This document shows, piece by piece, positions 1 through 50,591 of a stretch of 50,591 nucleotides of DNA (its first letter is position 1; each line of letters begins with the position of its first letter). The notes under the pieces were generated by a model, which was not told the DNA's origin, searched no databases, and saw nothing but the letters and a program-made list of their open reading frames with translations. The stretch is from the NCBI GenBank assembly GCA_021818715.1, contig JAKATN010000007.1, forward strand, positions 1 to 50,591. Direction: 5' to 3'. The position numbers and the translations under genes are program-made. This stretch comes from Thermoplasmata archaeon (GTDB lineage: Archaea > Thermoplasmatota > Thermoplasmata > Thermoplasmatales > Thermoplasmataceae).

Positions 1-1
1 A

Positions 2-3000
2 AATGCTCCGCACATGTCTGTTTTGCATAAGGCACTCAATACAGGCAGTACGTATTCAGTCACATTCAGTGAGACTGGTCTGCCTTCAGGAAAAGGGTGG
101 GCAGTCCAGTTCGGCAGCTTCTACAAGGCGTCTGATCTCTCTTCCATAAGCTTCAATGCAACCAACTCCAGTTATTTGTACTTCGCATATGTGCAGGGAG
201 AGTCTCCATATATTCTGACTGGCATTGTGAAGGTTAGTAGCGCTAACATCGCTGAGAACCTGGTTTTCAACACGATAATTTTTCAGGAGAGCGGAATGGC
301 TGCAGGGGCCCAGTGGGGAGTCGGAATCGGTAACACTTCTGGATTCTCATCAACCTTGATGACGACAAATTCCACGCTGCAGTTTATAGTTGCTGGTGGC
401 ACCTATTCATACACAGTTTATACGACGAGCGACAACCTTCTGATTACCACTACCAGTGGAAAAGTCGCTGTGAGTGGCAATAACCCGGTAGTGGCGCTTG
501 CATTCGATTCACTGAAATTCTCTGCCACCGGTTATCCGTTTGAATGGGGAATATCCCTCGCCAACACGTCCACATACTACAACAGCATATTTGGCACCTC
601 AAGCTCATTTACAACATACGTGCTTCCTGGTAATTATTCATATCGGGCAGACGTGATATTGAATCATGGGTTCAGCTACTTTTTTGCAGAAGGTTACATT
701 AACACCTCGACATCGGCCCATTCGGTTTCATTCAGCCTCCAGAACGTCACTTTCATTGAAAAAGGGCTCCCTTCTGGCGCGTACTGGGGTATTGCGATCT
801 CAAATACCAGTATACTTCCGTCTCAAATTAATACTGGAGAAACTACCGCAACGGAGTTTTCGCTCTACCTGGATTCCGGAAAGTATACTTACACAAGGAA
901 CGTCTATACATCCAATTATGTATTAACCTACTCTAATGCGACTCCAGTCCCCATGGACGTTGTCACGGGAACAAATTCAGTGAGCGTTTCCTACAAAGGT
1001 GTTTATGCAGCCACTTTCCAGGAAACTGGCATCAACCTCACCAATGCAAGTTGGGGCGTATATATATTAATAGGCACTTCTTATTCATTAATTTTTGCTG
1101 GCACTCCGGAATTGACCTTATACCTTGCAAACGGAACCTATACCTATTATCTCAAAACTTACTGGGAAAACTCTATCGACGGCAATTACATTGATTCTGA
1201 CTTTGGGTCGCCTGCGAGAACCCTAACGGTCAGGGGATCACCGGTGATTGACCAGTTGCATTTTTACGAGGTGAATTACAGTGAGACCGGCCAGCCGATT
1301 GGCTCATCATGGTATGTGTACCTCTACATTAACACTACATGGGTTGCCTATTCCTACAGCCCGTATCCCAGCGTACCGTTCTTCCTTCCCGCGGCAAACT
1401 ACACTGTGTCAGTTATTCTGGATATGGCATCCTGGCAAAGTCCATTTACGGGAGTGGTCAAGAATTCCACCTCCCCGTATCTGAACATTTCGAAGGGCGG
1501 CTACAACCGTACCGTAAACTTCTATCTCAAACCGGGGTATTACGCCGTCACAATAGATGCTACAGGCATGCCGTCCGCTAATGACTGGGTGGGAGAACTG
1601 TTCAACACAACCACTTACAGTGAAAGCGATCTTTACTCTCCCTTTGGAGGCTATTCCTACTATTCGCTGGGCTCGGCGACATTCATTGCACAGAATGGAA
1701 GTTACACATACCAGGTGTACAACAACTATTACGGTTTCCCTATGGTGGCGAGCGGCAGCTTCCCAATTTCCGGCAATAATGTCACTATAGCGGTCAACTT
1801 CGGGTTCCAGTACAATGCTACCGAGGTCTTTACTGAGACAGGGCTCCCCGCAGGAACTGCATGGGGTGTGACAATAGCCGGGGTGACTCATAGCACCAGC
1901 ACTTCGGATATCTACTTTACCCTCCCCCTTGGGAGCTATTCATTCGAGATCTCATCAGTAACCGGCTACACCGTTTACCCAGGATCCGGCATCCTCCACC
2001 TGACCAACTATGGATATTATGGCATGACTGTGTCATTCATACGCCAGAGCACATTGACCCCATACGTAAGCAACACTATAGATCTCAACAGCTATAGAGC
2101 CTATACCGGGGATTACTACCAGTCTGATCAGATCTATGGGCAATCCTCAATGGTATATGACAGGGCCAGCAACCTCGTCTATGTAGCGGATTCAGTCGCC
2201 CTCTATGTCATCAATGCTTCCGACATGTCAACCTTCAGCATAACTGCCGGATTAAGCGGACCCTCCGGCGTTGCGCTTGATCCATACAGCAACACGCTCT
2301 ATGTTTCGGATTACTTGGGGGGCAATATAGCACTGGTCAATGCCTCCACAGCAAACATCATTGGGTACATCAGCACCGGAAGCGGTTCGAATCCGTCGAA
2401 TATGCTGTTCGACAGTTACAATCACTATCTGTACGTATACCAGGCAGGATTCAACATACTTTCAGTAATAAACACCCTGACGGATAATGTGGTAGGCAAC
2501 ATATCTCTGCCTGCTGGTGAGGTATCGGTATTCACACTATCCTACGACAGTCTTAACGGAAACGTGCTGCTAACCGACTCAGACACTTCGAACATTAGCG
2601 TAATCTCAGGAATCACTATTCTGAAAAACATCTCGGTCCCATCCTGGTATTCAATTACCGGGAGCACATTCGTCCCCTCAAACGGCTATCTCTATCTCAC
2701 GGGAACTGCCAACCTGGTGATGGCTGTTAATCTCTCCTCAGGGTTGGTGGTTGCCAACATAACCATTCCAAATGGAGGTACATCGTTGGCCTTTGATCCA
2801 GCCAGCGGCTATCTCGTTGTTGCGAACTTCAGCTATAACGGCAATCCTTCTTCCGTGTTCCTCATATCAGTTTCAGGCAAAACATACATTGGGAGCGTTC
2901 CAGTAGGGTACGATCCAGAATCTGTCGCAATTGCCGGTAAGGGCAATGAAATATATGTGATGAACATGGGCTCTGATACCGTTTCCATTATATCCAGCCA

Positions 3001-3598
3001 CATCTCTCAGTATAGCGTTACATTTTCCGAAACAGGTCTTCCACAGGGGCAAGCCTGGGAGGTGGGCTTCGGTGGTGTTTACGAATCCTCCACGGCGTCT
3101 TCAATGACGTTCAACGCATCTAATGGGACCTACGATTATACAGTGATTTCAACGGGTTATTCTGCGTCTCCTTCCTCAGGTACAGCGACAGTGGACGGAT
3201 CCGGATTAGCTATTGCCATAACTTTTGCCAAATCATCCTCGAAGGTATCGTTATACGACGTAACGTTTGAGGAATCCGGTCTACCAAACGGAACCAGGTG
3301 GGTAGTGACTCTCAACGGCGCGACGGAAAATTCCACCAGATCCAATATTACATTCAGCGGAGCCAACGGCACCTACCGCTATAACATCACCCAGGTGGCA
3401 GGATTCACCACAATCACCAGCAACGGCACTCTCAATGTTTCCGGATCACCAGTGACAGTCATGGTATACTTCAAAGAAATTGCCACGCCTGCCCAGTCCG
3501 GTTCAGACAGCGTGATCTTGATTGCTGTTGCCGCTGCAGGTTCTGCTGCCATAGTTGCGCTTGCACTCTTCATAACCAAGAGAAAAGGGATCTGGTGA
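2..3598 (+). CDS. Giant surface/secreted repeat protein with beta-propeller, 5' end outside window
   Basis: The reading frame is open to the left edge, so the first ATG at 14 is probably internal and the N-terminus with any signal peptide lies upstream. About 1194 residues are visible. They contain eight to ten Ig-like units that open with a SETGLP-type motif followed by a Trp a few residues on. About residues 683-998 form a YVTN-type beta-propeller (repeats such as LYVSD and VVANI). Two more SETGLP units follow, then one hydrophobic helix near the end (about 1165-1188) and a short basic tail KRKG. Asn-X-Ser/Thr sequons are abundant and the composition is rich in Ser, Thr, Tyr and Asn. I infer an exported, membrane-anchored, glycosylated cell-surface protein. 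Similar repeats occur in thermopsin-associated and other archaeal surface proteins. Its ligand is unknown. Confidence 0.8.
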   Translation, partial: NAPHMSVLHKALNTGSTYSVTFSETGLPSGKGWAVQFGSFYKASDLSSISFNATNSSYLYFAYVQGESPYILTGIVKVSSANIAENLVFNTIIFQESGMAAGAQWGVGIGNTSGFSSTLMTTNSTLQFIVAGGTYSYTVYTTSDNLLITTTSGKVAVSGNNPVVALAFDSLKFSATGYPFEWGISLANTSTYYNSIFGTSSSFTTYVLPGNYSYRADVILNHGFSYFFAEGYINTSTSAHSVSFSLQNVTFIEKGLPSGAYWGIAISNTSILPSQINTGETTATEFSLYLDSGKYTYTRNVYTSNYVLTYSNATPVPMDVVTGTNSVSVSYKGVYAATFQETGINLTNASWGVYILIGTSYSLIFAGTPELTLYLANGTYTYYLKTYWENSIDGNYIDSDFGSPARTLTVRGSPVIDQLHFYEVNYSETGQPIGSSWYVYLYINTTWVAYSYSPYPSVPFFLPAANYTVSVILDMASWQSPFTGVVKNSTSPYLNISKGGYNRTVNFYLKPGYYAVTIDATGMPSANDWVGELFNTTTYSESDLYSPFGGYSYYSLGSATFIAQNGSYTYQVYNNYYGFPMVASGSFPISGNNVTIAVNFGFQYNATEVFTETGLPAGTAWGVTIAGVTHSTSTSDIYFTLPLGSYSFEISSVTGYTVYPGSGILHLTNYGYYGMTVSFIRQSTLTPYVSNTIDLNSYRAYTGDYYQSDQIYGQSSMVYDRASNLVYVADSVALYVINASDMSTFSITAGLSGPSGVALDPYSNTLYVSDYLGGNIALVNASTANIIGYISTGSGSNPSNMLFDSYNHYLYVYQAGFNILSVINTLTDNVVGNISLPAGEVSVFTLSYDSLNGNVLLTDSDTSNISVISGITILKNISVPSWYSITGSTFVPSNGYLYLTGTANLVMAVNLSSGLVVANITIPNGGTSLAFDPASGYLVVANFSYNGNPSSVFLISVSGKTYIGSVPVGYDPESVAIAGKGNEIYVMNMGSDTVSIISSHISQYSVTFSETGLPQGQAWEVGFGGVYESSTASSMTFNASNGTYDYTVISTGYSASPSSGTATVDGSGLAIAITFAKSSSKVSLYDVTFEESGLPNGTRWVVTLNGATENSTRSNITFSGANGTYRYNITQVAGFTTITSNGTLNVSGSPVTVMVYFKEIATPAQSGSDSVILIAVAAAGSAAIVALALFITKRKGIW
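59..3320 (+). repeat. SETGLP-type Ig-like repeat units encoded in the surface protein
   Basis: Degenerate protein-level repeats, each starting with an aromatic residue, then Ser/Thr/Gln-Glu-Thr/Ser-Gly-Leu-Pro, then Trp about five residues later. Units start near bases 59, 281, 746, 1013, 1274, 1550, 1826, 3014 and 3263. The DNA between units has diverged, so these are old duplications. The propeller (about 2060-3010) separates the last two units from the rest. Confidence 0.75.
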
Positions 3599-3634
3599 AC
3601 TGGAGACTTAATTATTAGCGGATGCGGATCTGGA

Positions 3635-3664
3635 ATGCAGCTTTTAGCTGCATCATAATTTTTT
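3635..3664 (+). terminator. Hairpin plus T-run terminator after the surface protein gene
   Basis: A perfect 7-bp stem (ATGCAGC at 3635-3641, GCTGCAT at 3647-3653) encloses a five-base loop and is followed within six bases by six T residues (3659-3664). It lies 37 bases after the stop codon. This is the clearest hairpin terminator I saw in the window. Confidence 0.6.
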
Positions 3665-3819
3665 AACACTGCGTGACAATACTATTTTGGTCATCAGGAT
3701 CATTGGCAGAAGATCCTATCCATATTCACAGGAAAGATCAATTTCTCATCCTTACGCTACATGATAACCCAGGAACATAGCCCTGCATCTTGGTCTGGTG
3801 AGGCTTACGGTATGAAAAA

Positions 3820-3829
3820 CTTAAAGATA
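3820..3829 (+). promoter_or_regulatory. TATA-like box for the ATPase/TPR regulator
   Basis: CTTAAAGATA lies about 33 bases before the ATG at 3858, which would put the transcript start roughly eight bases upstream of the ATG. The rest of the 3665-3857 gap holds no ORF I can support. Confidence 0.4.
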
Positions 3830-3857
3830 GCGTATTGAATGGATCACGGCAACCACG

Positions 3858-6251
3858 ATGGAAAAATTCGATCCCGTTACTCAGACCCTGAAAGTTCTGT
3901 CGGACAGGAAATGTCTTGAAATACTCAAGACCCTGTCAATAAAGCCTTCTTACAATAAGGAACTTGGAGAATTACTGAGGGTGCCTGAGACCAGGATTTC
4001 CGAGAAGGTCAAGATAATGAAGGCTGCAGGATTAATATCGGAGTACTGGACTGTATCAAACAGAAAACCAGTGAAGATGTACAGGCTAAACGTCGATAGG
4101 ATAAGCCTGTCCATCCAGAACGGTAAGATCTCAGCTGTATCATCGCTGAATGATCAGACAAAACAGTCGCTTTCCCTTGATTCCTATAAATCAAGGGTAC
4201 CTCACATTTCAAAATTCGTGGGAAGGAAGGAGGAACTGGAAATTCTGAAAGGAAATGATCATGTTTTCATTACCGGCCTGCACGGAATAGGCAAGACCAC
4301 ACTCCTCGCCAAATATGCATCGGTTGCAGGTGCCCCGGTTTTCTGGCACAGGATAAGAGAGATCGATACCCTGAGACACCTGATAATGAAGCTGGCGGTA
4401 TTCCTCAAGGAATGCGGTAATGAAGAGCCTATAAATCTGATAAAAAATGAAACTGATTACAGGTTCAATATAGACGTGTCCGTCCATAATCTGAGGAAAA
4501 CGGGTGTGACCGTTATAATCGACGATCTCCATAAATGCAGGGATCCGGAGATTATCAGTTTTGTACAGGACCTGGTGCTCACTGAGCCAAAAATTCAGGT
4601 AAAGATAATCAGCAGAGACCCCATGCCAGTCAGATCTGATTCCATTTACACTCTTCGTCTCGGTGGGCTGGATATGACTTCCGCCTCCGAACTTCTTGGT
4701 CATGAGGCGGATTCAGAGGATGTATTCAGGATCACCGGGGGCCACCCTTTAATGATCAAGCTCTTCAGCTCCCTTTATGGTAGGGTTAAGAATGTGGACT
4801 GGAGATCGAAGAGTTTCCTGTTCAGGGAAATTCTTGATGCACTGGGAAAGAATCTTTCCGAGGTGCTGCATAATCTATCATTCTTCCGGGGCGATGTCCT
4901 CATTGATGAACTGGATTCTATATTCGGGAGATCGGATCATTCGGTACTGGAGGAAGCCGAGTATCTTGGCTTCCTGAGATTCAGAGAAAACAAGATAACA
5001 ATGAGCGATTTTGTCCGGGAAGTAGTATATGACATGACTGATGCGAAGCATGATATTCATGGCAGGATCGCTAGCTATTACCTGCAGTCCGAGAAAGCCG
5101 AATACCAGATTGAGGGTCTTTACCACATTCTGAGAAGTGGCAACGATGGCAGAATTGTGGATTCCCTGAACAGGGCAATCCCCGCGCTCATTGATTCAGG
5201 TTATCTAGAAAATATGCTGGCGGAACTTGAAAGATCCCTGGTCTTTGTGGGGCAGGGTCTCGCCACGGAGTGGATCCGTCTCTGGATGGGAAAGATATTG
5301 CTGATGAAGGGAAAGCAGGAAGAGGCTCTCAATCTCTTTCACCAGATCAGGAAAAATAACCTAAATCTTGAGCTTAAGGTGAAGGCCATGTCAGGCGAAT
5401 CGCAGGTATACGAGGAAAGAGGGGACCCGACAAGGTCGATGGAAATTCTGCAGGAGGCCCTCAATCTGGTCTCAGGCCATGATGAGATTCTCGAGGCTAA
5501 CCTGCTGCTTAACCTGTCCGGCCCTCTTGTTATGGGGGGAAGGATAGCCCTGGCACACTCCTACCTGCAGAGGGCTATTGCAGCCTATCAGGCAAAGGGT
5601 GAACTGAGAAATCTGTACGTCAGTCTGGCGAATTTTGCCTGGACTACCTATCTGAGCGGGGCTGTAGACGATGCGCTTTCTACCATAGACCAGGCCATTG
5701 AAGGCTTTCTTTCGGCAAATGCATTTTACAGTTACGCGGATTGCATAGTGGAGAAGGCTATTTTTCTCTCTGCGTCAGGCAAGTTAAGTTGGGCGGATGA
5801 TCTGTTCCAGGAAGCCATAGAAATATTCGAAAGCACTGCATATAACCCGCGTGACCTGATATTCGCGTTTGCGTACAAGATAATGAACGATATCAGGTCA
5901 GACAATCTGGAAAAGGGACGGTTTGACCTGCGGACTGCAGCCCGAATGTCTGGCACCAATTCTGACCAGAGCACCCTGGGGCTGATCGGGATTGCTGAAG
6001 CACAACTCCTGTTCAAAGGCAGGAAGTACTCAAAAGCATTGCTGAAATTGCGATCCGCAAAGGAACTGCTTTCAAACGATTTTCCTAGCCTATGCCTTGC
6101 AAGGTTAACGGAGTATACCATAATGCTATCGAAGGGGGATTATAAGGAGGCTGACAGCATAGCCTCTGAACTCGTAGGAGACCTAAAATCGAAAGGATGC
6201 GCTGTGTTTCTCAAGAGCCTGGAAAACATCAGGAAGGAAATTACCGCTTAA
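3858..6251 (+). CDS. Winged-helix, STAND-type ATPase and TPR transcriptional regulator
   Basis: A 797-residue protein of three parts. Residues about 8-80 form an ArsR-like winged helix (a repeat of small helices, then basic wing residues NRKPVK). Residues 120-330 form a P-loop module: an entry motif FVGRKEEL (120-127), Walker A GLHGIGKT (140-147) and Walker B VIIDDLHK (219-226). Residues about 400-797 are all-helical and TPR-like. This is the MalT/STAND arrangement with the DNA-binding domain moved to the N-terminus. By family logic, ATP binding and an inducer sensed by the TPR part would switch DNA binding. The target genes are unknown. It stands alone, downstream of the surface protein gene on the same strand but behind a terminator and with its own TATA-like box. 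Confidence 0.8.
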   Translation: MEKFDPVTQTLKVLSDRKCLEILKTLSIKPSYNKELGELLRVPETRISEKVKIMKAAGLISEYWTVSNRKPVKMYRLNVDRISLSIQNGKISAVSSLNDQTKQSLSLDSYKSRVPHISKFVGRKEELEILKGNDHVFITGLHGIGKTTLLAKYASVAGAPVFWHRIREIDTLRHLIMKLAVFLKECGNEEPINLIKNETDYRFNIDVSVHNLRKTGVTVIIDDLHKCRDPEIISFVQDLVLTEPKIQVKIISRDPMPVRSDSIYTLRLGGLDMTSASELLGHEADSEDVFRITGGHPLMIKLFSSLYGRVKNVDWRSKSFLFREILDALGKNLSEVLHNLSFFRGDVLIDELDSIFGRSDHSVLEEAEYLGFLRFRENKITMSDFVREVVYDMTDAKHDIHGRIASYYLQSEKAEYQIEGLYHILRSGNDGRIVDSLNRAIPALIDSGYLENMLAELERSLVFVGQGLATEWIRLWMGKILLMKGKQEEALNLFHQIRKNNLNLELKVKAMSGESQVYEERGDPTRSMEILQEALNLVSGHDEILEANLLLNLSGPLVMGGRIALAHSYLQRAIAAYQAKGELRNLYVSLANFAWTTYLSGAVDDALSTIDQAIEGFLSANAFYSYADCIVEKAIFLSASGKLSWADDLFQEAIEIFESTAYNPRDLIFAFAYKIMNDIRSDNLEKGRFDLRTAARMSGTNSDQSTLGLIGIAEAQLLFKGRKYSKALLKLRSAKELLSNDFPSLCLARLTEYTIMLSKGDYKEADSIASELVGDLKSKGCAVFLKSLENIRKEITA

Positions 6252-6812
6252 CGTGGCATTCCGGAAAAATATTGTTTGATCATTATGTCTATGGGGGGAA
6301 GATGCGCCATCGTTAAGCCTTGCTGCTTGGATTCTGCCTTCCCTTACGTACGCCCAGGATCGAAGGGGGAATCGTCTCTGGTTCTATTCCGCAATGCACA
6401 ATGCAGCGATCTGCCCGCTATTTTGGCGGCTGTCGGCCGTGCATTAAAACAAGATCATGAACGCGCAAACCTTGGGTTTCAAGGTGGTTCTTCTGGCACA
6501 CGGAATCGCAAATCCTGGGCAGGTATGAGAATACTATAATAATGGGGGGATTTCATTGCACGCCCATTCTCAGCGGATGACTCTCAAGGGCTTCACATTT
6601 ACTATGCCATTAAGCCCGTTGCCGTCACTGGTATTATTGCCAATGCATCCAGTACGTCCTCAATTGGGCACGTCACGCTGAAGCTGAACCGCGGCATCAC
6701 AGGTAGCCGGGACTCCTGATTTCATTGGGTGATCCGGCATTGCGGCACCAGACACCGGCATTTTCCGGGCAAAAATTATAATCCGGAGACGCGCTAGGCA
6801 TATGGAGATACA
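6252..6812. other. 561-base gap with no supported gene
   Basis: Long relative to this compact genome. An 87-codon frame at 6276-6539 would need a TTG start, has no visible ribosome site and resembles nothing I recognise. A second open stretch at 6543-6719 reads like protein but has no start codon. Only the last 40 bases hold identifiable signals, the cysteine synthase promoter. It may contain a decayed gene or an unrecognised RNA. Confidence 0.5.
6773..6806 (+). promoter_or_regulatory. TATA-like box and ribosome-binding site of the trans-sulfuration pair
   Basis: AAATTATAAT at 6773-6782 sits about 35 bases before the GTG start. GGAG at 6803-6806 sits six bases before it. Together they support GTG 6813 as the start and a leader of roughly ten bases, so this gene is not strictly leaderless. 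Confidence 0.5.
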
Positions 6813-7772
6813 GTGAAAATCTACGAAAATATACTGGAAACCATTGGCAACACGCCAGTTGTTAAGATAAACAGAATCACCAGCCCCGGGAACCACCTTT
6901 TCGCGAAGCTTGAATTTTTCAACCCGGGAGGGAGTGTAAAGGACAGGATGGCCAGATATATTATAGAAAAGGCCGAGAAATCTGGGAGAATCAAAGATAC
7001 AATTGTGGAAAATTCATCCGGAAATACAGGAGCAGCGATTTCAATGATCTCTGCGGTTAAATCCTACAGATGTGTAATAACGATTCCCGACAAAATGAGC
7101 CAGGAGAAGATCAACCTCATGAAAGCATACGGATCGGAGGTTGTTGTCACAAAGACAGACGTACCATACGACTCTCCGGAGAGCTATTACAGCGTTGCAC
7201 GAAAGATTGCGGCGGAGAATGGTGCATATTATCCAGATCAGTACAATAACCCGGACAATATTGAGGCTCATTACGCCTTAACGGGGCCGGAAATATGGAA
7301 CCAGATGGAAGGTGAAATAGATATTCTTGTGGCAGGTATTGGCACAGGTGGCACCATATCCGGAATCGGGAAGTACTTGAAGGAGAAGAATCCTGACATA
7401 AGAGTTATAGGTGTAGACCCGGAGGGATCTGTCTTCTACAGTTACTTCAAAACCGGGAAAATGGTGAGGCCGCACACTTACAAAGTTGAGGGGATTGGCG
7501 AGGATTACCTGGTAAAGGCTGTAGATTTCTCAGTTATAGACGACATTGTAACAGTGAATGACCGGGAGAGCTTTCTCATGACCCGCAGGCTGGCAAGAGA
7601 AGAGGGAATATTTGCAGGGGGTTCATCCGGATCAGCAATGGCAGCAGCATTAAAGATTTCAGAATCTTACAGGGATAAAAATATACTGATGATATTCCCC
7701 GATTCCGGTTACAGATACCTTAGTAAAATATACAACGATGACTGGATGAGGCAGAATGGCTTCATGGAGTGA
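6813..7772 (+). CDS. cysK: PLP-dependent cysteine synthase / cystathionine beta-synthase family enzyme
   Basis: A 319-residue fold-type II PLP enzyme, full length for the family. The PLP lysine is K43 in NPGGSVKDR. The substrate loop NSSGNTG spans about 67-73, the phosphate-binding loop GIGTGGT 175-181, and a Ser-rich motif GGSSGS lies near the end. It could use O-acetylserine or O-phosphoserine plus sulfide, or act as a cystathionine beta-synthase joining serine and homocysteine. There are no C-terminal CBS domains. The next gene, a cystathionine gamma-lyase family member, starts three bases later, which favours a trans-sulfuration role over plain sulfide assimilation. The start is GTG. Confidence 0.88.
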   Translation: MKIYENILETIGNTPVVKINRITSPGNHLFAKLEFFNPGGSVKDRMARYIIEKAEKSGRIKDTIVENSSGNTGAAISMISAVKSYRCVITIPDKMSQEKINLMKAYGSEVVVTKTDVPYDSPESYYSVARKIAAENGAYYPDQYNNPDNIEAHYALTGPEIWNQMEGEIDILVAGIGTGGTISGIGKYLKEKNPDIRVIGVDPEGSVFYSYFKTGKMVRPHTYKVEGIGEDYLVKAVDFSVIDDIVTVNDRESFLMTRRLAREEGIFAGGSSGSAMAAALKISESYRDKNILMIFPDSGYRYLSKIYNDDWMRQNGFME

Positions 7773-7775
7773 TCT

Positions 7776-8930
7776 ATGATGAATTTCTCAACCAGGTCGA
7801 TACACATTGGCGAGGAACCGGATACCGTGAACGGGATTGGCGAGGTAGTGTCATCAATATACCTTTCGACAACCTTTGCAAGAAAAGATGCTGAAAAACC
7901 AACAAAGGGCTATGAATATACCAGAAGCGGGAATCCAACCCGGCTGGCCCTTGAAAATAAGATTGCATCACTGGAGAATGCGAAATATGGCCTAATGTTC
8001 TCATCCGGGCTTGCAGCTGAGACAACCTTATTTCTCTCCCTGCTCAAGACCGGCGACCATATAATCGCATCCGACGACCTCTACGGTGGAACGGAAAGAC
8101 TCTTCAGGACTGTCCTGCCTGGCTTTGGGATCACTTATGAGTTGAGAGATCTGACAGTACCGCTTTTGCCAGAATCAATGCCGGAAAACACAAGGATGAT
8201 CTACTTCGAGACACCATCCAATCCGCTCCTCAGGATTATAGACATCGAAAGGACTTCAGGCGCAGCAAAAAAGAATGGCGTAATTGTTGCAGTGGATAAC
8301 ACCTTTGCAACTCCTTATTTCCAGAACCCCTTGCAGCTGGGTGCAGATGTGGTGGTGCACAGTACTACGAAATACATCAATGGACATAGTGACTCACTGG
8401 GTGGAACACTGATAACCAGCAATCCAGACCTTTTTAAAAAACTGAAATTCAACCAGAATGCCATGGGCGCAGTGATGTCGCCGTTCGACAGTTATCTCAC
8501 AATGAGGGGAATCAAGACCCTTGCCGTAAGGATGAAAGAGCACGAGAGAAACGCAAAGGAAATAGCCTCCTATCTCAAGGACAGCAAAAAGGTCAGAAAG
8601 ATCTACTACCCCGGGCTGGAAGAGCATGAAAACCATCACGTGGCCAGAAAACAGATGAGAGGGTATGGTGGAATGATCTCCTTCAGGCTTAACACCGATA
8701 ATGATGGGGTGAAGAGGTTTGTCCGATCCCTGAAATACATATCACTTGCGGAAAGCCTTGGAGGAGTTGAATCGCTTATAGAGATACCGTCGCTGATGAC
8801 CCATTCCGGGATCCCGAGGGAAACGCGTGAACGAAACGGAATTACGGACGATCTGATCAGGCTGTCAGTTGGAATAGAGGATGCGGAAGATCTAATAGAG
8901 GACATCTCTATCGCACTGGAGAAGACTTAG
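7776..8930 (+). CDS. Cystathionine gamma-lyase/synthase family PLP enzyme
   Basis: A 384-residue Cys/Met-metabolism PLP enzyme of the expected length. The signature STTKYINGHSD carries the PLP lysine K199. The conserved YxRxxNPT segment is YTRSGNPT (48-55), and SSGLAAET (76-83) is the cofactor phosphate loop. As a gamma-lyase it would cleave cystathionine to cysteine, 2-oxobutyrate and ammonia. As a gamma-synthase it would make cystathionine from a homoserine ester. Sequence alone does not separate the two. Its coupling to the upstream beta-synthase-like gene suggests reverse trans-sulfuration from homocysteine to cysteine. Two adjacent ATG codons (7776 and 7779) can serve as the start. Confidence 0.87.
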   Translation: MMNFSTRSIHIGEEPDTVNGIGEVVSSIYLSTTFARKDAEKPTKGYEYTRSGNPTRLALENKIASLENAKYGLMFSSGLAAETTLFLSLLKTGDHIIASDDLYGGTERLFRTVLPGFGITYELRDLTVPLLPESMPENTRMIYFETPSNPLLRIIDIERTSGAAKKNGVIVAVDNTFATPYFQNPLQLGADVVVHSTTKYINGHSDSLGGTLITSNPDLFKKLKFNQNAMGAVMSPFDSYLTMRGIKTLAVRMKEHERNAKEIASYLKDSKKVRKIYYPGLEEHENHHVARKQMRGYGGMISFRLNTDNDGVKRFVRSLKYISLAESLGGVESLIEIPSLMTHSGIPRETRERNGITDDLIRLSVGIEDAEDLIEDISIALEKT

Positions 8931-9252
8931 GCTGCCAGGTTCTGGTAACAGTGGCTACCATCACCTGCTTGTTGATGGGTAAGAATTACCGCATTCTATT
9001 GCCTGAAAAGATGCCCTCAAGTTACAGTGTGGTTCACAGATCCAGTCACAGGAAAGCTCCAATGCTTTAGCCTGGGGTGGTTGGCTTATTCTCCATCGAA
9101 AGTAATGTGAACTCTTTCCGTAAAGAGCTTGAGCCAGAGATAGAAAGGGTCTTCATTACACTGGTAAAGTACCAATCTTTTGGTGATCCGGTCACCTCTT
9201 CTGATTTCCAGACCAGTTATCCTAAGATCGTGTATAAGCTTCAATTCGTCGC
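8931..9252. other. 322-base gap between convergent units
   Basis: No gene I can support. A 74-codon frame (9077-9301, GTG start) runs into the tRNA gene, so it is probably chance or a remnant of something larger. I see no inverted repeats marking a transposon end. Confidence 0.45.
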
Positions 9253-9270
9253 AATAAGAAAAAATAGTTA
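9253..9270 (-). terminator. T-rich terminator after tRNA-Pro
   Basis: On the minus strand, about 20 bases past the tRNA 3' end, the sequence reads TATTTTTTCTTATT. It is an oligo-T stretch without an obvious hairpin, typical of archaeal termination. It would end the ribosomal protein/rpoN/tRNA unit. Confidence 0.5.
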
Positions 9271-9289
9271 TTCTCTGGCCAGGGTTAGA

Positions 9290-9362
9290 TGGGACCGCTG
9301 AGATTTGAACTCAGGTTACCAACACCCCAAGCTGGTAGGATACCAAACTACCCCACGGTCCC
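9290..9362 (-). tRNA. tRNA-Pro (GGG anticodon)
   Basis: 73 bases fold as a standard cloverleaf. The acceptor GGGACCG pairs with CGGTCCC and the discriminator is A. The anticodon stem is CCAGC/GTTGG with loop TTGGGGT, giving anticodon GGG. The T-arm is CTGAG/CTCAG with loop TTCAAAT. The 3' CCA is not encoded and there is no intron. Only one base separates it from the rpoN stop codon, so it is probably cut out of the rpoN transcript or uses a promoter inside rpoN. Confidence 0.93.
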
Positions 9363-9363
9363 A

Positions 9364-9591
9364 TTATGAGAAGGGAAGAACTTCGTCGATGAGGTCTATG
9401 TGGGAAAGTATCATTCTCCTGCAGCAGTACCTCTCGACCCCAAGGTCATCCAGGGTTTTCTCAATCTCAGAATCCTCCGGCTTTCTGCCGGTAGACCTGA
9501 TTTTGTCCATTGCTGCCTTGAACCTCTCATAATCGGACGCAACGACTCTTCCACAACTGAAGCATCTAACAGGTATTATCACTCTTCTCAC
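9364..9591 (-). CDS. rpoN: DNA-directed RNA polymerase subunit N (Rpb10)
   Basis: A small zinc-binding assembly subunit of archaeal RNA polymerase that sits at the base of the Rpb3/Rpb11 platform. It has the family's IPVRCFSCG motif near the N-terminus and the second cysteine pair in RYCCRRM, ending HIDLIDEVLP. The frame opens with GTG at 9591, which overlaps the S9 stop by four bases. A second GTG at 9582 would give the canonical beginning M-I-I-P-V-R-C and may be the true start (72 residues). It is the last protein gene of the L18e-L13-S9 unit, an arrangement conserved in archaea. Confidence 0.95.
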   Translation of the reverse strand: MRRVIIPVRCFSCGRVVASDYERFKAAMDKIRSTGRKPEDSEIEKTLDDLGVERYCCRRMILSHIDLIDEVLPFS

Positions 9592-10001
9592 CTATACGAT
9601 TTCTGTCTCTTGGCTCTGGCACCAGATCCTGTGGGCTTCTTGGGCATTTTTCTCCTGATATCATTGACAAGCAATGTCCTGTCGAATCCCTTGAACGCTT
9701 CCTGGATAGAATCATCCTTGAAATAGTCAACAATACCATTTGCAATTGCAGTTCTTGATGCATCAGCCTGTCCGGTGATGCCTCCGCCAGATACGCTTAC
9801 TTCGATATCGATTTCGTTTACCTTGTCACCTGCCAGTCTTATAGGGTCCATGAGTTTCTCCCTCAGAAGCGGCACGGGGAAAAATTCCACTGGCTTACCA
9901 TTTATGGTAATCAATCCCTTTCCCTTTCTGGTTACCGCCCTGGCAACCGCTGTCTTTCTTTTTCCTGAGGTATATATTATTACGGGTTTTCTTTCGCTCA
10001 T
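9588..10001 (-). CDS. rps9: 30S ribosomal protein S9 (uS9)
   Basis: 137 residues. The C-terminus carries the family's GSGARAKRQKSYR tail, which in S9 reaches towards the P-site tRNA. The N-terminal half has the signature TSGKRKTAVARA. The ATG overlaps the L13 stop codon by four bases, which suggests translational coupling. The length is normal for an archaeal S9 (about 130-145). Confidence 0.96.
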   Translation of the reverse strand: MSERKPVIIYTSGKRKTAVARAVTRKGKGLITINGKPVEFFPVPLLREKLMDPIRLAGDKVNEIDIEVSVSGGGITGQADASRTAIANGIVDYFKDDSIQEAFKGFDRTLLVNDIRRKMPKKPTGSGARAKRQKSYR

Positions 10002-10417
10002 TCTTTCACCTTATAGCCAAGTTCCTTTGATATCTCCGCAAGTGTGAGAAAACCGGTAGATTTGGCATTCCTAGCATTCTCCAGGCTCTCGAACTTGATA
10101 TCTCTCATGGAAGTTGGTCTTATGGTATAAACCATGCACCTTCCCAGAGCTTCCTTCCCTCGAGTTCTCTTTTTTGGCAGCATGTCCCCGATAGATCTTC
10201 TGAGTATCTGGTTTGGGGTTCTCGGGTAGTGAGGTCCCTTTCGCACGCTGCCTATTTCCATTCGTTCCTTGAATTTCTGCACGATAAAGCTCCTGCTTCC
10301 GGTGACTGCAACCTTGTGTGAATTTATGATGGTTACTTCTTCACCGTTCAGCAGTGCCTTTGCGACGTAAGCTGAAAGCCTGCCGTAAATCAGATTTTCC
10401 GCGTCTATATACTGCAT
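9998..10417 (-). CDS. rpl13: 50S ribosomal protein L13 (uL13)
   Basis: 139 residues. Recognised by the opening DAENLIYGRLSAYVAKALL, the internal KGPHYPRTPNQILRRSI segment and the MLPKKRTRGKEAL motif of the archaeal/eukaryotic L13 family. It follows L18e with a four-base gap and overlaps S9, so it belongs to the same transcript. The ATG start agrees with family length. Confidence 0.96.
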   Translation of the reverse strand: MQYIDAENLIYGRLSAYVAKALLNGEEVTIINSHKVAVTGSRSFIVQKFKERMEIGSVRKGPHYPRTPNQILRRSIGDMLPKKRTRGKEALGRCMVYTIRPTSMRDIKFESLENARNAKSTGFLTLAEISKELGYKVKE

Positions 10418-10421
10418 TTCA

Positions 10422-10790
10422 TCACCTTATGATCTTTATGTTGGTCCCCTTGGGATTCTCTTCTGCCAGCTGTACCAGCGAGGTATGTTTCCCGCCAACA
10501 TTGGCTATCTTGTCAACTGCTGAAGATGAGAACTTGAGTGCAGAAACCGTGATTTTCTTCTGGAGATTGCCACCTCCAAGTACTGCGCCTGGAACTACTA
10601 CGGTATCCCCTTCATTGCAAAGCCTTTCAATCTTCCCCAGATCAACGCTGGCATACCTCCTCCTTCCTGCTGATAGCTTTTCCGCTATGTCTCTCCAGAA
10701 AGTTGACTGATTTTTTCTGGAAAGCTCGTTGAGCTGTATTATTGTGTTGCTGAGCACAGGGCTCGTTTTTCTCGAAACATCTATTGGCAT
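10422..10790 (-). CDS. rpl18e: 50S ribosomal protein L18e (eL18)
   Basis: 122 residues, the standard length for archaeal L18e. Diagnostic segments are ARRYASVDLGKI-like RRRYASVDLGKI, the stretch VVVPGAVLGGG, and the terminal NPKGTNIKI. It is the first gene of the L18e-L13-S9-RpoN unit. In many archaea rpoD (Rpb3) lies just upstream. Here the upstream neighbour is an RNA methyltransferase, so the ancestral cluster is broken at this point. Confidence 0.95.
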   Translation of the reverse strand: MPIDVSRKTSPVLSNTIIQLNELSRKNQSTFWRDIAEKLSAGRRRYASVDLGKIERLCNEGDTVVVPGAVLGGGNLQKKITVSALKFSSSAVDKIANVGGKHTSLVQLAEENPKGTNIKIIR

Positions 10791-10865
10791 GGCGTCACCG
10801 ACTTCAAAAGAGCGCTTCCCGTCTCAGCGGGATCCAATCTCTTTCTCAGGGCTGATGCAGTTTCC

Positions 10866-10876
10866 GTATATATTTG
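10866..10876 (-). promoter_or_regulatory. TATA box of the L18e operon, with a roughly 55-base leader
   Basis: CAAATATATAC on the minus strand lies about 80 bases before the L18e ATG, which predicts a leader of about 55 bases. This is long for this window. The leader contains a small inverted repeat (TCCCG/CGGGA, 10817-10832). That may be a site for ribosomal-protein feedback, but this is only inference. Confidence 0.45.
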
Positions 10877-10938
10877 TTGGCAGGTCTCCCGCAACAACTG
10901 CCGATCAACAGTAAGGTTCATTTCCTTTGGGACCTTTT

Positions 10939-11739
10939 TCACTGACCTTTATTCCTGACGCTTCCGGACAGCACTTTTATGATACCCATGAGCTTGAAAT
11001 ACTCCTTTTTACGCAGATCCGCCCTGGAGATGATCCTCCTCATCATGACCATCGAGTTCTCCACCTTATGACCAGGATAGCCTGAAGAAATCAGGGCTCT
11101 TGCTGCAAGTTCCACCATCCTGTCCGCTTCCTCCCCCGATATGGTTTCCTCTGTGGGGTTCGACGGCACCGCGGTCTCCAGGGACTTATAAAGTATAATG
11201 GCGGCAGCATGAGACAGGTTGTACACCGGGTAATCAGGATTGCCGCGCAAGCTGACAAAGTAATGACATACTTCTATTTCTTCGTTGAGCAGGCCATCGT
11301 CCTCCCTCCCAAATAGGATGCAGTACCTGTTTCCGTCGGATCTGATCTTCCCCCACAATTCCTCAACTGAGATCGGTATGCGCCTGTACCTTCTCCCGGT
11401 GACAGTGGAAACACTTGAAGTCGCAACAAGATAACAGTCCGGGTCAAGATCGTTGATCGAAGAGACATGCCTGCTTCCATCAAGTATTTCCCTTCCCCCC
11501 ATAGACCTTATCTGGGCTTCGTCCCCAATGACGACATTACCGGTTATGGTCAGCCTGGTAAAACCTGTGTTTTTCATTACCCGGGCAACTGCGCCTATGT
11601 TGCCCTGATACTTTGGCTCCACAAGGACTACTTCAACTCTTCCGGCAAGATCAGAATTGAAGCCCTCCGTATCCTGGGCAGGGTCACTGCGGTTGGGTAA
11701 CGTTCTGCTCGCTGGCTTGCGGCTCGTGAATCTCCCCAC
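10939..11739 (-). CDS. trmJ: SpoU/TrmJ-family RNA methyltransferase
   Basis: A SPOUT 2'-O-methyltransferase of the TrmJ type. The conserved domain starts VEVVLVEPKYQGNIGAVAR, with the motif LFGREDDGLLNEE and the knot motif VYNLSHAAAIILY later. A helical C-terminal tail of about 80 residues matches TrmJ, which methylates position 32 of the tRNA anticodon loop. The start is uncertain because no ATG, GTG or TTG lies just before the conserved domain. Candidates are GTG 11739 (used here, 266 residues) and ATG 11799 (286 residues). Both overlap the end of the FKBP gene in another frame. Confidence 0.85.
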   Translation of the reverse strand: MGRFTSRKPASRTLPNRSDPAQDTEGFNSDLAGRVEVVLVEPKYQGNIGAVARVMKNTGFTRLTITGNVVIGDEAQIRSMGGREILDGSRHVSSINDLDPDCYLVATSSVSTVTGRRYRRIPISVEELWGKIRSDGNRYCILFGREDDGLLNEEIEVCHYFVSLRGNPDYPVYNLSHAAAIILYKSLETAVPSNPTEETISGEEADRMVELAARALISSGYPGHKVENSMVMMRRIISRADLRKKEYFKLMGIIKVLSGSVRNKGQ

Positions 11740-12436
11740 CTTCTGCGGCTGGTTTTTCCTCGGCCTGCTTTGAGTAATGCTCAGTGATGTCAATGTCAAA
11801 ATCCTTCACGTACTTCCTGATCTCGTTGACAATCTGATACTTTGCCTCAAGCCATACGAGATCGAATTTGGAAGCCTCGGATACAACGATCCTGATGGCG
11901 TTTGAATCTGATGTCACCGTGAAATTTGTAGCTTCCTTCGGATAATAGATTCTAAGAATGGCAGTGGCCTTGGCAGGGACGTCCTCGACCTTCTCCCTGA
12001 CAGTGTACTTGTAAAAGATTGTCTTGCCCGCATATCTGTTGTTGTAGTCAACTACTATCCTTCCCGGAGTTACAGATATAACCTTTCCCCTGCGCCTGTT
12101 GACAACGACCTCCTTCCCCACCTCTGGCTCAATTTTCAGGCGCTCAAATTCTCTCACGGTGTGAACATGGATGTTCTTTGGATCCCTGACGCCAAAAGCA
12201 TCCTCAGGTTTGATGGTGATCTCGTATTCTTTGCCCACTTCTGCCTGCAGGAAGGATTCATTCAGAACCTTGAAGAACAGATCTGATCCCACGATGGCAA
12301 CGAAATCCCCGTAATAACCGTTCTCTTCAAATATGCCGTTGTCCCTGGCGGTCTTTTCCACGTTTGTTTCGATCAACTGTCTATCTTCGCCAGCCCTCAT
12401 CTCATAATCGATCTTTATGAAGTCACCATCTTGCAT
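11684..12436 (-). CDS. Long archaeal FKBP-type peptidyl-prolyl isomerase (SlyD-like)
   Basis: 250 residues. The N-terminal half shows an FKBP domain split by an IF (insert-in-flap) domain, with the strands DFIKIDYEMRAG at the start and the IF-type segment KPEDAFGVRDP at about 78-88. This is followed by a C-terminal region of about 100 residues typical of long archaeal FKBPs. The last 25 residues are acidic and Gln/Glu-rich and look disordered. It acts as a proline isomerase and chaperone in the cytosol. It overlaps the RNA methyltransferase gene downstream, so the two are probably co-transcribed. Confidence 0.88.
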   Translation of the reverse strand: MQDGDFIKIDYEMRAGEDRQLIETNVEKTARDNGIFEENGYYGDFVAIVGSDLFFKVLNESFLQAEVGKEYEITIKPEDAFGVRDPKNIHVHTVREFERLKIEPEVGKEVVVNRRRGKVISVTPGRIVVDYNNRYAGKTIFYKYTVREKVEDVPAKATAILRIYYPKEATNFTVTSDSNAIRIVVSEASKFDLVWLEAKYQIVNEIRKYVKDFDIDITEHYSKQAEEKPAAEGGEIHEPQASEQNVTQPQ

Positions 12437-12478
12437 TTGTCAGCACCGTTTTCTAAGGCAAGACGAAAGCAAACGACT

Positions 12479-13300
12479 CTATTTATATATATCGTACTGC
12501 CCGCGCTGGCCCTCTTCCAGCTTCAAAGACGCTCTGCCGAGTGATCCAAGTATGGATTCGGTCTTCTCCATCAGCCCGGAAAATGACTTAAAGTTGATCT
12601 GCTGAAGAGGATCACTCAGGGCCTTTCTGGGATCCGGGTGCACTTCGACCATCAGTCCATCAGCACCGGCAGCGACCCCGGCAAGGGCGAGTGGTTCCAC
12701 ATATCTTGCAAGCCCGGCAGGATGGCTGGGATCGACGATGATCGGAAACTCGCTTTTCTCCCTGATTACAGGGATGGAGGAAATGTCCAGCGTGAAACGG
12801 GTCGCCGACTCAAAGGTTCTTATTCCCCTCTCTACGAGAATTACCCTGCTGTTCCCCTCGCGGGTAATGTATCGCGCCGCCTTGATGAATTCGTCAATGG
12901 TATTCCCAAAACCACGCTTCAGAATGACGGGTTTATTCATCCTGCCCACCTTTTTCAGCAGAGGAAAATTCTGGCAGTTCCGCGATCCTATCTGGATGAA
13001 ATCCACAGTGTTCTGGAACAGCGGCATCATATCGTAATCCAGCAATTCGGTGGCAACCAGCATGCCTGTTTCCTCCCTTGCCTCAGCAAGATATTCAAGC
13101 GCTTCAGCACCAAGACCCTGGAAGCTTTCCGGATCAGTTCTCGGTTTGTATGCGCCCCCCCTGAGAATGGGCACGCCCTTGCTGGCAAGGAACTTTGCCG
13201 CTTTCATGATCTGATCTGCGCTTTCCACTGCGCATGGCCCTGCAATGTAAACGAAACGGCGTTCGTTTACAATTCTCTCATAGATCTCGTTCGCATCCAT
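12479..13300 (-). CDS. aroF: 3-deoxy-7-phosphoheptulonate (DAHP) synthase, type I-beta
   Basis: 273 residues. It condenses phosphoenolpyruvate and erythrose 4-phosphate to DAHP, the entry to aromatic amino acids. Visible signatures are AGPCAVES near residue 20, GGAYKPRTDPESFQG, the lysine-arginine motif ILKRGFG, DPSHPAG and EVHPDP (metal and PEP sites). It has no fused chorismate mutase or ACT/ferredoxin-like regulatory domain, so no feedback domain is visible. The ATG at 13300 overlaps the trpC stop in a TGATG. The frame extends upstream to 13363, but that part lies inside trpC and does not match the family. It is the last gene of the trp operon. Confidence 0.92.
   Translation of the reverse strand: MDANEIYERIVNERRFVYIAGPCAVESADQIMKAAKFLASKGVPILRGGAYKPRTDPESFQGLGAEALEYLAEAREETGMLVATELLDYDMMPLFQNTVDFIQIGSRNCQNFPLLKKVGRMNKPVILKRGFGNTIDEFIKAARYITREGNSRVILVERGIRTFESATRFTLDISSIPVIREKSEFPIIVDPSHPAGLARYVEPLALAGVAAGADGLMVEVHPDPRKALSDPLQQINFKSFSGLMEKTESILGSLGRASLKLEEGQRGQYDIYK
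12481..12492 (-). promoter_or_regulatory. TATA box for the FKBP/methyltransferase unit, inside the end of the DAHP synthase gene
   Basis: ATATATATAAAT on the minus strand overlaps the last codons of the upstream gene, about 50 bases before the FKBP ATG. This predicts a leader of about 25 bases and gives the FKBP unit a promoter separate from the trp operon. Confidence 0.5.
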
Positions 13301-14034
13301 CAGGCAACACCCGGTAACAGCTCTCCTTCCAGCATGGACTGTCCTATGAGAAAGGCATTGCAATCGAGTTTGTTAAGCCTTGCAAAGTCTGCCTTTCCAA
13401 TCCCGCTTTCTATAAATTTAATACCCTCGTAACTGAGAAGCAGATTCACAGCTTTGATTTCCTCTTCGATCTTCATTGTCCTGAGATTTCTGCGGTTGTA
13501 CGCTAAAATTACGCCATCCGTTTCGGCAATCTCAGGAAACCTGCCAGGGTCATGGAATTCAATCAGAACCTCCATGCCCAGTTCCAATGCATTATCCGCA
13601 AGTTCCCGAATTTCGGGGGGATTCAGAAAATCAGAAATGAGCAGGATGACGTCGGCACCGGCATTGAAACAGCCCTCGATCATGTGACGTGTACCAACGA
13701 AGTCCTTGGCAAGAATCGGAACGTTGAGCGATTGGACCCCGGAAAGGTCCGCAAAGTCGCCCAGGAAAAAATCAGGCTGCGTAAGTACACTAAAGCCGGC
13801 AATCAATTCGGATTGTATTCTCTCGAAGTAATCTACGGGCATTTCGTCGCGCCCAAGATCGAAGCCTGACGGGGAACCCCGTTTGAATTCGGCCACTATT
13901 GCTTTGCGGCTTTCCATGTTCACTTTCCTCACAGCTCCAATCATGCTTACCGGATCCCTTGTTCTGCTGTATTCAGGTATACTTCTTTTTTCGTTTCTGA
14001 AATAAAGCTGATCAACAATGCCCATTCTAATCAC
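13300..14034 (-). CDS. trpC: Indole-3-glycerol-phosphate synthase
   Basis: 244 residues, a TIM barrel. It converts carboxyphenylamino-deoxyribulose phosphate to indole glycerol phosphate. Signatures are VAEFKRGSPSG (substrate-binding lysine), VPILAKDFVG, GADVILLI, LIEFHD and YNRRNLRTM. It overlaps trpG by eight bases and the DAHP synthase by one. No fused TrpF is present, since trpF is separate upstream in the operon. Confidence 0.95.
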   Translation of the reverse strand: MIRMGIVDQLYFRNEKRSIPEYSRTRDPVSMIGAVRKVNMESRKAIVAEFKRGSPSGFDLGRDEMPVDYFERIQSELIAGFSVLTQPDFFLGDFADLSGVQSLNVPILAKDFVGTRHMIEGCFNAGADVILLISDFLNPPEIRELADNALELGMEVLIEFHDPGRFPEIAETDGVILAYNRRNLRTMKIEEEIKAVNLLLSYEGIKFIESGIGKADFARLNKLDCNAFLIGQSMLEGELLPGVA

Positions 14035-14587
14035 CCATGAAATTTGACAGGATTACATTCCCGAACTGGGAATAGAAACTCTCCGGATGGAACTGCAGTC
14101 CGCTGAATCTGCCATTTGATGAAGAAAATGCCATTACGGTACCGTCCGTGGAAGAGACAGCTTTTACAAGCACATGGCGTGGAAGTTTCAGAGCCAGGGA
14201 ATGATACCGGATTGCTTCGAACTCGTCAGGTACCCCCCTGAAGATATCCCCTCCAAAGTGCTTTACTCTGTCAACCTCTCCATGCATGGGCCTTTCTGTC
14301 CTGTATATAGTCCCCCCAAGGTAGATGCCAAGAGCTTCATGCCCGAAGCATATCCCCAATATCTTCCCGAAGTTACCAGAGTCAAGGAATTCAAAGAGAT
14401 CCCCCCTGTCGCTTTCAATGTTTGGATTTCCCGGGCCCGGGGAGATGATAACCCTGTCGAAATAGCCTATCCCGCGCAGACTATCGTTGCTCACTACCGT
14501 GGCTTTTATACCGATCCGGTTCAGCAGGGCGAGAATGTTGTAAGTGAAGGAGTCAAAATTATCCACTATCAGCGCTTCTACAGGCAT
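14027..14587 (-). CDS. trpG: Anthranilate synthase component II (glutamine amidotransferase)
   Basis: 186 residues of class I glutamine amidotransferase. It releases ammonia from glutamine for TrpE. The triad is visible: Cys in GICFGHEALG, and His and Glu in LQFHPES. The opening VDNFDSFTYN and the oxyanion motif SPGPGNP are typical of TrpG/PabA. The ATG directly abuts the trpE stop codon, consistent with equal synthesis of the two subunits. Confidence 0.95.
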   Translation of the reverse strand: MPVEALIVDNFDSFTYNILALLNRIGIKATVVSNDSLRGIGYFDRVIISPGPGNPNIESDRGDLFEFLDSGNFGKILGICFGHEALGIYLGGTIYRTERPMHGEVDRVKHFGGDIFRGVPDEFEAIRYHSLALKLPRHVLVKAVSSTDGTVMAFSSSNGRFSGLQFHPESFYSQFGNVILSNFMGD

Positions 14588-15718
14588 TCACATCACCGTG
14601 GCTGCCTTGTGCAGCATTTCCATGGACTCATTCTCCGGGACCGAATCTTTCACTATTCCAGCCCCTGCCCGTGTGATCATCTTTCCATCAATGCCATACC
14701 TGCTTCTTATGATCAGTGCAAGATCCATGCTGTTTTTCCCAATAACACCAAGACTTCCAGAGTATGGCCCCCTTGCAGTCTTCTCGTACTCGGATATCAC
14801 CCGGAGAGCCCGCTTCTTTGGGGCTCCTGAGACTGTACCTGCAGGAAACACGGCTCGAAGCACATCATCAGCGCACCGGTCACTCTGCAGCATTCCGGTT
14901 ACCTCGCTGACTATGTGCTGAACGGACCGGTATTTCCTGACTTTGCGATCAACTGTCACCAAAACTGATTCAGGGTCGCATACCCTTGCAAGATCGTTTC
15001 TCGTGAGATCGACCAGCATCCGGTGCTCGCACAGCTCCTTGCTGTCAAGCAGAAGATCCTTCTCAAGCTGGATATCCTCGTCGGCCGTCATACCCCTCCT
15101 GCGGGTTCCTGCAATAGGGTTCATCATCACCCTGCCATCGTGGAACTGGACGAGCTTCTCGGGAGAGCTTCCGTAGACCTCATAGCTTCCGAACCTGAAA
15201 TAGAAAACGTATAATGATCTGTCAGAGTAAAGATAGGTGTGCAGGGCGTCAGTTGATCTGCACGGTGAAGCAGGAAATTCCCTGGAAAGTACAACCTGAA
15301 GCAGCTCGCCGTTTATGATCCTGTCCCTGGCCTGCTCTATCTCTCCTATCATTTCGCCATGCACTGATCCCGCATCTGAAACCACCGGAACATAACCGTC
15401 CGGCCTTGCTATCCTTCCCTCATCCATGCTTTCCGGTTCAAGCACCATTGCAGGGGGCCACCCGGATCTCATGATTGGCACGTCCGGGAATATCTCACCT
15501 GCATAGTCGAAGGTGATCATTGCCGGCAGCCCTGTGGAAAATTTTTTTGCCTCACTGCAGAGGAAATGCGGAGATCCGTCGTAGCGAACCACAGAACCTC
15601 CGGAAAAAAGATATTCCTTTCCATTGGTCGCAGTCAGATCATCGAATGCCGCAAAATAAGCGAAATTATCCCCTGATCGCAGGAGCGCAGGAATATTATC
15701 AGCCAGGGTCAATCGCAT
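14588..15718 (-). CDS. trpE: Anthranilate synthase component I, short form
   Basis: 376 residues of chorismate-binding fold. Catalytic signatures are intact: PIAGTRRRG, VDLTRNDLARV, PAGTVSGAPK and GPYSGSLG. It makes anthranilate from chorismate with ammonia from TrpG. It is shorter than most TrpE proteins (about 420-520), and the loss is in the N-terminal domain, where I cannot find the LLES element that binds tryptophan for feedback inhibition in the family. Feedback control may be weak or different. It overlaps trpF by ten bases and abuts trpG. Confidence 0.93.
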   Translation of the reverse strand: MRLTLADNIPALLRSGDNFAYFAAFDDLTATNGKEYLFSGGSVVRYDGSPHFLCSEAKKFSTGLPAMITFDYAGEIFPDVPIMRSGWPPAMVLEPESMDEGRIARPDGYVPVVSDAGSVHGEMIGEIEQARDRIINGELLQVVLSREFPASPCRSTDALHTYLYSDRSLYVFYFRFGSYEVYGSSPEKLVQFHDGRVMMNPIAGTRRRGMTADEDIQLEKDLLLDSKELCEHRMLVDLTRNDLARVCDPESVLVTVDRKVRKYRSVQHIVSEVTGMLQSDRCADDVLRAVFPAGTVSGAPKKRALRVISEYEKTARGPYSGSLGVIGKNSMDLALIIRSRYGIDGKMITRAGAGIVKDSVPENESMEMLHKAATVM

Positions 15719-16290
15719 TCCTCCACTTTTAAAAAGAATTCCTTCATTCTCACAGGATCCTTTCTGCCTGGAGATAGTTCCAGCGAACTGCTGAGGTCTA
15801 TGAATTTGGGCCTGATCCTGCAGATCTCGGGCAGGTCTCCGGAAGTGATCTTTCCAGAAATCCCAAAATCGTACATCATGGACATATGCAGCAGCGAGTC
15901 CTTCTGTTTCATAATCCCGGCTTTGGATTCCAGCATTACGAGGCTTGTTCCAGCCTCCCTGTATTCCTCATACCTGCCGATAAAATCCGGCATCGACCTG
16001 AACTGGATGACTGAAATGGTCCCCACGCCTCTTTCTTTGAGGGCCTCAATCTGCCTGGCCGTATGGTCGAAATGCAGCTGCACCATGTCCTCATCCGGAT
16101 CTTCCGGGATGTCTGAGAATCTGGTGTACACCCCCACTACCGGGACCCCAAGATTCTTCAGGTCCTTTAGTACGGATCTGGGCGCGAATCTTGGCGACTC
16201 GCCAGCCCTGACTACCCCGATTATGTCCGTTCCGCAGTCAACCGCAAGTTTACCGTCCTGCATGTTTGTGATGCCGCATACCTTAATCAT
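15709..16290 (-). CDS. trpF: Phosphoribosylanthranilate isomerase
   Basis: About 193 residues. It catalyses the Amadori rearrangement of phosphoribosylanthranilate. The start MIKVCGITN carries the catalytic cysteine in the family's K-V-C/K-I-C-G motif. The domain ends with an SSSLELSPGRKDP-like segment, the usual S-S-G-V-E...G-x-K-D motif with a slightly divergent first part. The frame could start ten codons earlier (16320), but ATG 16290 gives the standard N-terminus and an eight-base overlap with trpD. Confidence 0.92.
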   Translation of the reverse strand: MIKVCGITNMQDGKLAVDCGTDIIGVVRAGESPRFAPRSVLKDLKNLGVPVVGVYTRFSDIPEDPDEDMVQLHFDHTARQIEALKERGVGTISVIQFRSMPDFIGRYEEYREAGTSLVMLESKAGIMKQKDSLLHMSMMYDFGISGKITSGDLPEICRIRPKFIDLSSSLELSPGRKDPVRMKEFFLKVEECD

Positions 16291-17311
16291 GAATCTCCCC
16301 GATCTCGGAATCATTGCCAAGGCTTCCCACCCTTTTCAGTAATGCCAGTGCTCTCTTGGTCTTTATGCATTTGAGGGCAATGTTATACCCCTCACCAAGA
16401 CTGCCCGCAGCGTTGGAGATCAGAAGTGCCGGAGACGCATTCATGGCTATAAACGAAGCGCCCTTCTCATTATCGCCGGAAAGAGACGACATGGTCTTTG
16501 AGTAGATTTCTTCTGGTGTCGTACCTGTCACCTCATCAATGTCGAATTTCATGCCGAATTCTTCCATCGGGTCTATTGTCTTGCTGAATATGCCTCCGTT
16601 CACGAATGAAACTCTGGTTGGAGCGGAAGGCGATACTTCATCGATCCCGTCCTCTGAGCATACGATCACCCCCTCCTTTCCAAGCCTGTGCAGTACCCTT
16701 TCGTAAACGGACATCTTGTTTGGGGCGTTGCACCCAATCACGCTCCTGTCTGGATCGCAGGGGTTGGTTATTGGCCCGAGAAGGTTGAAGACAGTTTCCC
16801 CACGGATCCTCTTCCTTGCCTCCCTGAATCTCCCAAAAGCCGGGTTGTGGAGGTTTGCCAGCACGAACAGGAAATTCACCCGAAGGATCCTATTTTCTGC
16901 CTCGCGCTGGGAGAAGTCAAACTGGTACCCATTCTTTTCCAGGAAGTCTGCACTGCCGAAAATCCCTGTAACAGCACGGTTTCCATGCTTTGCAATCTTC
17001 AGCCCGAGGGCAGAGCATACTATTGCTGCGGCCGTGCTCACATTGATCGTCCTCTTCCCATCCGCGCCAGTGCCCACAATGTCCGTTGTTCCAGGAATCC
17101 TGGTAAGCGGGGAGAGCTTTCTTATTCCTGAGGCAAACCCGGAAAGCTCACCGGTGGTTTCGCCCCTCTCCCTAAGCATGGCAAGGAATTCGTACCTCGT
17201 TTCTGTGGAGATCTCCGGCTGGGCAATGGAGACCATGAGTTCCTCCGCCTCATGCATGCTAAGCGGCCCCATGCGGGAAAGCTTTATCCCGATCTCAGTT
17301 TCTGACAGCAT
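16283..17311 (-). CDS. trpD: Anthranilate phosphoribosyltransferase
   Basis: 342 residues, the normal length. It joins anthranilate to PRPP. Signatures are VGTGADGKRTINVSTA (the family GTGGD...N-V-S-T PRPP loop, here GTGAD), KHGNRAVTG, and NLLGPITNP. The gene overlaps trpA by 17 bases on one side and trpF by eight on the other, so translation is probably coupled. Confidence 0.95.
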   Translation of the reverse strand: MLSETEIGIKLSRMGPLSMHEAEELMVSIAQPEISTETRYEFLAMLRERGETTGELSGFASGIRKLSPLTRIPGTTDIVGTGADGKRTINVSTAAAIVCSALGLKIAKHGNRAVTGIFGSADFLEKNGYQFDFSQREAENRILRVNFLFVLANLHNPAFGRFREARKRIRGETVFNLLGPITNPCDPDRSVIGCNAPNKMSVYERVLHRLGKEGVIVCSEDGIDEVSPSAPTRVSFVNGGIFSKTIDPMEEFGMKFDIDEVTGTTPEEIYSKTMSSLSGDNEKGASFIAMNASPALLISNAAGSLGEGYNIALKCIKTKRALALLKRVGSLGNDSEIGEIHD

Positions 17312-18023
17312 TCACTCCCTCCAGAAATGACGTGAAACCAGGGATGTCCCTGTGCTCCAGATAATCCACAAGCGCTGATCCTATTGCTATCCCGTCTGCC
17401 CCAAGTATCCTCAATTCCCTGATCTGGGAAGGGGTGCGTATCCCGAAGCCGAAACAGATCTCCCTTCCCCCGAGCAGTTCCCTGGCACGCAGATATATGC
17501 TCTCCATTGAGGTGGGGAGCGAAACTCCTGTCGAGGGCAGCAACCCATAATAAATCCATGATTCTGTGAGGGCGGAGAGTTTCCTGACGACGCTGTCAGG
17601 GGTTGCCTGGGAAACGAAGGGGATGAATTCCAGCCCCTCGCCTTCAACATTCCTGATTATCCTTTCCGCATCATGGAAGTAATCTGTAATCAGATCCGGA
17701 AGCATGAGACCGCTGAAGCCGAAATCTCTCACCTTTGCAAGGAATGATCCAGGGTCACCTGAAATGGAACTGAAATAGGCAAGCGCATACGCACTCAATC
17801 CGTCTCTGGATAGATCCCTGAGCATCTCCCTTGCTGAGCTGTCGGAGTATGATAGCAGCGCTGATCTGTGCGTGTTCTTTATTGCAGGGCCGTCGTACCT
17901 TGGATCACTGCATGGAAAACCAAGTTCGATCCTTTCTGCCCCAAGATCCCTGCCTTTCCTCACAAACATGGCGAGTGATTCGTTGTCCGGGTATCCCATT
18001 GTGAAGTACAGGGTGAGATTCAT
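17295..18023 (-). CDS. trpA: Tryptophan synthase alpha subunit
   Basis: 242 residues. It cleaves indole glycerol phosphate to indole and glyceraldehyde 3-phosphate. The catalytic pair is visible as E33 in IELGFPCSDP and D44 in YDGPAIK. The phosphate-binding GFGIRTP motif is near the C-terminus. The ATG overlaps the trpB stop by four bases. It is slightly short for the family (about 250-268), and the partner beta subunit is of the TrpB2 type. Confidence 0.94.
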   Translation of the reverse strand: MNLTLYFTMGYPDNESLAMFVRKGRDLGAERIELGFPCSDPRYDGPAIKNTHRSALLSYSDSSAREMLRDLSRDGLSAYALAYFSSISGDPGSFLAKVRDFGFSGLMLPDLITDYFHDAERIIRNVEGEGLEFIPFVSQATPDSVVRKLSALTESWIYYGLLPSTGVSLPTSMESIYLRARELLGGREICFGFGIRTPSQIRELRILGADGIAIGSALVDYLEHRDIPGFTSFLEGVNAVRN

Positions 18024-19270
18024 CGTGCCCTCCCGCCGTAAATTGACAGGTCGAAGTTGCCGTGTCCGCTTACGTTCAGCACAACCGTCTTCGGGTCATG
18101 CCTGTGATCCTTTGCGTACCTGATCGCAGAAGCAATTGCATGCCCAGACTCGGGAGCAGCAACAATGCCGGTGCTGCGCGCAAAGATTTCCAGGGCAGCA
18201 AGCACCTCCTTCTCTTCTACCTCCTGCGACGATATCCTGCCCGATTTCACGAGGATTGAAAGGGATGGCGCAGCGCCATGATAGCGCAGCCCACCGGAAT
18301 AAATGGGTGGGGGGATGAAATCCGATCCGAGAGAGTACATCTTCACGTAGGGCAGTATTCCAGCAGTATCCATGGCGTCATAGTCATATTTTCCCCTGGA
18401 AAACTTGGGTACCTCCGATGCGGTTGACGCAATCATCTCGATTTTCCCATTCGAGATGAATGGAAAGACAAATCCTCCAAAATTGCTCCCTCCGCCCACA
18501 CACCCGATCATGGCCTCGGGTTCCTCGCCGGTAATCTCCAGCTGCTTCATGGTTTCCTGTCCGATGATGCTCTGATGCGAGAGAACGCTGTTCATCACGC
18601 TCCCCACCATGTATTTCATATCATGGTCCAGGGCATATTCTACGGCTTCGCTGATTGCTATCCCGAGGGAACCTGTTGACCTTGGGTCCTTCTGCAGCAT
18701 TTTCCGACCGAACTTGGTTTCCACGGATGGGCTGGCGACAACTTCCCCACCATAGAGAGCCATAACGGTCTTCCTCAGCGGTTTTTGGTCGTAGCTCACC
18801 CTCACCATGAATACTTTCGAATGGAGGCCTGTCAGTGCGGCAGCCAGCGTGGTGGCAGTCCCCCACTGGCCGGCACCAGTTTCAGTAGCAACACCGGTGA
18901 CGGATTCCCGTGATGCATAATACGCCTGCGGGATTGCCGTGTTAATCTTGTGCGACCCTGTTACAGTTGCGCCCTCATATTTCAGGAATATCTTCCCGCG
19001 GTAACCAAGGAACTCCTCGAGCCTGTTTGCACGGATAAGTGGCGTGGGCCTTCCCACCAGCCTGTAAAGATCCCTCACCTCCTCCGGTATGTTTTCGTAC
19101 CGGTTGAATGAAAATTCCTGCCTGAGTATTTCCCTCGGAATTATGCGATTCAGCAGTTCAATGGATGATCCATCTTGTGCCCTGCTCAGTGGAGGTGGCA
19201 ATGGTTCAGGAAGATCAGGCACTACGTTGTACCATTTTGTAGGCAATACTTCTTCATCGTACTTGAGCAC
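18020..19270 (-). CDS. trpB: Tryptophan synthase beta chain, TrpB2 type
   Basis: 416 residues of fold-type II PLP enzyme. It joins indole and serine to give tryptophan. The PLP lysine is K108 in TGSHKIN, the conserved ETGAGQWG follows about 20 residues later, and the phosphate loop is CVGGGSNFGG. The N-terminal KWYN and RPTPLIRA segments, and overall length above 400, mark the TrpB2 branch rather than TrpB1. In many organisms TrpB2 is a stand-alone indole salvage enzyme. Here it heads the operon next to trpA and no TrpB1 is in the window. GTG start, supported by a TATA-like box about 25 bases upstream (leaderless). Confidence 0.94.
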   Translation of the reverse strand: MLKYDEEVLPTKWYNVVPDLPEPLPPPLSRAQDGSSIELLNRIIPREILRQEFSFNRYENIPEEVRDLYRLVGRPTPLIRANRLEEFLGYRGKIFLKYEGATVTGSHKINTAIPQAYYASRESVTGVATETGAGQWGTATTLAAALTGLHSKVFMVRVSYDQKPLRKTVMALYGGEVVASPSVETKFGRKMLQKDPRSTGSLGIAISEAVEYALDHDMKYMVGSVMNSVLSHQSIIGQETMKQLEITGEEPEAMIGCVGGGSNFGGFVFPFISNGKIEMIASTASEVPKFSRGKYDYDAMDTAGILPYVKMYSLGSDFIPPPIYSGGLRYHGAAPSLSILVKSGRISSQEVEEKEVLAALEIFARSTGIVAAPESGHAIASAIRYAKDHRHDPKTVVLNVSGHGNFDLSIYGGRAR

Positions 19271-19290
19271 AAACGCGACACGTATGTCTA

Positions 19291-19298
19291 TTATTTAA
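19291..19298 (-). promoter_or_regulatory. TATA box of the trp operon
   Basis: TTAAATAA on the minus strand is centred about 25 bases before the GTG of trpB. This implies a leaderless transcript, so there is no room for a 5' attenuator. The surrounding 69-base gap is AT-rich and could hold an operator, but I see no clear palindrome. Confidence 0.55.
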
Positions 19299-19339
19299 TC
19301 ATTTATGTCATAGTTTTGTACATTAACACTGATCTGTGA

Positions 19340-20008
19340 TCATTTGAATCCTTCATGCAGTATCACCGAGCCCAGCGCAAAGGACCGCGACTTGATCGAA
19401 TGAAACCCGGCGTCAGCGAGAATTTGTGAAAATCCTTCCGGTGAGACAAAATTTTTCACTGATTCGGCCAGGTAGCTGTATGATTTGCTGCCTGTTGCCA
19501 GGTCACCAAAAAAAGGTACCATCCTGAAAAAGTACAGCGCGAACAGCGGACCGAACCAGCCAGTGGGATTGAAAATATCGAGATTCAGGAATTTTCCTCC
19601 GATCTTGAGCACCCTGTGAGCCTCGCCTGCATATTTCCTCACTGAATCCAGGTTCCTCGTAAGAAATGCGGAGACAACGCAATCAGCGGAAGAATCCGGG
19701 TAAGGCAGCGATTCAGCTGACCCTATCTGGTAGTTTACCCTCCCTGGATCAGGATTTCTTCTCATTCTTTCCGTCAGGTCGATTGCATTTACACGTGAAG
19801 CAGTGCGCCTCAGGATCAGGGAGGTGAGTTTTCCCGTACCGGCACCGCAATCAACTACCAGTGCCGCGTCGGCTGGGATTTCTTCGACAAGTGCTTTTCG
19901 CCATTTCTGATCCATACCGAAGCTGATGATGGAATCCAGCAGATCGTACTTGTCACTGATGACGCTGAAAACTTCCCTGACATGGTCACTCTTGGAGCTG
20001 CCCGCCAC
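19340..20008 (-). CDS. UbiE/MenG-like SAM-dependent methyltransferase
   Basis: 222 residues. It resembles the demethylmenaquinone/ubiquinone C-methyltransferase family: an N-terminal helix with the motif YDLLDSIISFGMDQKWR, then the SAM loop VVDCGAGTG (51-59), then RVLKIGGKF. Thermoplasmatales make menaquinone-type or thermoplasmaquinone-type quinones, so a quinone role fits. The substrate is not proven by sequence. GTG start, with three bases between it and the DUF424 stop, making it the last gene of the MCM unit. Confidence 0.8.
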   Translation of the reverse strand: MAGSSKSDHVREVFSVISDKYDLLDSIISFGMDQKWRKALVEEIPADAALVVDCGAGTGKLTSLILRRTASRVNAIDLTERMRRNPDPGRVNYQIGSAESLPYPDSSADCVVSAFLTRNLDSVRKYAGEAHRVLKIGGKFLNLDIFNPTGWFGPLFALYFFRMVPFFGDLATGSKSYSYLAESVKNFVSPEGFSQILADAGFHSIKSRSFALGSVILHEGFK

Positions 20009-20011
20009 GCC

Positions 20012-20329
20012 CTATCTCTCCAATATGGTGAACTGTGCGTACGGAACGCCCTCTATGATGAGAACGTTTTCCCTGTCCACAAAGCCTTCCCGCTCGGCTA
20101 TAGTTACCACGTTTTCTCCCACGAGGTTTGCAATCGTGCACATCCTGAGCGAATTCACGAACAGCTTCCTGTCAGATCTGACACCGAAATAGAAATTCCG
20201 GTCAACATGCAGGTGAATTTTGCCTTCCCTGAGAGTCCTTCCGACAATGCCTTCGTCCGCTGCGGCCAGCAGTACCTCCCCTCGCACTGTGGTCAACTTC
20301 ATGCAGATATTTCCCTGTTCGTCGTTCAC
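20012..20329 (-). CDS. DUF424 family protein
   Basis: 105 residues. It matches the archaeal DUF424 pattern: RGEVLLAAADEGIVGRTLREG near the start and NLVGENVV...GVPYAQF near the end. The function is unknown. The frame opens with a GTG overlapping the MCM stop by four bases. An internal ATG (residue 10, MKLTTVRGE) gives a start closer to that of typical members. Coupling to MCM is seen directly, but a role in replication is only inference. Confidence 0.75.
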   Translation of the reverse strand: MNDEQGNICMKLTTVRGEVLLAAADEGIVGRTLREGKIHLHVDRNFYFGVRSDRKLFVNSLRMCTIANLVGENVVTIAEREGFVDRENVLIIEGVPYAQFTILER

Positions 20330-22956
20330 AGTACCGCCTTTAGTTCGCCTGGTCGTTTTCCTTCATAAACCTGGCCGTCATTCATCAGGTCCTGTACGAT
20401 CTTGTCAACCCTGGCTTTCGAGATGTTTTTCGATTCGCACAGCTTTTCCAGGTCCTCCCTGGTTATGAAGCCATCCTTTCTTGTTGAGTTCCTGATCGTG
20501 GTGATGATAAGTTCCAGATCGCTTCTCTGCCTTTGGGACATCCCTATGTTTATCATATCTACGTCCACCTTTCCTCCCACGGTGGTCACGTCCCTGAGAT
20601 AATAGTCAAGAATTCCCGTGGCAAGTATGGCATCGTTCTCTGTAACAACGGTTGAAAGTCTGGTTCTTGCTGAAGCTTCGGACAGCCTGATCAGCGATTC
20701 AAGCTGCCTGGCGGTAATTTTCATCGTATCATTGTGCCTGTTTCTCGCATCGACATAAAATTCCCTGATGTAATTCATAGCTTCCTCAGACATGCGTGGA
20801 AAGACCCTTGATTTTGCATAAGCCACATATTTCCTGATAAGATCCCGATCTATTTTCGGAAGATACTCTATTTCGTCGGGTATGTCGACCTGCTTTGATG
20901 CGCCTGCCTCAATTCCCCTGTACATTTCGCCCATCTTATGCACGCGGAGCACATGGCTCGCCAGCTTTTCATCCTCTTCAATCGCCGGCTTATCCTGAAT
21001 CCTGAAAATTATGTCGAACCTGGACAGAAGAGGCGGAGGGAATTTTATCTGCTCAAGAAGGGAAAGCTCGGGATCATATCGGCCCAGGGACGGGTTGGCA
21101 GCGGCGAGAACGGAGCACCTGCTCTTCAGAGTGGCTATAATTCCTGCCTTGGATATGGTTATGGAATTATGCGACATGATGCCATTCGCTATGATGGTGC
21201 GGCTTGAAGGGACTGTAACATCATAGACGAAGTCTTCGGATTCCATATTGCTGATTGAATCCACGCTGTCCATTGATAACTTCAGAAGCAAGCCTTTCTG
21301 ATTGCCGTCGCCTGCATCGCTTTCCTCGATCACGAAGAGTTCATCGCCAGTCCTGACCCTGGATGCCTGCACAGCCTTCAATCCGCTGTCGTATATCCAC
21401 ATGGGGTGATCTTCAGTGACGGTCAACTGCAATCCTCCCCTTGTGCTGAACCTGATAAGCCTGCCCTCGTTCCTGTGCCTGCTGACCTGCGTTATCCTTG
21501 CGGGAAAAATGTTCTCAGAGTCGCTGGAAACCATGTACACTGGATCCTTGAGCCTGAGGATTTCAGCCCTGCCACGCCTGATAACCTTAGCCTGGTTTTC
21601 TGACATCAGGGAATCCACGAATTCCGCGATGGTTCTTTTGGACCCGTCTGAAAAGAAGAGAACGGTCTCGCCGTGGAAACTCTGCTGTTCCATTGCTTCA
21701 TGCATGGCACCAGTATCCGTTGGATCCATCTTGTCCAGTTCATCAATTGCTGCCAGTCCGTTGTTCGCCATCACAAGGACTCCGGCTTCCAGCGTCCAGC
21801 GCCCCTCACCGAAGTCGTCACGCACGGCTGCAGCAGTCAACCCAGCGGCGCTTGACCCTTTTCCAGCGGCATAAATCCCGCGCGGCGACAGCAGGGTCAT
21901 GTAGCGGAGCAACTGGGATTTCGCCGTACCGGGGTCTCCCACAAGAAGGATGTGAATGTCTCCCCTGATGGTAGTACCGTCCTTCATCGTCTTTCTCAGA
22001 CCGCCAAAGAGCTGCAGGACCAGTGCCCTCTTTATCATTTCATGACCATAAATTGTCGGTGCTATAGACCCTTCAAGGAGGCTTGTGACATCCGGCTTCT
22101 GTGAAAGCTCCAGTATGTTTTTTTCATCCTCTTTCGTGATTTCTATGTCCGTTATCTCCCTGACATCCTTGTCATGGTTTATGGCGTAGATGTAGGTATG
22201 GAATTCTGTAAGTGGTACAATTCCCTGCCTTTTCTGCTCCGCCACCAGCACGCCTGTAATCAGCGCCCTGTCACCGGGGAAAAGTTGCCCGGTAAGATCG
22301 TCTTCAATAATCACCTCAATGCGCTGCGGCTGTGATCCCCCTTCCATAGTTTCCGGGTTTTCCTGGATTTCTATCTTCTGAACATCAACGAATTCCGATT
22401 CATTGGGCAGCAGCGTGAATTTTACCTTCTTTCCTTCCGAAGGGCATTCGTCATTTGTGCAGACTTCAGGTTCCTCCAGCCTTCCCCTGAGCTGGGATCG
22501 GTATATTATGGACTTGCAAAACGCGCATTCGAATGCCGCGTTCTGCAGGCGGGGGGTCACCTCTGTATTCTTTCTCACGATGCCGGTTACACTTATGAGG
22601 CGTCCGATGTTGTTGCTTCTGATGCTCCGGATCTCGATGAAAGTATCCTTCAGCGGGGTGTCAACCAGTCTTATATTGAAACGTCGCGAATCCGAAGGCA
22701 GGATTCCCTTCTCCAGGTAGTCTTTCCTGACGATGTCCTCTCCAATCCTGAGCATGGCTTCCGGCATGGCAAGTATCATGTCGGCGAACCCCTCAATCTT
22801 CGATATGTCCTTGAAGGAAACATTCATGGACCTGGTGTCCGGGTAGACCTGCCTTAATTGATTCAGGATATCCGTGTATCCATAAAGTTCGAAAAGATCG
22901 TACCACGCTCTCTTCGCAAATTCCTCAATCTCCTCAGGGACTGTGGTTATCGCCAC
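20326..22956 (-). CDS. mcm: Replicative helicase MCM precursor containing a mini-intein
   Basis: 876 residues, of which 172 are an intein, leaving a 704-residue MCM. The N-terminal domain carries a zinc site (C144, C147, C166, C171). The AAA+ core has Walker A GDPGTAKS (340-347) and Walker B IDELDK (404-409), followed by the AMHEAMEQQ helix where the intein sits. The C-terminus has a winged-helix domain. The ring unwinds DNA 3' to 5' ahead of the replication fork. Start GTG, supported by a TATA-like box about 27 bases upstream, so leaderless. The downstream DUF424 and methyltransferase genes overlap or abut it. Confidence 0.95.
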   Translation of the reverse strand: MAITTVPEEIEEFAKRAWYDLFELYGYTDILNQLRQVYPDTRSMNVSFKDISKIEGFADMILAMPEAMLRIGEDIVRKDYLEKGILPSDSRRFNIRLVDTPLKDTFIEIRSIRSNNIGRLISVTGIVRKNTEVTPRLQNAAFECAFCKSIIYRSQLRGRLEEPEVCTNDECPSEGKKVKFTLLPNESEFVDVQKIEIQENPETMEGGSQPQRIEVIIEDDLTGQLFPGDRALITGVLVAEQKRQGIVPLTEFHTYIYAINHDKDVREITDIEITKEDEKNILELSQKPDVTSLLEGSIAPTIYGHEMIKRALVLQLFGGLRKTMKDGTTIRGDIHILLVGDPGTAKSQLLRYMTLLSPRGIYAAGKGSSAAGLTAAAVRDDFGEGRWTLEAGVLVMANNGLAAIDELDKMDPTDTGAMHEAMEQQSFHGETVLFFSDGSKRTIAEFVDSLMSENQAKVIRRGRAEILRLKDPVYMVSSDSENIFPARITQVSRHRNEGRLIRFSTRGGLQLTVTEDHPMWIYDSGLKAVQASRVRTGDELFVIEESDAGDGNQKGLLLKLSMDSVDSISNMESEDFVYDVTVPSSRTIIANGIMSHNSITISKAGIIATLKSRCSVLAAANPSLGRYDPELSLLEQIKFPPPLLSRFDIIFRIQDKPAIEEDEKLASHVLRVHKMGEMYRGIEAGASKQVDIPDEIEYLPKIDRDLIRKYVAYAKSRVFPRMSEEAMNYIREFYVDARNRHNDTMKITARQLESLIRLSEASARTRLSTVVTENDAILATGILDYYLRDVTTVGGKVDVDMINIGMSQRQRSDLELIITTIRNSTRKDGFITREDLEKLCESKNISKARVDKIVQDLMNDGQVYEGKRPGELKAVL
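21166..21681 (-). other. Mini-intein (172 residues) in MCM
   Basis: It interrupts the MCM helix after AMHEAMEQQ (residue 425) and the host sequence resumes at SITISKAGI (598). The first residue is Ser (block A: SFHGETVLF). Block B is LTVTEDHPMW, with the T-x-x-H motif. Block F/G is FVYDVTVPSS...ANGIMSHN, ending His-Asn, with Ser as the +1 extein residue. All the splicing residues I look for are therefore present. No LAGLIDADG homing-endonuclease motif is seen and the length leaves no room for one, so it should splice but not home by itself. Confidence 0.92.
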
Positions 22957-22978
22957 AGTTAACGATAACCATCCAATG

Positions 22979-22988
22979 TATTATAATT
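22979..22988 (-). promoter_or_regulatory. TATA box for mcm
   Basis: AATTATAATA on the minus strand is centred about 27 bases upstream of the GTG start and supports a leaderless GTG-initiated mRNA. Confidence 0.5.
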
Positions 22989-23047
22989 CCCATGGCTTGA
23001 ATTTCAGAATACCCTGTTCATTTAGTGGAGGCAGAAAGAGTAGAAAA

Positions 23048-23057
23048 TTGTTTAATC
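23048..23057 (+). promoter_or_regulatory. TATA-like box for phosphoglycerate mutase
   Basis: TTGTTTAATC is centred about 25 bases before the ATG at 23077, consistent with a leaderless transcript. Confidence 0.4.
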
Positions 23058-23076
23058 ACAGGGAATATCTCAGTCC

Positions 23077-24291
23077 ATGAAAAAAATTGCCCTATTGATT
23101 CTGGATGGGCTGGGCGACAGGCCATGCAATGTTCTTCACGGGCTCACCCCACTGCAGTTTGCGTACAAACCCAATATGGACAGGATGATCTCGGAAGGGC
23201 AGGGGGGGTTCATGTACCCGGTTTCTCCCGGAACCAACACCGGATCCGATACTTCCCACCTCTCACTTCTCGGGTATGATCCCAGGGATGTTTATACAGG
23301 AAGAGGGCCATTTGAGGCGATGGGGCTGGGCCTGCTAATGAATCCGGGAGATATTGCCTTCAGGGCAAACTTTGCCACTGTGGATGAAAGCGGTACCGTC
23401 ATTGACAGAAGGGCTGGACGCATCTCAGAAGGAACTGAAGCATTGGCTAAGGCAATTTCCATGGAAATTGAGGGGTATTCATTCAGGGTGAGACCCGGGG
23501 TGGAGCACAGGGCAGCCCTTGTGGTGAGTGGCCCGGATCTTTCCGATAAAATCAGCGACTCAGACCCGCATGAGGCCGGGAAGCGGGTACAGGAAATCCA
23601 TGCGATCGATGGCTCAGGCAAAAAAACTGCAGACCTGGTCAACCGATACCTGAAGGAGGCGGGCAGGATACTCAACGCACACGGAGTCAACCTGAAGAGG
23701 AAAAAGGAAGGCCTGAAACCAGCCAATGCACTGTTACTTCGCGGTGTGGGAAAGGCGCCATTGCTTAAACCGTTCCACGAGAAGTACGGCATGAAGGGGT
23801 CATGCATTGCGGGAATCCCACTCATCCGTGGCATTGGCCATCTTGCAGGGCTCAGCATCGTTTATGATGAAAGGATGACAGGCAGCTACGATTCAGACTA
23901 TGATCTCAAAGTTAAAAAGGCGATTTCCGTCCTGGAAAACGAGGATTTCGTCATAATCAATTTCAAGGCTACAGACGTGGCAGGCCATGACGGCGATGCA
24001 TTCCGCAAGGTAGAGGTCATAGAAAAGGTCGACAGGGCAATCGCCCCTCTCCTGAGCCTTGCAAAGAGTACTGTGATCGCAATAACGGGCGATCACAGCA
24101 CACCATGTGAAATGAAGGAGCACAGCGGAGACCCGCTCCCCCTGCTGGTATTTTCGGATGGGATAAGGACTGATTTCTGCAGTTATTTCGATGAAAGGCA
24201 CACGATCATGGGATCTCTGAGACTGGCTAGCGGCGACCTGATGCAGTACCTCCTGGCACTTTCAGGAAGGGCAGAAAAGTATGGAGCATAG
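23077..24291 (+). CDS. apgM: Cofactor-independent phosphoglycerate mutase, archaeal type
   Basis: 404 residues of the alkaline phosphatase superfamily. It interconverts 3- and 2-phosphoglycerate using a phosphoserine intermediate and two metal ions. The start IALLILDGLGDRP carries a metal aspartate. GSDTSHLSLLGYDP holds the probable nucleophile S57. Later metal sites are TDVAGHDGD and ITGDHSTP. The length is normal for the archaeal branch (about 400-430). It stands alone, divergent from mcm. Confidence 0.94.
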   Translation: MKKIALLILDGLGDRPCNVLHGLTPLQFAYKPNMDRMISEGQGGFMYPVSPGTNTGSDTSHLSLLGYDPRDVYTGRGPFEAMGLGLLMNPGDIAFRANFATVDESGTVIDRRAGRISEGTEALAKAISMEIEGYSFRVRPGVEHRAALVVSGPDLSDKISDSDPHEAGKRVQEIHAIDGSGKKTADLVNRYLKEAGRILNAHGVNLKRKKEGLKPANALLLRGVGKAPLLKPFHEKYGMKGSCIAGIPLIRGIGHLAGLSIVYDERMTGSYDSDYDLKVKKAISVLENEDFVIINFKATDVAGHDGDAFRKVEVIEKVDRAIAPLLSLAKSTVIAITGDHSTPCEMKEHSGDPLPLLVFSDGIRTDFCSYFDERHTIMGSLRLASGDLMQYLLALSGRAEKYGA

Positions 24292-24326
24292 GCTAAAATA
24301 GGCCGTCTGGGCGAAATTGCGAAACC

Positions 24327-24334
24327 TTATATAT
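24327..24334 (+). promoter_or_regulatory. TATA box for the four-helix membrane protein
   Basis: TTATATAT lies about 34 bases before the in-frame ATG at 24365, giving a predicted leader of only a few bases. Confidence 0.5.
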
Positions 24335-24364
24335 CAATGATGCGTTATATTGTCTGACACATGC

Positions 24365-25054
24365 ATGACAATGTTAACCTCGAGACCTAAATATGTTGAG
24401 CCAATAGATGACCGATCCTATACTCGGCTCCTGAGGAAGGAGGCTTCTCCAGACTCCAACAGAATGGCTCAGGTCAAGTCAATTTATTACACAATAATCT
24501 TTGCATTTTTACTCTGGTGGATACCTGTCGCCGGACCCGCAATTGCAGGTTACCTGGGCGGCAGGAAGGCTGGCGGCATGTGGAAGGGCATAATGGCAAG
24601 TCTTGTCGCTTCATCAATAATTATGTTCACCACATTCGCTTTGATGCCGTTCAAGTCCGGCCCACTTGCCTATGCCTCATACTATTTTGGATCCGGGATA
24701 CTCGCGATTTCGCAATCCCAGCTTGCTTCAGCTTCTAACGTTCTTACAAATATGTATACCGCCTTTGGATTGATCAGGACCTTCACATTAATAATGCCCA
24801 GTTCTCTCATAACTCTGGTCACTTTCGGATTTGTCGGCGGAACTTACAGTGAAATGCTGAACCATGAGGAAGTTCTGCACCAAACCTACAGGAGATCCCT
24901 CGACAGGGTGACCTACTCCGAGACTAGGAATACGCCCAGGTTAAAGGTCACGCAGAATACGCGGGCTTTGAGACCAAGGACAATGGGAGTCCGGACCTAC
25001 GATGGCGGCAACGAAGACTTCGAGGATGATGGGGCGTCAATGGATGAGATGTGA
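24365..25054 (+). CDS. Membrane protein of unknown function
   Basis: 229 residues from the ATG at 24365. The frame extends to a TTG at 24350, but the TATA box position favours the ATG. There are four hydrophobic segments, at about residues 38-58 (with GxxGGR after it), 65-85, 95-115 and 130-155. A charged cytoplasmic tail of about 60 residues follows, ending in an acidic cluster (EDFEDDGASMDEM). I do not recognise the family. It follows the phosphoglycerate mutase gene but has its own promoter, so a functional link is not implied. Confidence 0.7.
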   Translation: MTMLTSRPKYVEPIDDRSYTRLLRKEASPDSNRMAQVKSIYYTIIFAFLLWWIPVAGPAIAGYLGGRKAGGMWKGIMASLVASSIIMFTTFALMPFKSGPLAYASYYFGSGILAISQSQLASASNVLTNMYTAFGLIRTFTLIMPSSLITLVTFGFVGGTYSEMLNHEEVLHQTYRRSLDRVTYSETRNTPRLKVTQNTRALRPRTMGVRTYDGGNEDFEDDGASMDEM

Positions 25055-25222
25055 GAATCCCTTCTGGAAAACCTTGCTTGTTCTGCTTTTTCTGCTCTAG
25101 ATTGCAACTGGATCCAGGAGATGCCCGGCACCCTTGTTTTTGGATCTGATAGCATTGGCCTGACACCGGACAGATAAAAGATTGATCCTGCCATGAAAGA
25201 CGAAAAAAGGCCGGCTAAAAGA
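25055..25222. other. Convergent gap without gene
   Basis: 168 bases between converging genes. It is pyrimidine-rich near 25077-25100 (TTGTTCTGCTTTTTCTGC), which may terminate transcription on the plus strand. No ORF is supported. Confidence 0.3.
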
Positions 25223-25702
25223 TTATTCCCTTACCCGGCTGATGGCCTTTCCGATTGTTGAAAGCATGTTGATCATTGCTGTGGCACCAGCAGCAAAATC
25301 GGGATCTTTTCCAAGAGCCAGCAAATGCAGCAGGGTGAGCTTCTGGGGATTCTTGGCACCATCTATCATCTTTTCAGAAATGGTGTCGCTCTCAAAAGCA
25401 ATTGCCTTGATGACATCTGAAGTCCCCTCATCCGATAGTGCGGAAAAGATGGCAGGGATAAGGTTAAGAGTCTTGTAAAGCCCAACCTTCATATTATATG
25501 ATCCAAGCATCTTGGCAAGATACTCTATGTTGGAAGGGCTCACTTTGCCAATAAGCTCTAACATGGTCTGAATGGTACCCGCTTCTACAAGATCTTTGAA
25601 TATGGTTGCGAGACCAGCTATTTGATCCTTTTCCTTCATCAGTAAAATAAGGAGTTCCTCTATCGTATCCGGTGATCCGTTATTCTCATCGTTTCCAGTC
25701 AT
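25223..25702 (-). CDS. DUF1641-like protein paired with the SQR-like flavoprotein
   Basis: 159 residues, almost wholly helical. It has a DUF1641-like region around residues 70-120 (segments such as LNLIPAIFSAL) and a run of short amphipathic helices. The frame extends upstream to 25942, but that part lies inside the oxidoreductase gene. The ATG at 25702 overlaps its stop codon by one base. DUF1641 proteins are repeatedly found next to sulfide:quinone reductases or molybdenum oxidoreductases, and this pairing is what supports the assignment. Possible roles are a membrane-docking or regulatory subunit. The function is not established. Confidence 0.62.
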   Translation of the reverse strand: MTGNDENNGSPDTIEELLILLMKEKDQIAGLATIFKDLVEAGTIQTMLELIGKVSPSNIEYLAKMLGSYNMKVGLYKTLNLIPAIFSALSDEGTSDVIKAIAFESDTISEKMIDGAKNPQKLTLLHLLALGKDPDFAAGATAMINMLSTIGKAISRVRE

Positions 25703-26841
25703 TATATCATCCCCCTCGCTATTGCCGAAAAATACGCATCGGATTCCATCTTTTTCAGCAGGTAATCGAACCTTTTTGGTTTTGAGGCTAACGGCCGCTT
25801 TTCGTAATTGAAGTAAACCGTCATCCCCAAACCCCTGCCAGCGTACAGCGTACATCCGACATCCCCCTCGTAGGTGGAACCGATCATCATCTTTCCGAGG
25901 CGGTGGGAGATTTCCTTTACCACATACTCTGCCTGCATCCATGCAGCCGAAGCTGCCTTCGGTATGGGCAGGTCAGCGGCGTCCCCGATAACGAATATCT
26001 CGTCATGCCCCTCCGGATTAAGCCGGTTCTTATCCACCGTAACAAAATTATTGACATTTTTGAGGCCTGAGTCGGCTATGAAATCCTGTCCCCTGTGCGG
26101 TGGAACAAGGATGAGAAGATCATAGTTTATGGAATCCCCCTTCTTTGAGTGCAACTCATGGTTTTTCTGTATCACAGAACCTACTTCAAACCCGGTGACG
26201 ATCTCAATCTCACTGTCCCTGAGTATTTGCTCTAAGGTTGGAGCGAGTTCATCAAGGAGAAACGCTTTCTCCAACGGGTAAACATACTTTATTGAGGTCT
26301 TGTCACGTATTCCCTTTTCCCGGAGGAATTGGTCCAACAGTACAGCAAACTCGAAAGATGATGGGGGACACGGTGAATTTACCTCACAGGGCCCAATTAC
26401 AACGTTTCCACCATTGAATCTTTCCAGAATCCCGCGAAGTTCCATTGAATGTTCAAAATCGTAAAAATGTTTTGCCTCTCCCAGATAGCCAGGAACCATT
26501 TCATACGCGAGTTTTGCACCGGTTGCTATAACAAGGTAATCGTAGTTCAGGGTTCGCTTCCTTGTGATCACTGCCCGGTCATTTACACGTATTCCGGTTA
26601 CGGTATCCCTGATGTGTTCAACGCGTGAATCCAGCAAGAAATCAACAGGCTTGTATGACTCATTAGGTTTTTTATATCCAAACGGCAGGAGAAATCCGTC
26701 ACCCTTATAGTAGTGCCTGCTAGATGATCCCACCAGCGTTACAAAAGCATCATCAGCGGGAAGCAATCTCCTTATTTTGTTTGCGAAATTCAACCCTGCG
26801 GTGCCATCCCCAATGACAAGAATCCTCGGTATCTTCGGCAT
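25702..26841 (-). CDS. SQR / type II NADH dehydrogenase-like FAD oxidoreductase
   Basis: 380 residues. The N-terminal dinucleotide motif is ILVIGDGTAG (7-16), the second is VIATGAK (105-111), and the FAD motif is IFVIGDAADLP near residue 295. Cysteines at 152 and 158 (GPCEVNSPCPP) match the position of active-site cysteines in sulfide:quinone oxidoreductases. No C-terminal amphipathic membrane helix is obvious. It would pass electrons from sulfide or NADH to quinone at the membrane. The DUF1641-like partner favours sulfide. ATG 26841 is chosen because the ORF's upstream TTG (26877) adds an uncharacteristic extension. Confidence 0.82.
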   Translation of the reverse strand: MPKIPRILVIGDGTAGLNFANKIRRLLPADDAFVTLVGSSSRHYYKGDGFLLPFGYKKPNESYKPVDFLLDSRVEHIRDTVTGIRVNDRAVITRKRTLNYDYLVIATGAKLAYEMVPGYLGEAKHFYDFEHSMELRGILERFNGGNVVIGPCEVNSPCPPSSFEFAVLLDQFLREKGIRDKTSIKYVYPLEKAFLLDELAPTLEQILRDSEIEIVTGFEVGSVIQKNHELHSKKGDSINYDLLILVPPHRGQDFIADSGLKNVNNFVTVDKNRLNPEGHDEIFVIGDAADLPIPKAASAAWMQAEYVVKEISHRLGKMMIGSTYEGDVGCTLYAGRGLGMTVYFNYEKRPLASKPKRFDYLLKKMESDAYFSAIARGMI

Positions 26842-26919
26842 TTTATCTGCCTCCCGATAACAGGTCACGTCGTGCAAAAAGCGTAAACATGTGAATTCTC
26901 TGGATGATTGTTAGAGTGG

Positions 26920-26930
26920 TTATAATATTT
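26920..26930 (+). promoter_or_regulatory. TATA box upstream of the Cys-rich small ORF
   Basis: TTATAATATTT lies about 34 bases before the small ORF's ATG at 26959, giving a predicted start site a few bases before it. It could instead drive the glycosyltransferase gene with a long leader. Confidence 0.45.
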
Positions 26931-26958
26931 TCTTGGAACGCATTACGTGCTGTGCAAT

Positions 26959-27072
26959 ATGACTCAACACATTTCGTTTTGCATGAATTCCGGCATGGTT
27001 ACCCCGAACACAGACCTGGATACCGATTGCAGAGGTTGTTGCGGAACACCCGGGCAAGACGTAAGCTTATAA
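26959..27072 (+). CDS. Candidate 37-residue Cys-rich small protein
   Basis: ATG to TAA, 37 codons. The peptide has four cysteines (positions 8, 24, 27, 28), three of them in the cluster DCRGCCGTP, which resembles a small metal-binding or redox knuckle. A TATA box lies about 34 bases upstream and the ORF ends 44 bases before the glycosyltransferase gene. No homologue is known to me. It lies divergent from the SQR-like gene, which would suit a redox role, but this is inference. It could be a chance ORF in a leader. Confidence 0.35.
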   Translation: MTQHISFCMNSGMVTPNTDLDTDCRGCCGTPGQDVSL

Positions 27073-27116
27073 CTGAATAAGGTATCATTCTTCGATATTC
27101 AGCATCGTGAAAACAT

Positions 27117-28229
27117 ATGGACACAATCAGAATGCTTTCAGTTAATGAAGCGTTTTTCCCGCACGAGGGCGGCGCTGAGCGGAGATCTTATGAACTTTTC
27201 AGGAGGTTAGGTAAAAAAGGCTTCGATATAGAGGTGCTGACGAATCCATTCGGCACTCTTGAACAGACGGAAGGTCTGAATATTCGCAATATCACTGCAT
27301 TGAGGGAAGAGGATTACTTCAGACAGAGCTCAAGGAAGATCATGGGAGTACTGAACTTCTCATCCAGCGTCAGGAGAGCTCTCACAGGAAGGAGGGACTA
27401 TGATATCCTCAATTTCGACGAGTTTCCACTGTATCATGCAGTGAAATCCCAGGAGGAGATAAGGAGGTCGCCAGTAAGCTTCTTTCACTGGCATGAGGTG
27501 CTCAAGGATTTCTACAGCAGGAAGGGACTCATCTGGAAGCTGGCAAAAAACTGGGAAAGAAAGGTTGCAAACCTGTTCACCAATCATATCGCCGTATCGC
27601 GGACAGTGCGTGATCTCCTAAAGGCAACCTACCCAATCAGTGACGTTTCCGTGATCGCTAACGGGGTGGATCGAAAGGCTTTTCGGTCAAACGGAAAAAA
27701 GGATTGGGGGAAGATAATCTATGTCGGCAGGCTCGAGCCCCACAAGAGGCTCGACAGCCTCATCAGGGCCATGGATGGCATGAACGGACTGGAATTACAC
27801 ATTATTGGGAACGGAAGCCAGTCCAATCTCCTAAAATCCATCGTTGACGGGAAGAAGAACATCAGCCTTCACGGCCATATGGATCAGGATGAGTTGATGG
27901 ACTACTTCAGGAAAGCGTGGCTGTTCGTTCTCCCAAGCTATCGGGAGGGATTCTCCATAGCCTCGATTGAGGCCATGGCCGCATCAATACCCGTGGTTAC
28001 TGTCAGGAGCGAATATAACTATGCCGCCAACGAAGTTATTAAGAACGGCTACAACGGGCTCATTTCTTCGGATTTTGTCGATCTGATGTCCCGGATCCGG
28101 TACCTCTATAACAACGAGGAGGAGTGGAATATGCTGAGCAGGAATGCCCTTGAATTCACCGTGGATTACGACTGGGACACCATAGCTGACGAGATGGCTA
28201 AATTATATTCCAGCAAAGTGTCGCAATGA
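27117..28229 (+). CDS. GT4-family glycosyltransferase
   Basis: 370 residues with a GT-B fold. An N-terminal segment of the type FPHEGGAERRSYEL is followed by the typical NGVDRKAF (about 180) and IYVGRLEPHKRLDSL motifs, and the nucleotide-sugar E-x7-E motif appears as REGFSIASIEAMA near residue 280. It should transfer a sugar from a nucleotide donor, probably for glycolipids or protein glycans on the inner face of the membrane. The next gene is a large membrane protein overlapping by four bases, so the pair probably works in one pathway. Confidence 0.88.
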   Translation: MDTIRMLSVNEAFFPHEGGAERRSYELFRRLGKKGFDIEVLTNPFGTLEQTEGLNIRNITALREEDYFRQSSRKIMGVLNFSSSVRRALTGRRDYDILNFDEFPLYHAVKSQEEIRRSPVSFFHWHEVLKDFYSRKGLIWKLAKNWERKVANLFTNHIAVSRTVRDLLKATYPISDVSVIANGVDRKAFRSNGKKDWGKIIYVGRLEPHKRLDSLIRAMDGMNGLELHIIGNGSQSNLLKSIVDGKKNISLHGHMDQDELMDYFRKAWLFVLPSYREGFSIASIEAMAASIPVVTVRSEYNYAANEVIKNGYNGLISSDFVDLMSRIRYLYNNEEEWNMLSRNALEFTVDYDWDTIADEMAKLYSSKVSQ

Positions 28230-29758
28230 AGAGAATCTATGAATTTGCCATAGTGTTCTTTCTCTCGCTGGTAGCTGATTTCATAATATTCCTGCCTGGA
28301 TTGATACCATCCGGGGACGTTGGCCAGTTTGCCACATACGTGAGGGAAATTCATCTCGGTGGCGGATCGATCCCTGCGATCAACCAGTTTTACTATCCCG
28401 GTTCGGAATACATATACCCGCCTGCACTTTTTTATCTGAGCTATATTTTATCGATACCATTCGTTTCAGCGCAGGTTACATATTTTTATTCCTATTCGCT
28501 TCTTTCAATTGCAATAATCTTCAGTTCTCTGACTTCGGTCCTGGTTTATTCAACAGGCTACCCGTACATCGACAGGAGGCACTCGGCGATTGCAATGGTG
28601 CTTGTGTCACTCATGGGGGCGGACATTTATTCGCTTCCGTGGGGGGGTTATGCCTATATTTTCTCCCAGTTCTTCTTCCTCTTCCTTCTCGTCCTGCTGT
28701 ATAATCTCAGGAGAGGCGGCGCCAACTTCAGGAAATACGCTGCCATGTCCGTTTTACTGTCAGGGATGATTGCGATGTCCCATGACCTCACCTGGGCTGT
28801 CACGTCGTATCTGATGCTTCTACTGACGGCCTATTACTGGATACGGCATGAGAAAACTTCCTTCCTGTTCTCTCTCTTTTCCCTGGTCACCAGCGTAGTT
28901 GTGGGAGCCATATGGTGGCTGCCCAGACTATCGTTCCTCCTCAACACGTTGAGGGTCTCATATTCCCAGGGAGGCGGAATATTCCAGACAGTTCCCAAGC
29001 CGTTCACGGTGGTGCTCTCAATGATCCCCTCAATCCTGGAAATAGGAATTATCCTGGGATTCATATTACTCTACGCAATCAATTCAAAGAGGAAAGCCGG
29101 CTTTGGAAATCCTTTCGCGCTCTCTATTATAATGTTGCTGCCCCTCTCGGTTTTTGTTTTCTGGGACGAGGTGGTTGCAGCAAGAATAGTGCTCTATCTC
29201 TTTCCAATGTTCACTGCCATTATCTGCATGAACCTGCCGGAATTCAGGGAACTGAAGATAAGAATTGCAGGAAGATACAGGAAACTCTCAGCAGGAAAGG
29301 TGACGGCTGTCCTGCTGGTCAGCGTGATGATTCTTGGGCCACTGCAGGTGTATCTGGATCAGGGTTCTGCTCAATTCTATTCCAGCGGGCCATTTCAGTA
29401 TGATCAGCAGCTGATAGATTATGGTGCAAATGCTACGCATTTTGGGAACTATACTGTGCTGGCACCATATTTCGGGCAAACGCTCTCTGCCATAGACGGT
29501 GTAAGGATAATCATCTATGAAGGATTTATTTTTGGTGAAGTACAGATAAACGAAAGGAACGCTGCAATTGGCATACTCACAGATCCCGGATCAAACAGTT
29601 CCCGGCTGAACATAACAGAATACAACATTGGCTTTGTGATAATTCCCGCTTCATGGGAAAATTCCAGCGTGAGCGGGGTATATATCAACCTCAGTCAATT
29701 TACAGTAGTCTTCTCCGATCAGTATTATATTGTGTATAAAACAGGAATCGCAGTCTGA
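28226..29758 (+). CDS. Polytopic membrane protein, possible glycan-processing enzyme
   Basis: 510 residues. About ten to eleven hydrophobic helices fill residues 6-380. A soluble C-terminal part of about 125 residues carries at least six Asn-X-Ser/Thr sequons (NAT, NYT, NSS, NIT, NLS), so it is probably outside the cell. The N-terminal end of the first helix pair has LIPSGDVGQF with an Asp, which recalls the first-loop acidic residue of GT-C glycosyltransferases. I do not recognise the family by name. Overlap with the GT4 gene suggests a shared role in surface glycan assembly. Confidence 0.65.
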   Translation: MKRIYEFAIVFFLSLVADFIIFLPGLIPSGDVGQFATYVREIHLGGGSIPAINQFYYPGSEYIYPPALFYLSYILSIPFVSAQVTYFYSYSLLSIAIIFSSLTSVLVYSTGYPYIDRRHSAIAMVLVSLMGADIYSLPWGGYAYIFSQFFFLFLLVLLYNLRRGGANFRKYAAMSVLLSGMIAMSHDLTWAVTSYLMLLLTAYYWIRHEKTSFLFSLFSLVTSVVVGAIWWLPRLSFLLNTLRVSYSQGGGIFQTVPKPFTVVLSMIPSILEIGIILGFILLYAINSKRKAGFGNPFALSIIMLLPLSVFVFWDEVVAARIVLYLFPMFTAIICMNLPEFRELKIRIAGRYRKLSAGKVTAVLLVSVMILGPLQVYLDQGSAQFYSSGPFQYDQQLIDYGANATHFGNYTVLAPYFGQTLSAIDGVRIIIYEGFIFGEVQINERNAAIGILTDPGSNSSRLNITEYNIGFVIIPASWENSSVSGVYINLSQFTVVFSDQYYIVYKTGIAV

Positions 29759-29764
29759 ACCATT

Positions 29765-31030
29765 TCACATGTAGTCGTTGTATGACTTTCCGTATCCCTC
29801 GTACGATCTTCCGCCGGTTTTCCTCCGTCTTGGGTTTCCATGGGAATTGCTTCCGTTGTTTCCTTTACCCCGGTGGAAATTCCTCGGACCGTTATCCGTT
29901 CTCGTGCTTTTCCTGTAAAATGGTTCGGAAGGCTCTTCTGCAACGAGTCCAAGCTGGCTGATCCTAATGTTTGCCTTATCCTCGATCTCAGGTATAAGGT
30001 ACTCCTCTGCATCGGTGAATATCGTGAATGCCCTGCCATCCCTTCCCATTCTCGCGGTACGTCCTACCCTGTGGATATAGACGTTCGCTTCCTCAGGAGC
30101 GTCGAAGTTGATAATGTCAGAAACCTTGGGAATGTCAAGCCCCCTGGAAGCAACATTTGTCGCCACCAGGTAACTTGTCCTGTTCTTGAATTCCCGCAGT
30201 GCAGCCTCCCGCTGTGCCTGGGTTATATCACCGTGGAGGAGGACGGCATCAAGCTTCTCCCTTTTCATGGCGGAAAACACGCGGTTTGCATATTCCTTAG
30301 TATTGGTGAATATTATGGTTTTTTCCGGCTTGAAATGCTTAATGTAAGCCAGCAGCATCCCAAATTTGTTCCTTCTTTCGGAGATAGCGTAGTAATTGGT
30401 TATTGTTTCCACCGTACGTTCCTCCTCGTTTCCGATGATTATATTCTTTCTGTCCTTCTTCATGTATCGCTTCGCGACCTGGACAATCCCGCTGGGCATT
30501 GTAGCCGAAAAGAGCAGGGTCTGACGGTTCTGTGGCGTAAATGATAGTATATCCTTTATGTCGTCAACAAAACCCATGTCAAGCATTATGTCAGCTTCAT
30601 CAAGAACCACGTGTTCAATCATGGACAGATCCAGTTCATGCCTTGAAATCAGGTCCAGAATCCTTCCGGGGGTACCGACGACTATGCTTGGCTTTCTTCG
30701 CAGGGCGTCAATCTGCGTGTTGATTGATGCTCCGCCGTAGACGGTAACCACTTTCTTGCGGGTATTTGCTGCAATGCTTGATGCAACTTCGGAAACCTGC
30801 TTGGCCAGTTCCCGTGTTGGGGCCAGGACGAGCACGCGAAGCCCATCCTTGTTCAATATCTTCTGCGTTATGGGGATCATGAAGGCTCCGGTTTTTCCCG
30901 TGCCTGTTTTTGCGCGCACGGTCACGTCCCAGCCTCCGAGAACGAGGGGGATTGTTACCTCCTGTACCTCGGTAGGCTGAAGGAATTTCATGCTGTTGAG
31001 AGAATTCAAAATCCGCTGATCAAGTTCCAT
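29765..31030 (-). CDS. DEAD-box RNA helicase
   Basis: 421 residues from the ATG at 31030. All main motifs are visible: Q motif around LQPTEVQ, motif I AKTGTGKT, Ia PTRELA, II LDEADIM, III SAT, V ATNVASRGLD and VI HRVGRTARMGR. The last 55 residues are basic and rich in Gly, Asn, Arg and Ser, and probably bind RNA. It unwinds short RNA duplexes, likely in ribosome assembly or cold or stress response. A TTG-initiated form from 31048 adds six residues. A TATA-like sequence TTTAAATT lies just upstream. It ends six bases from the convergent membrane protein gene. Confidence 0.93.
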   Translation of the reverse strand: MELDQRILNSLNSMKFLQPTEVQEVTIPLVLGGWDVTVRAKTGTGKTGAFMIPITQKILNKDGLRVLVLAPTRELAKQVSEVASSIAANTRKKVVTVYGGASINTQIDALRRKPSIVVGTPGRILDLISRHELDLSMIEHVVLDEADIMLDMGFVDDIKDILSFTPQNRQTLLFSATMPSGIVQVAKRYMKKDRKNIIIGNEEERTVETITNYYAISERRNKFGMLLAYIKHFKPEKTIIFTNTKEYANRVFSAMKREKLDAVLLHGDITQAQREAALREFKNRTSYLVATNVASRGLDIPKVSDIINFDAPEEANVYIHRVGRTARMGRDGRAFTIFTDAEEYLIPEIEDKANIRISQLGLVAEEPSEPFYRKSTRTDNGPRNFHRGKGNNGSNSHGNPRRRKTGGRSYEGYGKSYNDYM

Positions 31031-31131
31031 TTCTTCGAAATTTACCAATTTAAACTCATGCCTTATTGCGTCTTGTTAAATGAACTATCGCATAGTCCGT
31101 CAGCTGAAACCGGAAAGGCAGTACCCTGCAT

Positions 31132-32007
31132 TCACTTTTCAATCAGGTCAAGCAGGGCAGATCGGCTGAGTCCGGAAAACCCATTTCCGTCCAGGTATAT
31201 CCATGCAGCAGAATTTCCCAGCCTTATGGAATCGCCTATGCTCATGTTCAGGTAAACGCCAAGGTAAAAGCCAGCACGAAACACATCCCCTGCGCCAACG
31301 GTATTTATGGGCGAATCGACTTTGCGTGTCCTGAACCATGACTTTCTTCCATTGGCAATGAGCTGTGTGCCATCGGAACCATGGGTTACAATCACTTTTG
31401 CACTGTCAGGAATCCTGCCTATTTTATCCTGAGAACTGGTGATCATTTCAAACTCGTCCTCGTTGAAAAACAAGAGGTCAGCCTTCCTGAGGAATGCCAT
31501 TATCTGACTATTGCTATAACGGTAAAAAAGCTCCTGGCTTGGATCGAATGCCACCTGCGGATCTTTGATGGTGTCAAGCAATGATATATACAGAGATGGT
31601 GGGCCGGTGGAAAAATGGACGTACCTGTACTCATTCAGCCTTTCCATCCCTACCCGCGTGCTCCAGGTCTCCATAGGGCCCTGCTGCATATATGCCGTCT
31701 GGGATTGTCCGCTACTGACAATGTAACATGACGGGCCATCCTCGTTTTCCGATTCTTCAACTGAGGATGTGTCAATTCCCTTCTCGTTCAGGAATGTCAG
31801 GTAGTCCCTGTGTGTTCTTGCGGATACTCTTGAAAAAATCGTAAACGGAAGGCCAAGCCGGATCGCAGCCATGGCAAAGTTCCCTGCGGTCCCCCCATAT
31901 TTTGTATCTACTGACATAAGCCTGTTGGATCCTTTCTCTGCCACTTTCTCCACGTTCAGGACAGTATCTATATTCAGGTGACCGAAATATGCCAGGAATT
32001 TTTCCAT
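31132..32007 (-). CDS. PfkB-family carbohydrate or nucleoside kinase
   Basis: 291 residues of ribokinase fold. Early motif GHLNIDTVL, the glycine pair GGTAGNFAMA (substrate site) and the signature NTVGAGDVFRAGF, which holds the catalytic Asp and the anion hole. The substrate cannot be read from sequence; candidates in the family include ribokinase, KDG kinase, fructokinase and nucleoside kinases. The ORF opens at ATG 32022, but the ATG at 32007 (MEKFLAYFG) gives the usual start. The upstream 92 bases hold no evident TATA box. Confidence 0.85.
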   Translation of the reverse strand: MEKFLAYFGHLNIDTVLNVEKVAEKGSNRLMSVDTKYGGTAGNFAMAAIRLGLPFTIFSRVSARTHRDYLTFLNEKGIDTSSVEESENEDGPSCYIVSSGQSQTAYMQQGPMETWSTRVGMERLNEYRYVHFSTGPPSLYISLLDTIKDPQVAFDPSQELFYRYSNSQIMAFLRKADLLFFNEDEFEMITSSQDKIGRIPDSAKVIVTHGSDGTQLIANGRKSWFRTRKVDSPINTVGAGDVFRAGFYLGVYLNMSIGDSIRLGNSAAWIYLDGNGFSGLSRSALLDLIEK

Positions 32008-32099
32008 TGGACTCTGGCACATTGCATGGTTGCTCTTGAATCCTCGGGGTCATCCCCCGGCGATGGCAAGGTAATTATCATTCGGTAAAATTACACTTA

Positions 32100-32267
32100 A
32101 TGCCAAAAAGGTCATTAGTTGACGTTTCCCACATATCATCGAAGGGCGCATCAATGCGCATCACTATCCCAAAGAGAATAGCGGTACATCTCGGTCTGGA
32201 AGCCTCCGACATAGTGGCGTTCTATGAAGAGGAGGACGGGAAGATTGTGCTGGAAAGACTGAAATGA
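32100..32267 (+). CDS. AbrB/SpoVT-like DNA-binding protein
   Basis: 55 residues, too short for most gene finders. The pattern VDVSHISSKGASMRITIPKRIAVHLGL (read here in parts: SKGASMRITIP, then KRIAVHLGLEASDIVAFY, then GKIVLERL) is the swapped-hairpin AbrB fold: a beta hairpin with the basic ITIPKR loop, a helix beginning VAVHLGL-like, and a closing pair of strands. It should bind DNA as a dimer and regulate nearby genes. It lies 32 bases upstream of an MFS permease gene, which has its own TATA-like box, so it may control that transporter or an unlinked target. Confidence 0.8.
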   Translation: MPKRSLVDVSHISSKGASMRITIPKRIAVHLGLEASDIVAFYEEEDGKIVLERLK

Positions 32268-32268
32268 A

Positions 32269-32278
32269 TGTTTAATTC
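32269..32278 (+). promoter_or_regulatory. TATA-like box for the MFS transporter
   Basis: TGTTTAATTC is centred about 26 bases before the GTG at 32300. This supports GTG as a leaderless start. Confidence 0.45.
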
Positions 32279-32299
32279 TGCAGCCGACATTACCGGCGA

Positions 32300-33409
32300 G
32301 TGCTGAATCGATCCGACGAAAACATCACCGTTCCCGCTTCCAGCGGGTTCTATGCCATGGGTTGGTTCGCACTTGCTTTTACTTTCCCTATACTTTCGGT
32401 TTACCTCGGATACGGGTATGTGGTCACGGGAATACTGGGAAGCGTTATAGGCCTGCCTTTTGCAATCGTATCATTCCTTCTCAGACGCAGCGATCTTGCG
32501 CGCATCCTGGCAGTCGTTCGCTTCTGCACCATTGCAATGATTCCGGTTACCCTGGTGTTTGCGGTTCTGTATGGCAGCCTTTTCTTTCCACTCCTGATAA
32601 TCTCTGATTTCGTGACGGGGACTTTCTGGATAGGGATGGAGATTTACATAGGCTACGCCGGCATGGAAGGCCTTGCAGAGCGGTATTCCTCTGCCTGGGG
32701 AATACCAAATCTCATCTCACCGATACTAGCAGGATTCCTGCTCAGCTATCTTGGCTTTTCCTACCTGTTTGTCTTTTCCTTCATGTTCTTTCTGATTGCA
32801 GCGTTCTTCATTCCTGCCGGGAATGCACGTCAGAAGGATTTTACAAGAGTGGCACTGGCTTCCCCGCTCATGGTACTTCCACTGTTGTTTGTAGGAATTT
32901 CTTCCGGGTTTCTTTACTATGTCATAGTCCCGTTTCTCAAGCTTCTTAGTTACAGGGCTTACGACATCGGTATAATTGTGTCCATACCGCCGCTTGTTTC
33001 TGCCCTGACTTTCATTGCAATGAACAGGCTTAAAAGCAGCAACTGGCAGGCATATGCAATAGCCTCATCGCTTCTCCTCTCTGTTCCGTTATTTCTTGCC
33101 TTTTCATCATCGCTGGAGGCCATAATCGTTCTTTCCTCCATTTCGGCTGTGGGATCGTCAATAGCATTTTCAAAGCTGCTTGCTTACATTTCTGCCACCT
33201 CATCCCCGGGCACCGGAGTTTTCTACTATGAGGCACTGTTTGGCACAGGCTTTGCAGTTGGCAGCCTGCTTGGAGGCATCGGGTTTGGCATGATGCACTT
33301 TCAGATAGCGCTGTGGCTGTTCCTTCCGGGCATATTGTTCGCGATTGTTCTTTCCCTTACTTTGCTTTTAACGCGAATTCGCGGGCAGTCACGATTCAGC
33401 CCCGGATAA
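32300..33409 (+). CDS. MFS-type transporter
   Basis: 369 residues with about 11-12 membrane segments, in two halves separated by a basic cytoplasmic loop near residues 170-185 (GNARQKDFTR). The first loop does not show the classical G-x-x-x-D-R-x-G-R-R motif but has the related basic loop RRSDLAR. It is somewhat short for MFS (usually about 400). The substrate is unknown. The start is GTG and it follows the AbrB-like regulator. Confidence 0.72.
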   Translation: MLNRSDENITVPASSGFYAMGWFALAFTFPILSVYLGYGYVVTGILGSVIGLPFAIVSFLLRRSDLARILAVVRFCTIAMIPVTLVFAVLYGSLFFPLLIISDFVTGTFWIGMEIYIGYAGMEGLAERYSSAWGIPNLISPILAGFLLSYLGFSYLFVFSFMFFLIAAFFIPAGNARQKDFTRVALASPLMVLPLLFVGISSGFLYYVIVPFLKLLSYRAYDIGIIVSIPPLVSALTFIAMNRLKSSNWQAYAIASSLLLSVPLFLAFSSSLEAIIVLSSISAVGSSIAFSKLLAYISATSSPGTGVFYYEALFGTGFAVGSLLGGIGFGMMHFQIALWLFLPGILFAIVLSLTLLLTRIRGQSRFSPG

Positions 33410-33445
33410 CTGTTTGATAACGGTATAAAGTTTGACCGCGGCAAT

Positions 33446-34534
33446 TCAGAAGCGAGAGCTTCTGATGTCTATTCTTACATTCATCGGGCCCTCGGCATCT
33501 TTGTCGATTACCTGCCCGCATTTCAGACAGGTGAGCGATCCGTCAGGGTTGATTTTATAAGTTACAGATCCGCAGGACGGGCAGGAACTGTTGATCCACG
33601 GGCTTATGGTGTGCCTCGGACTCCCATTACTCATCGCCCTGGCAGTTGCATTTCTTACGCGAAGACTAGCGCCATCCCTCATGAAAGTGAAGAGTGCGGC
33701 GAAAATGGAAGTGATGCCTATGAAAGCCCATACCAGGATGAACAGGCCAACTGACAGCGAAACCGTGGAAGCGTATTGTGAGGTTCCGGCTGCACTCCAT
33801 GCTGATACTATATCCATTGCCATAAGCGAAAAGTAGAGCATGGCAGCGGCGGGCAACCCGAATCTGATGAAACTGTAAGTGATCACGAAGAATTCCAGTG
33901 CCAGCACCATGTAGGAGAACACGTCTCCGCCGTTGGAGAAAAAGAACAGCCCAAAAATCAGGGCGGCGGGAACCCATGCAATGGCAGCTATCCCTAGCGC
34001 TGGGAAATCACGGGGAACTATTCCAAAGACAAGTTTCCTCGCTGAAAGCCCGCCGGTCACAATCATGTAAAGTATTGCAACAGCAAGGATTGGAAGCAGC
34101 AGGAGTTCCAGGAATTCATAGGTGTTCTGGTATATGATAACCATAACGGTCGCAAGCGGGGTAGAACTGAATGCGGCTCCGGCTGGCGGAGGAGAGATGA
34201 ATACGGGCAGAGTCACGGTTAGCAGGAGGTTGCTCGATATGAGTATCGCAAAAACCCGCATGATAGCGAACCGCTCATATACTCCATCCCTTACTTCAAT
34301 GAAATAGTAGAGTACAGCAATAACAATTGGAATCCCGATTACTGAAGCCTCCATTAAAATTGGGGGGCCGCCGGCGTTTGAATAATATGGATTGTTGCGG
34401 ATTGTGAAAAGCGTGCCTGCAAGATCCGAGAATATCCCGTAGACGAAGTAGAGAGCTATTGCAACGGCCAGCAGAACCCCTGCCAGTCCGAAATACCTTT
34501 CTATCTTTCTTATCAGATCAGGGTGGAAATCCAT
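33446..34534 (-). CDS. Membrane protein with C-terminal zinc ribbon
   Basis: 362 residues. Eight or so hydrophobic helices lie between residues 14 and 300. The cytoplasmic tail carries a zinc ribbon with two CxxC pairs (CPSCG and CLKCG, about residues 325-345). I know of no named family with this combination. The ribbon could anchor a partner protein or nucleic acid at the membrane. It is 15 bases downstream of the AlaX-like gene and may be co-transcribed with it. Confidence 0.7.
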   Translation of the reverse strand: MDFHPDLIRKIERYFGLAGVLLAVAIALYFVYGIFSDLAGTLFTIRNNPYYSNAGGPPILMEASVIGIPIVIAVLYYFIEVRDGVYERFAIMRVFAILISSNLLLTVTLPVFISPPPAGAAFSSTPLATVMVIIYQNTYEFLELLLLPILAVAILYMIVTGGLSARKLVFGIVPRDFPALGIAAIAWVPAALIFGLFFFSNGGDVFSYMVLALEFFVITYSFIRFGLPAAAMLYFSLMAMDIVSAWSAAGTSQYASTVSLSVGLFILVWAFIGITSIFAALFTFMRDGASLRVRNATARAMSNGSPRHTISPWINSSCPSCGSVTYKINPDGSLTCLKCGQVIDKDAEGPMNVRIDIRSSRF

Positions 34535-34549
34535 GGCGAGCCTTCTGCT

Positions 34550-35272
34550 TTACAGTGCAAGGTTGATTATCAACCTCTTGTTTATCTTTCCCTTCACCAG
34601 CGTTGTCTTTATCGTTATCTTTCCTATTTCTGAGGTGTTCTTCACCTGAATTCCCATGTCAAACTGGGTTGCCAGGCCAGGGATTTCCGTCACCCTTATT
34701 TTCTCGTAGTCGGGTATGCTGTTCTTGTTCAGGAACATCAGTGTCCCATTCCTGGCGAATTCTTCCTTTGAAATGTATCGGCTGGTTATCGGCAGGGCTG
34801 AAGCCATCTTTTCGTTCGCTGCAGCTTCGATATCCTTCACCAGTTCATCGCTAAGGTCCTTATCCGTAAGCAGGTCAATCCATGACTGATCATCATATGT
34901 TTCATTCATCCTCGTGAGGCATTTCAGTTTTTCATAAGCGATTCCCGCGACAAGAAACATTGCGCTCCTGAATCTCATGTGAATATGTCTTATGTTCCAG
35001 TCGATTACCTGTTTGACAGATTTGCCCGCTATGTCCTGGGGGTATGGATCATACAGGGACATAAGGTGGACAAAAAGTCCGTCGCTCCAGGCTTCTGCGA
35101 TAACAAACTCTTTTCCGTCTATGATCACCTTTCCCCTGTCGTTTGGTTGTCCGAAGCCTGTGGGAAAGAAAATGCTTCTATCAACGACCAGGTCCGTAAA
35201 TTCAACTTGTGTCACGGTGCTTATGCACTCCGTTTCATAGGGGCGATCCAGGTACAAGAGTTCTGTTGGCAT
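34550..35272 (-). CDS. AlaX-like protein lacking the zinc-binding residues
   Basis: 240 residues with the fold signature of alanyl-tRNA editing (AlaX) proteins: YLDRPYETEC near the start, VVDRSIFFPTGFGQPNDRG (30-47) and the terminal VKNTSEIGKI (210-219). The two His of the normal H-x-x-x-H site align with R102 and F106 (RSAMF), and the Cys and His of the C-G-G-T-H site align with D205 and Q209. All four zinc ligands are therefore gone. It is probably not an ordinary Ser/Gly-tRNA-Ala deacylase. It may be a binding protein, a pseudo-enzyme or a new activity. The TATA-like AATAAATA 24 bases upstream favours a leaderless ATG. Confidence 0.75.
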   Translation of the reverse strand: MPTELLYLDRPYETECISTVTQVEFTDLVVDRSIFFPTGFGQPNDRGKVIIDGKEFVIAEAWSDGLFVHLMSLYDPYPQDIAGKSVKQVIDWNIRHIHMRFRSAMFLVAGIAYEKLKCLTRMNETYDDQSWIDLLTDKDLSDELVKDIEAAANEKMASALPITSRYISKEEFARNGTLMFLNKNSIPDYEKIRVTEIPGLATQFDMGIQVKNTSEIGKITIKTTLVKGKINKRLIINLAL

Positions 35273-35292
35273 TCTGCAGCAAAATCTTAATA

Positions 35293-35300
35293 GTATTTAT
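35293..35300. promoter_or_regulatory. Shared divergent TATA element for alaX-like and pcc1 genes
   Basis: A short A/T element (GTATTTAT on plus, AATAAATA on minus, 35293-35300) sits 24 bases before the AlaX-like ATG on the minus strand and about 22 bases before the ATG at 35318 on the plus strand. One box may therefore serve both directions in a 36-base gap. Confidence 0.45.
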
Positions 35301-35308
35301 TGATTTTT

Positions 35309-35545
35309 ATGAAAGCTATGGAACTGTCTCTTGAATTGGTTATCCGTAATCTCAGGGTAGACTGCAATGACGTCCTGTATTCACTAAAACCGGATAATGC
35401 TGGTATGATCGATGGGGAATGCATGGAAAATAATTCCCTGAAATTTACAGTCACTAGAATTAAGCCCTCGTCAATCTACTCACTCACTGAGGAACTGGTG
35501 ATGAGCGTAGACGAGGTTGAGAAAATGGGAGAAGGCTACTCCTGA
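35309..35545 (+). CDS. pcc1: KEOPS-complex subunit Pcc1-like protein
   Basis: About 78 residues. The pattern LYSLKPDN followed by short strands and a helix ending SVDEVEKM fits the CTAG/Pcc1 fold, the small dimerisation subunit of KEOPS, which adds the threonylcarbamoyl group at A37 of ANN-decoding tRNAs together with Kae1, Bud32 and Cgi121. Those partners are not in the window. The start is either ATG 35309 or ATG 35318. The latter suits the TATA position. It ends ten bases beyond the stop codon of the convergent TFB gene. Confidence 0.72.
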
Positions 35546-36492
35546 ATGCCAAGGGGTAGCTTTTCTGTAAGTTCCTTGTACCTGTTTCTTATTGTTACCT
35601 CGGTGACTCCAGCCACTTCTGAGACAGCTCTCTGGGTCCTGCGCTCCCCTGTCAGGAGTGACGCAATATATATAGCGGCTGCAGCAACCCCTGTGGGCCC
35701 CTTACCGGAGGTCAGGTCATTATCCCGCGCCATCTTCAGGATCTCCAGCGCCTTTTTTCTGGCTTCCTGGGAAAGCTTGAGCCGGCTGCAGAACCTGTTG
35801 ACATAGTCGTCAGGTTTTGAAGGGAGTATGTTCAGCTTGAGGTATCTGCTCATGATCCTGTATGTCCTGCCTATTTCCTTCTTCTTTACCCTGGTTACAG
35901 AACCTATCTCATCCAGTGTCCTGGGAACATTGGTAAGCCTGCAGGCTGCATAAATGGAACCGGCAACTACCCCCTCAATACTCCTGCCGCGAATCATGTT
36001 CTGCTTCACTGCCTTCCTGTATATCACCGCGGCAGTCTCTCTGACGTCGTTTGGTATGCTGAGATTTGATGCCATTCTTTCAAGCTCCTGAAGAGCCTGT
36101 GAAAGGTTTCTCTCAGCAGCATTAGACACCTTGATTCGCTTCTGCCACTTTCTGAGCCTGTAAAGCTGAGCCCTGTTTCTGGTCGGGATTGACTTCCCGT
36201 ATGAATCCTTGTTCTTCCAGGAAATGTCCGTAGAAAGACCCTTGTCGTGTATCGTAAATGTCATGGGCGAGCCTGCTCTCGATCTCGCATCGTTCTGCTC
36301 GGAATCGAATGCCCTCCACTCGGGCCCCTGATCAATGAAGTTGTCGTCTATGACAATCCCGCAGTTGTTACAGATCAATTCTCCGCGTTCATAATCCCTA
36401 ACGATTTGCGTGGAACCGCATTCCGGGCATTTAACAATCTCATCCGTTTTTCGCTCCTTTTTCTCTTCGGCCTCAGTCATATATTTTCTCAC
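35536..36492 (-). CDS. tfb: Transcription initiation factor TFB
   Basis: 318 residues. An N-terminal zinc ribbon (C22, C25, C41, C44), the B-reader/linker region (residues about 55-110), then two cyclin-like repeats, the second with a helix-turn-helix near the end ([12 protein letters not shown]). It recruits RNA polymerase to TATA/BRE promoters bound by TBP. The start is GTG overlapping the Gar1 stop by four bases, or ATG four codons later (36480). It is linked to Gar1, an arrangement also found in other euryarchaea. Confidence 0.96.
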
Positions 36493-36707
36493 CTGAAATA
36501 CACGGATTCAACTCCATCCAGATTTGCCTTTGCGTCTCTAAGTTTCAGTATTGCCATCGGTTCCCTGACAGGGCCAAGTATCTTAACCACCTTGCCTATG
36601 GGTACATTACCGTTGATGTAGGCTCTGCTGTACATCTCCACGGGTGCTTTGAGTGATAGGAGGACCTCGTCTCCATTACGTCTGATTATCCTTCCGGCTT
36701 GATCCAT
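36489..36707 (-). CDS. gar1: H/ACA RNA-protein component Gar1
   Basis: 72 residues, beta-barrel. Motifs include [18 protein letters not shown], typical of the archaeal Gar1 core, which helps Cbf5 release substrate in H/ACA guide RNA pseudouridylation complexes. It is first in a two-gene unit with TFB. The promoter is a clean TATA box about 28 bases upstream (leaderless). Confidence 0.9.
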
Positions 36708-36730
36708 CGGTCATTCTATAATTCGAGTTA

Positions 36731-36740
36731 GTATATAAAC
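36731..36740 (-). promoter_or_regulatory. TATA box for gar1-tfb
   Basis: GTTTATATAC on the minus strand is centred 28 bases from the Gar1 ATG. The rest of the divergent gap towards RaSEA is very AT-rich (AATATTTTTGTATTTAATT on plus), with at least two more TATA-like boxes that could drive the plus-strand gene. Confidence 0.6.
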
Positions 36741-36836
36741 ATTCCGTAAAAGTATTAATATTTTTGTATTTAATTAGAATTGTTAAAATTTAGGCTCCGT
36801 CAGCATTCCCCGTGCATCAATCAACCTTTTATCTTC

Positions 36837-37913
36837 ATGCAGAATAATGAAACCATGATAGACAGGGAACTGGCCAGCTTCGTGAAAAACCTGATGCCTA
36901 AAGAAAGGAGATCAGGCAACAACGCAAAACCCGTTTCTGTCTGGATGGAGATGGACAGGATCCGTGGTTATCCGGAGCAGACCTGCGTCGCGATTTTCAG
37001 GACTACAGGATGCTCCTGGTATAACTTTTCCTCCTGCAGCATGTGCGGATATTTCAACGATATTTCCAGCACGGTGACAGAGGAGAATCTCATGAAGCAG
37101 ACGGATGAGATCATCCACTATCTGGGAAATACCGAAACACTGAAGGTGTTCACCTCGGGAAGTTTCCTTGACCCCATTGAGATGCCGGTACGGGCAAGGG
37201 ATTATTTCTATGACTCCATAAGCGGGAAGATTGACAAGCTTCTGGTGGAGTCCAGAACCGAATACATCACGCCATCGAATCTTTCCCCGATTAAGGACCG
37301 GAAATTGAAAGCCAGAATTGCAATTGGGGTAGAGAGCGCAAATGACGAGATAATTGCAAGGAGCATAAACAAGGGTAGCAGCTTTAACAAGTTTGTTACC
37401 GCAGCCAGGACCAGTAAGGAACAGGGCTTCGAGGTGAGAAGCTATCTTTTGCTAAAGCCGCCGTTCATGTCAGAGGCTGAAGCGGTTGATGACTGCATGC
37501 GATCCATAGCCCTTGTTGCCCCATACTCAACTGATATTTCGGTGAATCCAATGAATATACAGAAGAACACTCTTGTTGAATATCTTTGGAAAAGGGGACA
37601 GTACAGGCCGCCAAGGCTATGGTCCCTGGCCAGGATCCTTGTCTGGGCAGGCAGGAGCGGGTTCAACGTGGTATCTTATCCCACCGGGGGGAACAGGGAA
37701 AGGGGGGTGCACAACGATCTTCATGATGACAGGCTGCTGAATCTGATAGTCCAGTCTTCCCTGAGCCAGGGCTTCGATGAACTCGATAAATATATCCAGG
37801 CCTCTGACCTTTCCAGATATTATAATGACCTCGAGGTTGAAAATCTTCTCCCTGAGGAGATAGATTACCATAAGCTGATACACGAGATGTCCTATTCCAG
37901 AATCAGCGTATGA
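36837..37913 (+). CDS. Radical SAM archaeosine enzyme RaSEA-like
   Basis: 358 residues from ATG 36837; another ATG at 36855 and a TTG at 36780 are alternatives. The cluster motif is C59-x7-C67-x2-C70 (TTGCSWYNFSSCSMCGY), which differs from the usual CxxxCxxC and is the hallmark of the RaSEA/TIGR01210 family. RaSEA converts the lysine-modified preQ0 intermediate in tRNA to archaeosine at position 15. It depends on ArcS and TGT, neither of which lies in this window. ThiL follows ten bases after the stop. Confidence 0.82.
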   Translation: MQNNETMIDRELASFVKNLMPKERRSGNNAKPVSVWMEMDRIRGYPEQTCVAIFRTTGCSWYNFSSCSMCGYFNDISSTVTEENLMKQTDEIIHYLGNTETLKVFTSGSFLDPIEMPVRARDYFYDSISGKIDKLLVESRTEYITPSNLSPIKDRKLKARIAIGVESANDEIIARSINKGSSFNKFVTAARTSKEQGFEVRSYLLLKPPFMSEAEAVDDCMRSIALVAPYSTDISVNPMNIQKNTLVEYLWKRGQYRPPRLWSLARILVWAGRSGFNVVSYPTGGNRERGVHNDLHDDRLLNLIVQSSLSQGFDELDKYIQASDLSRYYNDLEVENLLPEEIDYHKLIHEMSYSRISV

Positions 37914-37923
37914 GGAAGAAAGC

Positions 37924-38871
37924 GTGAAGCTTAGCGGGATTGGAGAAAGGGAAATAATAAGAAGGCTCACTTCAGAGTCTGGTGTCCACGAACTGGAGGA
38001 TTGTGCAGTCCTGGACTTTGGCGACGGGCAACTGCTTCTTTCCACGGATTCTGTCTCCTACGAGAATAACATTCCAAAAGGCGCGGATCCGGAAATGATC
38101 GGGAAATTCCTCGCATCGATAAACCTGAGCGACATAGCTGCAATGGGCGGCATTCCCATTGGCATGCTGATCGCCCTCTTTCTGCCCGGGGATACCGAGT
38201 TTGAATTTGTGCAAAGGGTGTATCGCGGAATAAACATACGGCTGCAGGAGTTCGACTGCAAAATCCTCGGGGGGGATACCAAGGAATCCGGCACTTTCAG
38301 CATAGCTGGAACAATAGTTGGAAAGTCGGGAAGTGGCGGGGTGGTCAGGCAGAGCGGAATTGCACCAGGGCAGGTAATGGGAATAACAGGTTCCCTTGGA
38401 CGTGCTGCTGCCGGTAAAATCTTTTTCGAAAACGGTTACAGGAAATCCCATGGTATCAGGCTGATGCTGGATTTTATGCCCAGGATCAATGAGGCGCTTG
38501 CACTTGCACGAAATGGCGCAAAATTCATGACCGATCTCTCCGACGGGCTTTACTCATCTCTCTGGAAAATAAAGGATTATTCCGGACTCGGTGCGAGAAT
38601 AGTCGCCGAAGATATCCCTATACATACTTCTATGGAAAAGGCAGGGGAACTTTCGCCGATTGACATTATCGAAACTGCTTGCAATTACGGTGGCGATTAT
38701 GAGATTTTGTTCACGATTGAAAACCACGAATATGGGGATTTCAGGAAAAAGATGGCCGAAGAAAAAATCCCTGTATTCTTCATCGGCGAAGTGTACGATG
38801 GAGACATTATAATTTACAGGGACAACGAATGGAAAAAGGTTTTGGAAAAAGGATACGAACATTTCAGATGA
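37924..38871 (+). CDS. thiL: Thiamine-monophosphate kinase
   Basis: 315 residues, normal for the family. It phosphorylates thiamine monophosphate to thiamine diphosphate. Family motifs are ISDIAAMGG-like LSDIAAMGG, LGGDTKES (ATP and metal), and NYGGDYEILF. The start is GTG at 37924, ten bases after the RaSEA stop, with a purine-rich GGAAGAAA just before it. A different ATG downstream would truncate the conserved GIGEREI opening. Confidence 0.93.
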   Translation: MKLSGIGEREIIRRLTSESGVHELEDCAVLDFGDGQLLLSTDSVSYENNIPKGADPEMIGKFLASINLSDIAAMGGIPIGMLIALFLPGDTEFEFVQRVYRGINIRLQEFDCKILGGDTKESGTFSIAGTIVGKSGSGGVVRQSGIAPGQVMGITGSLGRAAAGKIFFENGYRKSHGIRLMLDFMPRINEALALARNGAKFMTDLSDGLYSSLWKIKDYSGLGARIVAEDIPIHTSMEKAGELSPIDIIETACNYGGDYEILFTIENHEYGDFRKKMAEEKIPVFFIGEVYDGDIIIYRDNEWKKVLEKGYEHFR

Positions 38872-38924
38872 CTGGCATTTTGCTGCCTCTTCACTCAAGT
38901 GGTTGGTCTGGCAATTGTTCAAAA

Positions 38925-38933
38925 AAATATATA
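38925..38933 (+). promoter_or_regulatory. TATA box for ileS
   Basis: AAATATATA is centred about 27 bases before the ATG at 38956, implying a leaderless message. Confidence 0.55.
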
Positions 38934-38955
38934 GACCAGCAGAGTTTACAGGCTG

Positions 38956-41900
38956 ATGCCCTTCAAGCCATTCCCGCCTGTGGATACAGGCATGAGCATG
39001 TCTGTCATCCAGGATCGTGTCCTGAATGAGTGGGAAAAAGAGTCGCTTGAAGCGAAAATTCTTGATGCCAACAGAGGAGGAAAGGAGTTTATTTTCCTCG
39101 AGGGCCCGCCAACTGCCAACGGCAGACCGCATGTTGGGCACGCAATAACCAGGACAGTAAAGGATACGGTGCTGCGGTATAAGACGATGGCTGGTTACAG
39201 GATCAAGCGAAGAAATGCGGGCTGGGACTGTCATGGACTCGCGGTGGAAATCGAAGCTGAAAAGCACTTTGGTATAACGCAGAAACAGAAAATAGAGGAA
39301 CTTGGCATAGGAATATTCAACAATTATTGCAGGGAAAGCGCATTTCGCTACATCAGGGAATGGAATGATGTAGATCGACTGCTCGGCTATTCCGTCGATC
39401 ACGACCATCCGTACATTACAATGAACAGTGAATACATTGAGAAGGTATGGTGGGCTGTAGATCAGTTCAACAAAAAGGGCTTGCTGTACAAGGATTATAA
39501 AATAGTTCCATACTGCCCCAGATGTGGAACCCCCCTGGCCTCGCATGAACTGTCCCAGGGATACAGGGATGTGAGCGATCCATCGGTCTTCATAAAGTTC
39601 CTGGAAAAGGGAGGGAAAGCGTACTTTCTCGCTTGGACAACCACCCCATGGACCCTTCCTTCGAATCAGTTTCTTGCGGTTTCCCCTGAGGAGGAATACA
39701 GCCTGGTGGAGTTTAACGGCGACCGATATTACCTGCTCTCAAAGAGAGTAACTGCCATTTTTGGCGATTCGGCTAAAGTCATCACCAGGATGAAAGGGAG
39801 CGATCTGAAGGGAAGGGCTTACGAACAGATAATGCCGTTTGCAAAGGTTCCCGCCGGCTCGCTTGTCGTGGTAGCCGAGAACTTTGTGGACACGGAAAAC
39901 GGAACCGGGATAGTGCACATCGCGCCGGCATTCGGGCAGGATGACTTCGATGTTGGAAGGAAAATGAAGGTCAAGCTGGTGAAGCCGGTTGACGAGTCCG
40001 GCAAATTCTCGGACGGAGCCATGCCATGGAACGGGAAATTCGTGAAAGACGCGGACAGTGAGATAATAAAATATCTGAAAGACCATGGGCTGCTGTTCCG
40101 GTCCGAAAGGATTACACACAGTTACCCGTTTTGCTACAGGTGCGATTCGCCAATACTCTATTATCCGCTCGACACGTGGTACCTTTCAGTTTCCAGAGTG
40201 AGAAAGGAACTCGTAACCAACAACGAGAAGATAAACTGGTACCCATCTCACCTTCGCGATGGGAGATTTGGCAACTTCATCAGCGAGGCAAAGGATTGGG
40301 CACTTTCGAGAAATAGGTACTGGGGATCTCCCCTACCGGTATGGACATGCAGGAATGGACACACAAGGATAATCACCAGTGCCCGTGAAATAGAGACCCT
40401 TACGGGAACCTATCCAGAAGACCTTCACCGCCCGTACATAGATGACGTGAAGTTTCCGTGCGAGAAATGCGGGGATATCATGAACAGGGAGCCCTACGTA
40501 ATGGATACATGGTTTGACTCCGGCAGTGCAACATTTGCAGGCCTTCCTTCTGAACCGCTGAATGGTAAAGTCCCAATACCTGAACTACCAGTAGATTTCA
40601 TAAGCGAGGCCATAGACCAGACCCGTGGATGGTACTACGTACTTCATGTAATTTCTTCCGTGATCTTCGGAAAACCTGCCTTCTCCAATTGCGTAACCAT
40701 GGATTTTGTCCTGGACAGCAGGGGCAAAAAAATGAGCAAGAGCAAAGGGAACAGCGTATTCGGTATTGACGCGGTACACGAGAACACGGGGGACGAGTTG
40801 AGGCTTTTCTTTTCCACCGGAGCTCCATGGAAGACGAGGAACTATGACAGGAAAGTCATCGCTGAACTCTCCAGAAAGAACCTTTACACCCTGCTGAACG
40901 TCTATTCCTTCTTTGCGTCAAACGCAAATCTGGATAAATTCCTATACAGCGGACTGACCAGTAATCTGAGGGAACTCGATCAATGGCTGATCTCAAGGGT
41001 GAATTCGGTCGTAAAGAATGTAAGGTCCCACTGCGATTCCTATGAGTTCCATTTAGGCATGGAGGCCATACAGCAACTGATAGATGAACTGTCGAACTTT
41101 TACCTGAGGCTTTCAAGGAGCGTATTCTGGTCTGATGAGTTCACCGAGGAAAAGAAGAGCGGATACTCTGCGCTTTTTTACACCCTCGAAACAATTTCGA
41201 GGCTTATGGCACCATGGATTCCATTTTTTTCTGATTTTCTTTACATGAATCTCACCGGGTCTCACCAGAGTGTCCATTTACAGAGATTCCCTGTCGCCGA
41301 CGAGGATCAGATAAAGCCTGATCTTGAGGAGAGACTTTCCAGGGCATACAGGGTGCTCGAACTTGTCAGGCGGGCAAGACAGGAGAGAAACCTGAAAGCG
41401 AGGCATCCGCTCAAGGAAATACTGATCTTCTCAGAAGGCATCTCTTCTGGCGACCTGGAGGTGGTGTCAGGAGAACTCAATGCCAGGTCAATCCGCATGA
41501 TAGCTGCAGGCGAGAGGCCCTTGATCGTGACCTGCAAGGTCAACTACAACAGGGTGGCACCGGTTCTCAGGGAAAAGCTGAAGGACTTCGAGAAGGTAGT
41601 CAGTGGGCTGTCGCCGGACGAACTGAACAAGGTAAGCAAGGGCCCGATATCGAAAGGGGGATTCACCATAACGCCTGAGGACCTGATCTTTCAGGAAGAG
41701 GCAAGGGAGGGGTATGCAATGCAGGCCGGAAAGGAAGGCATACAGGTATTCATAAACCTTGAAAAGAGCCCAGACCTCGTGGCCGAAGCCCTTGCCAGGG
41801 AGGTCACCAGGAGAATTCAGGTGATGCGCAAGGATCTCAGGCTGGAATACGATGACACGATAGCCACAATTTATGCAGTGGAGGACAACTCTTCAGATTA

Positions 41901-42066
41901 CGCAATAGATTTGGACGTGGTGTTTGAGAAATATTCCGATTTTATCAAGGCACAGACGCTCAGCGGCGATCTGACCTCCGGCGGCCCGGATGCCAGGGAG
42001 GGATACTACCTCAGGAACTGGGACATTGACGGATTGAAGATTGTGCTTGGAATAAAGAAGATCTGA
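38956..42066 (+). CDS. ileS: Isoleucyl-tRNA synthetase
   Basis: 1036 residues, the usual length for archaeal IleRS. Class I motifs are HVGH (59-62, in the GRPHVGHA context) and KMSKS (592-596). A large CP1 editing domain lies between (about 185-390), including the tryptophan-rich WTTTPWTLPSN segment. Further on is the zinc-containing insert and the alpha-helical anticodon-binding part. It charges tRNA-Ile and hydrolyses mischarged Val-tRNA-Ile. Its stop codon lies two bases from the convergent UMP kinase stop. Confidence 0.96.
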   Translation: MPFKPFPPVDTGMSMSVIQDRVLNEWEKESLEAKILDANRGGKEFIFLEGPPTANGRPHVGHAITRTVKDTVLRYKTMAGYRIKRRNAGWDCHGLAVEIEAEKHFGITQKQKIEELGIGIFNNYCRESAFRYIREWNDVDRLLGYSVDHDHPYITMNSEYIEKVWWAVDQFNKKGLLYKDYKIVPYCPRCGTPLASHELSQGYRDVSDPSVFIKFLEKGGKAYFLAWTTTPWTLPSNQFLAVSPEEEYSLVEFNGDRYYLLSKRVTAIFGDSAKVITRMKGSDLKGRAYEQIMPFAKVPAGSLVVVAENFVDTENGTGIVHIAPAFGQDDFDVGRKMKVKLVKPVDESGKFSDGAMPWNGKFVKDADSEIIKYLKDHGLLFRSERITHSYPFCYRCDSPILYYPLDTWYLSVSRVRKELVTNNEKINWYPSHLRDGRFGNFISEAKDWALSRNRYWGSPLPVWTCRNGHTRIITSAREIETLTGTYPEDLHRPYIDDVKFPCEKCGDIMNREPYVMDTWFDSGSATFAGLPSEPLNGKVPIPELPVDFISEAIDQTRGWYYVLHVISSVIFGKPAFSNCVTMDFVLDSRGKKMSKSKGNSVFGIDAVHENTGDELRLFFSTGAPWKTRNYDRKVIAELSRKNLYTLLNVYSFFASNANLDKFLYSGLTSNLRELDQWLISRVNSVVKNVRSHCDSYEFHLGMEAIQQLIDELSNFYLRLSRSVFWSDEFTEEKKSGYSALFYTLETISRLMAPWIPFFSDFLYMNLTGSHQSVHLQRFPVADEDQIKPDLEERLSRAYRVLELVRRARQERNLKARHPLKEILIFSEGISSGDLEVVSGELNARSIRMIAAGERPLIVTCKVNYNRVAPVLREKLKDFEKVVSGLSPDELNKVSKGPISKGGFTITPEDLIFQEEAREGYAMQAGKEGIQVFINLEKSPDLVAEALAREVTRRIQVMRKDLRLEYDDTIATIYAVEDNSSDYAIDLDVVFEKYSDFIKAQTLSGDLTSGGPDAREGYYLRNWDIDGLKIVLGIKKI

Positions 42067-42068
42067 AT

Positions 42069-42746
42069 TCATGAGATCGTGGTACCACTGTGATCCATGC
42101 CGTTGATTACTTTCTCGTACTGTTCAACATCCCTTCCGTCTATCACAACAATTCTTATCTTTGATCTCCTTGCAATGTTAAGTGAGGTAACGTCCATGAA
42201 GACATTCGGTCCTGCCCCGAGCGATCCCACGACTGCCATTGAAACAGCCTCATCATAACCGAGAGCCTTCAGCTTCTTCGCATCGCTGTATTTCCTTGGA
42301 TCCCTCTCATAGACCCCATCCACGGATGTGCCGTTGATAATTACCTTTGCCCCAACCCTTTCTGCCAGGAGCGCAGCAACGGTATCGGTTGTGTGCCCCG
42401 GTTCGGTGCCTCCCATTATCACGCAGCGGTATATGCGAGTCATCTCGGCTGCCTCGTTGATGGTGGTTGGTATCTTTGTGTTGCAGTCACCCAGGAAGGG
42501 TGCCACGGAAAGCGCATTCATCCTGGTCGCGTTTATCCCTATCTCGTCAAGGATATTGTCATTCACGCCAGCTTCCCGTAGCGCATTTATGTAGGATCTG
42601 GCCAGTTTACCGCCCCCGATGACTATGCAGAACTTGTTCCCCTTTCCAGCATTTCCGATCATTGCAGAGAAACGCTTAATGAACATTATGTCAAGTGGAT
42701 CTGAAGTTACCACCGACCCCCCGAGGGAAATCACGAAAATAGGCAT
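42069..42746 (-). CDS. pyrH: UMP kinase
   Basis: 225 residues of the amino-acid-kinase fold, the length of archaeal UMP kinases. Motifs are ISLGGSVV (6-13) for phosphate binding, [14 protein letters not shown], and [13 protein letters not shown] (nucleotide site). It makes UDP from UMP and ATP. Its promoter lies inside the 44-base gap shared with the aRF1 gene. Confidence 0.95.
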
Positions 42747-42761
42747 ACTACCGGATTAACA

Positions 42762-42778
42762 TTAAATACGATTATAAA
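42762..42778. promoter_or_regulatory. Interleaved divergent TATA boxes of pyrH and prf1
   Basis: TTAAATA at 42762-42768 (plus) is 26 bases before the aRF1 ATG. TTTATAA on the minus strand (42772-42778) is about 29 bases before the UMP kinase ATG. The pair fits within 44 bases, each box lying on the far side of the other, so both transcripts would start at or near their ATG codons. Confidence 0.55.
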
Positions 42779-42790
42779 CTTTCTATCGAA

Positions 42791-44035
42791 ATGCCGCAGG
42801 ATGACGTTCAGCTCAGGAAGTATGAATTTAAGAAGGCTCTTCAGGAGATCGAAAACCTGAAGGGGAATGGAACTGAACTCATCTCCCTGTATGTTCCTCC
42901 GAACAAGCAGATATACGATGTGATCCAGTATCTGAGGGAAGAATATTCCACATCCTCGAACATCAAGTCCAAGTCTACAAGGAAGAATGTGCTTGCTGCA
43001 ATCGAATCGATCATGTCCAGGCTGAGGGTCTTCAAGGCTCCACCACCCACTGGCCTTGTGTTTTTTGTCGGCCATGTTGCAACCAGGGGGGACCTGACCG
43101 ACATGTACACCAAGATCATAGAGCCGCCTGAAGCATTTACGACGTTTCTGTATCGATGCGACTCAGTCTTCCACACGGAAATCCTCAAGGGGCAGCTTGA
43201 GGCCAAGGAGCTTTATGGCCTCATAGTGATCGACAGGAAGGAGGCAACCATAGGCCTGCTGAACGGAACCAACATTGTGCTTATAGCCAATGAACAGTCG
43301 CTTGTTCCCAGCAAGCATCATCAAGGTGGGCAGTCTTCGCGCAGGTACGAAAGACTGATAGAAATTGCCGCCCACGAGTATTTCAAGAAAATTGGGAATA
43401 TAATCAACGAAAGCTTCATGCCCAGGATAAGGGAGATGAAAGCTGTCTTCCTTGGGGGGCCGGGTGCCACCAAGGAGTTCTTTCTCGAAAAGGATTACCT
43501 GAGGAACGAGATCAAGGAAAAGGTGGAGACTCCCTTTGACATAGGTTACACCGATGAGACAGGGCTCCGTGAACTTGTGGAGAAGGCCTCTGACACAATG
43601 AAGGACCTGGAAATTGCCAGGGAAAAGGACCTTCTCAACAAATTTCTAACGGAAGTGAGGAAGGGTGACCAGGGGTTGGCTGCTTATGGTGAGGACTCCA
43701 TTTATAAGGCACTTGAAGACAAGAAAGTCTCCCTGCTGCTGGTATCCGAGGGTCTGAATCGGAAGGTCTTCTCCTACACATGCCCGAGGTGCGGCAAAAG
43801 CGGTTACTTCAAGGAGAAGCCGAATCAGGCTTACTGTCCTGCCTGCTCGATGCAGCTATCTCCAAATGATATCAAGGAAGAGGACATCGTAGAGGTATTC
43901 TACAGGATTGCCGACGCCGGAAATGCCAAGGTTGAATTCATCTCTGAGGAAAGCGAGGAGGGGAAACTCCTGAAGAAGGCATTCGGAGGGATGGCTGCAC
44001 TGCTCCGGTATGCGAGCGAGGCACCCTCATACTGA
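42791..44035 (+). CDS. prf1: Peptide chain release factor aRF1
   Basis: 414 residues, full length. NIKS (57-60) reads the stop codon. GGQ (179-181) triggers peptidyl-tRNA hydrolysis. A zinc site lies near residues 335-355 (CPRCGKSG...CPACS). It recognises all three stop codons and works with aEF1A and ABCE1. The context around GGQ is [11 protein letters not shown], typical for the family. Its stop codon shares a palindromic TGATCA with the convergent PRC gene. Confidence 0.97.
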
Positions 44036-44290
44036 TCATTCCTTTGTCTTTATTACCACATAGTCCTCGATGGAAGACACCAGGTTCACCGGGATATTGT
44101 AAAAACCTTCCTTATCCTTGACGAAGGACGCAGAACTGAACTCCTTTTCTGGTTCCACAAGCAGGCTTAGAACCTGTCCTCTATCGCTGTCAATCACAAG
44201 ATTTGAAAGTTTTCCAATGTGATCCCCTGACGCAGATACTACCTCCATTCCGATTATGTCCGTAAAGAACCTCTTGTTGTTGGTGGCCAT
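44036..44290 (-). CDS. PRC-barrel domain protein
   Basis: 84 residues forming one PRC-barrel, with GMEVVSASGDHIGKLSNLVID near the start. Archaeal members of this size are widespread, and some euryarchaeal ones bind CdvB-like or RNA-related partners, but none of this can be read here. The ATG at 44290 is 30 bases from the VAT stop codon, so it probably follows vat in one transcript. Function unknown. Confidence 0.8.
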   Translation of the reverse strand: MATNNKRFFTDIIGMEVVSASGDHIGKLSNLVIDSDRGQVLSLLVEPEKEFSSASFVKDKEGFYNIPVNLVSSIEDYVVIKTKE

Positions 44291-44320
44291 GGCATTAAAA
44301 TGAGAGGGAGCTATAAAAGC

Positions 44321-46558
44321 TCACTGATACAGACCAAGCTCCTCTTCAGATTTCCTCTTTTCCCTGACGGACTTGCCTATGTTCTCCGTAATGGACTTAT
44401 AGAATTTCAGCACTTCCTCGTCCACCGAGGGCTTGATGCTCTTGAGGGCTTTCAGGAAATCTTCATTGCCCACCTCAGAACTGTCCGGGTTCTTCCTGTA
44501 GGCATTCATGCCTGCCTCTCTGCAGAGATTTTCAAGATCCGCCCCTACATAGCCGTCTGTCTGTTCGGCTATTTCGTCCAGATCGACATCCTTGGCCAGG
44601 GGCATCTTCTTTGTGTGAACCTCAAGAATCTTCTTCCTGCCTTCAAGATCGGGAACCGGGATGTAAATCAGTTTGTCGAATCTTCCCGCTCTGAGCAGCG
44701 CGGTATCCATGAGATCGGGTCTGTTTGTCGCAGCAATGACAACCACGCCCTGGAGAACCTCAATGCCATCCAGCGAGGTCAGCAGCTGGTTGACTATCCT
44801 TTCCGTGACACCGGAGTCTCCATAAACTCCCCTTCTCGGCGCTATTGCGTCTATCTCGTCCAGGAAAACGACACATGGAGCAACCTGCTTAGCCTTCTTA
44901 AATATCTCCCTGACGGCCTTTTCGCTCTCACCGACCCACTTGCTCATTACTTCCGGCCCCTTGACCGAGATGAAGTTTGCGTTGCTTTCGCTGGCAACTG
45001 CCTTCGCCAGCATAGTTTTTCCAACTCCGGGCGGCCCGTACAGGACAAATCCCTTGGGTGCCCTGATGCCGAGTTTCTTAAACGTGTCCGGCTTGAGCAG
45101 CGGGAGCTCCACTGCTTCCCTGAGCTCGTCTTTCACGTTCTCCAGTCCGCCTATGTCTTCCCACCTGACATTCGGTATTTCAGCGGTGACCTCGCGGAGG
45201 CTGCTTGGCTCTATGGCTTTGAGGGCTTCCCTGAAGTCCTCCTCCCTTACCGCCATCTTTTCCAGTATTTCGGCAGGAATTGGCTTGTCCAGGTCTATTT
45301 CCGGCAGATACCTGCGCAGTGCATTCATAGCCGACTCCCTGGCCAGCGCGGCAAGGTCGGCGCCCACGAATCCGTAGGTCAGCTCTGCAATTTCATCAAG
45401 GAACTTTGCCTTTCTCTGCTCGTCCATTCCCATGGGCATGCCACGTGTATGAATCGCAAGGATCTCCTTCCTGCCCTCCTTTGATGGTACGCCAATGTTA
45501 ACCTCACGATCAAACCTTCCGGGTCTTCGCAAAGCCGGATCGACCGCGTCTATCCTGTTGGTTGCGCCGATCACTATGACGTGCCTTCTCTCCTTGAGGC
45601 CATCCATAAGAGTGAGCAGCTGTGCCACTACGCGCCTTTCCACCTCACCCTGCACCTCCTCCCTCTTCGGTGCAATGGAATCGATCTCGTCTATGAATAT
45701 TATGGATGGTTCGGTCTCCTCTGCCTTGGTGAATATTTCCCTGAGCTTCTGCTCGCTCTGTCCATAATACTTGCTCATTATTTCGGGCCCGTTGATTGAT
45801 ATGAAATTTGCACCGCTTTCATTTGCAACGGCCCTGGCTATGAGCGTCTTCCCGGTTCCAGGCGGTCCGTAAAGGAGAACACCCTTGGGGGGATGAATAC
45901 CAAGCCTCTCAAATAGCTCGGGATGTTTCAGGGGAAGCTCAATTATTTCCCTGACCTTGCTCAATTGTTCTGAGAGGCCGCCGATGTCCTCATAACTGAT
46001 ACGGTTGACGTCCTCGAGGAGGTCAGAAACTGGCTCCTCCCTGATTTCAATCCTGGTTTGCTCGCCCACCTCAATGGCAACCTTTGGCGGCATGGTCTTT
46101 ATGACCCTGAACAGCAGTCCGGAATGCCCGGCCAAGGTGAGACCGGGGACGCTGATATTGTCCCCTTCCATCATGGGTCTCCTTATCAGTGCCTTCTGGA
46201 CAAATTCCTCTATTCCTTCGCCAAATTTGAGCCTCTGGTCCTTCTTGATGATGGGCGCGAGGGTTATCTTCTTTGCATCCTCAACATGAACTCTCCTTAT
46301 CTTGACCTTGTCGCCAATTGATGCCCCGCAGTTATTCCTCATCACTGCATCTATCCTCACCATGCCCTTGTTCTCGTCCTCGGGCCTGGCCCTGAATACC
46401 CTCCCAACGGTCTTCTTGGCCTTTTCTATTTCAACCACATCCCCTATCTCTGCGCCAAGGGCGATTCTTGATCCCTCGTCAAGTCTCACCCTTGACATTC
46501 CGGGATCAGTGGAATTAGCTTCGGCAACCCTGAGAGTAATGGCTTCGCCTATGTTCAT
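44321..46558 (-). CDS. vat: AAA+ ATPase VAT (archaeal Cdc48/p97)
   Basis: 745 residues, the same size as Thermoplasma VAT. The N-terminal double-psi barrel and four-stranded domain cover 1-180. The two AAA domains have Walker A GPPGTGKT (231-238) and GPPGVGKT (about 508-515), Walker B FIDEID (288-293) and pore-loop motifs KYYG and KWVG. It unfolds proteins for the 20S proteasome or by itself. The chain ends Leu-Tyr-Gln, a match to the HbYX motif by which ATPases dock on the proteasome alpha ring. Its TATA-like box (GTTAAAATA) is 28 bases upstream of the ATG. Confidence 0.96.
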
Positions 46559-46581
46559 ATGCCCAAATATACAAAGAAGGT

Positions 46582-46590
46582 ATTTTAACG
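46582..46590 (-). promoter_or_regulatory. TATA box for vat
   Basis: GTTAAAATA on the minus strand is centred 28 bases before the VAT ATG, consistent with a leaderless message. Confidence 0.5.
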
Positions 46591-46653
46591 TATTTCAGCA
46601 AAATCACCACCTACTGTCACCACATACATCAGCTATCTACAGGATTACGGCAA

Positions 46654-46662
46654 CAATAAATA
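46654..46662 (+). promoter_or_regulatory. TATA-like box and ribosome site for the proteasome beta gene
   Basis: AATAAATAT lies about 47 bases before the ATG at 46705, and GAGGATGAT eight to twelve bases before it can act as a Shine-Dalgarno site. This supports the ATG over the TTG at 46663. Confidence 0.4.
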
Positions 46663-46704
46663 TTGAAAGAGAATCATCGCATAGATATAGCAGAGGATGA
46701 TAAA

Positions 46705-47340
46705 ATGACTAACGAACTACATACTGGAACTACAACCGTAGCAATCTCGACCAAGGACACAGTCATCATGGCAACCGAAAGAAGGGTGACGATGGACAAC
46801 TTCATCATGCATAAGGATGGAAAGAAGCTTCACCAGATTGACACCCATGCGGCGATGACAATAGCCGGGCTGGTCGGTGACGCCCAGGTTCTCGTCAGGT
46901 ACATGCAGGCCGAATTGCAGCTCTTCAGACTGCAGAGAAAAGTAGGGATGCCTGTTGAGGCCGCTTCTACACTGCTTTCAAATATCCTCAACCAGTCAAA
47001 ATTCTACCCATACATGGTTCAGATACTCATAGGTGGCTACGATACTGCACCGCATATATTCAGTGTTGACGCTGCCGGCGGCTCTGTCGAGGATGTGTAT
47101 GCAAGCACCGGATCGGGATCCCCATTTGTTTACGGTGTCCTGGAGAGCAACTATTCCAGGGACATTACGGTGGATGATGGCATAGATCTCGTGATCAGGG
47201 CAATCTCTGCTGCAAAACAGAGGGATTCCGCATCTGGAGGCATGATCGACGTTGCCACTATTAATTCCAAGGACGGATTTGTCCAGCTCCCTGAGAAGGA
47301 AGTCGAGGACAGGCTGAAGAAACTCAAACTTAGAATCTGA
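46705..47340 (+). CDS. psmB: 20S proteasome beta subunit
   Basis: 211 residues. An eight-residue propeptide MTNELHTG precedes the catalytic Thr (Gly-Thr cleavage site). In mature numbering Glu17 and Lys33 are in place (ATERRV, KDGKK), together with the SGSPFVYG motif and the late SGG. This is the catalytic beta ring of the archaeal proteasome, close in sequence to the Thermoplasma protein. The frame extends upstream to a TTG at 46663. ATG 46705 is chosen because it gives the normal propeptide. It is divergent from VAT. Confidence 0.97.
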
Positions 47341-47397
47341 ATTCCACGAATTACATGGCATGCGGCATGGAAGCCGCCCATTAATTTTGCCTCTCCA

Positions 47398-47407
47398 TTT
47401 ATATCAA
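47398..47407 (+). promoter_or_regulatory. TATA box upstream of a small ORF
   Basis: TTTATATCAA is centred 24 bases before the ATG at 47426 and 12 before the ATG at 47414, so it would suit a leaderless message beginning at 47426. Confidence 0.45.
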
Positions 47408-47425
47408 TTTACCATGCTGTATTGT

Positions 47426-47536
47426 ATGCAAAGTCTTTTTAACGAGTCCTATATTTACCAGCAGCCAGAGCAGTCTGGCGCGACTGGATTTAGCATTCAG
47501 GTTAGCCAGCGAGAGATTATGACAGTCTTGAAATAA
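47426..47536 (+). CDS. Candidate 36-residue small ORF upstream of FttA
   Basis: 36 codons from ATG 47426 (40 from ATG 47414), ending TAA. The peptide is rich in Gln, Ser and Ile (QQPEQSG, FSIQVSQRE). It shows no recognisable family, no signal sequence and no cysteine cluster. A TATA box 24 bases upstream fits a leaderless start. FttA has its own TATA-like box further down (47555-47564), so this small ORF, if real, has its own transcript or lies in a longer FttA leader. Confidence 0.3.
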   Translation: MQSLFNESYIYQQPEQSGATGFSIQVSQREIMTVLK

Positions 47537-47554
47537 AGTTCAGATGAATGATCT

Positions 47555-47564
47555 CTTAAAAATA
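47555..47564 (+). promoter_or_regulatory. TATA box for fttA
   Basis: CTTAAAAATA is centred about 31 bases before the ATG at 47591. This favours ATG 47591 over the upstream GTG at 47579. Confidence 0.45.
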
Positions 47565-47590
47565 AGATAGACAGAAAGGTGGCCTTTTTC

Positions 47591-49510
47591 ATGGCTTTTA
47601 AGGACTATATTAGTGAAACGCGGAACATATTCGACAGGTTATACCCTGATAACAAGATTACTGAGATCGACTATGAGGGCCCAAACATAGTCGTATATAC
47701 CAAGGACGAAGTCCTTTTTTCTAAGAGGGACGATCTTGCCAGGCAGATCGCAATGGAGATCAGGCGCAGGATACTCATTAGGCCTGACCCGTCAATTATG
47801 GAGGATGAGGATCGCGCAAGGGAAAAAATATCGTCCATCGTCCCGGAGTCTGCAGGGTTGAGGGATATATATTTCGAATCCGACACGGGCGAAGTCGTGA
47901 TTGAAGCTGACGAACCGTCAGCCATTATGGCGCGGGACACTGATTTCATACAGAGGATCAAGGGGGAAACAAAGTGGTCCCCGAGGCTGGTGAGGGCGCC
48001 GCCCATTTACTCGAGAACAGTGAAGGAGATGAGGGAGCTCCTTAGGGAGATGAAGAAGGAGAGGAAGGAATTTCTCCATAATCTCGGAGTCAAGCTCACT
48101 GCGCCGGTAATGCCGGGTGAGACATGGATACGCCTTACCGCCCTTGGTGGTCACAGGGAAGTGGGAAGAAGCGCAACCCTGGTCTCAACCAACAACTCGA
48201 AGATTCTTGTCGACTGCGGGATGATCAACCAGCCCTCAGACGATACCCCATGGGCTGAGGCTCCTTACCTCTATATTCCGGAGGCCCAGCCTCTCAGTTC
48301 AATCGATGCAGTGGTGCTTACCCATGCACATCTTGATCACTCCGGGCTGGTGCCGCTGCTCTACAAGTACGGTTACGACGGCCCAATCTACATGACTCCT
48401 CCAACCAGGGACCTGGCGGCCCTTCTGCAATCGGATTACATCAAGGTTGCCCATGCAGAGGGCAAGAAAGGCCCGTATGAGTCGAAGCACATACGTGACA
48501 TGGTGAAGCGTTCCATCGTTATCAGGTACAACGAAACCACCGATATAACCAGGGACATGAGGCTCACCTTCTACAACGCCGGACACATCCTCGGATCTGC
48601 TTCGGTGCACCTTCACATCGGGGAAGGACTTTACAACGTCGTAATGAGCGGAGATATGAAGTATGAGAAAACCTGGCTTTTCAACCCTGCCAACAACAGG
48701 TTTCCCAGGGTTGAAACGTTCATGACCGAATCCACCTATGCGGGCAGGGACGATTATTCTCACACCAGGCAGGACGCTTCTGCCGCGCTGGTGGACATTG
48801 TCAACAGGACTTTCGAAAAAAAGGGTTCGGTACTGATACCTGTGTTTGCCGTGGGAAGGAGCCAGGAAGTCATGCTTGTGCTGGAAGAGGCCGTAAGGGA
48901 ACACCTGATACCTGAATGCAACGTGTACCTGGATGGCATGATAATGGAGGCGACCGCGATTCACGCAGCTTACCCTGAATACCTGAACAAGGAGCTCAGG
49001 GAGAAGATCATGGTGAGCAGGGAAAACCCCTTTCTCAACCCAATCTTCAAGAGAGTAGAATCCTCGCAAATGAGGAGAGATATATGTGACTCGGTGGAAA
49101 GCAAGGTGGTGCTTGCAACCTCAGGCATGATGAACGGTGGCCCGGTGATGGAATACTTCACAAGCTGGGTGGACTCTCCGCAGCATTCTCTCGTTTTTGT
49201 GGGGTATCAGGCTGATGGTACCCTCGGGAGAAGGATACAGCGCGGTTCACAGGACATATCTCTCAGCGACAAGGGAAGGATGGTGAAGTACAGGATCAAG
49301 ATGGGTATAGAGACTGCGGAAGGTTTTTCAGGTCACTCCGACAAGAGACAATTGCTGGCATACCTGGCAAACATGCAGCCCAAGCCAAGCAGGGTGCTGG
49401 TGAACCATGGGGACGGGGACAAGGCTTATGAGTTTTCCAAGCTCATCAAGACAAAGTTCGGGGTGGACGCCTACGCACTCCGGAACCTTGAAACAATCCG
49501 CCTATATTGA
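47591..49510 (+). CDS. Beta-CASP ribonuclease aCPSF1 / FttA transcription termination factor
   Basis: 639 residues from ATG 47591. Two N-terminal KH domains (about 1-145) precede a metallo-beta-lactamase/beta-CASP domain. The metal motif H-x-H-x-D-H is at residues 245-250 (THAHLDHSG). Other signatures are GHILGSA, VMSGDMKYE, the PVFAVGRSQEVML region and SGHSDKRQL. This protein is the archaeal homologue of CPSF73 and is known to cleave RNA and to promote transcription termination. It ends 17 bases from the convergent transaldolase gene. Confidence 0.95.
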   Translation: MAFKDYISETRNIFDRLYPDNKITEIDYEGPNIVVYTKDEVLFSKRDDLARQIAMEIRRRILIRPDPSIMEDEDRAREKISSIVPESAGLRDIYFESDTGEVVIEADEPSAIMARDTDFIQRIKGETKWSPRLVRAPPIYSRTVKEMRELLREMKKERKEFLHNLGVKLTAPVMPGETWIRLTALGGHREVGRSATLVSTNNSKILVDCGMINQPSDDTPWAEAPYLYIPEAQPLSSIDAVVLTHAHLDHSGLVPLLYKYGYDGPIYMTPPTRDLAALLQSDYIKVAHAEGKKGPYESKHIRDMVKRSIVIRYNETTDITRDMRLTFYNAGHILGSASVHLHIGEGLYNVVMSGDMKYEKTWLFNPANNRFPRVETFMTESTYAGRDDYSHTRQDASAALVDIVNRTFEKKGSVLIPVFAVGRSQEVMLVLEEAVREHLIPECNVYLDGMIMEATAIHAAYPEYLNKELREKIMVSRENPFLNPIFKRVESSQMRRDICDSVESKVVLATSGMMNGGPVMEYFTSWVDSPQHSLVFVGYQADGTLGRRIQRGSQDISLSDKGRMVKYRIKMGIETAEGFSGHSDKRQLLAYLANMQPKPSRVLVNHGDGDKAYEFSKLIKTKFGVDAYALRNLETIRLY

Positions 49511-49527
49511 TGGTTTACGCCCAACCC

Positions 49528-50193
49528 TTAGAGGAAGAATTTTCCATCCGGTGATATCTTCTTCCAGTCTTCAGAAAATTTCCTGAGGCCCTCGTCTGTC
49601 TTTGGATGCGTCGGCAGTTTCTTGAGCACTTCAAAAGGCAGTGTTACAACGTCCGCACCAATTATTGCAGAACGCAGCACGTGGACCGGATTCCTGATGG
49701 ATGCCACCAGAATCTTGGTCTCTATGCCGTAATTCACAAAGATCTGCTTGATCTGCCCGATGATGCCCATCCCGTCCTCCGCGATGTCGTCAAGCCTCCC
49801 TACAAAAGGCGATACGTATTCTGCGCCGCTCTTGGCAGCGAAAAGGGCCTGAATCGGGTTGAAGACAAGCGTGCAGTTCACCGGAATCCTCTTCTCCTTA
49901 AGTGATTTGATAGCCCTGAGCCCGTCAAGCGTCATGGGAATCTTTACCACAGCATTGTCTCCGAGTTCCCTTATCTTGAGTGCCTGTTCCATCATGCCCT
50001 GGTAATCCTCGGCGACTACCTCAATGCTTACCGGACCTGGCGTAATTTTAAGGATTTCCTTGACGATCGATTTGAAATCCCTTCCCTTCTCCTTGCTCGC
50101 CAATGAAGGGTTCGTCGTAACCCCATCCACCAGCCCCCAGGAAACCCCCTGTCTGATCTCATCGACATTTGCCGTATCAAGGAATATTTTCAT
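49528..50193 (-). CDS. tal: Transaldolase / fructose-6-phosphate aldolase-like
   Basis: 221 residues, the short (subfamily 3A-type) transaldolase. The Schiff-base lysine is K84 in AVVKIPM. Family motifs are FLDTAN (4-9), TTNPSL (26-31) and the [18 protein letters not shown] segment, ending in [11 protein letters not shown]. It transfers dihydroxyacetone units between sugar phosphates in the non-oxidative pentose phosphate pathway. The ATG overlaps by one base with the transketolase stop, so both are translated together. Thermoplasma acidophilum has a transaldolase of the same size. Confidence 0.94.
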
Positions 50194-50591
50194 TATGCTC
50201 TTTCCTCCCTGAACACCATTTCTGCCTCTTTAACTATATCTGAAGCGGACATATGAAAGTAATCGAAGAGTTCCCAGCCGTTTCCGGACTTGCCGAACGA
50301 ATCACGCATTCCAATCCTTTTCATCGGAACCGGCCTGTTTTCTGAGATTACTTCCGCCACCCTGCTGCCCAGCCCGTTATAGATGGAATGCTCTTCCGCC
50401 GTGATTATGCCGCCGGTTTCGGAAGCTGCCTTTATTATTGCTGATTCATCGAGCGGCTTGATGGAACTCATGTTCACCACCCTTGCGTCAATGCCCTTTT
50501 CCTTAAGGGACATGGCTGCATCAATCGCAAACCGTACCATCGCGCCGATTGCAAATATTGTTATGTCGGAGCCATCCTTGAATGTCACGGA
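50193..50591 (-). CDS. Transketolase C-terminal subunit (partial, 5' end outside window)
   Basis: About 132 residues are visible and the frame runs off the right edge. They cover the C-terminal transketolase domain: [37 protein letters not shown], and the terminal [13 protein letters not shown] region. In archaea transketolase is often split into two genes; the size of the present one cannot be judged. It transfers two-carbon units together with the transaldolase that overlaps it, and supplies erythrose 4-phosphate for the DAHP synthase. Confidence 0.92.

Follow-up and report, generated by a model that had tools for sequence, protein, structure and literature searches.

Editing domains that have lost their catalytic site are already known. 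The AlaX-like domain of Plasmodium TrpRS, which is fused to the synthetase and related to type I (short) AlaX, has lost all four zinc ligands, with Asp, Ser, Asn and Val at the sites, and its authors assign it to tRNA binding (PMC3680381). The mitoribosomal protein MRPL39 resembles part of ThrRS and is a ThrRS descendant located at the polypeptide exit site (PMC4099522). Here we describe AlaXd, a 240-aa AlaX-M-like protein without three His zinc ligands, encoded at positions 34550–35272 (minus strand) of a 50,591-nt contig stretch from a Thermoplasmataceae genome, hereafter the window.

The zinc-less AlaX described here is free-standing and family-wide, and it is kept beside an active AlaX and sometimes without one; the open papers searched contained no such protein. 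In every well-sequenced genome examined across an archaeal family, this proofreading fold persists with its catalytic metal site gone, even where no active AlaX was found, which makes AlaXd a clear example of an editing enzyme put to another use. It is also testable, as one small, well-folded protein with growable hosts such as Thermoplasma and Ferroplasma.

Homology and fold of AlaXd

The open reading frame, its coordinates and its strand are confirmed, as is the AlaX-type sequence claimed in a preliminary description of this DNA; the best NCBIfam match is AlaXM (NF040865; 154 bits, E 4.2e-45), followed by AlaRS models. The match is full length, with positions 1–233 of the 234 profile positions aligned. 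The score lies below the AlaXM equivalog cut-off of 300, a weak criterion here, since this genome's ordinary AlaX, at 278 bits, falls below it too. Among solved structures, archaeal AlaRS is nearest by sequence and AlaX-M second.

An AlphaFold2 model built on 57 orthologues (pLDDT 95.6, pTM 0.91) predicts an AlaX fold for AlaXd. Compared with AlaX crystal structures, as the preliminary description had proposed, the model matches AlaX-M entries 9iuw (TMt 0.86) and 2e1b (TMt 0.84). The best structural matches are to the editing region of archaeal AlaRS (PDB 2zze and 3wqy; TMq 0.83–0.88), which, unlike AlaXd, is part of a synthetase and has an intact zinc site. Mitoribosomal protein L39 is also among the fold-search matches, but those to AlaRS and AlaX are far stronger than those to L39 or ThrRS. 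We rejected a ThrRS-derived origin of the L39 type, which is defined by TGS and ThrRS editing domains; AlaXd matches AlaXM and AlaRS profiles instead.

AlaXd shares with AlaX-M the fold, the full length, the order of domains (GQPxD at the N-terminus, then editing) and many residues of the motifs GxxVxNTxEIG and IDWxxRY. It departs from AlaX-M in the loss of three His ligands, a third zinc column occupied by D or E, the low AlaXM score and its own set of invariant residues. The Plasmodium TrpRS domain likewise belongs among AlaX relatives that lack the HxxxH and CxxxH ligands, and tRNA binding was proposed as its role; AlaXd, by contrast, is free-standing, of AlaX-M type, and carries an invariant Arg and an acid. 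MRPL39 parallels the case proposed for AlaXd as a synthetase descendant with a related editing fold and a non-enzymatic place in translation; it derives from ThrRS and is part of the mitoribosome, whereas AlaXd matches AlaX and AlaRS. We dropped an attempt to place the serine-binding site of short AlaX on AlaXd because the alignment is too uncertain.

Zinc-site residues, retention and constraint

To read the zinc columns, AlaXd was aligned with 50 ordinary AlaX proteins of its order; the residues agree with the Arg, Phe, Asp and Gln earlier assigned to the His-His and Cys-His sites. Arg102 (codon 34967–34969, minus strand) occupies the column of the first His of HxxxH and is Arg in 57/57 full-length orthologues, and Phe106 (34955–34957, minus strand) that of the second His, which is F, Y, K or R in the orthologues and never His or Cys. 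The zinc pair HxxxH is thus absent. Asp205 (34658–34660, minus strand) stands in the third column, which is Cys in Pyrococcus AlaX-M, Asp in the order's ordinary AlaX and D or E in the orthologues. Gln209 (34646–34648, minus strand) replaces the last His, so that CxxxH (DxxxH in this order) is absent too; the orthologues have Q, N, L, H, D or Y here, with His in just 6 of 57.

The corresponding columns read H-H-D-H in 50/50 ordinary AlaX proteins and H-H-C-H in the AlaRS of the same genome (L003). Because all 50 ordinary AlaX have Asp for Cys, only three ligands are lost in AlaXd: the earlier claim of four holds for Arg102, Phe106 and Gln209 but not for Asp205, which is common to the order's ordinary AlaX. 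The ordinary AlaX loci of the order (L094–L113 and others) encode putative H-H-D-H zinc enzymes with Asp in place of the Cys ligand. Other His or Cys residues replacing the ligands, which had been named as a finding that would refute the loss, are not seen in the ligand columns. With three His ligands gone, the normal zinc-dependent deacylase mechanism should be dead, as had been supposed, and zinc-dependent deacylation was probably lost.

AlaXd was found in 70 of 77 Thermoplasmataceae genomes (one as a fragment), covering 18 of 19 genera, and in 35/35 of those with ≥90% completeness; the genomes without it, which include both of genus g19, are all ≤86% complete. Among 400 genomes sampled from the class it was not seen outside the family; in this sample, complete orthologues scored 359–409 bits against the family profile and every other AlaX ≤188. 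Incomplete orthologues scored 324 bits (C-terminally cut) and 245 and 194 bits (split over two contigs). A conserved-peptide scan of 84,980 species genomes, its sensitivity limited by the peptide patterns used, returned relatives only in Thermoplasmata records and one uncultured archaeon, among them Ferroplasma acidarmanus, Acidiplasma, Thermoplasma, Cuniculiplasma, Thermogymnomonas and E-plasma.

In the tree the orthologues group as a single clade (SH-aLRT 100), and AlaXd has a single origin. Whether relatives have also lost the ligands had been posed as a question for phylogeny, and the loss is common to the whole family. All 57 full-length orthologues have open frames and share the zinc-site pattern, which is therefore neither chance nor a sequencing error. 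The stem of the clade measures 1.16 changes per column and inner branches are shorter. The forks between this clade and the family's ordinary AlaX are open in the tree, so that the duplication date is not fixed.

AlaXd is under purifying selection, with dN/dS of 0.014–0.10 among pairs with finite dS. Further residues invariant across the 57 orthologues include E24, F25, T26, N44, D45, D64, G65, S72 and D75, as well as R121, T125, Y126, W131 and D133; ordinary AlaX has Thr at R121 and Arg at W131. Conserved positions are enriched around the old zinc site, defined by columns that we picked from AlaX motifs (20/50 columns vs 26/190 elsewhere, p 8e-5). The pattern as a whole suggests rapid change at first and tight constraint thereafter. 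Because AlaXd is kept under strong selection in every well-sequenced family genome despite the His loss, it very probably has a second job. Co-variation of positions 106 and 205 was rejected as proof of contact: their states pair well, but on the tree position 106 changed once and position 205 twice.

What the old pocket may do

We tentatively favour, and consider quite possible, a reading of AlaXd as a retooled, non-hydrolytic protein that binds the tRNA acceptor end or aminoacyl-tRNA. An AlaX-M duplicate would have been adapted to a new role close to the base of the Thermoplasmataceae, giving up the zinc site, and presumably its deacylation, while the fold was kept and the pocket stayed under tight constraint. 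The residue pattern suggests that this pocket still binds something, with Arg102 and the acid at 205 pairing as a salt bridge that would fill the position of the zinc. The pocket may hold, but not hydrolyse, a tRNA acceptor end or aminoacyl-tRNA, making AlaXd a carrier, protector or sensor, perhaps acting together with, and touching, the zinc-ribbon membrane protein encoded next to it.

An AlaX fold without zinc ligands is one mark of a non-hydrolytic, tRNA-binding AlaX relative, and AlaXd has this combination. With a mean pI of 5.1 and a net charge of −8.6, AlaXd is acidic, which counts mildly against RNA binding, although the family's ordinary AlaX is acidic too (pI 5.7). The pair of alternatives offered in the preliminary description, a tRNA-binding factor or a different hydrolase, still seems the right one. 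The serious rivals to tRNA-end binding are a zinc-free enzyme and a docking protein of the ribosome or membrane.

As an enzyme, AlaXd would be a zinc-free deacylase or another hydrolase with a new substrate, its catalysis coming from the remodelled pocket (R102, the acid at 205, R121, W131 and N44–D45) or from the tRNA itself. We regard this as unlikely, if still worth serious attention. It would fit the pocket columns, which are re-specified rather than relaxed, but the chemistry at 106 and 209 differs among orthologues, and we know of no member of the AlaX/AlaRS editing family that works without its His ligands. A precedent in another fold is a DTD-fold proofreading module, which is reported to deacylate without catalytic side chains (PMC4491819).

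Gene neighbourhood and other editing enzymes

A gene for a 362-aa membrane protein (33446–34534, minus strand) lies 15 nt downstream of AlaXd on the same strand and is a conserved neighbour in the family. Its product has a C-terminal zinc ribbon, CxxC...CxxC (33518–33583, minus strand), with four Cys invariant in 37 sequences, bearing out the earlier mention of an adjoining membrane protein with its own zinc ribbon. By our count it is the next co-directional gene after AlaXd in 38 family loci. It lies ~700–860 nt further on in 9 more, with an opposite-strand gene between in the loci read out, and in Thermoplasma it is convergent with AlaXd. Pfam gave weak zinc-ribbon matches and nothing else, and the structural model (pLDDT 82.0) had no PDB match at E ≤ 0.001.

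This linkage bears on the possibility that AlaXd has a structural or docking role, within the ribosome or in a membrane complex with the zinc-ribbon protein, and that its pocket no longer serves tRNA ends. The co-directional arrangement in the 38 loci speaks for such a role, as does the appearance of L39, with its place at the polypeptide exit site (PMC4099522), in the fold search. Against it, the conserved residues cluster round the old zinc site, the arrangement is not co-directional in Thermoplasma, and sequence divergence is much faster in the membrane protein (14–23% identity outside the genus) than in AlaXd. The MFS and AbrB genes beyond the membrane protein are also kept in the block, and the linkage is therefore partly background synteny. 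On balance we judge a docking role rather improbable. A further proposal strikes us as a long shot: AlaXd and the membrane protein would make up a family-specific unit that recruits charged tRNA or the translation machinery to the membrane, the former editing pocket serving as a non-hydrolytic aminoacyl-tRNA holder.

On the other side of AlaXd, a Pcc1-like gene, named from sequence reading, is divergently oriented (35300–35545, plus strand). The preliminary description had pointed to it as another tRNA-modification gene; the gene is there, but as a functional hint it fails, its adjacency being confined to the window's own genus, and we rejected Pcc1 as a functional partner. Pcc1 and TFB lie upstream only in that genus. 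In the other genera looked at, the upstream genes, judged by sequence, look like folylpolyglutamate synthase (together with an Orc1/Cdc6-like gene), an ABC transporter or TruA; Thermoplasma has a presumed thiamine-diphosphate enzyme there. Close by in the window is a further tRNA-modification gene, that of the archaeosine radical SAM protein RaSEA (36780–37913, plus strand; TIGR01210, 354 bits, above the cut-off); the listed ORF starts at TTG, and translation may in fact begin at a more internal codon.

The genome of the window also encodes an ordinary AlaX (G000:C42:70814-71515), 30% identical to AlaXd, and among the 35 high-quality family genomes AlaXd is the better retained of the two, being present in all, against 33 with ordinary AlaX. 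No ordinary AlaX turned up in G030 (96% complete, 8 contigs), in the three remaining genomes of genus g6 or in G050 (91% complete), yet AlaXd is present in G030–G033 and G050 (in G032 as a fragment only). AlaXd is therefore not simply a companion of AlaX, and an obligate AlaX/AlaXd pair was rejected because G030 yielded no ordinary AlaX. Genus g6 (G030–G033) is of E-plasma type.

The same genomes bear on the idea that AlaXd is a regulatory partner in mixed dimers with ordinary AlaX or AlaRS, which we consider improbable. Paralogues of one fold do co-occur in most genomes, as mixed dimers would suggest, but AlaXd stays where ordinary AlaX was not found, an argument that does not touch dimers with AlaRS. 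A decaying pseudogene or assembly error, which loss of the catalytic ligands taken by itself would fit, is refuted by the open frames, dN/dS far below 1, clade-wide invariants and presence in every high-quality genome, and we give it practically no weight.

AlaXd as a stand-in for a missing editing enzyme was likewise rejected. The AlaRS of the window's genome has an intact H-H-C-H editing site, that of G030 keeps HSSTH and CGGTH, and the 668-aa ThrRS of the window's genome (L185) carries HSTAH and CTGPH, both appearing intact, in its N-terminal part. This ThrRS arrangement looks bacterial-type.
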